The translations under genes were made by a program, and so were the position numbers. A DNA stretch of 35,996 bases from a virus. The stretch spans positions 1-35,996 of IMG/VR virus record IMGVR_UViG_3300049739_000043. One strand, 5' to 3'. Of the stretch, positions 1 to 35,996 are shown piece by piece (the stretch's first letter is position 1; each line of letters begins with the position of its first letter). The notes under the pieces are model-generated. The model ran no database searches and was not told the DNA's origin. It saw only the letters and a program-made list of their open reading frames with translations.

Positions 1-101
1 ATTAATGTATCCTTTTGAACGTAAAGATAAGCACCACCCCCTAAGACAGCTAAAGAAACTAAACCAGATAACAACGCGACACCATTAATCAATTTTTGCA
101 T
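1..101 (-). CDS. small membrane protein, partial (runs off window)
   Basis: An ATG at 101 opens a frame that stays open to the window edge, giving 33 visible residues. They form a start plus one strongly hydrophobic segment rich in Leu, Val, Ala and Gly (roughly residues 4-26), followed by a short polar stretch. This looks like an N-terminal membrane anchor or uncleaved signal. It overlaps the 3' end of the preceding 94-residue membrane protein gene by 17 bases, the tight packing seen throughout the window. I do not recognise a function. Similar short anchored proteins are common in marine T4-like phages. The stop codon lies outside the window. Confidence 0.6.
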   Translation of the reverse strand, partial: MQKLINGVALLSGLVSLAVLGGGAYLYVQKDTL

Positions 102-369
102 CTTTCTTCTCCAATGTAGGTGCTTGCTTTGAATCATCCTTCTTCTTAGAAGGCATGACTCCGAACGTAGCTAAAGTGCCAGTAAAAACACTAGCGATAA
201 AAGTTGGATCAATATTCTTTTGAGGAATGCCAGGAACAGTTACATAATTAAGGGTCAGAATTGCTGCTGACCATCCAAGTATAATAACTCGGACGAGAGT
301 TGATACACCCTCATCCGCCCACTCAAATTTGTTGTCCTTTTTGGCTTCCTCTTTCTTTGGATTATCCAT
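85..369 (-). CDS. 94-residue membrane protein, holin-like by shape only
   Basis: The protein has a charged N-terminus (Asp/Lys/Glu-rich, about residues 1-20), a hydrophobic segment around residues 26-48, a second weaker one around 56-72, and a Lys-rich tail. Two membrane passes with charged ends fit a small phage holin or another inner-membrane protein. No diagnostic motif is present, so the function is unassigned. The ATG at 369 lies about 20 bases downstream of a late-promoter-like ATAAATA box that overlaps the stop codon of the upstream nuclease gene, which suggests late expression. It is followed by another small membrane protein gene, so the two may form a pair. Confidence 0.7.
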   Translation of the reverse strand: MDNPKKEEAKKDNKFEWADEGVSTLVRVIILGWSAAILTLNYVTVPGIPQKNIDPTFIASVFTGTLATFGVMPSKKKDDSKQAPTLEKKDAKID

Positions 370-389
370 AAGTAAAGAGTTAGGCTCTT

Positions 390-722
390 TTATTTATTAA
401 AGAGAGCAATAAAATATTCAGCATCTACCACGACTAATGGTTTCTTCCTGTTTTTCTTCATAACTACTATCGGTTCGTAGTCACCACAGTTTGATGCTGC
501 TTGTTCATAAGCATCCCAGACATTCAACCTTTCAACGTTCTTACATTCAATTGAGTGAGGAAACTTTTGTCTTGCTGCCCGTGCCATGATGAGATCTTCA
601 CCACCAGCACCCATAGATCGAGACTCAATATCCTCAGGATGGACATCAAGTATCTCGATTAACATTTGTCGAACCCATTTCTGTAGGTTCCTTCCCTTCG
701 CCTTCGCGCTTTGTGTTTTCAT
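390..722 (-). CDS. putative small PD-(D/E)XK nuclease
   Basis: A 110-residue protein with the layout of a small PD-(D/E)XK nuclease. It has a Lys/Arg-rich N-terminal helix (KAKGRNLQKWVR), a conserved acidic residue in GAGGEDLIM (about residues 38-46), then IECKNVE (about 58-64) supplying the E-x-K catalytic pair. This fits Holliday-junction-resolvase-like or VRR-Nuc-like enzymes often found in cyanophages. A role in DNA end processing or recombination is inferred from the fold only. The start at 722 is preferred over the next ATG because the Lys-rich N-terminal helix is typical of the group. It overlaps the upstream 102-residue frame by 77 bases. Confidence 0.65.
   Translation of the reverse strand: MKTQSAKAKGRNLQKWVRQMLIEILDVHPEDIESRSMGAGGEDLIMARAARQKFPHSIECKNVERLNVWDAYEQAASNCGDYEPIVVMKKNRKKPLVVVDAEYFIALFNK
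391..397 (-). promoter_or_regulatory. late-promoter-like ATAAATA box
   Basis: On the minus strand the sequence reads AATAAATAAAAG across the TAA stop of the 390-722 gene, 22 bases before the ATG at 369. It resembles the T4 late -10 element (TATAAATA) read by gp55. The first base differs from the T4 consensus, so the call is moderate. Confidence 0.4.
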
Positions 723-954
723 GCCATAGTGCCCAATTAATTACTGCGTCATTCCAGTCCCCGTCCCATGGATCTGGGAATATTTTAGTTTTATTGCTTG
801 AAGTCGAAATGCTTGCGCTAAACTCGATGGACCCCTTGAGAGGAGATCTCTCTCCTCCTGATTCGGTTTCGATGTTTGTAGAAGTTCTTCTCTCCAACCA
901 ATCAAAGATCTTCCCATCATAATTGAAAACCTGCGAAAGTATTTTCTTCAACAT
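646..954 (-). CDS. hypothetical protein, 102 residues
   Basis: An ATG at 954 opens a 102-residue frame that fills the otherwise empty gap between nrdB and the nuclease gene. It overlaps the end of nrdB by 38 bases and the start of the nuclease by 77. The sequence is protein-like, with an amphipathic N-terminus, a Ser/Thr-rich middle (about residues 37-60) and a Trp-rich patch (about 65-83, PDPWDGDWNDAVINWALW). I recognise no family. The frame extends upstream to a TTG at 972, but the ATG is the better start. The long overlaps make this less certain than its neighbours. Confidence 0.55.
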   Translation of the reverse strand: MLKKILSQVFNYDGKIFDWLERRTSTNIETESGGERSPLKGSIEFSASISTSSNKTKIFPDPWDGDWNDAVINWALWHENTKREGEGKEPTEMGSTNVNRDT

Positions 955-2098
955 CTTGTGAGATACCCCCAATAACGTATGATTCGACTTCAGTTTCTTG
1001 GGGTGCTACTTGCAGTCCTTTAGACGACAACCAATGTTCTGTCCAAGGGAGAGGATTGTTACTAAGGGGAGCATCAAATGTAGGTTTCAGTCCAATAGAC
1101 TTCATGCGACGATTCGCAGTCCACTCGACATACTTCTGCAGAAGTTTTGCGTTCAGACCAATCATTGAACCATCGCGGAACAAATAGTCTGCCCAAATTA
1201 CTTCTTCTTCAACACATTTATTGAACATCTCGTAGACGTTCTTCTCTTCTTCTTTTGCAATCTCTACCATGTCAGGGTCATCGCCCTGCTTCCACTTGTT
1301 TAAAATGTTCTGAGTGATGGTCATGTGCTGCGATTCATCTCTCGCAATGAGAGAAATGATCTTAGCGTTGCCTTCCATCAGTTTGTTCTCACCGAAAGCG
1401 AACGAACAAGCAAACGATACGTAGAAACGGATGCCTTCTAGTATATAGACATTTGCTACGGCACGATATAGTTTTCGTTTGAGATCTTTAAGTTCCCACT
1501 GAGCAGTAGGTGAATCTTTGAAGTCTTCTTTCCACATGTTACCTGTGTCATACATGTGTGCTGCTTGTAAGAACTCATCGTATGCTGCAGTAACACTAGT
1601 TGCACGTTCCAGAATCTTTTCATCAGTGATGATAGCATCAAAGACCACAGAGGGGTCTGGATAGATGTTCTTGATGATGTGAGTATAAGAACGACTGTGA
1701 ACCATCTCCATGGTCTGCCAGATATTCATAGCAGATTCCAGTTCAGGAAGTGAACAGTAAGGCATGAATGCCATACCAGGACCACGACCCTGAACAGAGT
1801 CTAACATGATCTGATACTTCAGGTTAGAAGTAAAGATATGCTTCTGTTCAGGACGGAGTTGCTGATAGTCTGCACGATCTTTCTGAAGAGAAACCTCTTC
1901 TGGTCTCCAGAAATATCCAAGTTGCTGCTGCGTCAACTTATCAAAGACAGGATACTTAAAGTTATCATATCTCTGGACTCCCAAAGGAGCACCAAAGAAC
2001 ATAGTCTGCTTAGTTGTATCTACAATATTTTTATTAAAGACTGTCATACCTTCAATTTTGGTGTATCCGTTGTTAACTTTAAATTGCACAGCTGTCAC
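917..2098 (-). CDS. nrdB: ribonucleotide reductase class Ia, small (beta) subunit
   Basis: The beta subunit carries the di-iron/tyrosyl radical cofactor that supplies the radical to NrdA for making dNTPs. Visible family features are FWRPEEV near the N-terminus, the metal-ligand helices (ESAMNIW, then MVHSRSYTHI), FYVSFACSFAFGEN around the radical region, and ARDESQH near residue 260. It ends in FAGFQL, matching the C-terminal tail through which NrdB docks on NrdA. The start shown is GTG at 2098, with AGGAGG well placed upstream inside the end of nrdA. A downstream ATG at 2047 (MTVFNKN) aligns with the usual T4 NrdB N-terminus and is a real alternative. It is encoded directly after nrdA, implying balanced synthesis. 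Confidence 0.96.
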   Translation of the reverse strand: MTAVQFKVNNGYTKIEGMTVFNKNIVDTTKQTMFFGAPLGVQRYDNFKYPVFDKLTQQQLGYFWRPEEVSLQKDRADYQQLRPEQKHIFTSNLKYQIMLDSVQGRGPGMAFMPYCSLPELESAMNIWQTMEMVHSRSYTHIIKNIYPDPSVVFDAIITDEKILERATSVTAAYDEFLQAAHMYDTGNMWKEDFKDSPTAQWELKDLKRKLYRAVANVYILEGIRFYVSFACSFAFGENKLMEGNAKIISLIARDESQHMTITQNILNKWKQGDDPDMVEIAKEEEKNVYEMFNKCVEEEVIWADYLFRDGSMIGLNAKLLQKYVEWTANRRMKSIGLKPTFDAPLSNNPLPWTEHWLSSKGLQVAPQETEVESYVIGGISQDVEENTFAGFQL

Positions 2099-4388
2099 AA
2101 GCTTCCTCCTGAGTGTTTAAAATTTCTTGCAGAAGATCCTCTACGGATTTCTCTTCTTCTTGTGCTTCGTCATTTGGATCTGTCTTACTATCATAAGTGT
2201 TTTGATAGTATGAAGTTTTCCAACCATACTTATATGTATTTAAAAGATCACCTGCCATCACCGAGACAGGAACATTATTATCTGGGTAATTTTCTGGATT
2301 GTAACTCCAGTTACCAGAAATCGCTTGGTCAAAGAACTTTTGCATAACAGAGACTACATTGATATAACCTGAGTTATCTTTCATATCCCAAAGCAACGTG
2401 TAGTTGTTCTTCAAGGTGGTGAACTGAGGAACCACTTGCTTAAGAGGTCCTTTCTTCGATTTTTTAATGGACAAGTATGCTCTAGGTGGCTCGATTCCAT
2501 TGGTTTCATTTGACACAACGGAACTGCTTTCTGAAGGCATCTGTGCGGACAGTGTGCTGTGTCGCAATCCGAACTCATTGATAGATGCTCTAAGACTTTC
2601 CCAATCATAATTCAGTTTTTCTCCACAGATTTGATCGACTTCACGCTTGTAAGTGTCGATTGGGAGAATACCGTCTGCATACTTGGTGCGATGGAAATAT
2701 CCACACGCTCCTTTTTCTTTTGCCAACTCATTGGAGGACTTGAGTAGATAATACTGGAAAGATTCAGCGAGTTTGTGGACAAGTTTCCATGCTCCTGGGT
2801 CATCGTAGTGTTCTCCGTTACGTGCTAAGTAATGTGCTAGACCGATAAATCCAACACCAAGACTGCGACGGTTCTTGGTGCTTTTTTCTGCTGCATTAAC
2901 AGGATAGTTCTGGTAGTCAATCAGTTCTTCCAGACCACGAACAGCAAGATCACAAAGTTCTTCCATGTCATCAAGATTCTTCAACTTTCCAACGTTGACA
3001 GCAGAGAGAATGCATAGTGCAATCTCACCTTCACCATCGATATGCTGAAGAGGATCAGTAGGTAGGGTAATTTCTTGACAAAGATTAGACATATTCACCT
3101 TGTCCTTGAAGGACGAGTGTGAATTGCAGTGGTCAATATTCATGATGTAAAGACGACCAGTCTCTGCTCTCTCCTTGAGAAGACTTAGAAAGAGTTCTTG
3201 AGCACTGATAGTCTTTCTCGGAACAGACTGATCTGATTCATAGTCCACATAGCAAGCGTCAAATGCATCAGTCCCAAAAGCATCATACAAACCTGGAACG
3301 TCATGAGGACTGAAGAGTGTGATGTCTTCGTTTTTAATGAATCGTTCATAGAACAACTTAGAAATTTGGATAGAATAATCTAGTTTACGGACACGATTAT
3401 CTTCTGTCCCTTTATTATTCTTTAGGACGATGATGTCTTCGATTTCTTGGTGCCAGATTGGGAAGTGGACAGTTGCGCTTCCACCTCGGATGCCATTTTG
3501 AGTGCAGCATCGGACAGTGCTCTCAAACTTTTTAAGGAACGGGACAACACCTGTGTGCGCGACTTCTCCCCCTCTGATCTTAGCGTTGACGCCACGGATT
3601 CTGCCTGCGTTGATACCGATTCCTGCACGTTGAGCAACATACTTGCCAATCGCCATGTCACTAGAAAAGATGCTATCGAGGGTGTCATCGCTATCAATAA
3701 GAACACAGCTAGCAAATTGTCGAAGTGGAGTTCGCACCCCTGCCATGATAGGTGTGGGAATGTTGATTTTGTGCTTTGAGATTGCATTGTAGTATCTATG
3801 AACATAGTCAAGACGTTGGGTTGCTGGATAGTCAGCAAACAGTGTCATAGCAATGAACATATACATGTATTGAGGTGTTTCATATACCTCATTACTGCTA
3901 CGATCCTGCACCAAATACTTGTCAACTACTTGACGTAAACCTGCATAGGAAAACAGGTAGTCACGACCATGATCGATGTAGTTATTAAGCTTTGCCCAGT
4001 CTTCGTCATTATATTTATCTAACAGATCTTCATCATAAACTTTGTTCACAGTGACATTATACAATGCAACATCGTATGGCGTCGGCATACCATCTTGCCA
4101 CACAGATTTGTTAAACACCTGCTTACGAAGAGAGAACATGAGCAGACGAGAAGCAACATACTGGTAGTTTGGGTTGTCCAAACTAATAAGATCTGATGCT
4201 GAACGAATCAAAATCTCTTGGATGTTATCTGTGCTAATACCATCATAGAATTGAATACCAGAATTCATTTCTACTTGACTTGCAGAGACCCCAGAGAGAC
4301 CCTCACATGCCTCTTCAACCATCTTATGCATCTTTTCAAGGTTGAGAGGTTCGATGGACCCGTCGCGCTTCTCTACATTAATTGTCAT
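2079..4388 (-). CDS. nrdA: ribonucleotide reductase class Ia, large (alpha) subunit
   Basis: This 769-residue catalytic subunit reduces ribonucleoside diphosphates to deoxy forms. In order it shows an N-terminal ATP-cone-like region (VEKRDGSIEPLNLEKM, residues 3-18, plus the following helices), an active-site cysteine in FASCVLIDSDD (about 225), NLCQEI (about 435) with the thiyl-radical-type cysteine region, ALCILSAVNVG, the substrate-site MPSESSSVVSNETNG (about 620), and a C-terminal CDSCAI thiol pair that shuttles electrons from thioredoxin or glutaredoxin. The start at 4388 forms an ATGA overlap with the primase stop; an in-frame ATG at 4400 is the alternative. nrdB follows with a 20-base overlap. 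Confidence 0.97.
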   Translation of the reverse strand: MTINVEKRDGSIEPLNLEKMHKMVEEACEGLSGVSASQVEMNSGIQFYDGISTDNIQEILIRSASDLISLDNPNYQYVASRLLMFSLRKQVFNKSVWQDGMPTPYDVALYNVTVNKVYDEDLLDKYNDEDWAKLNNYIDHGRDYLFSYAGLRQVVDKYLVQDRSSNEVYETPQYMYMFIAMTLFADYPATQRLDYVHRYYNAISKHKINIPTPIMAGVRTPLRQFASCVLIDSDDTLDSIFSSDMAIGKYVAQRAGIGINAGRIRGVNAKIRGGEVAHTGVVPFLKKFESTVRCCTQNGIRGGSATVHFPIWHQEIEDIIVLKNNKGTEDNRVRKLDYSIQISKLFYERFIKNEDITLFSPHDVPGLYDAFGTDAFDACYVDYESDQSVPRKTISAQELFLSLLKERAETGRLYIMNIDHCNSHSSFKDKVNMSNLCQEITLPTDPLQHIDGEGEIALCILSAVNVGKLKNLDDMEELCDLAVRGLEELIDYQNYPVNAAEKSTKNRRSLGVGFIGLAHYLARNGEHYDDPGAWKLVHKLAESFQYYLLKSSNELAKEKGACGYFHRTKYADGILPIDTYKREVDQICGEKLNYDWESLRASINEFGLRHSTLSAQMPSESSSVVSNETNGIEPPRAYLSIKKSKKGPLKQVVPQFTTLKNNYTLLWDMKDNSGYINVVSVMQKFFDQAISGNWSYNPENYPDNNVPVSVMAGDLLNTYKYGWKTSYYQNTYDSKTDPNDEAQEEEKSVEDLLQEILNTQEEACDSCAI

Positions 4389-5374
4389 ACCTTTTTCCAT
4401 TCGTTCAGTTTAAGTTTTGCTTCTAGTCCGCTGTAAGTGTTTGATTCTACCAGAGATTGAACGTCGTGTCCAGCGAGTGCCATGTCGTTCAGGTCTTTTT
4501 CTTTGATATGTTTTGGGAAGATGACTACCTTATTCCCTGCCTTGATCGTCGATGCAATCTTATTAACAATTTCTCTCGATCTGGGTTCGTTGTCATAGGT
4601 GTATACGAATCGATAATCATAACTGCTAAGGTTAACATCGCTACCACACATAGCAATAGCGTTGTCAATGAAATGACTGTCGAAGGGTCCTTCTGTAACA
4701 TAAACTTCCTTTGTAGGGTCAATGCGATCCAACCCATACACCTTGGGTTTGGAATCGTCAAGCATGATTGTAATGTATCTAATCTTTGCTTTGGGCGCAA
4801 GAGATCTACCTTGGTAACCAAACAGGATACCATCTCTATCCCTTAAGGGAATTATAATTCTTGCACTATCTTGACGTAGATTATCAAACGTCTTCTTCTG
4901 CTGGTTCGTCCAGTCCTTAAACTTTGGACAGTAGTAAAATGATTCTAAATCTTCAATTTTTCGACGCTTAAGATAGTCGCGGGCAGGGTGTTCTTTATTT
5001 AGTTCTGAGATTTTTTGAAGATCTAGACCCTGTTTCTTTTTGAAAACAGGTTTCTTAAAGTCGAACTTTGGACTTGCAGTCTGAGTTCCTTTACCAGTCA
5101 GTCCCTCACGATATCTCTCCATGACATACTGATCATGAAGCAAAGGATTCTGATCCTTCAGGAAGTTTGTAAAAGTTCTTCCTACACCACAATTATGACA
5201 CTTATACACATAGTCATTCTTCATTTGGAAGAAGTAACCTCGTGCCTTATTAGTATGCTTCTTAGAATCCCCACAATAAGGACATCGAAAATTGTAAGTT
5301 CTATCGTTTTTCTTAGTAAACTTACCTAGTTGTGGGGATACCAGTTGAATGTATTTGGTATCAAGAAAACTCAC
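4385..5374 (-). CDS. gp61: DNA primase (T4 gp61-like)
   Basis: This protein makes RNA primers for lagging-strand synthesis as part of the primosome with gp41 helicase. Cysteines at about 31, 34, 59 and 62 (CPYC and CHNC) form the N-terminal zinc ribbon. The central region holds IIPLRDRDG and YQGRSL, then a TOPRIM motif EVYVTEGPFDSHFI (about 222-235) with the catalytic glutamate, followed by YTYDNEPR. The length of 329 residues is close to T4 gp61. The start is GTG (minus-strand GTGAGTTTTC at 5374), since no ATG precedes the zinc ribbon. It overlaps the upstream 144-residue gene by 14 bases and the downstream nrdA by 4. Confidence 0.94.
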   Translation of the reverse strand: MSFLDTKYIQLVSPQLGKFTKKNDRTYNFRCPYCGDSKKHTNKARGYFFQMKNDYVYKCHNCGVGRTFTNFLKDQNPLLHDQYVMERYREGLTGKGTQTASPKFDFKKPVFKKKQGLDLQKISELNKEHPARDYLKRRKIEDLESFYYCPKFKDWTNQQKKTFDNLRQDSARIIIPLRDRDGILFGYQGRSLAPKAKIRYITIMLDDSKPKVYGLDRIDPTKEVYVTEGPFDSHFIDNAIAMCGSDVNLSSYDYRFVYTYDNEPRSREIVNKIASTIKAGNKVVIFPKHIKEKDLNDMALAGHDVQSLVESNTYSGLEAKLKLNEWKKV

Positions 5375-5795
5375 TAATGGGTCTCATCACTCCACCCATA
5401 TTAGCATTCTTTGCATCCTCTGTCAAGATTTTGAAGATAGGTGGTGCCACTTGTAGTAGTGCCACAAGGGTCGCAAGGACTGCTCCTGCACCGATAACAA
5501 ACTTTGCGTTGGCATCCACTTTTCTCTGGATACTATTGATCCTATTCTGAACCAGTTCATGATCTTTCTCATGCCTTTCCTTCATATCCTCAAGCATACC
5601 GATGATGAGTTTATCGGCACGTTCGGATTCATCCAAACGATTTTCATGGCGCTCCAAGATTACAGCAACTCTGTTGCTGTTTTCTGAGATTGTGCCTACT
5701 GCTCTTTCAAGTTTGTCAAGCATCTCCTTAGAGAGATCTTCATAAATATCAAGTTTTGATTCTAAAACTGCTAATCTACCAAGACCGAATGCCAT
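5361..5795 (-). CDS. coiled-coil protein with C-terminal membrane segment
   Basis: A 144-residue protein. Residues about 8-90 are highly charged and helical with heptad-like spacing, which suggests a coiled coil. Residues about 96-122 are hydrophobic (FVIGAGAVLATLVALLQVAPPIFKIL) and would span the membrane. The shape resembles XhlA/hemolysin-type phage proteins associated with holins, but no diagnostic motif proves this. A perfect TATAAATA late box lies about 35 bases upstream, so it is probably expressed late, consistent with a lysis or virion role. The ATG at 5795 is the only good start. Primase follows with a 14-base overlap even though primase is normally needed early. Confidence 0.7.
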   Translation of the reverse strand: MAFGLGRLAVLESKLDIYEDLSKEMLDKLERAVGTISENSNRVAVILERHENRLDESERADKLIIGMLEDMKERHEKDHELVQNRINSIQRKVDANAKFVIGAGAVLATLVALLQVAPPIFKILTEDAKNANMGGVMRPISEFS

Positions 5796-5829
5796 ATATT
5801 TTACATTCTAGTGTGTATTAATACTCAAG

Positions 5830-5837
5830 TATTTATA
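5830..5837 (-). promoter_or_regulatory. T4-type late promoter box TATAAATA
   Basis: The minus strand reads GTATAAATACTTG, an exact match to the T4 late -10 octamer recognised by gp55. It overlaps the TAA stop of the 5833-6546 gene and sits 35 bases upstream of the ATG at 5795. Confidence 0.65.
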
Positions 5838-6546
5838 CATTTCTAACTGCGAACTCTAGTGCGGATTGATATGTAGTTGCGTCTTTGTTCAGCATATAAC
5901 GGAACTGCTGTTGCTTGGGTTCATCCAATTGTGCATAACAAGCAGCAATTCTTTTAGCAGAGAAGTTGTCTAGGTTCTGGGTAGTTCCATCGGAGAAATC
6001 AATCTTAGCAAAGGATGTTTCACCAGTAGGACTAAGTTCCTGTGTTGCAACTTGTAGTGCAACATCTAGTGTATCAGTATTTTCATGAATCATAGTATCA
6101 CCTGTCATTTCAAAAGAGTTTTTCTGGACTTTTTTCTGTTGATCGCTTGCTTTCTTTTTAAAGTCAGACAAACGTGCCTTCATCAGGGTGTCCATTTCTG
6201 ATGTCTTGGACTGCATTTTTTCTTTTGCTTCCTTCTTCTTCTTCTGCATCTCCTTTTGGCGTCCAAGTTTTTTGCCTTGCTGGATTTGCTTCTGTGCTCT
6301 CTCAGTTTCTGAGGGCACTGCTTCAGAAATAATTGTTTCTTCTACTTGTTCCTTCATTTTCTTGCGGTTAGTTATACGGGAGAGCATTGTTTTAGCACCT
6401 TTGGTGCGACCGTCTACCTTATCTGATTTACCTTTATATGATCTACGTTTCTTTGTATTAACAAAGACAAACGCAGGTGGCATAGCGAGACCTGAACCGT
6501 CTCCTGCCATCATTTCATTCAAATTAGATTCAGTTGACTCAGACAT
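5833..6546 (-). CDS. hypothetical Lys-rich protein, possibly virion-associated
   Basis: A 237-residue protein of unknown function. The first about 25 residues are acidic and small. A basic segment follows (TKKRRSYKGK to about residue 65). Then comes a very Lys/Glu/Gln-rich helical stretch (about 68-145, including KKKKEAKEKMQ) likely to form a long helix or coiled coil. The last 65 residues are mixed and probably globular, with FAKIDFSDGTTQNLDNFSAKRI. The arrangement recalls phage internal or scaffold-type proteins. The surrounding genes have late boxes, so a virion role is plausible but inferred. It overlaps the upstream 118-residue gene by 28 bases. Confidence 0.7.
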   Translation of the reverse strand: MSESTESNLNEMMAGDGSGLAMPPAFVFVNTKKRRSYKGKSDKVDGRTKGAKTMLSRITNRKKMKEQVEETIISEAVPSETERAQKQIQQGKKLGRQKEMQKKKKEAKEKMQSKTSEMDTLMKARLSDFKKKASDQQKKVQKNSFEMTGDTMIHENTDTLDVALQVATQELSPTGETSFAKIDFSDGTTQNLDNFSAKRIAACYAQLDEPKQQQFRYMLNKDATTYQSALEFAVRNV

Positions 6547-6875
6547 TCTTGATTTACGTTATCGTTTAAACTATCGGGCAGTCTTTCTAAGAAAAGCATG
6601 AATGCTTTTAGATAATTCCAATGCGTTGCCTCTGTTTTATAAAAAAGCAGAGGCGTAGCAGCATCATCAAATACATTATACATTACAATAATATGATTTA
6701 AGATGAGGTGAGTTTTAAGTTCACCATTCGTTTCATATCGTTTAAATAAACGTTTAATATACCTGATCCTATTTAGATCCTCTTCAAAGTCACTATATGT
6801 GACTGACTGAGGATTATTATAATGTTTAATAGCAAAGAAAATCCAGTTTTCTGGAGTCAATTCATCGAAGATCAT
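6519..6875 (-). CDS. conserved phage protein of unknown function (118 residues)
   Basis: The sequence contains a pattern I recognise from many marine T4-like phages: an N-terminal DFEEDLNRIRYIKRLFKRY (about 29-47), then LILNHIIVMYNVF (about 57-69), and an LLFYK...LKAFMLFLERLP segment near the end. It is a small, mostly helical soluble protein. No catalytic motif is visible and no function is known to me. The ATG at 6875 lies 6 bases after the stop of the Ig-like gene, so the two are probably co-transcribed from the late promoter at 7493. It overlaps the next gene by 28 bases. Confidence 0.75.
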   Translation of the reverse strand: MIFDELTPENWIFFAIKHYNNPQSVTYSDFEEDLNRIRYIKRLFKRYETNGELKTHLILNHIIVMYNVFDDAATPLLFYKTEATHWNYLKAFMLFLERLPDSLNDNVNQECLSQLNLI

Positions 6876-6881
6876 TCCTTA

Positions 6882-7460
6882 TCAGGCAGTAGTTACAACA
6901 GCAACAGCAGAGATTTTCTCTGTAGCACCATTAGTGGAGTTGATCTTGACGCGGTAGGAACCAGCATCAGTATCAGCATAGGTAGCAATATCAAACGTTG
7001 TATTGGTAGCACCAGCAACGTTTGCCCATTTCTTACCAGACTTCTTCTGCCATTGGAAGGTGAGAACAGAAGCATCACCAGGAGGAGTAGCGGTAGCGGC
7101 AAGAACAAGTTGTAGAGCGGCACCAACAGCAACAGCAGTATCTGCTGGTTGTGTCTGGATGTCAATCAATACACTTACGTCTGCTGCTGCAGCATCATCT
7201 GCCTGAGTCTCGTTAGCATTAAGGTCAGGACCAGCAATGGTTACCAGCATCTCTGCTTTATGACGGGTGTTACCTTCACAATCGGTGTATGTAAAGTAGG
7301 ACCACCAACCAGGAGCATTCAAACCACGAGCTTTGTTTTCAGCAAGTGCTGCTTCGGTGTCGTCAATAAAAATTGTTTGCTTTGCTTGTGCGGATGCAGC
7401 AACTCCAATGCCTGCTTTGGCTTTGTTAGCGTTGCTGTCCGTTCTTCCGTATAGGGACAT
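6882..7460 (-). CDS. Ig-like domain virion protein
   Basis: A 192-residue protein in two parts. Residues 1-90 form an N-terminal domain with Trp-Trp-Ser-Tyr and a cysteine (GWWSYFTYTDCEGN). Residues about 100-192 form a bacterial Ig-like domain, seen from FQWQKKSGKKWANVAGA (core Trp) and YADTDAGSYRVKI (the D-x-G-x-Y signature), ending in a run of small and Val residues. Such Ig-like domains decorate phage capsids and tails (for example T4 Hoc) and are thought to aid weak surface binding. It is the first gene after a strong terminator and a perfect TATAAATA box, with GGAG ahead of the ATG. This is the layout expected of an abundant late structural gene. Confidence 0.8.
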   Translation of the reverse strand: MSLYGRTDSNANKAKAGIGVAASAQAKQTIFIDDTEAALAENKARGLNAPGWWSYFTYTDCEGNTRHKAEMLVTIAGPDLNANETQADDAAAADVSVLIDIQTQPADTAVAVGAALQLVLAATATPPGDASVLTFQWQKKSGKKWANVAGATNTTFDIATYADTDAGSYRVKINSTNGATEKISAVAVVTTA

Positions 7461-7492
7461 TGGATCTCCAGTAGACTATTCGATTCTCATAT

Positions 7493-7500
7493 TATTTATA
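7493..7500 (-). promoter_or_regulatory. T4-type late promoter TATAAATA
   Basis: An exact TATAAATA on the minus strand, 33 bases upstream of the ATG at 7460 and immediately downstream of the terminator U-tract at 7500-7506. It would give the Ig-like gene its own late transcript. Confidence 0.75.
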
Positions 7501-7527
7501 AAAAAAGGAGAGGCATACACCTCTCCT
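7500..7527 (-). terminator. intrinsic terminator after the 66-residue gene
   Basis: The minus strand folds as AGGAGAGG / CCTCTCCT (8 perfect pairs, 7506-7513 with 7520-7527) around a 6-base loop, followed directly by a run of seven T. It lies 8 bases beyond the stop of the 7535-7735 gene. Confidence 0.9.
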
Positions 7528-7534
7528 AATATTA

Positions 7535-7735
7535 TCACTCTTCTCGGTTCTTAATTGCGGCAGATACAACTTCAAGAAGTTGATCATCCATATCAGTCTT
7601 GGTTAACTTAACTGCTTTAGCAAGAATAGCAAGACAGATCTCAACAAGTTTCTCACCCAGTTCTTCATTTTCTGGAATGTTTGCGACTGCATCTTTAATA
7701 ATTTTGGATGCTAATGGAAGTAGAAAGGATAACAT
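7535..7735 (-). CDS. small helical protein, 66 residues
   Basis: A short protein with a hydrophobic N-terminus (MLSFLLPLASKII) and an acidic, amphipathic remainder (PENEELGEKLVEICLAILAKAVKL). It may be membrane-associated but has no clear full transmembrane span. I recognise no family. An ATAAATA late-type box lies about 25 bases upstream of the ATG (7760-7766) and a strong terminator follows the stop. It could therefore form a short late transcription unit on its own. Confidence 0.65.
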   Translation of the reverse strand: MLSFLLPLASKIIKDAVANIPENEELGEKLVEICLAILAKAVKLTKTDMDDQLLEVVSAAIKNREE

Positions 7736-7758
7736 TGGTTCATGTCATAGGGCATGAA

Positions 7759-7870
7759 TTATTTATCCTTCTTCACTTTTTTGCCAGTAGGTTTGGGTTC
7801 AGGTTCGCCGTCATCAATCTCAGGCATCACCTCAACCACTGGCTTCTTTACTTTTTTTCGGTTTCCTCCT
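7759..7870 (-). other. candidate programmed -1 frameshift signal with 30-residue extension
   Basis: The end of the 301-residue gene holds three elements of a dnaX-style frameshift site in order. First is AGGAGG (7865-7870), a perfect Shine-Dalgarno with no start codon in initiation range. Seven bases later comes the in-frame heptamer A AAA AAG (7851-7857). The zero-frame TAA follows at once. Eight bases past the heptamer is a possible stem, CCAGTGGTT (7834-7842) with AACC-T-ACTGG (7784-7793, one bulge). A -1 slip reads 30 more codons (Lys/Pro/Glu-rich, starting VKKPVVEV and ending KKVKKDK) to the TAA at 7759. Alternative: one base error in the A7 run, which would make the extension simply part of the gene. 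Confidence 0.6.
7760..7766 (-). promoter_or_regulatory. late-promoter-like ATAAATA box
   Basis: The minus strand reads GGATAAATAATTC, differing from the T4 late octamer only at its first base. It sits upstream of the 66-residue gene and overlaps the TAA (7759-7761) that would end the frameshifted form of the 301-residue protein. Confidence 0.45.
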
Positions 7871-8753
7871 TCATCTTCTTCTTAGTTCCAATGATCTTAG
7901 AAACTTTCTTACGACGTGCTAGGAGATACTTGTCAGACTTATCATGATCACCATCGTTATCGATGTCCTTGTCTTCCTTACCTACAGGATCAAGTTTCTT
8001 TCCTTCCTTGACACAATTAGGAACTTCTTTGCCACCTTTTTTCTTGGTGCCAGATGCTTTGTATCCCTTCCAGCATGTAGAAGCACCGACATTTTTACGT
8101 GCGGTCTTCATGCCTTCTTCAATTACTTCTGCTTCAAAGACATACTCAACACCATCTAGTTCAAACGATACTGCTTCTTTCTTAGCAGTCTTAGCAGACT
8201 TCTTGAATGCATCCTTAGCAGGGTAAGCATCGCTTCCTGGTTTAGCAGGAGAACCACCACGCTTTCTCTTTGCATGGATGTTAGCGTAGAGACCTTTGCC
8301 TTCAGTCACTGCTTTTTCTTTCTTCACACTATTCTTACTTTCCGTCTGGCACTTGGAGCACCCTTTCCCTCCGCAGTTAGAGCAGGTATCACACGACTCC
8401 TTCGCAACCACCTTCGTGGTGTCGCGAATTTCTGCTCCGTGAGATTGTTTGACGCCTGCACCAACACGTAAATCGGTAGCAGGATCAGGAGCACCTGCAT
8501 TCGCTTTGATATCTTTTTCACCTTCATCACTCTTCTCTTCACTACCAGCAAGATCAGGGATTGATGTGGAAGCATCAGCACCGCCTTCACGGGTAGGTTG
8601 TTCCTCGCCTTGCTTCTGCTCGGCAGGAATACCTTCTTCATGAAGATGCCAACCGAATCCTGCACCATTAGTCCACCTTCCATAAGATTCAATTAGAGCT
8701 CTAGAGAACTCGTCATTATGCTGAACACTAGTCGTTGGTTTTTGACGTTCCAT
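7848..8753 (-). CDS. virion-type protein with repeated marine-phage motifs (301 residues)
   Basis: A hydrophilic, low-complexity protein. Residues about 95-125 include a CSNCGGKGCSKC cluster that could bind zinc (DnaJ-like CxxC spacing). About 150-185 contains GLYANIHAKRKRGG and SPAKPGSDAYPAKDAF, a motif common in marine phage proteins. About 225-250 has CWKGYKASGTKKKGG, and about 265-290 is DKDIDNDGDHDKSDKYLLARRKK, which could bind a cation. Function is unknown; virion or scaffold association is inferred from the motif company and the late promoter. An exact TATAAATA lies about 30 bases upstream of the ATG. The zero frame stops in a slippery A7 run, and a -1 shift would add 30 residues. Confidence 0.75.
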   Translation of the reverse strand: MERQKPTTSVQHNDEFSRALIESYGRWTNGAGFGWHLHEEGIPAEQKQGEEQPTREGGADASTSIPDLAGSEEKSDEGEKDIKANAGAPDPATDLRVGAGVKQSHGAEIRDTTKVVAKESCDTCSNCGGKGCSKCQTESKNSVKKEKAVTEGKGLYANIHAKRKRGGSPAKPGSDAYPAKDAFKKSAKTAKKEAVSFELDGVEYVFEAEVIEEGMKTARKNVGASTCWKGYKASGTKKKGGKEVPNCVKEGKKLDPVGKEDKDIDNDGDHDKSDKYLLARRKKVSKIIGTKKKMKEETEKK

Positions 8754-9006
8754 TATTGTCGAAGATACTTCTTTTCCTCTCTTTATTTATAGATTCTGTT
8801 ACATTAACGTGGCGGATATCTTTCATCCATGAGCGGAACATGTCTCCAGACTCTCCAATAACAATAGCATAGTTGCCACCCACACGTTTAATCACACCTT
8901 TCTCACCAGTCAATGCAGACATAACCGCATCACCTTCTTGAAATAACTCTTCATGTCTTTGTTGCTGTCGTAGTGCTTGCTCTCTAAGTTTTTTAAAATC
9001 TCTCAT
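8728..9006 (-). CDS. small KOW/SH3-like protein, 92 residues
   Basis: Residues 1-25 form a basic, Gln-rich helix (LREQALRQQQRHEELF). Residues about 24-60 read EGDAVMSALTGEKGVIKRVGGNYAIVIGESG, the alternating pattern of a small beta-barrel of KOW or SH3 type. The tail is charged. The start overlaps the nucleotidyltransferase stop by ATGA, so translation is likely coupled and the proteins may cooperate. It overlaps the next gene by 26 bases. No function is known to me; the beta-barrel assignment is by sequence pattern only. Confidence 0.7.
   Translation of the reverse strand: MRDFKKLREQALRQQQRHEELFQEGDAVMSALTGEKGVIKRVGGNYAIVIGESGDMFRSWMKDIRHVNVTESINKERKRSIFDNNGTSKTND
8784..8791 (-). promoter_or_regulatory. 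T4-type late promoter TATAAATA
   Basis: The minus strand reads TCTATAAATAAAGAGAGG, an exact T4 late octamer, located inside the 3' part of the 92-residue gene and about 31 bases upstream of the ATG at 8753. It could start a late transcript for the 301-residue gene independently of the upstream enzyme module. Confidence 0.6.
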
Positions 9007-9566
9007 TTAAAATTAGCAGGCAGGTTTGTTCTAATCTCATTCATCATCATCTTACATTCTTTATCATTTAATGCTCTAGGAATACCCTGGCGAAAAAGTT
9101 TGAAGTCGTTAGCAAATGCGGCACGTCTCATCTTAGTTCCAGAAATAGCAAAGGTATCTCCATCAGCATCTCTGCTACCAGAAGATTGTATCTCGATCTT
9201 TCTGAACGAGAAGTCTTTGCCATTGTATTTGTGTAGGAACTGCATAGCACTTACTCTATCAGATCCTACCAAGAAGATAACCTCATTATATCCTGCCATC
9301 ATTAAGTCTTGCATGATAGCAACAGGATCTTTTGGTCCTGACATTATTTTACCACGATGTTCTGGAAACATCAAGTTCATGTAATGTAATTTACGATCAG
9401 GTGGTAGTGGGTTCTTTCCTTTAGTATCGAATGTTTGAGAGATATAAATTCGATAGTCATGTCCACCTGCGATACGTTTCACCCCATCGAAGTTCTCCTT
9501 ATGTCCTGTAGTAGGTGGTTGGAACCTACCAAAAGTAAAGTAGCATTTGATGCAGTTTAGCGCCAT
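9003..9566 (-). CDS. HIGH-superfamily nucleotidyltransferase (NMNAT/cytidylyltransferase-like)
   Basis: A 187-residue enzyme of the cytidylyltransferase/adenylyltransferase fold. TFGRFQPPTTGHKEN (about 11-25) gives the nucleotide-binding T/H-x-G-H motif, FLVGSDR (about 95-101) is the central strand, and ISGTKMRR (about 145-152) matches the I-S-x-T-x-x-R motif seen in NMN adenylyltransferases. It transfers a nucleotidyl group from an NTP with release of pyrophosphate. The acceptor is not determinable, with NMN as one possibility. It sits in a coupled module after a ligase-like gene and before a small beta-barrel protein. Its start overlaps the previous stop by 10 bases. Confidence 0.85.
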   Translation of the reverse strand: MALNCIKCYFTFGRFQPPTTGHKENFDGVKRIAGGHDYRIYISQTFDTKGKNPLPPDRKLHYMNLMFPEHRGKIMSGPKDPVAIMQDLMMAGYNEVIFLVGSDRVSAMQFLHKYNGKDFSFRKIEIQSSGSRDADGDTFAISGTKMRRAAFANDFKLFRQGIPRALNDKECKMMMNEIRTNLPANFK

Positions 9567-10753
9567 GATTTCTGGAGGGTGAAGTTATTGTATGCAAACT
9601 CCATACGGTTGACGAACTTAATCATATCACCATCTTTATGTAAGACATATCCTTCGGGAGTTGTAACTTTATATCCCTTGTCAGTCTGAACGAATGTTCT
9701 GAATGTCTCAAGGTGATCTAGTTTATCTATAACCATTTGCTTGACAGTTTGTATTTCTTTGTATAAGGCAAGCATTGCTTTAAACTTATACACATTATCA
9801 ATTAAATAATTCTCACTTTGATATACTAAGTTTGCTTTCTTCACTCTGTTGGGAACTGTTTTGATCTTTGCCAACTCTTTCTGCATCTTAGCATCATAGA
9901 AATCTACCAATGCATGGATAGTTTCATCAATGTTTCCGATACTACGACGTTCCCTAATCTCAGCATTGAAAAATTGTTTGAGATATGTTGAGATGTGAAA
10001 CTTCTTATCACCTGTGTTGCCAAAGTTTTCCACAAGATCATCTAAGAATGGTCCACAGACCTGACACATACGTTCGATCTTGGTAATGTAGGAGTCAAAT
10101 TTCTGCATCTCTACCTTAGAGAATCCAACCCGATGCATAGGAGTATCATTCTTGATCACTAAAGCATCTCTAGAACTTTCTATATCAGCACCAGCTCTTG
10201 CTTGCATCGATGCTAGTTCATCACCAGTGTAGTGAGTGTGAAACACTACGCCAATCTTTGCAGCAGCTGCTGCCTTACCAATAGGATGATCTACAGGGAT
10301 AGCATAGGTAATAGTGTTAGGTCTGAATGTATAGAGTCTTTCACTATTAACAGTTTCTGTTTTCAGTGTGCTGTCAGTAAACATGAGGTCGCCCTGGATG
10401 ACTCCCTTGATACCCAGTTGACTGAAGTATCGTAGAGCAAACTTAAGTTTCTCTGCTAGATCTCCATCATATAATTTATCAACTGCTTTTTCACTATAGC
10501 ATATCTTAGGTTCTACCTTATTGAAGACAGACTTTGTGCCTACAAAAAAACTACCAGATATAGGATGTTCGCCACAGATAACAGAGGGAGCACCGTCCCA
10601 CTTAGTCTGCATGAAACCAGAACTATCTTGCTGTCCTAGCATCTTACGAAGTTCTTTGAGAAATGATACTGCTGCCTTGCATCCTTCGACGCCATAGTTC
10701 AGCATCTCATCCTCTAAATGCTCCAAATGCTTTAGTTGTTTTACATTCGACAT
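9557..10753 (-). CDS. predicted divergent nucleic-acid-ligase-like nucleotidyltransferase
   Basis: A 398-residue protein without a firm name. Early on it has TKWDGAPSV (about 46-54), matching the K-x-D-G motif I of ATP-dependent DNA/RNA ligases. GVIQGDLMF (about 122-130) resembles motif III (DGELV-like), and DALVIKND (about 200) resembles motif IV (EGLVIK). The order and spacing fit the ligase/capping superfamily, so the Lys is a candidate for nucleotidylation; this is inference. The C-terminal half is mainly helical. The frame is open further upstream to 10852, but the ATG at 10753 forms a TAATG overlap with the upstream gene and is chosen. It is coupled to the next nucleotidyltransferase gene. 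Confidence 0.75.
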   Translation of the reverse strand: MSNVKQLKHLEHLEDEMLNYGVEGCKAAVSFLKELRKMLGQQDSSGFMQTKWDGAPSVICGEHPISGSFFVGTKSVFNKVEPKICYSEKAVDKLYDGDLAEKLKFALRYFSQLGIKGVIQGDLMFTDSTLKTETVNSERLYTFRPNTITYAIPVDHPIGKAAAAAKIGVVFHTHYTGDELASMQARAGADIESSRDALVIKNDTPMHRVGFSKVEMQKFDSYITKIERMCQVCGPFLDDLVENFGNTGDKKFHISTYLKQFFNAEIRERRSIGNIDETIHALVDFYDAKMQKELAKIKTVPNRVKKANLVYQSENYLIDNVYKFKAMLALYKEIQTVKQMVIDKLDHLETFRTFVQTDKGYKVTTPEGYVLHKDGDMIKFVNRMEFAYNNFTLQKSWR

Positions 10754-12252
10754 TAGGAATACTTGTAGTAAATTGATGAATGATCTGATGCTGATCCAGC
10801 AAAAAGATATAATTCTTTCACTGCCATATCTGCATCCACATTTGATTTGCAAAGAAATTCTAAGAAGCGAAGTCCTGATAGTTTACTGTATCTCCACGAT
10901 TGACGCTTACCTTTAATCTCATGCAGCATCTGAGTTTCGTCTGTCTGATCGAATCCCTTTGCATTAAATTTTTTAAGTAAATTATATATTTCTTTTGATA
11001 GTTTATCTGATTGACTGTGCTTTGGATTACTCTCTGTCCACGTTGGTTCTTGTGGGATGTGGTTGAATCCAGTCTTCTCTAAAATAAATCTAGCAACGCT
11101 ACCTTGGACTTTACCCATAGCAGCATACTCACCTTTGAGTTCTAGTTTCCAGTCGCCAGTATTATCACCACCAAAGTTTCTTAATTGGATTCTATCATAG
11201 GGTTTAGGTCCATAATATATGTAAACATCCATGGGATATCTTTTGTCTATTTCCGAACCTGTATAGTTTCTACCACTATCGTAAACCAACTCGCCTACTG
11301 ATTTGTTTTTGTCAAAGGCAACTTCAAGTTGTGCTTTACGTTGTTTTGGTGTCTCACCATTAATAACTTTCACTGTGCCAGAGGCACCTGTCTTTTTCAA
11401 AGACACTCCCATCAAATCTTTAGATGCAAATAATTCTGCTAGTTTAGCATTCAATACTTCAATAGAAGTTGCTGTCTTCTTCTTTGTGAATGGGTCTAGT
11501 TCAGCAATTACCGATGCTTTGCTGTCTATGTTAACCATCCATATGTCTGATGGGTTCCATTTATCTTCGTTTTGTAGATTTGATTCCAAAGATGTTTTAC
11601 ATTGACGAAATGCTTTTTTAATTACACCATCATCAATCTCTTTATCTCCACGAACAAATAAGTATTTGCCACCGTTAACTTTCGCATGAAGTTTGTTGGC
11701 ACCATCCATAAAGACCTGCTGCCAATCAGAATCAAACCCCATCATCTGTTCCATGGTAGCATCTGGAGTATCAGTAAACTTATCTGCTTTAGCAAGATCA
11801 TCTTCAGTAATCACCATGCCAGGTTCCATATCTTTATCATAAACATGGAAGCGAAGTGCATTGTATAAACAAGCAGCACTTTCTTGAATCGTAGTTTTTG
11901 CTGCTCCACCTCCCGATCCAGCAGAATTCTCTGGTTTGAATTCAACGCGAATGACTTTTACTTTATTATTTTCCGACCCTACATGTATGTCTAAAGATGG
12001 AATCTCAGAACCTTTTTTCTTTCCAACTTCTACTGTATACCCTTCAGATTCCATCGCTGCCTTTACATTAGCAGTGGCAGTTCTTCTTTTTGCTTCAGGC
12101 ACATACACTTTCATGAAGACCTGAACCTTTTTGTTCGGATCGGTTTCTGCTTTTTTGATATCAAAAACCAAATAACTATAGTCCTCAGTAGCAAGACACT
12201 TTTTAGTCAGGTCTTCCCATGCGTCTCTTACTTGTGATGGTATTGTTATCAT
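10753..12252 (-). CDS. unknown 499-residue protein, possible PD-(D/E)XK nuclease-like domain
   Basis: No confident family. Around residues 90-130 there is SLDIHVG, then VIRVEFKPEN, then TTIQESAACLYNAL. This D, E-x-K, helix-with-Gln order resembles a PD-(D/E)XK nuclease core and is the only active-site-like pattern I see. The rest is mixed alpha/beta, including YPMDVYIYYGPKPYDRIQLRNFGGD (about 345-370) and a helical C-terminus. It heads a four-gene coupled module with the ligase-like and nucleotidyltransferase genes. The ATG at 12252 follows a GGGAGG ribosome binding site that forms the 3' arm of a terminator hairpin, so expression is probably conditional on upstream translation or readthrough. 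Confidence 0.75.
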   Translation of the reverse strand: MITIPSQVRDAWEDLTKKCLATEDYSYLVFDIKKAETDPNKKVQVFMKVYVPEAKRRTATANVKAAMESEGYTVEVGKKKGSEIPSLDIHVGSENNKVKVIRVEFKPENSAGSGGGAAKTTIQESAACLYNALRFHVYDKDMEPGMVITEDDLAKADKFTDTPDATMEQMMGFDSDWQQVFMDGANKLHAKVNGGKYLFVRGDKEIDDGVIKKAFRQCKTSLESNLQNEDKWNPSDIWMVNIDSKASVIAELDPFTKKKTATSIEVLNAKLAELFASKDLMGVSLKKTGASGTVKVINGETPKQRKAQLEVAFDKNKSVGELVYDSGRNYTGSEIDKRYPMDVYIYYGPKPYDRIQLRNFGGDNTGDWKLELKGEYAAMGKVQGSVARFILEKTGFNHIPQEPTWTESNPKHSQSDKLSKEIYNLLKKFNAKGFDQTDETQMLHEIKGKRQSWRYSKLSGLRFLEFLCKSNVDADMAVKELYLFAGSASDHSSIYYKYS

Positions 12253-12254
12253 AC

Positions 12255-12289
12255 AAAAAAACCTCCCGTCTAACTATTTAGAGGGGAGG
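12255..12289 (-). terminator. intrinsic terminator / attenuator masking the next ribosome binding site
   Basis: On the minus strand CCTCCC (12284-12289) pairs with GGGAGG (12262-12267). A G-G mismatch and five more pairs (TCTAA with TTAGA) close a 4-base ATAG loop, followed by seven T. The 5' side contains the end of the 65-residue gene and its TAG stop. The 3' arm GGGAGG is also the Shine-Dalgarno for the ATG at 12252, nine bases away. Folding should both terminate transcription and hide that start; ribosomes finishing the upstream gene would open it. Confidence 0.85.
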
Positions 12290-12471
12290 TCGAGATAATC
12301 TTTTTCATTTTGATAGGGGTGTGTCTGTCCTGTCCATAGTCTATACCCTTCCTTGACTTCTGGCAAGAGCCACTGGTCCACACGAACACACTGCTCCCAG
12401 TTGACAGGGTGAGCACAACTCACCACTACAACAGAAAAGAATGCTCGTAGGTGGATCCAGAGACTATACAT
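12274..12471 (-). CDS. small exported or membrane-anchored protein, 65 residues
   Basis: The N-terminus MYSLWIHLRAFFSVVVVSCAHP (residues 1-22) is a basic-hydrophobic segment with a cysteine at its end. This suggests a signal peptide, perhaps of lipoprotein type, although the Cys context (VVVSCAH) is not a textbook lipobox. The remainder is polar with three Trp and YRLWTGQTHPYQNEKDYLDL. No family is known to me. The start makes a TAATG overlap with the mazG stop. The stop lies in the loop of the terminator hairpin at 12255-12289, so its translation probably controls the downstream gene. Confidence 0.7.
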   Translation of the reverse strand: MYSLWIHLRAFFSVVVVSCAHPVNWEQCVRVDQWLLPEVKEGYRLWTGQTHPYQNEKDYLDLPSK

Positions 12472-12878
12472 TATCTGTCGCCAGCAGCACGAACTTCTGA
12501 GTTGTGAACATCAAACTCACCGCCAGGGTAACGTTTCTTGAGTTTGTTGACGTTAGTTTCAATCACCTCATCGAAGGATATATCAAGTGCCATTGTTGCT
12601 TGAGCAACATACCACATAACATCACCCAACTCAATGATAAGATGCTCACGATTATCTTCGTTCCACGGTTTTCCTTGGAAGACCATTTTCTTAATGATCT
12701 CCAGGAACTCACCACCCTCAGCATTAATTCCAACCCCAGCAGTAAGGAGTCTCTCAATATTGGCACCTTGTCGATCAAGATCACCGATACGATCAGCAAA
12801 GTCAACAAAGTTTGTAGAGCAATCTGAAGTAACTGCTGAAACAAATTCTTGATAGCGTTCAAAATTAACCTTAGACAT
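12471..12878 (-). CDS. mazG: MazG-like nucleotide pyrophosphohydrolase
   Basis: A 135-residue all-helical NTP pyrophosphohydrolase. The metal-binding signature is visible as GINAEGGEFLEIIKKM (about 50-65), followed by HLIIELGDVMWYV (about 79-91), giving the E-x-x-E...E-x-x-D pattern. The C-terminus KLKKRYPGGEF is typical of cyanophage MazG. MazG is a well-known cyanophage auxiliary gene; it was proposed to lower ppGpp, while later biochemistry favoured dGTP/dCTP as substrates. Placement next to helicase, UvsX and polymerase fits nucleotide-pool management during replication. It starts 2 bases after the gp41 stop. Confidence 0.93.
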   Translation of the reverse strand: MSKVNFERYQEFVSAVTSDCSTNFVDFADRIGDLDRQGANIERLLTAGVGINAEGGEFLEIIKKMVFQGKPWNEDNREHLIIELGDVMWYVAQATMALDISFDEVIETNVNKLKKRYPGGEFDVHNSEVRAAGDR

Positions 12879-12880
12879 GT

Positions 12881-14269
12881 TTAGATAATAAAAGAATTGA
12901 ATTTATCGATACGGTTTTGACGATCTGAAATGTTATCAAATGATTCAGTCGGATCGTCGGGATCAATAAGAGCATCCACTGATGACTCCTCTTGAACATT
13001 ATACAACTTCATCTTGGATCTGTCAATTCCCACCGTGAACTTACGGAAGGTTGTCATATCATTGTAACGGTTTTTCAGTTGCTTCACCATGATACGACCT
13101 GACTGCTCTAACTCTTCATTTGATATGAGAGCGAACATTAAATCGGCAGTAGCAGGGAGACCAAAAGACTCAGAAGTGTCAGTAATTTCAACATCGGAGT
13201 TACCGTAACCAGAACGAGTTGTCTGTGTTGCAGAAATGATGGGGACATCATGCTCACATGCGAGTCCACGAAGTTCTTCAGCAATCGCCTTGACATACGT
13301 GTAGGAGTTCACAATGTGACCCTTGTATCTTGAACTCGCACAAATGTTTAGATAGTCAATGAAAATAATTTCAGGTTTGAAAGACTTCTTTAGTGATAGT
13401 TCATTGAGGAGCGACTTAAAGTGACCAACATGTGCAGAAGCGGTAGGGTATTCTTTGATGATAAGTTTGCCTTGCGTCTTTCTTCCAATCTCAGATACTC
13501 GCGAAGTGAATATCTGCTCTGGTAGTGCAGCGATGTCTCGTATGTTGACATTGAGGAGATTAGCATCAATTCTTTCTGCAATCTTCTCCTCAGACATTTC
13601 ACAGGTGACATAAAGAACGTTCTTGCCTTGGGTAAGAGCAGCAGCGGCGCAATGACACATAAATAAAGACTTCCCAACACCAGTGCCAGCGAGAGCAATA
13701 TTAAGCGTCTTATTGGGTAGACCACCTTTGGTGATGGTATTAAACTTCTCAAGATCGAACGGAATCTTCTCTTCATCTTTGTGATAAAATTCATAGCGAT
13801 CTGTTGCATTGTCAACGTAATCATGTCCTACGTTTTCGTCGAACGATACAGCCAAGGCTTCTTGGAGTATCCCAGGGATTGAATCTTTCGAGAGTTTCTG
13901 ATCGCCTCCATCTGCGACTTTGATCGATAGCAGTAGTGCGTTGTAGATTGCACGGTCTTGGCACCACTTCTCTGTCGCGTCTGTAAGCCAAGACGTGTCA
14001 ACATACTCATCATTAAACGCTTTGATTTTCTCAACAGCATTCTGATAAGTTTCTTCAGTAAGATCATTTCTGTTTTGTAATTGAATAATAAGAACTTCTG
14101 ATGTGGGCATCTTATCATACTTACCAGAGAAGTCGTCAATCTCTTCGTAGACGACTTTCTCAGCAATGTCTTCAAAGTATTCTGACTTTAAAAAAGGAAC
14201 TACTTTGCGATAGAACTCTTCACTATAGATGAGGTTTCTAAGTATAGTAAGTTCAATCTTCTCCGTCAT
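12881..14269 (-). CDS. gp41: replicative DNA helicase (T4 gp41-like)
   Basis: A 462-residue DnaB-type helicase that unwinds the fork and carries primase. The N-terminal helical domain (about 1-140) is followed by the RecA-like motor: Walker A GTGVGKS (195-201), CEMSEEKIAERID after it, Walker B IIFIDYLNI (about 300), and SATQTTRSGYGN (about 345), then an Arg-containing C-terminal region (QLKNRYND). The length is close to T4 gp41. The start overlaps the end of uvsX by 17 bases. The neighbours uvsX and gp43 upstream and gp61 elsewhere in the window complete the replisome. Confidence 0.96.
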   Translation of the reverse strand: MTEKIELTILRNLIYSEEFYRKVVPFLKSEYFEDIAEKVVYEEIDDFSGKYDKMPTSEVLIIQLQNRNDLTEETYQNAVEKIKAFNDEYVDTSWLTDATEKWCQDRAIYNALLLSIKVADGGDQKLSKDSIPGILQEALAVSFDENVGHDYVDNATDRYEFYHKDEEKIPFDLEKFNTITKGGLPNKTLNIALAGTGVGKSLFMCHCAAAALTQGKNVLYVTCEMSEEKIAERIDANLLNVNIRDIAALPEQIFTSRVSEIGRKTQGKLIIKEYPTASAHVGHFKSLLNELSLKKSFKPEIIFIDYLNICASSRYKGHIVNSYTYVKAIAEELRGLACEHDVPIISATQTTRSGYGNSDVEITDTSESFGLPATADLMFALISNEELEQSGRIMVKQLKNRYNDMTTFRKFTVGIDRSKMKLYNVQEESSVDALIDPDDPTESFDNISDRQNRIDKFNSFII

Positions 14270-15284
14270 CTGATGCTCCGTATAAAAATTCTTTTTGTGC
14301 TTGGGCGTCTAATACATCTAAGATTTCAGGAGTGAAATACTCTTCTGGACTAGCAAGGATCTGTTTGGCATAGATTTTCTTACCATCGATTTCATAGCGA
14401 CCAGCGCGGTTTGCCCACAGACCTGCTCGCTCTCCCAATTCTAGCAGACCATAATACTTTTCCAACCCGCGATGGTCAAAAAATAATCTGGTCTCTATCT
14501 TAGAACCCTCACGGGTCAGACGAGACTTCTTAGCCTCGCATTTGATAATGTTTCCGATGAGAGTCGTTCCATCTTTTTCTTTTTTCTTTCCGAGATAAAC
14601 GATTGTGCTAGCAGAATACTTGAGTCCACTGCCTCCCCCCATTTCTTTTGAAGGATGATAAGCGCCGATGACATCATAGGTGTGGTTGGTAACGATCATT
14701 GGTATATTAGCCTTGCCCATCTTCAATGTCAAGATGCGAAAACATGACTTAATCAATTGTGCTTTTGTCATGTCACGAACGTTCTTGTCGTCTGTAGCAT
14801 CCTGAACTTCTTTGTTGGTGGCAAGCATACCTAGAGAGTCTAGCACAAACATGAGCGGTTTGCGTTCTTCTTTAGGTTGTTCCATGAATTTGTCGATGAT
14901 GCGAACTGCTGTAGTTCGGAACTCTTCAATCGTATTGATGGGCATGACGACCAGACGCTTGGAGTCAATACCACGACACTCAATCATCTGCTTACTAATG
15001 GCAGACTCAGTTTCAAAATAAATGACTCCAGCGTCAGGATCAATATCAAGGAAGTTACGAACCACACTGAGGCAAAAGAAAGTCTTGCCCGTGCCGCTCT
15101 CTCCTGCCAAGGCAGTAATCTTGTTGGAAGGAATACCTCCGTAAATCGAACCAGACACCAAGGCGTTAAAGATATAACTACCAGTATCAACGAAAGATTC
15201 AACATCGCCAGCAGCGATCCCCTCACTAGCAAAACTAGCAAACTCATTTTTGCTGTCCTTGACTACACTGTCTAAAAATCCCAT
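14253..15284 (-). CDS. uvsX: RecA-like recombinase UvsX
   Basis: This 343-residue strand-exchange protein drives recombination-dependent replication with UvsY and gp32. Walker A is GESGTGKT (61-68), the catalytic region GVIYFETESAIS lies near 95, and the Walker B strand PLMFVLDSLGML near 145. MIVTNHTYDVIGAY followed by KEMGGGSGLKYSAS (about 195-225) is the DNA-binding loop region. The acidic tail ends GASDDGED, like other UvsX and RecA proteins. It lies 7 bases after the polymerase gene and overlaps gp41, so the three are probably co-expressed. Confidence 0.96.
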   Translation of the reverse strand: MGFLDSVVKDSKNEFASFASEGIAAGDVESFVDTGSYIFNALVSGSIYGGIPSNKITALAGESGTGKTFFCLSVVRNFLDIDPDAGVIYFETESAISKQMIECRGIDSKRLVVMPINTIEEFRTTAVRIIDKFMEQPKEERKPLMFVLDSLGMLATNKEVQDATDDKNVRDMTKAQLIKSCFRILTLKMGKANIPMIVTNHTYDVIGAYHPSKEMGGGSGLKYSASTIVYLGKKKEKDGTTLIGNIIKCEAKKSRLTREGSKIETRLFFDHRGLEKYYGLLELGERAGLWANRAGRYEIDGKKIYAKQILASPEEYFTPEILDVLDAQAQKEFLYGASDDGED

Positions 15285-15291
15285 AATTAAC

Positions 15292-17781
15292 TCAGAAAAA
15301 ACTTAGTAGAGAAATCTTCTTCTCATGATTCCAACCTATACATTCTAGCACATTCTTGAGAGGTTCCAAGAAGGACTTCTCAAATTGCTTTTGATAGTCA
15401 ATGTATTTGTCAACATTGAACTCTTTAGGAATGTCACTAAAGAAAGAGACACAGTTCTCTTGAAGTGGGTTGGGAGACTTCAAGTAAATAAACTTGATCT
15501 TCTCCCCCTCCTGAATGATGGGATACTTATTAGTTATCTTGTTCTTACGAACATACCAATTATAAAGTAAGGATCCTCTCACATGGATGGGTGTGCCTTT
15601 CTTGTAGATGTCATGGTTGTCTTTGTATTTTGTCATACCATTACATCCACGGGGGAAAGCAATGTTTACATAGTCTTGCTTACGAGTATCTTGCTTGACA
15701 AATTCAATGTAATTAATCAGGTCATCATTAGTCTTGGTTATGATGATCTTGAATGCCTCAAACAGTTTATCTCGATAGTATTGTGGTGTAGATGAACGTG
15801 CCGTTTCAAGTCCCATGATCTTCATCTTGGGTTCCTTATATTGCACACCCTCACTGTTCCACACGTTCAGGATGTAACGCTTCTTTGCAGTCCAGATGCC
15901 ACGGTTAGCGATGTTCTCTCGCTTCATAACCATCTTCTGCTTATATGCGTTCATATATGTGGCGAGCTCTTGGTAAGAACTTTCAATATACTTTTCAAGT
16001 TCCACTTGACACACCTTGTCAAGGAACCCGACAATTCCTTCATCAGTCTTCTCTCTGTCGGCGTATATAGTTTCAACCAGAGGACCCAGATTAAGATAGA
16101 TAGAGTCAGTGTCAGAAGCAATAACGTAATCAACATTGTTAGTCTTTAGAATCTTGTTTAGTTTCTCATTCATCTTGTTCTCAATCCAGCGAATCGAGAG
16201 TTGACCAGACAACGTGATTGCCTCAGCAATTTCTAGTCGGAAGTATCGGAAGTGTTCGTTACCGATAGCACCATAAGCAGAGTTCAAAGAGATCTTCTTT
16301 GCCATCTGGATGTTATTACATCGAGAGATCTCTTTCTTCAGTTCAATCGTCGGTGTCTTCTCATACTGCTGCTTTGCTTCAAGCATCTTCTTCTTATAGA
16401 TGACGCGAGAGTCATACATCTTCTGCATCATCATGGGTAAGAATCCCTGCTCATCATTCTTGTATAGAGTCCCGTTGGCAGCAAGACAATTAGACAAGTC
16501 AGATGTGTCTATCTCTTTCTCAAGCAACTTGTCAACAGTTGCTGTAGGGTGTCTGTTTGGGAGCAGGGTCTCTGGTGAGAGGTTATACTGCATGATAAGA
16601 TGAGGGTATAGACTATTAAGGTCAAAGCTGACAACCCAGTCATAAAAACCTGGCTTAGGTTCCTTAACGTATGCACCAGGATACTTGGCATCTTTTCTTG
16701 CTTCTTTCTTGGGAGGAATGGCAATTTTTCTCTTTAGCAACTCGACGTAGATATAATTATCCCACATGCGAACTTGAGAAAATACATCCTCAAAGTTTAC
16801 CTTAGCATCATATGCCATGGTGAAGGCAAGTTCAAGCAACTTCATCTTGTCATCCAACTGGTCAACCAGGCGAACGTCAATGATGTTATATTCTACAAAT
16901 TTATGCCAGTCTTTAGTATAGAACTCTTTGAATGTATCAAACTCACTGTGGTCAAGTTTCTTTGTGCCAAGTTCTACACTAGCAATATGATCCAGACGAT
17001 ATGATGCTTGGTTTGTATACGTGAACTTACGATACAATTCAAGATAGTCTAATGTAGCAACACCAGATATATCATATGCAATCTGCTTACGACCTTTGAT
17101 CCAAATGTCACGACAATACGTAGACTTCCACGGCGACAGCAACTTTGCATCACGCTCACCCAGAACACGCTCAATACGCTTACTGATGTATGTCATATCA
17201 AACAACTGGACGTTCCATCCAGTAATCACATCAGGATAGTTACTCATCCAGTAATGAATGAATGCCTGCAACATGCCAACCTCAGTGCTGAAGTGCATGT
17301 AATCCACATCCTCATGAGTGTTGTTAAACGCATAACGTCCGAACACCTGGATGCGTCCTGTATAACTGTCCTTGAGGGAGATAAGCAGAATCTCTTGGTC
17401 TGCTGTCTCGATGTCAGGGAAACCATTCTCAGCAGCAGTCTCGATGTCAAGAGTGAACACACGAATCTGACTGGAGTCAAACTCGATCTGATCAGCAGAA
17501 TACTCTTCAGCAATATACTGATTCAGATAGCGAGTCTGACCACAGATTTCAAAGTCAGGAATGTCACGATGTTCTTCAACGAACTGCTTTGCATCACGAA
17601 TGGTTCCCTGCTGCACAGGGCGAACGTTCTTACCATCCAGAGTCTTCCAGCGTGAAGGTTGTGGTGTAGGAAGATACAGTGTAGGGTTAAACTTTACCTT
17701 GTCACTGAACTGAACTCCATTCTGGTATCCACGAACTTGGATACTGTTACCTGCTTGCTGAACACTGGTGTAAAACTTCAT
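15292..17781 (-). CDS. gp43: family B DNA polymerase (T4 gp43-like)
   Basis: An 829-residue replicative polymerase with proofreading. Exonuclease motifs are LDIET (111-115), GWNVQLFDMTY (188-198) and YNIIDVRLVDQLDD (298-311). Polymerase motif A is SFDLNSLYPHLIMQYN (385-400), motif B KKISLNSAYG (495-504), and motif C ASDTDS (555-560). The C-terminus KKISLLSFF resembles the sliding-clamp-binding tail of T4 gp43. All catalytic residues expected are present and the frame is uninterrupted, with no inteins. The ATG overlaps the stop of the upstream 84-residue gene as ATGA, coupling their translation. T4 gp43 and gp41 are RegA-regulated; no clear operator was identified here. Confidence 0.98.
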   Translation of the reverse strand: MKFYTSVQQAGNSIQVRGYQNGVQFSDKVKFNPTLYLPTPQPSRWKTLDGKNVRPVQQGTIRDAKQFVEEHRDIPDFEICGQTRYLNQYIAEEYSADQIEFDSSQIRVFTLDIETAAENGFPDIETADQEILLISLKDSYTGRIQVFGRYAFNNTHEDVDYMHFSTEVGMLQAFIHYWMSNYPDVITGWNVQLFDMTYISKRIERVLGERDAKLLSPWKSTYCRDIWIKGRKQIAYDISGVATLDYLELYRKFTYTNQASYRLDHIASVELGTKKLDHSEFDTFKEFYTKDWHKFVEYNIIDVRLVDQLDDKMKLLELAFTMAYDAKVNFEDVFSQVRMWDNYIYVELLKRKIAIPPKKEARKDAKYPGAYVKEPKPGFYDWVVSFDLNSLYPHLIMQYNLSPETLLPNRHPTATVDKLLEKEIDTSDLSNCLAANGTLYKNDEQGFLPMMMQKMYDSRVIYKKKMLEAKQQYEKTPTIELKKEISRCNNIQMAKKISLNSAYGAIGNEHFRYFRLEIAEAITLSGQLSIRWIENKMNEKLNKILKTNNVDYVIASDTDSIYLNLGPLVETIYADREKTDEGIVGFLDKVCQVELEKYIESSYQELATYMNAYKQKMVMKRENIANRGIWTAKKRYILNVWNSEGVQYKEPKMKIMGLETARSSTPQYYRDKLFEAFKIIITKTNDDLINYIEFVKQDTRKQDYVNIAFPRGCNGMTKYKDNHDIYKKGTPIHVRGSLLYNWYVRKNKITNKYPIIQEGEKIKFIYLKSPNPLQENCVSFFSDIPKEFNVDKYIDYQKQFEKSFLEPLKNVLECIGWNHEKKISLLSFF

Positions 17782-18032
17782 TCCTCTCGTTTGCCTTTCA
17801 AGTCATAGTATAGTGCCGAGAACATAGCAGATGGTTCAGAAAGAATAGTGATGTTTTCTGAACGCACAACTAACTCGGTGTCGTCACTGTAAGGAGGAAA
17901 GGGCAGTGCCCCATCCTCGTTTACCTCACAGGCATATTTTAGCACACAATCGGGGTCACCCAACTCAGTGCCAGGAATCTCTTCAACCTCTGCTACGAGC
18001 CAATGCCCGTCAAACTTGAGGAGTTTTATCAT
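17778..18032 (-). CDS. small conserved protein upstream of DNA polymerase (84 residues)
   Basis: An 84-residue acidic, beta-rich protein beginning MIKLLKFDGHWLVAEVEEI and containing ELGDPDCVLKYACEV and ELVVRSENITILSEPSAMF. The pattern of short strands suggests a small barrel, perhaps related in shape to the 150-residue neighbour, but I cannot name the family. It is coupled by ATGA to both the upstream 150-residue gene and gp43, so it is made together with the polymerase. A replisome accessory role is a guess from position only. Confidence 0.75.
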   Translation of the reverse strand: MIKLLKFDGHWLVAEVEEIPGTELGDPDCVLKYACEVNEDGALPFPPYSDDTELVVRSENITILSEPSAMFSALYYDLKGKREE

Positions 18033-18481
18033 ACTGTTGGAACAGAAGTATCTACAGGTGCTCCGTTTCCTTCCATAGTATATCCTTGAGTAGCAGCAGC
18101 AATGTCTGCTGCTTGTGCTTCCATGTTAGGATTAGTTACTCCTTCTGTCCACTCAGGAACTTCATCAGGTTCAGTTGCAGAGATTGTTTGAACTTTACCA
18201 CGGTATGCTTGAGCAAGACCTTGATCAGGTTCTCCGATAGCAAGAACAGTATCGTAAGGAACTCGGAACTCAAAATCAACAGAGTAAGGGCACCACTTAC
18301 TAAACTTGACTTGCAAGTCATGACGGTCGGCGCTGCCTTCAGCATTGACAAGTTCCAAAATGTAAGGATGATTCATAAGGAGACAGACTCCACGACGGTC
18401 GTCACCTTCTCCTTCAAACACTTCCTTCAGTTCAGTGATGACACGCTCACCATTCTTAAACACAATAATTTGTTCGGCCAT
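18029..18481 (-). CDS. conserved cyanophage protein, possibly Sm-like barrel (150 residues)
   Basis: The first about 90 residues start IIVFKNGERVITELKEVF, continue with a strand-rich stretch (GVCLLMNHPYILELV) and FRVPYDTVLAIGEPD. The ...NGERVI... opening resembles Sm/LSm-type small barrels, a weak inference. The last about 60 residues are Ala/Glu/Thr/Pro-rich and probably disordered. It is the first gene of the polymerase group after a hairpin and an extended -10 promoter-like sequence. The stop is coupled by ATGA to the next gene. A 131-residue gene at 31782-32177 opens with a similar pattern (IKLRSGEEIVAKV). Confidence 0.75.
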   Translation of the reverse strand: MAEQIIVFKNGERVITELKEVFEGEGDDRRGVCLLMNHPYILELVNAEGSADRHDLQVKFSKWCPYSVDFEFRVPYDTVLAIGEPDQGLAQAYRGKVQTISATEPDEVPEWTEGVTNPNMEAQAADIAAATQGYTMEGNGAPVDTSVPTV

Positions 18482-18500
18482 AGTCCTTTGGTATTTTTAT

Positions 18501-18511
18501 AAGTATAGCAT
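18501..18511 (-). promoter_or_regulatory. possible extended -10 promoter for the DNA polymerase group
   Basis: On the minus strand, between the hsp20 hairpin and the 150-residue gene, the sequence TATGCTATACTTATAAAAATACC occurs. TGCTATACT matches an extended -10 (TG-n-TATAAT with one difference). No well-spaced -35 is visible. A late-type ATAAATA at 18547-18553, overlapping the hsp20 stop, is a second candidate. Confidence 0.4.
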
Positions 18512-18521
18512 AAAATGACAA

Positions 18522-18538
18522 AGGGGGCAACGCCCCCT
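18522..18538 (-). terminator. strong GC hairpin after hsp20
   Basis: AGGGGGC and GCCCCCT form seven perfect pairs around a 3-base loop, 11 bases beyond the hsp20 stop. On the minus strand it is followed by TTTGTCATTTTA, an imperfect U-tract, so it may be a leaky terminator or an RNA-stabilising 3' end. Confidence 0.6.
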
Positions 18539-18549
18539 GTGACAGATAT

Positions 18550-18957
18550 TTATTTGACTACATAAGTCGTTCGTTTCATGTGGTCTGGAATAATTTTCTC
18601 CAAACTCACGATCAGCATACCATCCTCAAACGTTACGTCCACAATTCTAACATCGTCACCGAGTTGCCAAGTGTTAGTAAATGATCTTCGCGAGACTCCT
18701 TTGTGTAAGTATTCTGTTTCAGGATCCTGTCTTGCAGTATTGCTGGCAACTTTGAGAATGTTTGATTCAGTAGATACTTCAATCTCCTCTCTTTTAAATC
18801 CTGCGAGAGCGATTTGAATTTCGTAATTACTGGCGTCATGTTTGATTAAATTATACGGGGGGTAATTTTTATTATGAGCAGACATCGAATCTAATCGATG
18901 GAACATATCATTTAAACCTACTGCGTGAGGTAGGTATAGATCCCAGGTATGTGTCAT
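18550..18957 (-). CDS. hsp20: small heat shock protein Hsp20
   Basis: A 135-residue alpha-crystallin-domain holdase. Recognisable features are YEIQIALAGFKREEIEVS (about 47-64), an Arg-rich SRRSFTNTWQLGDDV (about 87-101), and FEDGMLIVSLEK (about 109-120), the conserved end of the crystallin domain, followed by a short tail. It is a common T4-like cyanophage gene and is thought to help folding or protect proteins during infection; membrane or thylakoid protection is a proposal, not shown here. It has its own leader after a terminator, with a strong ribosome site (AAGGAGA) 7-8 bases before the ATG, and a hairpin follows, so it looks like an independent unit. Confidence 0.95.
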   Translation of the reverse strand: MTHTWDLYLPHAVGLNDMFHRLDSMSAHNKNYPPYNLIKHDASNYEIQIALAGFKREEIEVSTESNILKVASNTARQDPETEYLHKGVSRRSFTNTWQLGDDVRIVDVTFEDGMLIVSLEKIIPDHMKRTTYVVK

Positions 18958-19013
18958 TAGTGTTCTCCTTGTATAAGCGAGATGTTTGTATGGACCCCGA
19001 AGGCATCCACTAA

Positions 19014-19021
19014 TATTTAAT
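19014..19021 (-). promoter_or_regulatory. late-promoter-like ATTAAATA box upstream of hsp20
   Basis: The minus strand reads CTGATTAAATATTAG between the terminator at 19034-19063 and the hsp20 ATG about 57 bases away. It resembles TATAAATA with two changes. The same ATTAAATA follows the gp23 terminator at 35171-35178. Confidence 0.35.
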
Positions 19022-19028
19022 CAGGACA

Positions 19029-19063
19029 CAAAAAAAGTGATGTAGTGTTCACCGCATCACTTT
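19029..19063 (-). terminator. intrinsic terminator after regA
   Basis: On the minus strand AAAGTGATG pairs with CATCACTTT (19034-19042 with 19055-19063; nine pairs) around a 12-base loop that can itself pair GTG with CAC. The stem runs into a T-tract then G. It ends the clamp-loader/regA transcript. Confidence 0.9.
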
Positions 19064-19085
19064 ATAAGGGTTTCCGACTTTTGTA

Positions 19086-19105
19086 GAGACCGCACGAAAG
19101 GTCTC
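19086..19105 (-). repeat. hairpin in the regA 3' region
   Basis: GAGACC and GGTCTC are perfect inverted arms (six pairs) around GCACGAAA, located between the regA stop and the main terminator. No U-tract follows, so it is an RNA stem of unknown purpose. It may stabilise the 3' end or bind a protein. Confidence 0.5.
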
Positions 19106-19113
19106 ATGTTTAT

Positions 19114-19539
19114 TTATTCAGTTGTCTCTATTTTCTTACGTCCGATGTTATATTTTGATTCTAATGTCCATTCTCCTTTATCTTTGTAGGAGAGAACTTT
19201 AATTTGATTAAGAGGTGCAACGTCTTCAATCTGAAACTCATGAACGATAGAGATAAGACCCCAATCAGAAAGAAGTTTAGTAATACGATTGCGTCGTTGA
19301 ACATCATTCACTGACAAGTTAGTATTCTTACCATCAAGAGCAAACAACTCTTTGAAGTGGACAATATAATACTTGCCTTGCTTATGTAAAATATGACAAG
19401 ACTGATATAACTTCCTATCTTTTCGGGAAGCAACACCAATACGTGTTAGCGTCTCTCTTACTTTCAAAAAATCATCTGGTTCACTGAGAACAACTTCAAC
19501 CATATCAGATGGTTGCCAGTCAATCATAACTTCATTCAT
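19114..19539 (-). CDS. regA: RegA translational repressor
   Basis: A 141-residue RNA-binding protein that represses translation of early phage mRNAs by covering ribosome binding sites. The similarity to T4 RegA is plain: VVLSEPDDFLKVRETLTRIGVA (about 16-37), KLYQSCHILHKQGKYYIVHFKELF (about 43-66), RRNRITKLLSDWGLI (about 80-94), and KVLSYKDKGEWTLESKYNIGRK near the C-terminus. The start overlaps the gp62 stop as ATGA, the same gene order as T4 (45-44-62-regA). It is the last gene before a strong terminator. An ATAAATA box overlaps its stop codon (19111-19117). Confidence 0.95.
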   Translation of the reverse strand: MNEVMIDWQPSDMVEVVLSEPDDFLKVRETLTRIGVASRKDRKLYQSCHILHKQGKYYIVHFKELFALDGKNTNLSVNDVQRRNRITKLLSDWGLISIVHEFQIEDVAPLNQIKVLSYKDKGEWTLESKYNIGRKKIETTE

Positions 19540-19922
19540 CTTGCACCACCTTTATCTAAAATCTTTTTAATCTGCTGTAGATCAGAATTAGTGAGAATTC
19601 TAAGAGCGGCAAGTGCTTTATTATGGTTGTATCCATAATATTGCTTCACCAATTCAATGTTCTCTACTGTATCCTTCTTCAACCATGGAGTGAATCTTTT
19701 CCTTGGCTTCAAACTATTTAGATAAAAATCATATTGCATCTTCTTGTCGAGATAAGGGTGCATGTTCATCTCGTTTGCAAATAAGATAGTATCAGTAAAC
19801 CCAGACAGACACTTGTTCACAATAAAAGGAGGATAACCTTTTACGGCATCCCCATCTTCATCCATAACATTCTTCTTTGACTGGTTAATAGAGTTAAGAT
19901 AATCTTTTAATTCGTATTTCAT
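19536..19922 (-). CDS. gp62: clamp loader small subunit (T4 gp62-like)
   Basis: A 128-residue partner of gp44 in the clamp loader that opens the gp45 ring. The sequence is divergent from T4 but matches cyanophage gp62 in GYPPFIVNKCLSGFTDTI (about 29-46), ANEMNMHPYLDKKMQYDFYLN, and PRKRFTPWLKK (about 75). The position between gp44 and regA supports the call. The start is set at ATG 19922, which makes an ATGA overlap with the upstream stop; the frame also opens at a TTG 6 bases earlier. It is coupled to regA by ATGA. Confidence 0.88.
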   Translation of the reverse strand: MKYELKDYLNSINQSKKNVMDEDGDAVKGYPPFIVNKCLSGFTDTILFANEMNMHPYLDKKMQYDFYLNSLKPRKRFTPWLKKDTVENIELVKQYYGYNHNKALAALRILTNSDLQQIKKILDKGGAR

Positions 19923-20431
19923 ATCCAATCAGGTTTGCGGTGTGGTAGTCGTAAGTAGTTGTCAGACACCCATGGTTTGGATGCGATATACATTTTGTAT
20001 GCTTCTATGGTAGTGATGCTATCATCAAACTTAAACTCGTCAGGCATTGCACGAACAAAAGGAGTGTGACCAGCCCATTTCACACAAGGAATAATCTCAT
20101 CAGCAGCAAGGAGAGTCTTGAAGCAAGTATGATCTTTCTCATATCGATTAAAATACTCTTGGCATAATGCAATACCATGAGCAAGCAACCATCTAGAGTT
20201 TTCTACAGTCTCGTTTGCCCACTTGGTGCAGGGATGATTACGGAACGCTCCCTTCTCTGTAGCGTAGGGTGTGCCGTCTTTCTTAGGCAATGTGCCATAA
20301 CCATGCCCCCACTTGTCTGAGGCAACTATAGAGAGCATCTGGCATGTCTCTAGAGGCATCTTGACGATATGCTTATCAGGCAGAACTTCTGCTGACTTCC
20401 ATGGAGACTCATCAGTGACAAAGATATTCAT
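19919..20431 (-). CDS. conserved phage protein, weakly pyrimidine-dimer-glycosylase-like
   Basis: A 170-residue protein starting MNIFVTDESPWKSAEVLPDKHIVKMPLETCQML, followed by AFRNHPCTKWANETVENSRWLLAHGIALCQEY and YFNRYEKDHTC. This pattern (DKHxVKM, NHPCxxW, WLLxH) is common in phages and is sometimes annotated as a pyrimidine-dimer glycosylase-related family; I would not assert the activity. The start at ATG 20431 forms ATGA with the upstream membrane protein gene; the frame is open to 20488 but the extra N-terminus is unlikely. Its place in the replication cluster suggests DNA-related work. Confidence 0.7.
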   Translation of the reverse strand: MNIFVTDESPWKSAEVLPDKHIVKMPLETCQMLSIVASDKWGHGYGTLPKKDGTPYATEKGAFRNHPCTKWANETVENSRWLLAHGIALCQEYFNRYEKDHTCFKTLLAADEIIPCVKWAGHTPFVRAMPDEFKFDDSITTIEAYKMYIASKPWVSDNYLRLPHRKPDWI

Positions 20432-20631
20432 AACAAATGCGATATAGAGATCACTAGTAGGAATGTAATCATGATAACCACATCCCACGATTTTGTCCTT
20501 ATGAAGTAAGGAATTGAAATACTATCACCCAGCATCTGTAATAAGACACCAAATGTTGTATTCATATGGAGGATAATAAAGTAAGCAATGATCACAAGAC
20601 CACTGCCCAATACTCTCATAGGGACAATCAT
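20428..20631 (-). CDS. small membrane protein, 67 residues
   Basis: Two or three hydrophobic stretches are visible: LGSGLVIIAYFIIL (about 8-21), TFGVLLQMLGDSISIPYFI (about 26-44), and VVIMITFLLVISI (about 51-63). The Thr-Lys-Ser-Trp-Asp segment between the last two is a short polar loop. I recognise this as a small membrane protein repeatedly found in T4-like cyanophage replication clusters, function unknown. It starts 1 base after the stop of the 46-residue gene and its stop makes ATGA with the next gene. Confidence 0.75.
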   Translation of the reverse strand: MIVPMRVLGSGLVIIAYFIILHMNTTFGVLLQMLGDSISIPYFIRTKSWDVVIMITFLLVISISHLL

Positions 20632-20632
20632 A

Positions 20633-20773
20633 TTAAAACTTAGCAGTTACACTAACAACCTTAGCGGTAGGATTTCTAGCAACAGCAGTTTGCTTTGCTT
20701 CTTCGTAGTTACGAGCATTGACCTGCTCCTTGAACACGGTGCCTGCTACGTAGAGGGTGACTTCACATTTCAT
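20633..20773 (-). CDS. tiny conserved protein, 46 residues
   Basis: A short frame beginning with ATG at 20773. The protein starts MKCEVTLYVAGTVFKEQV, continues RNYEEAKQTAVARNPTAKV and ends VVSVTAKF. The strand-helix-strand pattern (a basic Ala-rich helix between two strands) looks like a complete mini-domain. I recall similar tiny proteins in cyanophages but no function. It overlaps the dam gene end by 11 bases, and its TAA is followed by the next ATG one base later. The tight fit and protein-like composition support it as a real gene. Confidence 0.75.
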   Translation of the reverse strand: MKCEVTLYVAGTVFKEQVNARNYEEAKQTAVARNPTAKVVSVTAKF

Positions 20774-21605
20774 AGTTGGTTAGGACGAGTTCCTTGCGAG
20801 ACGCTTGATCTACATTATAACTCCCCACGCTCCTCATGGTGTAAGTGTGTGCAAATTCCGCAGCTGTCCACCCCTGCTTGAAGCGGTCTCGGATCAGTTG
20901 CGATGAGTTGTAACTAACAAGTTGGTGAGAGATAAAGCGATCACAATCAGAAGCAAACTTATCATGGTCGAATCCCTTGTGCATGTTGCCTCTCTTGCCA
21001 TAAAGGTTTGATCCAATCTCATAGGGGGGATCGAGATAGACAAAGGTTGACTTAGTGTCGCAGAATAATTCTTCATATGAAAGTTTAGTAATTTTCCAAT
21101 TGCGAATCATTCCTGAATATTCAGGGAGTTTATCAATGCCTCGCATCGAGAAGTTGCTATCTGACGCTTGCTTGCTGAAGGAACTGGATTCTGTGAGACC
21201 AGAAAAAGAGCACTTATTAACAATATAAAAACTGACAGCACGAGATACATCGGACGCAGAATCATCATTTACTTTCTCCTTAGCATCTAAAAATAATTCT
21301 TTTGCTGATACTGGTTCTGGATGACGATACTTAAGTTGGACTAACTGGTCACGAAGTTCTTGTCCTTGATCCTGAAGCACTCGCCAGAAGTTGTATAGTG
21401 GTTTATACAAATCGTTCACCCATATATCTAGGTGAGGATATCGTTTACCAATTTCCAGTGCCACAGAACCGCCACCAAGAAATGGTTCACGATATTGAGT
21501 ATAGTCTTTGAGATCAGGAATGTATTGAAAGAGTTTGCTCAGGGCACGACTCTTACCACCAGGATATCTAAGTGGCGTCTTCAGTGACTTCAAAGTTTTT
21601 GTCAT
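20763..21605 (-). CDS. dam: D12-class DNA adenine methyltransferase (Dam-like)
   Basis: A 280-residue N6-adenine methyltransferase. Order of motifs: TPLRYPGGKSRAL (about 9-21, SAM-binding region), REPFLGGGSVALE (about 38-50), NKCSFSGL (about 148), and FVYLDPPYEIGSNLYG (about 187-202) with the catalytic DPPY. The layout is that of the D12/MjaI-type family used by T4 Dam, usually GATC-specific. It probably modifies phage DNA against host nucleases or marks it for replication. The start is ATG 21605 (MTKTLKSL); an ATG 18 bases upstream is possible. It overlaps the upstream 61-residue gene by 38 bases. Confidence 0.92.
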   Translation of the reverse strand: MTKTLKSLKTPLRYPGGKSRALSKLFQYIPDLKDYTQYREPFLGGGSVALEIGKRYPHLDIWVNDLYKPLYNFWRVLQDQGQELRDQLVQLKYRHPEPVSAKELFLDAKEKVNDDSASDVSRAVSFYIVNKCSFSGLTESSSFSKQASDSNFSMRGIDKLPEYSGMIRNWKITKLSYEELFCDTKSTFVYLDPPYEIGSNLYGKRGNMHKGFDHDKFASDCDRFISHQLVSYNSSQLIRDRFKQGWTAAEFAHTYTMRSVGSYNVDQASRKELVLTNYEM

Positions 21606-21753
21606 GATATTTAAGGTATTCACGAAAGATGTGTTTCATTTCACGCTGCGTCATACCACAATGGGTAGCAGCAGTAGGTAGATTCATTGTAGCATAGAAG
21701 AGACCTTCGTTTGCTTCCTTTACGTTTTCAGGTGTCGTCTTCTTCATCGACAT
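21568..21753 (-). CDS. small conserved protein with possible helix-turn-helix (61 residues)
   Basis: The protein runs from a Lys/Thr-rich start through EANEGLFYATMNLPTAATHCGMTQREMKHIFREYLKYH. The segment NLPTAATHCGMTQREMKHIFREYL (about 24-47) has the helix, turn, helix spacing of a DNA-binding HTH. Such small proteins occur in cyanophages next to dam and gp44. ATG 21753 is chosen because GAGG lies 9 bases upstream; a TTG 6 bases earlier also opens the frame. It overlaps the upstream gene by 26 bases and dam by 38 bases. Confidence 0.7.
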   Translation of the reverse strand: MSMKKTTPENVKEANEGLFYATMNLPTAATHCGMTQREMKHIFREYLKYHDKNFEVTEDAT

Positions 21754-21925
21754 TTTCAAAATCCTCTATTTGATTTGCAGATACCTCATGCTCTCCAGCA
21801 ATAAGATACCAGTGGTGACCAGCACGTTCACCAAGATACATCATCTCATCTTTAGGAAAAGCATGTTCTCGCATTGCTGCCTGGATCTTCAGATGGATCA
21901 GTTCTTCTTGACTAGGAACTTTCAT
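21728..21925 (-). CDS. small conserved protein, 65 residues
   Basis: The N-terminal half is helical (PSQEELIHLKIQAAMREHAFPKDEMMYL), the middle has GERAGHHWYLIAGEHEV, a strand-turn-strand pattern, and the C-terminus is very acidic (DFENVDEEDDT). An acidic tail may mimic nucleic acid or mediate contacts; this is speculation. No family is known to me. It is coupled by ATGA to gp44 upstream and overlaps the next small gene by 26 bases, so it should be expressed with the clamp loader. Confidence 0.7.
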   Translation of the reverse strand: MKVPSQEELIHLKIQAAMREHAFPKDEMMYLGERAGHHWYLIAGEHEVSANQIEDFENVDEEDDT

Positions 21926-22863
21926 CGGAACTCACAACTCATCATAATTTCAACAAGACATGCCAACAGGTTAATCTCCTGGTCAGCAGAAAAAGCAATC
22001 TGATACTGATACTTAGCAAGGATCAGGACTACTTCTGGAATGTATTTGGGTTTAACGGTTTCATAGATAGCATCATAGATTTTACGCATGATAATGTTTG
22101 GATCATTATCAATATTATCTACGACCCATTTGCGAACTGTAGAGAACTCTTTGTTCTTCAGGGAGTTCATCAACTGAGAGAGATTGACATCAGCAATATC
22201 GCAAAGAATATCGGTATCAATCTTACCAGTTGCAGCATGACGTTGTGCTTCATTAATTAGACGACGCCAGTCAGGGTAGTAACGTTGGATCAGTTTTACA
22301 ACAACCTTGTCCTGATACTCAACTTCGTTCTCATCCAAGATCTGCTTCAGTCGCATGAAGAACTGACCTTGGAGTTGTTGCTGCTGCTCCTTCTGGATTC
22401 GGAAGTCAAAGACCGTGCAACGGGAGTGCAGCGGTTCGATGATCTTGTTCTGATAGTTACAGGTAAAGATGAAACGACAGTTGCCATGAAACTCCTCCAC
22501 AGCAGTTCTCAAAGACAGTTGAACATCATTGGTGGTGTTGTCTGCCTCATCGATAATGACCACCTTGTGGGGTGCTCCAGAGGTCAATGAGACAGTCGTA
22601 GCAAACTGACGAACACGGTTGCGAACAGTGTCTAGGAAACGTCCTTCATCCGATCCATTGATCACGATGTAAGAGGCACCAATCTCATCACACACTGCCT
22701 TAGCAATAGTGGTTTTACCTACACCAGCGGTGCCAGTAAGGAGAAGATTAGGGATCTCTCCTTTATCAACAAATCCTTGAAATGCTTTTTTAATATTAGC
22801 AGGAAGAATACAGTCTTCGATCTTTTGAGGACGATACTGTTCTACCCAAAGGAATTTTTTCAT
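21922..22863 (-). CDS. gp44: clamp loader large subunit (T4 gp44-like AAA+ ATPase)
   Basis: A 313-residue AAA+ ATPase that loads the gp45 clamp. EQYRPQKIEDCILP at the N-terminus (8-21) is typical of clamp loaders. Walker A is GTAGVGKTT (44-52), Walker B VVIIDEAD (about 100-107), sensor 1 FIFTCNYQNKI (about 130), and the LHSRC (about 145) box carries the arginine finger. The C-terminal helical part is complete. The start makes a TAATG overlap with gp45, and the stop an ATGA overlap with the next small gene. With gp62 it forms the full loader. Confidence 0.97.
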   Translation of the reverse strand: MKKFLWVEQYRPQKIEDCILPANIKKAFQGFVDKGEIPNLLLTGTAGVGKTTIAKAVCDEIGASYIVINGSDEGRFLDTVRNRVRQFATTVSLTSGAPHKVVIIDEADNTTNDVQLSLRTAVEEFHGNCRFIFTCNYQNKIIEPLHSRCTVFDFRIQKEQQQQLQGQFFMRLKQILDENEVEYQDKVVVKLIQRYYPDWRRLINEAQRHAATGKIDTDILCDIADVNLSQLMNSLKNKEFSTVRKWVVDNIDNDPNIIMRKIYDAIYETVKPKYIPEVVLILAKYQYQIAFSADQEINLLACLVEIMMSCEFR

Positions 22864-23537
22864 TAAGATGCTTCTGGTTCTAGTGCGACGTAGTAAGTAA
22901 GATTAAGATGCTGGTGCTTCCATTCAGAAATAAGATGCTTCGACACCTTAACTGAATAGTCACCAGGGTGAAGGCGAATGTTTTCAACCTTGATTGTCAG
23001 TTCATAGTCGCCAGTGGTATCTCCCACTACAGTTTGAGAGTAACCATTGCTGGTGTCATTCTCCTTGTCACGAAGTTCCAGTGAAATTTCACCAGATTGT
23101 GAACGGAAGACTAGATCGGGAAGACTGTAAATGTTTGCTGCTTTCTGCAGACCAGTTAAATCTTCTTGAGTCAGACTGAACTGGATGTCAGCACCAGGAA
23201 AGTTAACATCTTTGTTAGGTGCAGACTTGAGAGTGATCTCAGGATCGGAGAAGTAATACTTAGCAGAGCGTCCACGACCACGAATGTATACGTATTCTTG
23301 ATTGTTGAACTCAAGAGTCGGACTCTCGAAGAGTGACAGACCAGCAAGAAACTGGTTCAGATCGTAGATACCAAAAGTTTGGGGGAAAGATTCTTCGCAA
23401 GTGTATTGTGCGATTGCATTCTCCCCGACGCTAATGGTCTTCAGTTCACTACCTTCACGAATGAGGATAGAACTGTTGATGGTTGAATAGTTCTTCAGAA
23501 CTTGAAGCGTTTGATTGGAAAGAAATACTTTGCTCAT
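22863..23537 (-). CDS. gp45: sliding clamp (T4 gp45-like)
   Basis: A 224-residue processivity clamp, close to the T4 length. The sequence is largely beta-strand with the familiar opening LSNQTLQVLKNYSTINSSILI (residues 6-26), EESFPQTFGIYDLNQFLAGLSLF (about 48-70) and a C-terminal HQHLNLTYYVALEPEAS. The ring tethers gp43 and, in T4, also activates late transcription by contacting gp55 and gp33; gp55 is in this window, and I do not see gp33. Gene order gp45-gp44-(inserts)-gp62-regA agrees with T4. It is coupled by ATGA to the upstream 95-residue gene. Confidence 0.94.
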   Translation of the reverse strand: MSKVFLSNQTLQVLKNYSTINSSILIREGSELKTISVGENAIAQYTCEESFPQTFGIYDLNQFLAGLSLFESPTLEFNNQEYVYIRGRGRSAKYYFSDPEITLKSAPNKDVNFPGADIQFSLTQEDLTGLQKAANIYSLPDLVFRSQSGEISLELRDKENDTSNGYSQTVVGDTTGDYELTIKVENIRLHPGDYSVKVSKHLISEWKHQHLNLTYYVALEPEAS

Positions 23538-23821
23538 TGAGGATAGGTTTCGAGGTTGGCAGATTTGTCAGAAAAGTGGAGCAGCAGCAATGCGTAGTGA
23601 AGGATCTTAATGATGTCACGACGTGGAGTCCCTTTCTTATCGTAGCGAGAAGCATACTTTAAGATGTTGCTGCGACAGAATGGTTCTGCATCACCACACG
23701 CTTCAATCAAATCTAGCGTTTGAATCTCATCGTTGCCAGCAGAATAGTGTTGTCCATATGTGCTGGCAATGTAGTCACGTAGCTCTTTGATGAGAGCGTC
23801 TTCATTATATTTGAAAGTCAT
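23534..23821 (-). CDS. DUF3310-like protein (95 residues)
   Basis: The core reads HYSAGNDEIQTLDLIEACGDAEPFCRSNILKYASRYDKKGTPRRDIIKILHYALLLL. It matches the DUF3310 pattern: a His-Tyr near an acidic helix, F-x-x-(G/S)-N-x-x-K-Y-x-x-R, then a K-rich loop and D-x-x-K-x-x-x-Y. The family is small, helical and widespread in phages, sometimes called nucleotide kinase-like, but its function is not established. It is coupled by ATGA to gp45 downstream and to the 57-residue gene upstream. The ATG at 23821 is the only suitable start. Confidence 0.8.
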   Translation of the reverse strand: MTFKYNEDALIKELRDYIASTYGQHYSAGNDEIQTLDLIEACGDAEPFCRSNILKYASRYDKKGTPRRDIIKILHYALLLLHFSDKSANLETYPQ

Positions 23822-23991
23822 TTACCCCAAATGTATTCTATGTTGTCATGATAGCATTCAAAGACGGTTCCGTCAATTGATTGCATGTAGAGTTTGATGC
23901 CTTCTCCTCCAATAATTTTAGCAGACTTATAGTCGCAATCTTTTAGAATTGCAACGTGTCCGACATAACCATGGAATTTATCTTCAGTCAT
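23818..23991 (-). CDS. small beta-rich protein, 57 residues
   Basis: The predicted protein MTEDKFHGYVGHVAILKD...KSAKIIGGEGIKLYMQSIDGTVFECYHDNIEYIWGK looks like a compact SH3/KOW-type barrel by its alternating strand pattern. The frame is open upstream to 24108 inside the CobS-like gene, but the ATG at 23991 (or the one just before it at 23994) overlaps the CobS-like stop and is the natural start. The stop forms ATGA with the DUF3310-like gene. Function is unknown. Confidence 0.7.
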   Translation of the reverse strand: MTEDKFHGYVGHVAILKDCDYKSAKIIGGEGIKLYMQSIDGTVFECYHDNIEYIWGK

Positions 23992-25078
23992 CATTAGTTT
24001 CGGTGTCAACTTCTGCGTCAAGTTTGCCATAAAGTTCAATGAAAGATTGCTTAGTCTCTTCATCAAAGCGGTTGGTGCAAACCTTGATTGCCTTAAGGCG
24101 ATCACCAAAGATTACATAAGCACGAATGATATGAGACAAGCGACGGGTAGAGATTACCTCATCGATGCCACCGTCTGCGAATGTTTTGCGAATGACATCT
24201 GCCCAGTCTGCAAGTTTAGCACAAAACTCGTCATCTGTCACCCCAACCTTCATGCACAGTCGCTCAAGGATCTTGGTCTCAATCTTAGGAGTAGGATATT
24301 CTTGCTCAAAGGTCAAGGCGAAACGCTCAAGGAATGCTTCATTAAGAACGTTTGTGCCAATGAAGCGACCGTCATCAGAACCTTTGCCCTTGGTGTTAGC
24401 AGTGGCGATGATGTTGAAACCAGGAGCAGGTTGCACAATGCGACCAGTCTTCTTTAAGTAGACACCCTTGCCTTCAAGAATAGACTGGAGACACATAATC
24501 TTATTCGATGCCAGGTCAATCTCGTCTAGAAGCAGCACAGCTCCGCGTTGAAGAGCTTCGACGACAGGACCATTATGCCAAACAGTTGCCCCATCCACAA
24601 GGCGAAACCCACCAATAAGATCATCTTCATCAGTTTCAATGGTGATGTTCACACGGATGATCTCCTTATTTAGAGCAGCACATGCTTGCTCAACACCCAT
24701 GGTCTTACCGTTACCAGAGAGTCCAGTGATGAACACAGGGTAGAAGATACCAGAGTTGATGATCTTCTTCAGGTCAGTGAAGTTACCGAACGGGACAAAG
24801 GTATCATCCTTTTCAGGAATCAGATCGCGATTTTCCTGAGCGGTAACACGAATTGGTGCTGCAGGTGCTTGATATGTTTGCTCCAACTTTTCTTGGACAG
24901 TAAGATTCCACTTACCACGACCCACATTGTAATCACGAATGCGCTTAACAGCAGTAGGATAAGTAACCCCAAAGTGCTTGCAAGCAGAACGAAGGTGATC
25001 GGCATTGATATCGCTTCCAAAGTTCTCAGACAGATAAGAAGTAAGTTGTGTGGTTGTTAAGTCAGACTTAGCAGGCAT
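23984..25078 (-). CDS. cobS: CobS/MoxR-like AAA+ ATPase
   Basis: A 364-residue AAA+ ATPase usually named CobS in T4-like cyanophages after the cobaltochelatase subunit. The N-terminal about 90 residues form a separate helical domain; the ATPase follows with VFITGLSGNGKTMGVEQ (Walker A, about 118-134), IETDEDDLIGGFRLVDG, AVLLLDEIDLASN (Walker B, about 180-192), and IIATANTKGKG (sensor 1, about 223-233). MoxR/CobS ATPases work with VWA proteins to remodel substrates or insert metals. The CobT-like VWA gene lies just upstream, so a working pair is likely. The start is ATG 25078, with AAGAGA ahead; the frame opens earlier at 25111 but that overlaps the promoter. Confidence 0.88.
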   Translation of the reverse strand: MPAKSDLTTTQLTSYLSENFGSDINADHLRSACKHFGVTYPTAVKRIRDYNVGRGKWNLTVQEKLEQTYQAPAAPIRVTAQENRDLIPEKDDTFVPFGNFTDLKKIINSGIFYPVFITGLSGNGKTMGVEQACAALNKEIIRVNITIETDEDDLIGGFRLVDGATVWHNGPVVEALQRGAVLLLDEIDLASNKIMCLQSILEGKGVYLKKTGRIVQPAPGFNIIATANTKGKGSDDGRFIGTNVLNEAFLERFALTFEQEYPTPKIETKILERLCMKVGVTDDEFCAKLADWADVIRKTFADGGIDEVISTRRLSHIIRAYVIFGDRLKAIKVCTNRFDEETKQSFIELYGKLDAEVDTETNDD

Positions 25079-25102
25079 CGGTCTCTTGTGTTGTATGCAT
25101 AT

Positions 25103-25108
25103 ATTATA
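25103..25108 (-). promoter_or_regulatory. promoter -10 box (TATAAT) for the CobS/clamp-loader operon
   Basis: On the minus strand, TTTTTTGTGTATAATATATG contains a perfect TATAAT directly after the terminator U-tract at 25112-25117. It lies about 25 bases upstream of the ATG at 25078. No good -35 is found 17 bases away, where the hairpin lies. Confidence 0.5.
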
Positions 25109-25111
25109 CAC

Positions 25112-25136
25112 AAAAAAGCGCCCCTAGTGGGACGCT
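25112..25136 (-). terminator. intrinsic terminator after the 152-residue gene
   Basis: The minus strand forms AGCGTCCC / GGGGCGCT (eight pairs including one G-T, 25129-25136 with 25117-25124) with a 4-base loop, followed by six T. It is 12 bases past the stop at 25148. Confidence 0.9.
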
Positions 25137-25147
25137 GTGGACCAGTT

Positions 25148-25606
25148 TCAGAACTGGATCTTGAAACCTGTCGGGGTCTCAATATGTTTTGCCCCCATCT
25201 CTTGGTAGTGACGAACTGTCTCAACTTCCTCAGGTGCTTGTGGTTGCTCTGCTACCGTCTCTACTGTGTCAAACAGGGTCTCCGCTTGCTGAAACAAATC
25301 TGATTCTGGAAAAAGCAAAGGGAATCGAGCATGAAAAGAATTCAATTCGGGTAGATACTTGTTATGTTTAAACCATTCACCTACACTCTGTCTCCCAAGT
25401 TCACATTGATAATCAGTAAACTCAGGATATTCTCTACGAATATTCTTCTTTACGAAAGTCAGTTTTACTTTATTGGAGATTTCTCCCTTTTTCAAAGCAG
25501 ACACGCTGTCACGAAAAGCAAGGATGCAGATCTTTTTGTTTGTTTCATCACGGCGTTTGATGTTAAAGTCTTTGTTAACGTGCTGAAGTTTAGATACTCT
25601 ACTCAT
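25148..25606 (-). CDS. hypothetical protein between cobT- and cobS-like genes (152 residues)
   Basis: No recognised family. The N-terminal about 100 residues are basic and mixed (LQHVNKDFNIKRRDETNKKICILAF, then KGEISNKVKLTFVKKNIRREYPEF and QSVGEWFKHNKYLPEL). The C-terminal third is acidic and Glu/Ala/Pro-rich (VETVAEQPQAPEEVETV) and may be flexible. It has its own perfect sigma-70 promoter inside the end of the CobT-like gene and its own terminator, so it is the sole gene of a strong transcription unit. That hints at an early host-directed function, an inference from architecture only. Confidence 0.7.
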   Translation of the reverse strand: MSRVSKLQHVNKDFNIKRRDETNKKICILAFRDSVSALKKGEISNKVKLTFVKKNIRREYPEFTDYQCELGRQSVGEWFKHNKYLPELNSFHARFPLLFPESDLFQQAETLFDTVETVAEQPQAPEEVETVRHYQEMGAKHIETPTGFKIQF

Positions 25607-25640
25607 TTTGAATCAGAAATAATGTTTATTCAATGTTTAT

Positions 25641-25669
25641 ATTATAAGGTATATATACGGACTTGTCAA
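25641..25669 (-). promoter_or_regulatory. perfect sigma-70 promoter (TTGACA-17-TATAAT)
   Basis: On the minus strand TTGACA (25664-25669) and TATAAT (25641-25646) are separated by exactly 17 bases, a full consensus host-type promoter. It lies across the stop codon of the CobT-like gene, about 35 bases before the ATG at 25606. It should be active without phage factors. Confidence 0.9.
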
Positions 25670-27801
25670 GAGATTAAGGAAATAAATGAATTAAGAATTT
25701 TTTTGTTGTTTTGTTTTTTTGATAGCATCTTACGAAAAGCAGATCTCACTTGAGTCTTGCTAGCACCAGCATCAACTTCCAGTTCAACATCTTCTGTGCT
25801 AGTTGCCTTGGCATGGATGGCATACAAAGCATCGTAAGAAATAGGGTTAGGAAGAACAGCAGACTTCTCTTTCTTCCACTGCTTCTGTAGTTGATACAGA
25901 GCATCATATTCGTTGTGACAATAACGATGATAGAAAGTAGTCAGACCACTGGACTCAACAATACGGAATCCCATGACGTTGACACCAGGATTGTTCTCTT
26001 TTAGATTGTCAATGAAAAGATTAGTGGTCTCAGTGAAACCACTGCTTTTGGAATACATGCGACCAATCTTACGATCACGAAGAATGACATCTCCACCATC
26101 GATGCGGCGAACTGTCATGCGAGTAGACTCACCATCATATGAAATCACTTCAGAACCATAACCAGTTCCACATGCCTCACCATCAGTCAGAATCATTAGG
26201 TTGACTTTATTGACACCAGTAGATTTCTGGAATTGAGGGATAATATCTTTCATCACCAAAATAGATTCATTCAAAGGAGTGCCAGACAGACCCATACCAA
26301 TGGTGCCATGGTATGAAACATAGTATGACATCGAGAATACTTCACGCCAGATGTTACGGCACTGACGATCAAAGTTCTTGGAGTTAGAACGAGATGACAG
26401 GATGTTCATCATACGGAAGAAAGACTTATTAATATAAACTTGATTCTTCTCGATGTGTTGCTTGTATGCATAGTATTCATCATTGGTAATCTCAGGAGAC
26501 TTACCATCAAGAGCACGTTCTGCAGGAATCCACTCATTAGTGAATGCATAAACCTCAAAAGGAATACCAACTTTCTTACAGAACATAGTCAAGGTAAGGA
26601 GTTGCTTGATAGTAGGATGCATGACACCACCCATAGAACCAGACCAGTCAAGGATAAACAACATTCCATGGTTCTTACCCTCAGGAATGATAGTGACTTT
26701 CTTGAACAGATCTTCGTTGAACTTGTAGGTGTGTAGTTTGCTAGTATCAAGAATACCAGTGCGTGAAGTCATTGCACGAGAGTATGCATCAGCAGACTTC
26801 TTGCACTCAAACTCTTTGACGAGATAGTTAACTTCTTTCTGAATGGACTTCTTGAAAGAGTTGTATTCTGCATCAGCAAAACTATAGTCATACTGCTCAT
26901 CGGAGCACTCATCAATCCAGTCATGGATGGTAGTCCAGTCAACAACAAAGTCAACAGGGTTGAACTTAGGGATGTCAACATAGACATTGCGACCAGAACT
27001 ATAACGATTGTTTAGACCTTGAGCAGCACGATCAAATGATCCTTGAGTTTGTGACTCACTAATCTCAGCAGCACCACCAGCAGAAGGGAGTTCATTCTCT
27101 TCTTCGCGGCGAGCTGCTTCTTCCAGCATCTCTTCATGCGTCATGCCATCTTCATCACCTTGCTGCTCAGATTCGTCATCATCTGTGCTTTGACTTTCAG
27201 ATGCATCGGAACGACCGTCACCACCAGACTGAGGAACGTTTGCGAGATTTTCCATCTCCTTCTGCTCTTCCTTAGCAAGTTCCCACATCTTCTCTGCTAC
27301 TGCAACTGCTTCATCGAAGGTCTCTGCTGCAGCACATTCGTCAACCAGTTCCTGCTCAACAGGAGTGAAGTTGATGGAGACACCAGCGGTGCCAATCTTA
27401 AAGTGCAGGTTCACACGGTCAATAAAATTTAGAACATCGAGATCCTCATCTGCGATGCCAAAGAAATCTTGTGCATTCAGTTCACTGTAACCACCATAGA
27501 AAGACTTTCGTAGACCAGGATATCGTCTCTTCATCAGTTTCTCGATACGTGCATCCTCAGTCACGTTTACATAATCACAAGGGCATGAGAAGTTATCCCA
27601 TACAGGAGTGTAGAGAGCATGTCCCACTTCATGACCCACTAGAAGATCATAGACAACATTGGATGCCTTATCCCATGAAGGCAGAGTCAGGATACGATCA
27701 TCCACGTTGAAGGATGCAGTGGAAACATTCTTGTGCTCTACCACAAGGTTCTCGGTTGCCAGCAGACGAGCAAGGTTACCTTTAATCTCTTGGGTCAGCA
27801 T
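25666..27801 (-). CDS. cobT: CobT-like VWA-domain protein with metallopeptidase motif
   Basis: A 711-residue protein usually annotated as a peptidase or CobT-like in cyanophages. VGHEVGHALYTP (about 55-66) is an H-E-x-x-H zinc-protease motif. Residues about 190-265 are very acidic (DDDESEQQGDEDGMTHEEM), as in CobT. The C-terminal half is a VWA domain: FILDWSGSMGG (MIDAS D-x-S-x-S, about 392-402), GTPLNESIL with the MIDAS Thr (about 515), and LTDGEACG (about 545). The likely partner is the CobS-like AAA+ ATPase; a CobN-type large chelatase subunit is not in the window. Transcription probably starts at the -10 box after the gp46 terminator. Confidence 0.87.
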   Translation of the reverse strand: MLTQEIKGNLARLLATENLVVEHKNVSTASFNVDDRILTLPSWDKASNVVYDLLVGHEVGHALYTPVWDNFSCPCDYVNVTEDARIEKLMKRRYPGLRKSFYGGYSELNAQDFFGIADEDLDVLNFIDRVNLHFKIGTAGVSINFTPVEQELVDECAAAETFDEAVAVAEKMWELAKEEQKEMENLANVPQSGGDGRSDASESQSTDDDESEQQGDEDGMTHEEMLEEAARREEENELPSAGGAAEISESQTQGSFDRAAQGLNNRYSSGRNVYVDIPKFNPVDFVVDWTTIHDWIDECSDEQYDYSFADAEYNSFKKSIQKEVNYLVKEFECKKSADAYSRAMTSRTGILDTSKLHTYKFNEDLFKKVTIIPEGKNHGMLFILDWSGSMGGVMHPTIKQLLTLTMFCKKVGIPFEVYAFTNEWIPAERALDGKSPEITNDEYYAYKQHIEKNQVYINKSFFRMMNILSSRSNSKNFDRQCRNIWREVFSMSYYVSYHGTIGMGLSGTPLNESILVMKDIIPQFQKSTGVNKVNLMILTDGEACGTGYGSEVISYDGESTRMTVRRIDGGDVILRDRKIGRMYSKSSGFTETTNLFIDNLKENNPGVNVMGFRIVESSGLTTFYHRYCHNEYDALYQLQKQWKKEKSAVLPNPISYDALYAIHAKATSTEDVELEVDAGASKTQVRSAFRKMLSKKQNNKKILNSFISLIS

Positions 27802-27824
27802 GTCTCTCTTGCGTTGATGCTACT

Positions 27825-27830
27825 AGTATA
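27825..27830 (-). promoter_or_regulatory. promoter-like -10 (TATACT) after the gp46 terminator
   Basis: On the minus strand TTTTTTTGTATATACTAG follows the gp46 terminator directly. TATACT differs from the consensus at one base, and the CobT-like ATG lies about 24 bases downstream. No -35 is visible. The arrangement repeats that at 25103-25117. Confidence 0.45.
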
Positions 27831-27833
27831 TAC

Positions 27834-27859
27834 AAAAAAAGAGGACCCGAAGGTCCCCT
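27834..27859 (-). terminator. intrinsic terminator after gp46 with UUCG loop
   Basis: On the minus strand AGGGGACC and GGTCCTCT pair (eight pairs, one G-T; 27852-27859 with 27840-27847) around a TTCG tetraloop, followed by seven T. The stem starts at the gp46 stop codon itself. Confidence 0.95.
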
Positions 27860-29589
27860 TAGTCCAGTTTGCTGATTGTCTCTCGGACGACCGAGTAGTT
27901 CTTGACCTTCTCTACATTAAGAGTTCGATCATACTTATCGTTCATCTGTTCCTTGTGAGAGATGACAAACACCGAGATACTATCATCAAAGTTTCTGAGG
28001 ATCCAACCAAGATCACTACCCCCTTGCTGATCAAGAGATCCATCAAAGATCTCATCTAGTATAAGGAGGTTAGTATCCACACTATTCTTAAGTTTAGCAA
28101 TGCTGCGCCAAGTAAGCAACAGAGCAATATCAATACGAGATTTCTCTCCTTCGCTGAAAGAGGCATAAGAGAATTGATCTCGAAAGCGCGACTTGATTGT
28201 TTCTTCAAAGTTTTCATCAAGAGTAAAATTAACGTAGAAGTCCATACCCTGAAGATACTGATTAATCAGCTTGTTCATCACAGGCAGATACTTCTTAATT
28301 ATTCTAGTCTTGATTCCATTGTCTTTCAACAATCCAGAAGCAACACTTAACATGTCTTTATCTTTTTTAGATTCAGACAACTGAAGACTGAGTTCTTTTT
28401 TCTCCTCAACTAAAGTTTCTAGTTTAGTGAATGCATGTTTCTTATCCCCGCCACCAGACTCTAGGTCTTTGATATCTTTCTCAACATCTACAATAGACTT
28501 ACGAATCTGATTAATCTGAAAGTTTGATTGAGAGATCTGTTGATTATTACTAGTGATCTCAGTAGAGAGTTCGTTCCATTTATTAAAACGATTCTCTTCT
28601 TCACCAATAGCAGAAAGAATATCATTGTATCCTAGAGTCAACTCATCCAGTTTTGTTTTACCAGATGATATTTTATCAGTTCTAAATTCATCAGAAAGAT
28701 CTTGTGTGCATGTAGGACAGACATGGTTCTTCTCAAAGAACTGATGTTCTTTTTGACATGTCTGTAATTTAGAACTCAACTTGATGAGAAATGTGTTTAG
28801 TTTCTTAAGTTTGTTTGAAGATGTAGAATACTCATTAATTTCTTCGTTGAGTTTTTCTATAACATCACTTTTTTCTTTAATAAACACATGTTGTTTATTC
28901 TCATCTTCTAAAAGTTCGGAGATCTTCTCTTCTTTCTTAGAGATATCTGCTTTGTTCTTCTTGTCTAGTTCAAGAAGATAACTCTTTTGGATATTAACTT
29001 TCTCCTTGATCAAGTCAACTTGATAATCAAAGTCCATGATCTCTTCACGATTGGATCGGATCTTATCGCGGAGAAGCACGTTCATTGTGGAGAAGATTTG
29101 GATATCCAAAATGTCTTCAATAATCTCACGTCTTTGTGCAACAGGAAGACGCATGAACGGAACGAACGTCGATGAACCCAGGACTACAATTTGTGTAAAA
29201 GATTTATAGTTCATCTTAAGAACGTTCTGCTCGAAGTTCTTCTGCTGATCTACAAGAGTAGATTCTTGATTCCAAACTTGTCCATTATTATAGATCTCAA
29301 ATTTATTAGGTTTGATTCCACGGACAACTTTGAATTCATTCTTGCCGATGCTGAATTCAATTTCAGTCACACAATCTTTTTCATTGATACTGTTCACCAG
29401 CATCGGTTTGTTGATCTTACGAAACGGTTTGCCAAACAAAGAGAACGTAAGAGCATCAAGAATGGTAGACTTACCTGCACCATTCTCACCAACAATCAAA
29501 TTAGTTTTGCATGTGGTGAGATCAACCTCAGTAAAGACGTTGCCCGTAGACAAGAAGTTCTTCCATCGTATAGTTTTAAAAATGATCAT
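27859..29589 (-). CDS. gp46: recombination nuclease subunit (T4 gp46-like, Rad50/SbcC family)
   Basis: A 576-residue SMC-like ATPase that with gp47 resects DNA ends. Walker A is VGENGAGKST (33-42), the Q-loop region follows, and long coiled-coil arms (about 165-270 and 320-420) flank a zinc hook CPTC (about 290). FSEGEKSRIDIALLL (about 480) is the ABC signature and LILDEIFDGSLD (about 510) the Walker B/D-loop. All expected parts are present. The start is coupled by ATGA to the DUF3110-like gene lying between it and gp47. A UUCG terminator starts at its stop. Confidence 0.97.
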   Translation of the reverse strand: MIIFKTIRWKNFLSTGNVFTEVDLTTCKTNLIVGENGAGKSTILDALTFSLFGKPFRKINKPMLVNSINEKDCVTEIEFSIGKNEFKVVRGIKPNKFEIYNNGQVWNQESTLVDQQKNFEQNVLKMNYKSFTQIVVLGSSTFVPFMRLPVAQRREIIEDILDIQIFSTMNVLLRDKIRSNREEIMDFDYQVDLIKEKVNIQKSYLLELDKKNKADISKKEEKISELLEDENKQHVFIKEKSDVIEKLNEEINEYSTSSNKLKKLNTFLIKLSSKLQTCQKEHQFFEKNHVCPTCTQDLSDEFRTDKISSGKTKLDELTLGYNDILSAIGEEENRFNKWNELSTEITSNNQQISQSNFQINQIRKSIVDVEKDIKDLESGGGDKKHAFTKLETLVEEKKELSLQLSESKKDKDMLSVASGLLKDNGIKTRIIKKYLPVMNKLINQYLQGMDFYVNFTLDENFEETIKSRFRDQFSYASFSEGEKSRIDIALLLTWRSIAKLKNSVDTNLLILDEIFDGSLDQQGGSDLGWILRNFDDSISVFVISHKEQMNDKYDRTLNVEKVKNYSVVRETISKLD

Positions 29590-29858
29590 AGAACAACGTT
29601 ATCAGGTGGTATCAGCAGGTCGTCTGGAGTTATTATAGCATACTTCTGATCTTTTGCATTACATGCTGCAAGAATTAGTTCAGCATCAATGTCCGTAATG
29701 CTCAAGGGTATCTCATCTTGGGTTGCTTGATCTAAGATCATGCTGTGGTAGCGTTCAGCGTCATCATACTGTTCAAAGATAGGAATGACTTGATCACCCA
29801 CATCATTTGCGAGGGAGAAGACGCCAGTGTCATTACCTTTGAGAGTTAGGATGAACAT
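29586..29858 (-). CDS. DUF3110-like protein between gp47 and gp46 (90 residues)
   Basis: The protein begins MFILTLKGNDTGVFSLANDVGDQVIPIFEQYDDAERYHSMILDQ and ends in an acidic, hydrophobic tail. The order - a strand, a Gly-containing turn, IFE-x-x-DDAERY helix, then a D-x-D-A-E-L helix - matches my memory of DUF3110, a family of small cyanobacterial proteins, so it may have been acquired from the host. Function is unknown. The ATG at 29858 makes a TAATG overlap with gp47 and is chosen over the upstream start at 29873. Being placed inside the gp47-gp46 operon, it should be made with the nuclease. Confidence 0.7.
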   Translation of the reverse strand: MFILTLKGNDTGVFSLANDVGDQVIPIFEQYDDAERYHSMILDQATQDEIPLSITDIDAELILAACNAKDQKYAIITPDDLLIPPDNVVL

Positions 29859-30901
29859 TATGCTACTTCGCAACTTTCAATATATAGAGATTTCATCAAT
29901 CCTTTAAGATCTGATTTATTGACGGACATCTCTACCTCATCAATATACTCGTTCAACAAAGTCATTGTATCTTTGATCTCCAAGTTCTCATCAGCATCTG
30001 TTAGATCATCTTCTAGAAGAGTCTCGGCAATCTTTACATCGTGAACACCTACGTTGTAAAGACGATCAACCAATGTCTCGAACATGTGGTAGTCTGACTT
30101 TTGTTCAACGATGATTTTGATGAACTTGTTTTTATAACAAGACACATCTTGTTTGTTGTAGTCCACACGGGTATCGTCATAGAAGATTTTGTCGAAGATC
30201 TCATAGGGATTTGCGACAAACTTAAGTCGATCACTTTCAGTATCGTAGATATGGAATCCACGACGGTCTTTATAATCATTCCAATACATCTGATAAGGGT
30301 TACCTAGGTATGTAATATTACCTTTCGTAGACTTATGATGATAGTGTCCAGACCACACACGTTTGAAACGATGGAACAAAGAGGCATCCATACCATGATC
30401 CATTTTCATTCCTGGAGTAATCTCAAAACCAGAAAGTTCTAGATGTCCACAAACATTATCTGCATCACTAGTCTCAAGCAAGTTTAGGATATCTTCTTGA
30501 TTCTCTCTATTAATCCAAGGGAGCATCAAGAATTTTTTACTACCAAGTTTCAGATGCTTAGGTTCAGAATAGATGGTGATGTTGTCGTATTGCTTAAGCA
30601 ACAACTCAGGTGAGTTGATCTTATTGGTGTTCTTGTAATACACACAATGATTACCCAGAAGCATGTGAACTTTGAAGTCTTTTAATTTATCAAAGTAATT
30701 AGTTGTAACTCTATTACAAACATTAAAATCTATAGACTTTCTATTATCAAAAGTATCACCTAGATCAATGACTGTATCAATACGTTCTTTCTCTAGAGTT
30801 GGAAAGAATACATCATCGTAGAACTTTTGAAAATAATTCCAGAATGCTAGATTACCTTTGCGACCATCTAAATGCTGGTCAGTGATAATTGCAATCTTCA
30901 C
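29858..30901 (-). CDS. gp47: recombination nuclease subunit (T4 gp47-like, Mre11/SbcD family)
   Basis: A 347-residue metallophosphatase-fold nuclease, partner of gp46. Metal-binding motifs are clear: ITDQHLDG (6-13), DLGDTFDNRK (about 45-54), LLGNHCVYY (about 81-89), CGHLELSG (about 152), and WSGHYHHKS (about 186). The C-terminal third would contact gp46. The start codon is GTG (30901), overlapping the stop of the upstream 92-residue gene as GTGA. The stop forms TAATG with the DUF3110-like gene. The full order gp55-x-gp47-DUF3110-gp46 forms one operon under the promoter at 31690. Confidence 0.97.
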   Translation of the reverse strand: MKIAIITDQHLDGRKGNLAFWNYFQKFYDDVFFPTLEKERIDTVIDLGDTFDNRKSIDFNVCNRVTTNYFDKLKDFKVHMLLGNHCVYYKNTNKINSPELLLKQYDNITIYSEPKHLKLGSKKFLMLPWINRENQEDILNLLETSDADNVCGHLELSGFEITPGMKMDHGMDASLFHRFKRVWSGHYHHKSTKGNITYLGNPYQMYWNDYKDRRGFHIYDTESDRLKFVANPYEIFDKIFYDDTRVDYNKQDVSCYKNKFIKIIVEQKSDYHMFETLVDRLYNVGVHDVKIAETLLEDDLTDADENLEIKDTMTLLNEYIDEVEMSVNKSDLKGLMKSLYIESCEVA

Positions 30902-31176
30902 AATTTAACTCCCATACTAACAGAGGTAACATAAGTATGATCATCAAGTGTTCCTTCCTGCAAACACTTAAGATGCCATCTTGTTATCTGAGTAACTCCA
31001 TCTTCAGTAGCACCAGTAATAAAGTTAGCACCATAAGGTTCTTTCAATACGCTGGTATAAAGACCAAAGCGAGTTGCTTTAACATAGAAGATATCATCAA
31101 TCCAAACCTGATCGTCAGGAATATTCTTTTCAATCGTAGGATTAGATCCTAGACTAGTTGCTAATGTAGATTTCAT
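30898..31176 (-). CDS. conserved phage protein between gp55 and gp47 (92 residues)
   Basis: The sequence is mixed alpha/beta: NIPDDQVWIDDIFYVKATRFGLYTSVLKE in the first half and a central GANFITGATEDGVTQITRWHLKCLQEG. I do not know the family. Phages of this type often carry a small gene here. It is coupled by ATGA to gp55 and by GTGA to gp47, so its synthesis is locked to both. No signal peptide, membrane segment or nuclease motif is visible. Confidence 0.72.
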   Translation of the reverse strand: MKSTLATSLGSNPTIEKNIPDDQVWIDDIFYVKATRFGLYTSVLKEPYGANFITGATEDGVTQITRWHLKCLQEGTLDDHTYVTSVSMGVKL

Positions 31177-31667
31177 CGATTCATTCTTGTTTCAATGTTT
31201 TCTTTAATGCTGCCCATATCTGAATAGGACATGTTCATTCCTGCCATGTCTCCTTCAAACTTCTCTGTATACATAACTTCCTGGTAACCAGACTTCTCAA
31301 GGATCTTACTCTTAATCTCCAATTGCTTCTTCTCCTTCTGTATGCGTCTCAGGAAGGCGTAGTAGATAATCTGGGTGAAGTATGCAAAAGGATTGGAACT
31401 CTTCTCTGGGTCGAAGTTATCGATGTATTGTAGGCAGTTCTCAATGCCATCACAGATCATGTCCTCACGGAACATGTAGTTGACAAAGTTTGGTTTGTAT
31501 GAAAGGTGTGTAGCGATCTTCAGGAAACACTCACCAATATAGTTAGTGACTCTTGGACGAGGTTTTCCTTGTTCCTTTGCACGATGAACCTTGCTACGAT
31601 ACTCCGTGATGGCAGCGAGGAACTCTTTGTTGTTTACGTAATATTCTTTGTTTTTGGTCCTTGCCAT
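31173..31667 (-). CDS. gp55: late-transcription sigma factor (T4 gp55-like)
   Basis: A 164-residue minimal sigma factor that directs host RNA polymerase to late promoters of the TATAAATA kind. Region-2-like core: GECFLKIATHLSYKPNFVNYMFREDMICDGIENCLQYIDNF (about 45-85), then NPFAYFTQIIYYAFLRRIQKEKKQ (about 92-115), the core-binding and -10-recognition helices. The N-terminus is basic. The protein explains the TATAAATA boxes in the window. It has its own consensus sigma-70 promoter, so host enzyme can make it before the switch to late transcription. The stop is coupled to the 92-residue gene. Confidence 0.93.
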   Translation of the reverse strand: MARTKNKEYYVNNKEFLAAITEYRSKVHRAKEQGKPRPRVTNYIGECFLKIATHLSYKPNFVNYMFREDMICDGIENCLQYIDNFDPEKSSNPFAYFTQIIYYAFLRRIQKEKKQLEIKSKILEKSGYQEVMYTEKFEGDMAGMNMSYSDMGSIKENIETRMNR

Positions 31668-31689
31668 ACGGCTGTTTGCTTCTCAGAAC

Positions 31690-31718
31690 ATTATAGTCGA
31701 TTATCAAGAACATGTCAA
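31690..31718 (-). promoter_or_regulatory. perfect sigma-70 promoter for gp55
   Basis: On the minus strand TTGACA (31713-31718) and TATAAT (31690-31695) are exactly 17 bases apart. Transcription would begin around 31683, leaving a very short leader before the gp55 ATG at 31667. The -35 is one arm of the palindrome at 31713-31727. Confidence 0.9.
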
Positions 31719-31727
31719 GGCTTGACA
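31713..31727. repeat. palindrome TGTCAAGGCTTGACA overlapping two -35 boxes
   Basis: Seven-base perfect arms (TGTCAAG and CTTGACA) around one centre base. The left arm is the -35 of the minus-strand gp55 promoter and the right arm reads TTGACA on the plus strand. It could be an operator for a dimeric repressor or a by-product of two head-to-head promoters. Confidence 0.6.
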
Positions 31728-31750
31728 GATCCTCAGAAACTTAGTAGAAT
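31722..31750 (+). promoter_or_regulatory. possible divergent promoter (TTGACA-17-TAGAAT)
   Basis: On the plus strand TTGACA (31722-31727) is followed after exactly 17 bases by TAGAAT (31745-31750), one base off consensus. It points away from gp55 into the 31782-32177 and uvsW genes, antisense to them. No plus-strand gene follows, so any product would be an antisense or small RNA. Confidence 0.45.
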
Positions 31751-31751
31751 A

Positions 31752-31778
31752 ACTCTGTAAGGGTTCAAGAGACAGAGT
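31752..31778. terminator. hairpin after the 131-residue gene
   Basis: ACTCTGT (31752-31758) pairs perfectly with ACAGAGT (31772-31778) around a 13-base loop, just past the stop at 31782. On the minus strand it is followed by TATTCTACTAAGTTTC, so the U-tract is poor. It may be a weak terminator ahead of the gp55 promoter. Confidence 0.4.
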
Positions 31779-31781
31779 ATC

Positions 31782-32177
31782 TTAGCTTCTTTTAAATAGA
31801 GATTCAAGATTCTTCTTGACTTCCTCTACTGATCCTATGTAACCATTGTTCTTTAACTTGTTTGGTTTCACATCACAATCTTCATTGAAGTTATCTTCAT
31901 CAAGATTACCTAGGTAGAAGTTTTTAATTTTATCATCTAGTTCTGTCATCGTGATGACTTGTTCCATACGAATAATAAACATCTCTTCGTATGTTGCTTT
32001 CATCCACTCCTTCAAAATAAAACCAGATACGTTCTTACCATGTTTTTTAGTGTGGTGATGTTCTACTAGTAATGGTTTCTCAATAAGGAGGGAGTCCTCT
32101 TCTTTAAGGTAAGATACCTTAGCAACGATCTCCTCTCCTGATCTTAATTTTATACTTGAATAGAATTCTTCTTCCAT
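31782..32177 (-). CDS. conserved protein, possibly Sm-like barrel (131 residues)
   Basis: The opening FYSSIKLRSGEEIVAKVSYLKEEDSLLIEKPLLVEHH (about 4-40) is a regular series of strands and turns like an Sm/LSm or related small barrel. It recalls the start of the 150-residue protein at 18029-18481. The rest contains a helical stretch and a very acidic C-terminal part (LDEDNFNEDCDVK). Function is not known to me. It begins 1 base after the uvsW stop, so is probably translated with it, and a hairpin follows its stop. Confidence 0.72.
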   Translation of the reverse strand: MEEEFYSSIKLRSGEEIVAKVSYLKEEDSLLIEKPLLVEHHHTKKHGKNVSGFILKEWMKATYEEMFIIRMEQVITMTELDDKIKNFYLGNLDEDNFNEDCDVKPNKLKNNGYIGSVEEVKKNLESLFKRS

Positions 32178-32178
32178 A

Positions 32179-33651
32179 TTATTTTCTTAGATCTATTTTT
32201 ACTTTTTCATATTTAAAATTCTCTTCTTGATAGATCTTCACTCGTTCGTATAGATGTCTTAAAGTGTAATTAGATCTTGTTTCGTTAGAGATGTCATCAG
32301 CAATATCATAAAGTGTTGCGATGTCTTTACCTTCTCCCTTCCTCAGGACTCTACCAATTGACTGTAGGTTACGAACTCTTGACTTGGAAGGTGATGCGAA
32401 AATAATATTGTGTAATCGTTTGATGTTAATACCAGTAGAGAAAGTTCCATAAGAAGCAATAATAATTGCATTGCTTTCCTTCTCAGCAATTTCTCGAACT
32501 TCTTCTCTGGAATCTACATCAACTGAACCATGGACGAAGAATACTTTTCTATCGTCCTCTACCACATTATTTATCATTTCATAAAGTGGTTCACCATGCT
32601 TCTCGACATAGTTGAATAGAACCAATGTATTGCCATCTAAATCTTTAACTAGATTCTTGATGAGGTTGTTTCTTTTTTGACATGTAACAAGATACTCCAT
32701 CTCTGAATGGTAGTCTTCAAAGAATTGATACTCATGCTTACACATAAGAATTTTAATCCTAAAGTTAGACAGGTATCCTTGCTTGATTAGATCATCAGTT
32801 CTAGTAACTTTCTCACACTTACCAAACAATCCTTCCAGCACCCACTTGTGTGTCTTACTCCCATCAAGGGTGCCAGTAAATCCAAAACGATACTTGGCAT
32901 TGTGTAACTTAGTCATGATGCCTGTCAGACTCTTTGACTTAAATAGATGTGCTTCATCACCGATAACACAGTCAATGTCATCGAAGTATCTTTTGGGAAA
33001 TTTATAGATTGATTGCCAGGTTGAGATGATAACTGGTTTATCAGTATTCTTATCTTTGCCTGAATAAATGGTGTGACAATTGTCTTCTGCATTCCATCCA
33101 TAGTCTTTGAAATCTTTTAGCATCTGTTGAACAAGAGAAGTGGTAGGAACCACAATCAAAATCTTCTTCCTTGTTGCAGCATAATATCTAACAATACTAT
33201 AGATCATTAATGACTTACCAGATCCTGTTGGAGATAAGAACAAACCACGGTTGTCTTTAAGTGCGCGATGAACAGTATTATATTGATAGGTGCGTGGAGT
33301 GATACCAGATCTGGTAATCTTATCCATAAACACTTTAACGCCTCCAGGAGACACGAAGTCGTTCCTATCCTCTACGTGCCCATACCATTCGTTATCCTCG
33401 TAGGAGACGCTGTAGCGCCTCTCTGCTGCCCACTCATGTAGATGTGATAGGAGACCCCCATACAGTTCTCCTGTGCCAGGAGAGTATAGTCTGATCATCC
33501 CATCCCAATACTTAAATCTAGGTTGCCTCTTTAGAAACTTTGCCTCTGGCAATTCAAAAGAAAAGTAATCAGATAGTTCGTGATGAATGTGAGGTTCTGA
33601 TTGGAGAGTCAGATATACCTCATTCTTTTTCTTTACAACAATGTCAGACAT
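32179..33651 (-). CDS. uvsW: UvsW-type SF2 helicase
   Basis: A 490-residue RNA/DNA helicase of superfamily 2 that in T4 reverses forks, moves branches and unwinds R-loops, switching off origin replication late. The N-terminal about 100 residues form the small UvsW-specific domain. Motor motifs: Q-x-x-T region PRTYQYNTV (119-127), Walker A SPTGSGKS (140-147), CVIGDEAHLF (DEAH, about 229-238), GFTGT (about 255), and the C-terminal GRVLRKGEGKD (about 440-450). Length matches T4 UvsW closely. The start makes a TAATG overlap with uvsY. Confidence 0.95.
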   Translation of the reverse strand: MSDIVVKKKNEVYLTLQSEPHIHHELSDYFSFELPEAKFLKRQPRFKYWDGMIRLYSPGTGELYGGLLSHLHEWAAERRYSVSYEDNEWYGHVEDRNDFVSPGGVKVFMDKITRSGITPRTYQYNTVHRALKDNRGLFLSPTGSGKSLMIYSIVRYYAATRKKILIVVPTTSLVQQMLKDFKDYGWNAEDNCHTIYSGKDKNTDKPVIISTWQSIYKFPKRYFDDIDCVIGDEAHLFKSKSLTGIMTKLHNAKYRFGFTGTLDGSKTHKWVLEGLFGKCEKVTRTDDLIKQGYLSNFRIKILMCKHEYQFFEDYHSEMEYLVTCQKRNNLIKNLVKDLDGNTLVLFNYVEKHGEPLYEMINNVVEDDRKVFFVHGSVDVDSREEVREIAEKESNAIIIASYGTFSTGINIKRLHNIIFASPSKSRVRNLQSIGRVLRKGEGKDIATLYDIADDISNETRSNYTLRHLYERVKIYQEENFKYEKVKIDLRK

Positions 33652-34124
33652 TAGTTTCCATTAATAAATCTTTCCCATTCAATCGCATTCTTCACATGAT
33701 AATTTCTTTGGGAAATCATTCTCAAAACGTTATCAAGATAATACAGTATTTGATCAATGAACTTGATCTTTGCTTCTATGTTAATTAGATCTTCATCTGA
33801 TTCCAGATAGACCTTCATTTTTTCTGATGTTTTAATACTGTTACCAAAAGGTTTTTCTGCGTAGATGCGAGCGTCTGCTTCTCCCCCATAATACTCTCGC
33901 TTCTCGCGCAGTAACTTTCTTGCCTCAAACTCTAGAGACGTTTTGATTTGTGAAAGATCCGTGTAATGGTTTAAGTATTTATTGTGTTGGAAAGGGATCT
34001 CCATTGAGATCTGTCCAAGATCAGCAGTGTATTGTTTGTTCTTAAATTCGTGTTCTACGTGACTGTCACTTGCCCATTCGTTTTTGATTTTTTCAAAGCG
34101 TTGATGTAGTTTATCAAAATTCAT
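33651..34124 (-). CDS. uvsY: recombination mediator UvsY
   Basis: A 157-residue protein that loads UvsX on single-stranded DNA covered by gp32. It is all-helical with the pattern LNHYTDLSQIKTSLEFEARKLLREKREYYGGEAD (about 50-84), YAEKPFGNSIKTSEKMKVYLESDEDLI (about 88-115), and LDNVLRMISQRNYHVKNAIEWERFINGN at the end. T4 UvsY shares the ...R-x-x-YY-x-G, ...SEMKTVLSAD and the ...R-x-F-x-I-K... C-terminus. It is slightly longer than T4 UvsY (137). Adjacent uvsW and coupled overlaps support the call. Confidence 0.92.
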   Translation of the reverse strand: MNFDKLHQRFEKIKNEWASDSHVEHEFKNKQYTADLGQISMEIPFQHNKYLNHYTDLSQIKTSLEFEARKLLREKREYYGGEADARIYAEKPFGNSIKTSEKMKVYLESDEDLINIEAKIKFIDQILYYLDNVLRMISQRNYHVKNAIEWERFINGN

Positions 34125-34627
34125 TTAAAACTTCTGTCTCGTATCGTGTAATTAGTATACTTAAATGTAACCTGTGCTGTAAAGTATTCCTGCTCAGTTC
34201 GTGTAGCATCAAAAGTTAGACCTGTCAAACTGATTGGAAATAATCTCTCGAAATCAATAATGTGATTGATGTTGAAAGAAGAAGTGGTGATATGAAGTTG
34301 AGCACTAGAGAACTGAATCTCATCAGGAGAGTGTTCTTCAGAACCACCATTCTTCCTGATCCAATCATGGACACTCTTGTAGTTTACAAGATCCTCATCC
34401 ACGATGAACTGTAGTGTAAGATCACCATACGTTACTCCACCACCAGGAGTGACAGCAAAGTTTCTAAAGCGTGTGGGAACTTCTGTGAACGGCATGTTGA
34501 TCTCAGGGATGCCTGCATTTTGACAGAAAAAATCTACCCCCTCAAAGAGTTCCAATTTGAGTTGGAATCCTAAAGGAGATAGATAATTTCTATTCGTAGG
34601 TTGTTCTTTATACCAATTAGCAGGCAT
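34121..34627 (-). CDS. tail-tube-fold virion protein (gp19/gp54-like)
   Basis: A 168-residue beta-rich protein. The pattern LGFQLKLELFEGVDFFCQNAGIPEINMPFTEVPTRFRNFAVTPGGGVTYGDLTLQFIVDEDLVNYKSVHDWI closely parallels T4 tail tube gp19 (F-Q-V-E-I ... F-x-C-x-A-x-x-L-P ... D-x-W-x-V-x-V-x-x-D ... W). The C-terminal part (LTGLTFDATRTEQEYFTAQVTFKYTNY) has the same strand order as the tube fold. It could be a tube, tube-initiator or completion protein; the T4 counterpart is not settled. It is followed by uvsY through ATGA. A short leader separates it from the 73-residue gene. Confidence 0.75.
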   Translation of the reverse strand: MPANWYKEQPTNRNYLSPLGFQLKLELFEGVDFFCQNAGIPEINMPFTEVPTRFRNFAVTPGGGVTYGDLTLQFIVDEDLVNYKSVHDWIRKNGGSEEHSPDEIQFSSAQLHITTSSFNINHIIDFERLFPISLTGLTFDATRTEQEYFTAQVTFKYTNYTIRDRSFK

Positions 34628-34651
34628 CTTATGTCAGCATCCCAAGCACTA

Positions 34652-34873
34652 CTATTTAGTGTAGTATGCCTTATAGTATGCTACGAGACCATCTGTTCTT
34701 GCGTTGCCTGCAGACACCCAGTCATGGATGCACTCGTAGATGCTCTGGTTAGAATATCTGGGAGATCCATCAGAACAAATTTCTGATCCAAATTTTTTGA
34801 GTAGAATATTTAGTCCTTGGGTTCTTACATCCATGCGATCATCACTGTAACGCCAATCATCAATCATCTTCAT
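34652..34873 (-). CDS. small conserved protein (73 residues)
   Basis: The protein starts MKMIDDWRYSDDRMDVRTQGLNILLKKFGSEICSDGSPRYSNQSIYECIHDWVSAG and ends AYYKAYYTK. It is soluble, with helices and conserved Trp/Tyr/Cys. No family is known to me. The ATG could be at 34873 or 34867. It overlaps the preceding 42-residue gene by 14 bases and comes 24 bases before the tail protein ATG, so the small genes form a cluster ahead of it. Confidence 0.7.
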   Translation of the reverse strand: MKMIDDWRYSDDRMDVRTQGLNILLKKFGSEICSDGSPRYSNQSIYECIHDWVSAGNARTDGLVAYYKAYYTK

Positions 34874-34988
34874 AAAGGGGGCAAGGTTCTTCCATTAACA
34901 CATCGGTCTTTACTTTATTGATGCGTTCTTTTAATATTTCTTGATCTTCATCATCAAGTAAGTCATCAATAAAATCTAAATCTTTCAT
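34860..34988 (-). CDS. tiny acidic protein, 42 residues
   Basis: The frame starts at ATG 34988 and encodes MKDLDFIDDLLDDEDQEIL, a highly acidic helix, then KERINKVKTDVLMEEPCPLYEDD. The start makes ATGA with the 54-residue gene and the stop overlaps the start of the 73-residue gene, the typical pattern of real genes here. The acidic helix could bind another protein or mimic DNA; no function is known. Codon use looks like the neighbours. Confidence 0.65.
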   Translation of the reverse strand: MKDLDFIDDLLDDEDQEILKERINKVKTDVLMEEPCPLYEDD

Positions 34989-35149
34989 TGTCTATATTCT
35001 TGTAAAATATCAAGGACTTTATTATAGGCGAAATGAGCACCATCTGTCCATTGTCCAGTCTTGGAAACTTCATGCTCTTCATAAAGTTCTGTCTTCAATT
35101 TATATAGTCTTGCCAAAATATCAGTTTTGAGCATAGTGCTTCTAGGCAT
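34985..35149 (-). CDS. tiny protein after the capsid gene, 54 residues
   Basis: ATG at 35149 opens a 54-residue frame ending at a TGA that overlaps the next ATG. The sequence is MPRSTMLKTDILARLYKLKTELYEEHEVSK, then a segment TGQWTDGAHFAYNKVLDILQEYRQ. It is basic-acidic helical with two Tyr-containing helices and a short turn. No family is known to me. It is the first gene after the gp23 terminator and lies 22 bases past an ATTAAATA late-like box. Confidence 0.65.
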   Translation of the reverse strand: MPRSTMLKTDILARLYKLKTELYEEHEVSKTGQWTDGAHFAYNKVLDILQEYRQ

Positions 35150-35170
35150 GGTTCATCTTCATGATACACC

Positions 35171-35178
35171 TATTTAAT
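35171..35178 (-). promoter_or_regulatory. late-promoter-like ATTAAATA box after gp23
   Basis: The minus strand reads TTATTAAATAGGTG directly after the terminator U-tract and 22 bases before the ATG at 35149. It matches TATAAATA except at two bases and is the same variant as at 19014. Confidence 0.4.
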
Positions 35179-35206
35179 AAAAAAGGGACCCCTGTGAGAG
35201 GTCCCT
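35179..35206 (-). terminator. intrinsic terminator after gp23
   Basis: On the minus strand AGGGACC pairs with GGTCCCT (35200-35206 with 35184-35190, seven pairs) around a 9-base loop, followed by six T. It lies 24 bases after the gp23 stop, as expected for a very highly expressed gene. Confidence 0.92.
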
Positions 35207-35230
35207 GACAATACAGATTGTATCTGTAGA

Positions 35231-35996
35231 TCACATAAGGTTCGTAACTTGAACTCTTCTGTAATACATGTTGGTGTTCGCCGTGAGGGTCTCGCCATCG
35301 GGGGTGCCGTTGTATGCACCGTTGGTGGTGACGAAAGGATTGCTGACCATGCCGTAACGAGTCTTGAAACCAATTTTTGGTTGGAAGTTGTTAGGATCGA
35401 TCGAGCGAACCATCTGGAGGGGAACGTAAGGACAGTAGAACAGTCCAGCGTCATAAGGGGAGGTGCCCTTGTAACCTACGACATAGTAGTGCTTGTCGCT
35501 GAGGTTAGCAGCATAAGGATCAACATAGACCTTGATGCGACCGTTGATGGTTCCAACTGCCAGGTTGCCAGTGTCATCGACAGTGCCGATTGCAGGACCG
35601 CCAGCGCCAGTTAGACCGCTGCTGTAGTCAAGAACGCCTGCCATTGCCAAAGCACTTGCAACGTCTGCAGAACAGATGAGGAAGTTGCCTTTGCCACGAC
35701 GAGTGTCTTGTGCAATTGCGTTACAATCGCGCTCAATTTGGAACAGAAGTCCTTTGAACTTCTCAACGGACCAACGACCATTGCTGTCAACGTCGAGGTC
35801 AAAGATACCAGCGTTAGCAACGTTGTTTGCAGCACCAGGCTTAGCAACGCTGTATACGCGACGGACGACTTCGCGGTTGATTTCTGCAAGGACTTCGCTA
35901 GACAAGATGTTAGCAAGTTCCTGCTCAGCATCAAGACCATGAATTGCCTTAAGGTCTTGTGCCAGTTCCAAGGTGTATTCTGCTTTGAGTGCTCTG
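35231..35996 (-). CDS. gp23: major capsid protein gp23, C-terminal part (partial)
   Basis: The frame is open to the window end and covers about 255 residues of the T4-type major capsid protein (HK97 fold). Recognisable parts are ALKAEYTLELAQDLKAIHGLDAEQELANILSSEVLAEINREVV near the left edge of the visible part, FDLDVDSNGRWSVEKFKGLLFQIERDCNAIAQDTRRGKGN, DVASALAMAGVLDYS, the stretch VYVDPYAANLSDKHYYVVGYKGTSPYDAG, and FYCPYVPLQM. It ends MYYRRVQVTNLM, like T4 gp23. The N-terminal half, including the gp21 cleavage site, is outside the window. A TTG near 35971 is internal, not a start. Confidence 0.97.
   Translation of the reverse strand, partial: RALKAEYTLELAQDLKAIHGLDAEQELANILSSEVLAEINREVVRRVYSVAKPGAANNVANAGIFDLDVDSNGRWSVEKFKGLLFQIERDCNAIAQDTRRGKGNFLICSADVASALAMAGVLDYSSGLTGAGGPAIGTVDDTGNLAVGTINGRIKVYVDPYAANLSDKHYYVVGYKGTSPYDAGLFYCPYVPLQMVRSIDPNNFQPKIGFKTRYGMVSNPFVTTNGAYNGTPDGETLTANTNMYYRRVQVTNLM

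Follow-up and report, generated by a model that had tools for sequence, protein, structure and literature searches.

A sigma70-type promoter directed away from the late sigma factor gene gp55 was found in T4-like cyanophages (Kyanoviridae). Practically all of the relatives examined have retained it, and the antisense promoter is therefore very probably a real control element. It points into genes lying on the opposite strand, among them the uvsW helicase gene, and a dyad is centred on its predicted start site. In the three genomes scanned in full, it occurs together with this dyad at one further place. The start-site dyad and the two-copy occurrence are new relative to the first-pass annotation of this DNA.

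The window, i.e., the whole stretch analysed, is a Kyanoviridae fragment of 35,996 nucleotides (IMG/VR record IMGVR_UViG_3300049739_000043) that shows about 96% identity to Syn1/S-RIM44 over gp55, the gene of a 131-aa protein and part of uvsW. An interval of 114 bp separates gp55 from the 131-aa gene. The first-pass annotation had placed two back-to-back consensus promoters with 17-base spacers upstream of gp55, both taking their −35 boxes from one palindrome. The two are host-type sigma70 promoters; their hexamers, spacers and palindrome were all located (12/12 and 11/12 matches to consensus; Table 1), the plus-strand start was again predicted at 31757, and the orientation of the plus promoter into the 131-aa gene and uvsW agreed. 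Matches of at least 11/12 on both strands did not occur in any of 3000 Markov resamplings of the 150-nt region. Inverted repeats with 7-nt arms arose in 6.5% of the same resamplings, so the palindrome alone is unremarkable; since the two −35 boxes abut, its perfection is a by-product, and the palindrome is incidental. A second perfect TTGACA-17-TATAAT is found in the window at 25641-25669 (minus strand), where a 711-aa ORF ends; a 152-aa ORF of that strand follows after about 35 nt.

Table 1. Coordinates of the features at the gp55-uvsW locus (positions in the window).
Feature	Position	Strand	Remarks
gp55, late sigma factor	31173..31667	-	
gp55-sense sigma70-type promoter	31690..31718	-	-35 TTGACA 31718-31713, 17-nt spacer, -10 TATAAT 31695-31690; 12/12
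Palindrome TGTCAAG-G-CTTGACA (TGTCAAGGCTTGACA)	31713..31727	.	7+1+7; made by two abutting -35 boxes; incidental
Antisense sigma70-type promoter	31722..31750	+	-35 TTGACA 31722-31727, 17-nt spacer, -10 TAGAAT 31745-31750; 11/12
Start-site dyad AACTCT-GTA-AGGGTT	31751..31765	+	predicted start ~31757 in loop; compensatory changes; common to second genomic copy
131-aa Sm/LSm-like protein gene (T4-GC 139)	31782..32177	-	PF16243, structure model, Foldseek 3by7; first gene facing the predicted antisense RNA
uvsW helicase	32179..33651	-	PF21241 UvsW_N; faces the predicted antisense RNA
uvsY	33651..34124	-	synteny with Syn1
Late-promoter-like CTAAATA	34653..34659	-	upstream of the gp3-uvsY-uvsW-Sm-like gene run; short motif, near chance frequency

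Conservation was assessed on 98 loci, from IMG/VR (80 loci) and from cultured phages, for which the gp55 protein served as the query and the promoter played no part in selection; sites from a scan of viral_contigs by the element pattern are motif-biased and were excluded from these statistics. The antisense −35 box reads TTGACA in 96/98 loci and the spacer is 17 nt long in 97/98. At least 10/12 matches were present on the antisense strand in all distinct upstream regions, versus 4% of Markov controls. The first-pass annotation had made the plus-strand promoter depend on conservation of its −10 box in relatives, and this box begins with TA and ends with T in 80/80 distinct elements having the 17-nt spacer. 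The gp55 promoter is also kept, more loosely, with a −35 box of TTGACA in 55/89 and TTTACA in 21/89 distinct relatives, so that of the two promoters in the gp55-gathered loci the antisense one is the better conserved. It is likewise found at gp55 in the deep relatives P-HM2, P-SSM4, S-SM2, S-SSM7 and ACG-2014f. The number of promoter-like sites in the window (57 found against 49.6 expected) would allow a functionless chance match on the plus strand, but with the two hexamers, a spacer length of 17 nt and the start region all conserved across Kyanoviridae such a match is scarcely credible.

The distance between the two −35 hexamers behaves differently. Of 89 distinct relatives, 14 have a distance of 3 nt; in the others it ranges from 2 to 28 nt or the hexamers overlap. 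A conserved dyad with fixed arm spacing, as expected of a palindromic operator, was not found at the −35 boxes. In Syn9 (123698-123746) the gp55 and antisense promoters are not arranged back to back but overlap, and both −35 boxes lie within TTGACAAACTTGTCAA. The first-pass annotation had proposed that a dimeric protein bound to the palindrome blocks both promoters, and had suggested checking the conservation of the palindrome arms. The palindrome is present in the window, but chance not uncommonly yields arms this long; because the arm spacing varies while both promoters persist, a palindrome-bound dimer is unsupported and the palindrome is ruled out as a conserved operator. This model is already contradicted and its probability is close to negligible. 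A timing role by a route other than the dimer is possible.

The promoter-plus-dyad element was present in exactly two copies per genome by matrix scan in Syn1 and S-PM2 and by motif scan in Syn1, S-PM2 and Syn9, so it was rejected as one of many early promoters in these genomes. In each of these three genomes, all scanned in full, one copy is the gp55 antisense copy. The second precedes small ORFs that follow the baseplate lysozyme gene in Syn1, S-PM2 and relatives, and lies among small ORFs in Syn9. On other phage contigs, copies were found upstream of a gene for a RusA-like resolvase or of a SegE-like gene, at a distance of about 30-60 nt. Since these other copies stand in sense before genes, the element is suggested to be a working kind of promoter. 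Three copies were found in S-8S55 and in one metagenomic contig, and a single copy in P-SSM2, S-SSM7 and S-CAM1 at the stringency applied. The start regions of copies within a genome are more alike than those between genomes (edit distance 2.5 versus 4.45), the spacer being less alike, and the significance of this resemblance is inflated by the shared ancestry of close relatives. The start-site dyad marks a small promoter class, the copies of which are probably controlled together. At the second copy (Syn1 16507, S-PM2 162737 and relatives) a late-like CTAAATA lies about 25-30 nt downstream, so that the small genes behind it may be transcribed early as well as late.

Mimicry of a host promoter was also considered and rejected: the pattern occurs in 4 genome_contigs stretches, with no widespread host copy. 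These are one gp55 locus and one lysozyme-side locus on phage-like MAG contigs, and two stretches on Synechococcus contigs. Contigs from Lewinella and Saprospiraceae MAGs, assigned to Bacteroidota bins, contain gp55, the Sm-like gene and uvsW, or the baseplate lysozyme gene, together with the same element, and are probably phage contigs in bacterial bins.

The dyad (AACTCT-GTn-AGGGTT) follows the antisense −10 box directly on its 3' side, and its loop is 3 or 4 nt long among relatives. The arms covary, giving AACCT/AGGTT, AACAG/CTGTT, AACTG/CAGTT and CACTCT/GGGGTG. Over 18 arm classes, which partly share descent, the pairing score was 3.92 versus 2.57 in shuffles (sd 0.32; 0/5000 as high), the arms being positioned by best pairing in data and shuffles alike. 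On the plus strand the pairs include 19 G.T and no A.C, a count that leans to G.T as the placement permitted G.T and not A.C; despite this lean, most G.T pairs fall in arms fixed at identical positions. Pairing of the dyad in single-stranded plus-strand nucleic acid is suggested, because G.T is tolerated on one strand. An RNA hairpin made from the antisense promoter was rejected: if transcription begins 7 nt beyond the −10 box, the RNA lacks the 5' arm, and pairing would then take place in the non-template DNA strand. As isolated single strands, some dyad variants fold (about −3 kcal/mol), but the variant present in the window does not adopt the dyad pairing. No known structured RNA or tRNA matched the element.

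No conserved ORF was found downstream on the plus strand, and no opposite-strand gene is annotated over 88-125 kb of Syn1; a hidden plus-strand gene was rejected on these grounds. Terminator-like sites within 2 kb on the antisense strand were present at only 2/55 loci. The predicted RNA would accordingly extend across the 131-aa gene, uvsW and uvsY in antisense orientation, and is probably kilobases long. The 131-aa protein, annotated as 'methylamine utilization' in relatives, is Sm/LSm-like by its predicted fold, with PF16243 above the cutoff and a Foldseek match of the structure model to 3by7 (TM to target 0.80-0.88). The Sm-like gene is kept beside gp55, and a fold of RNA-binding type thus adjoins the predicted antisense RNA. 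Late-type TAAATA motifs are found upstream of the opposed genes, although these motifs have few bases and their frequency in the window exceeds chance only slightly; within 110 nt upstream of gp55 such a motif occurs at 1/96 loci. TAAATA is also found on the plus strand at 31793-31798, about 36 nt past the predicted antisense start, and at this place in several relatives; it may reflect only the coding sequence of the Sm-like C-terminus.

The favoured explanation, held at about even chances, is that antisense transcription keeps the Sm-like/uvsW/uvsY module back before the late sigma factor acts. The minus promoter would make gp55 before late transcription, while host polymerase would use the plus promoter, before gp55 acts, to start, at about 31757, a long RNA that has no conserved ORF and is antisense to the Sm-like gene, uvsW and uvsY. 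Either the antisense RNA or head-on transcription would repress the module, which gp55-dependent late promoters would later transcribe. We infer the production, timing and effect of this RNA. T4 makes its UvsW late, and the protein brings origin-dependent replication to an end by unwinding R-loops at oriF and oriG (PMC3016281); early silencing of uvsW would have a purpose for this reason. Against repression, the antisense promoter would still be usable late unless it were shut off, and simple antisense regulation leaves the dyad unexplained.

Other roles were considered as well. The dyad could be an operator through which a regulator, from the phage or from the host, controls the promoter copies jointly, which is compatible with the favoured explanation; the likeness of start regions within a genome, exceeding that of the spacers, speaks for such control. 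However, this resemblance is inflated by shared ancestry, loop variation of 3-4 nt and compensatory arms with G.T but not A.C are unusual for a double-stranded operator, and no regulator was identified, so that an operator is rather improbable. Less probable still is a replication origin, at which an R-loop of the transcript would prime leading-strand synthesis, as happens at oriF and oriG of T4, and the dyad would be a hairpin on the displaced non-template strand. The occurrence of two copies per scanned genome with one beside uvsW, the want of a coding function, and the G.T pairs without A.C on the plus strand, which suggest single-strand pairing, are consistent with an origin, as is the architecture of the T4 R-loop origins, where a promoter is followed by an AT-rich unwinding element (PMC3016281). 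Yet the 100 nt downstream have 35% GC, only within the lowest 14% of the window, the copy number is 1 in P-SSM2, S-SSM7 and S-CAM1 and 3 in S-8S55, and the second copy changes place. No clear replication signal was found in the GC skew, which does not change clearly at the sites, though this is weak evidence.

The antisense RNA might also shield the mRNA of the uvsW region from host RNase E. Protection of this kind is a proposal made for unrelated cyanophages, with a suggestion that it extends to Kyanoviridae (PMC10976474), but the published proposal concerns broad antisense transcription and not one fixed promoter, and we consider it distinctly unlikely here. A similarly low probability is given to the element being an unrecognised two-copy control site of T4-like cyanophages in which a single-stranded hairpin of the non-template strand at the start, formed within the open complex or an R-loop, is itself functional, for example in marking origins beside uvsW.

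The Syn9 transcript map of Doron et al. 2016 reportedly describes middle promoters of host-like type and, for early genes, a novel element. In PeSLs a promoter is combined with a terminator hairpin. These cassettes of T4-like phages resemble the present element in that an early promoter is joined to a stem-loop-like feature (PMC4503421); they would differ from it in that the dyad here lies on the start site and is without a T-tract. The host-like sigma70 promoters of S-PM2 and Syn9 have the same hexamers and spacing as both promoters here (PMC2984593), whereas the antisense one has in addition a start-site dyad, two copies per scanned genome and no gene of its own at gp55. Antisense RNA is likewise known from a T4-like cyanophage, S-PM2, as the cis-antisense CfrI (PMC2984593). 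CfrI is about 225 nt long and lies at psbA, while the RNA considered here is predicted, is probably kilobases long, lies at uvsW and would start from a promoter kept family-wide. With the T4 origins oriF and oriG the element has in common that it is promoter-driven, has a non-coding role and, in one case, lies near the uvsW/uvsY module (PMC3016281). Unlike the present element, T4 origins use MotA middle promoters and an AT-rich element, and the sequences of oriF and oriG have little in common, while the start region here is alike in the copies.

To our knowledge, T4-like cyanophages lack MotA, AsiA and the polymerase-modifying enzymes of T4, and the timing of their middle and late genes is, as far as we know, unsettled. 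A family-wide antisense promoter directed into uvsW and the Sm-like gene, beside the late sigma gene, would provide a concrete control point. The dyad, being common to two sites far apart, suggests a small and dedicated class of promoters or an origin signal.
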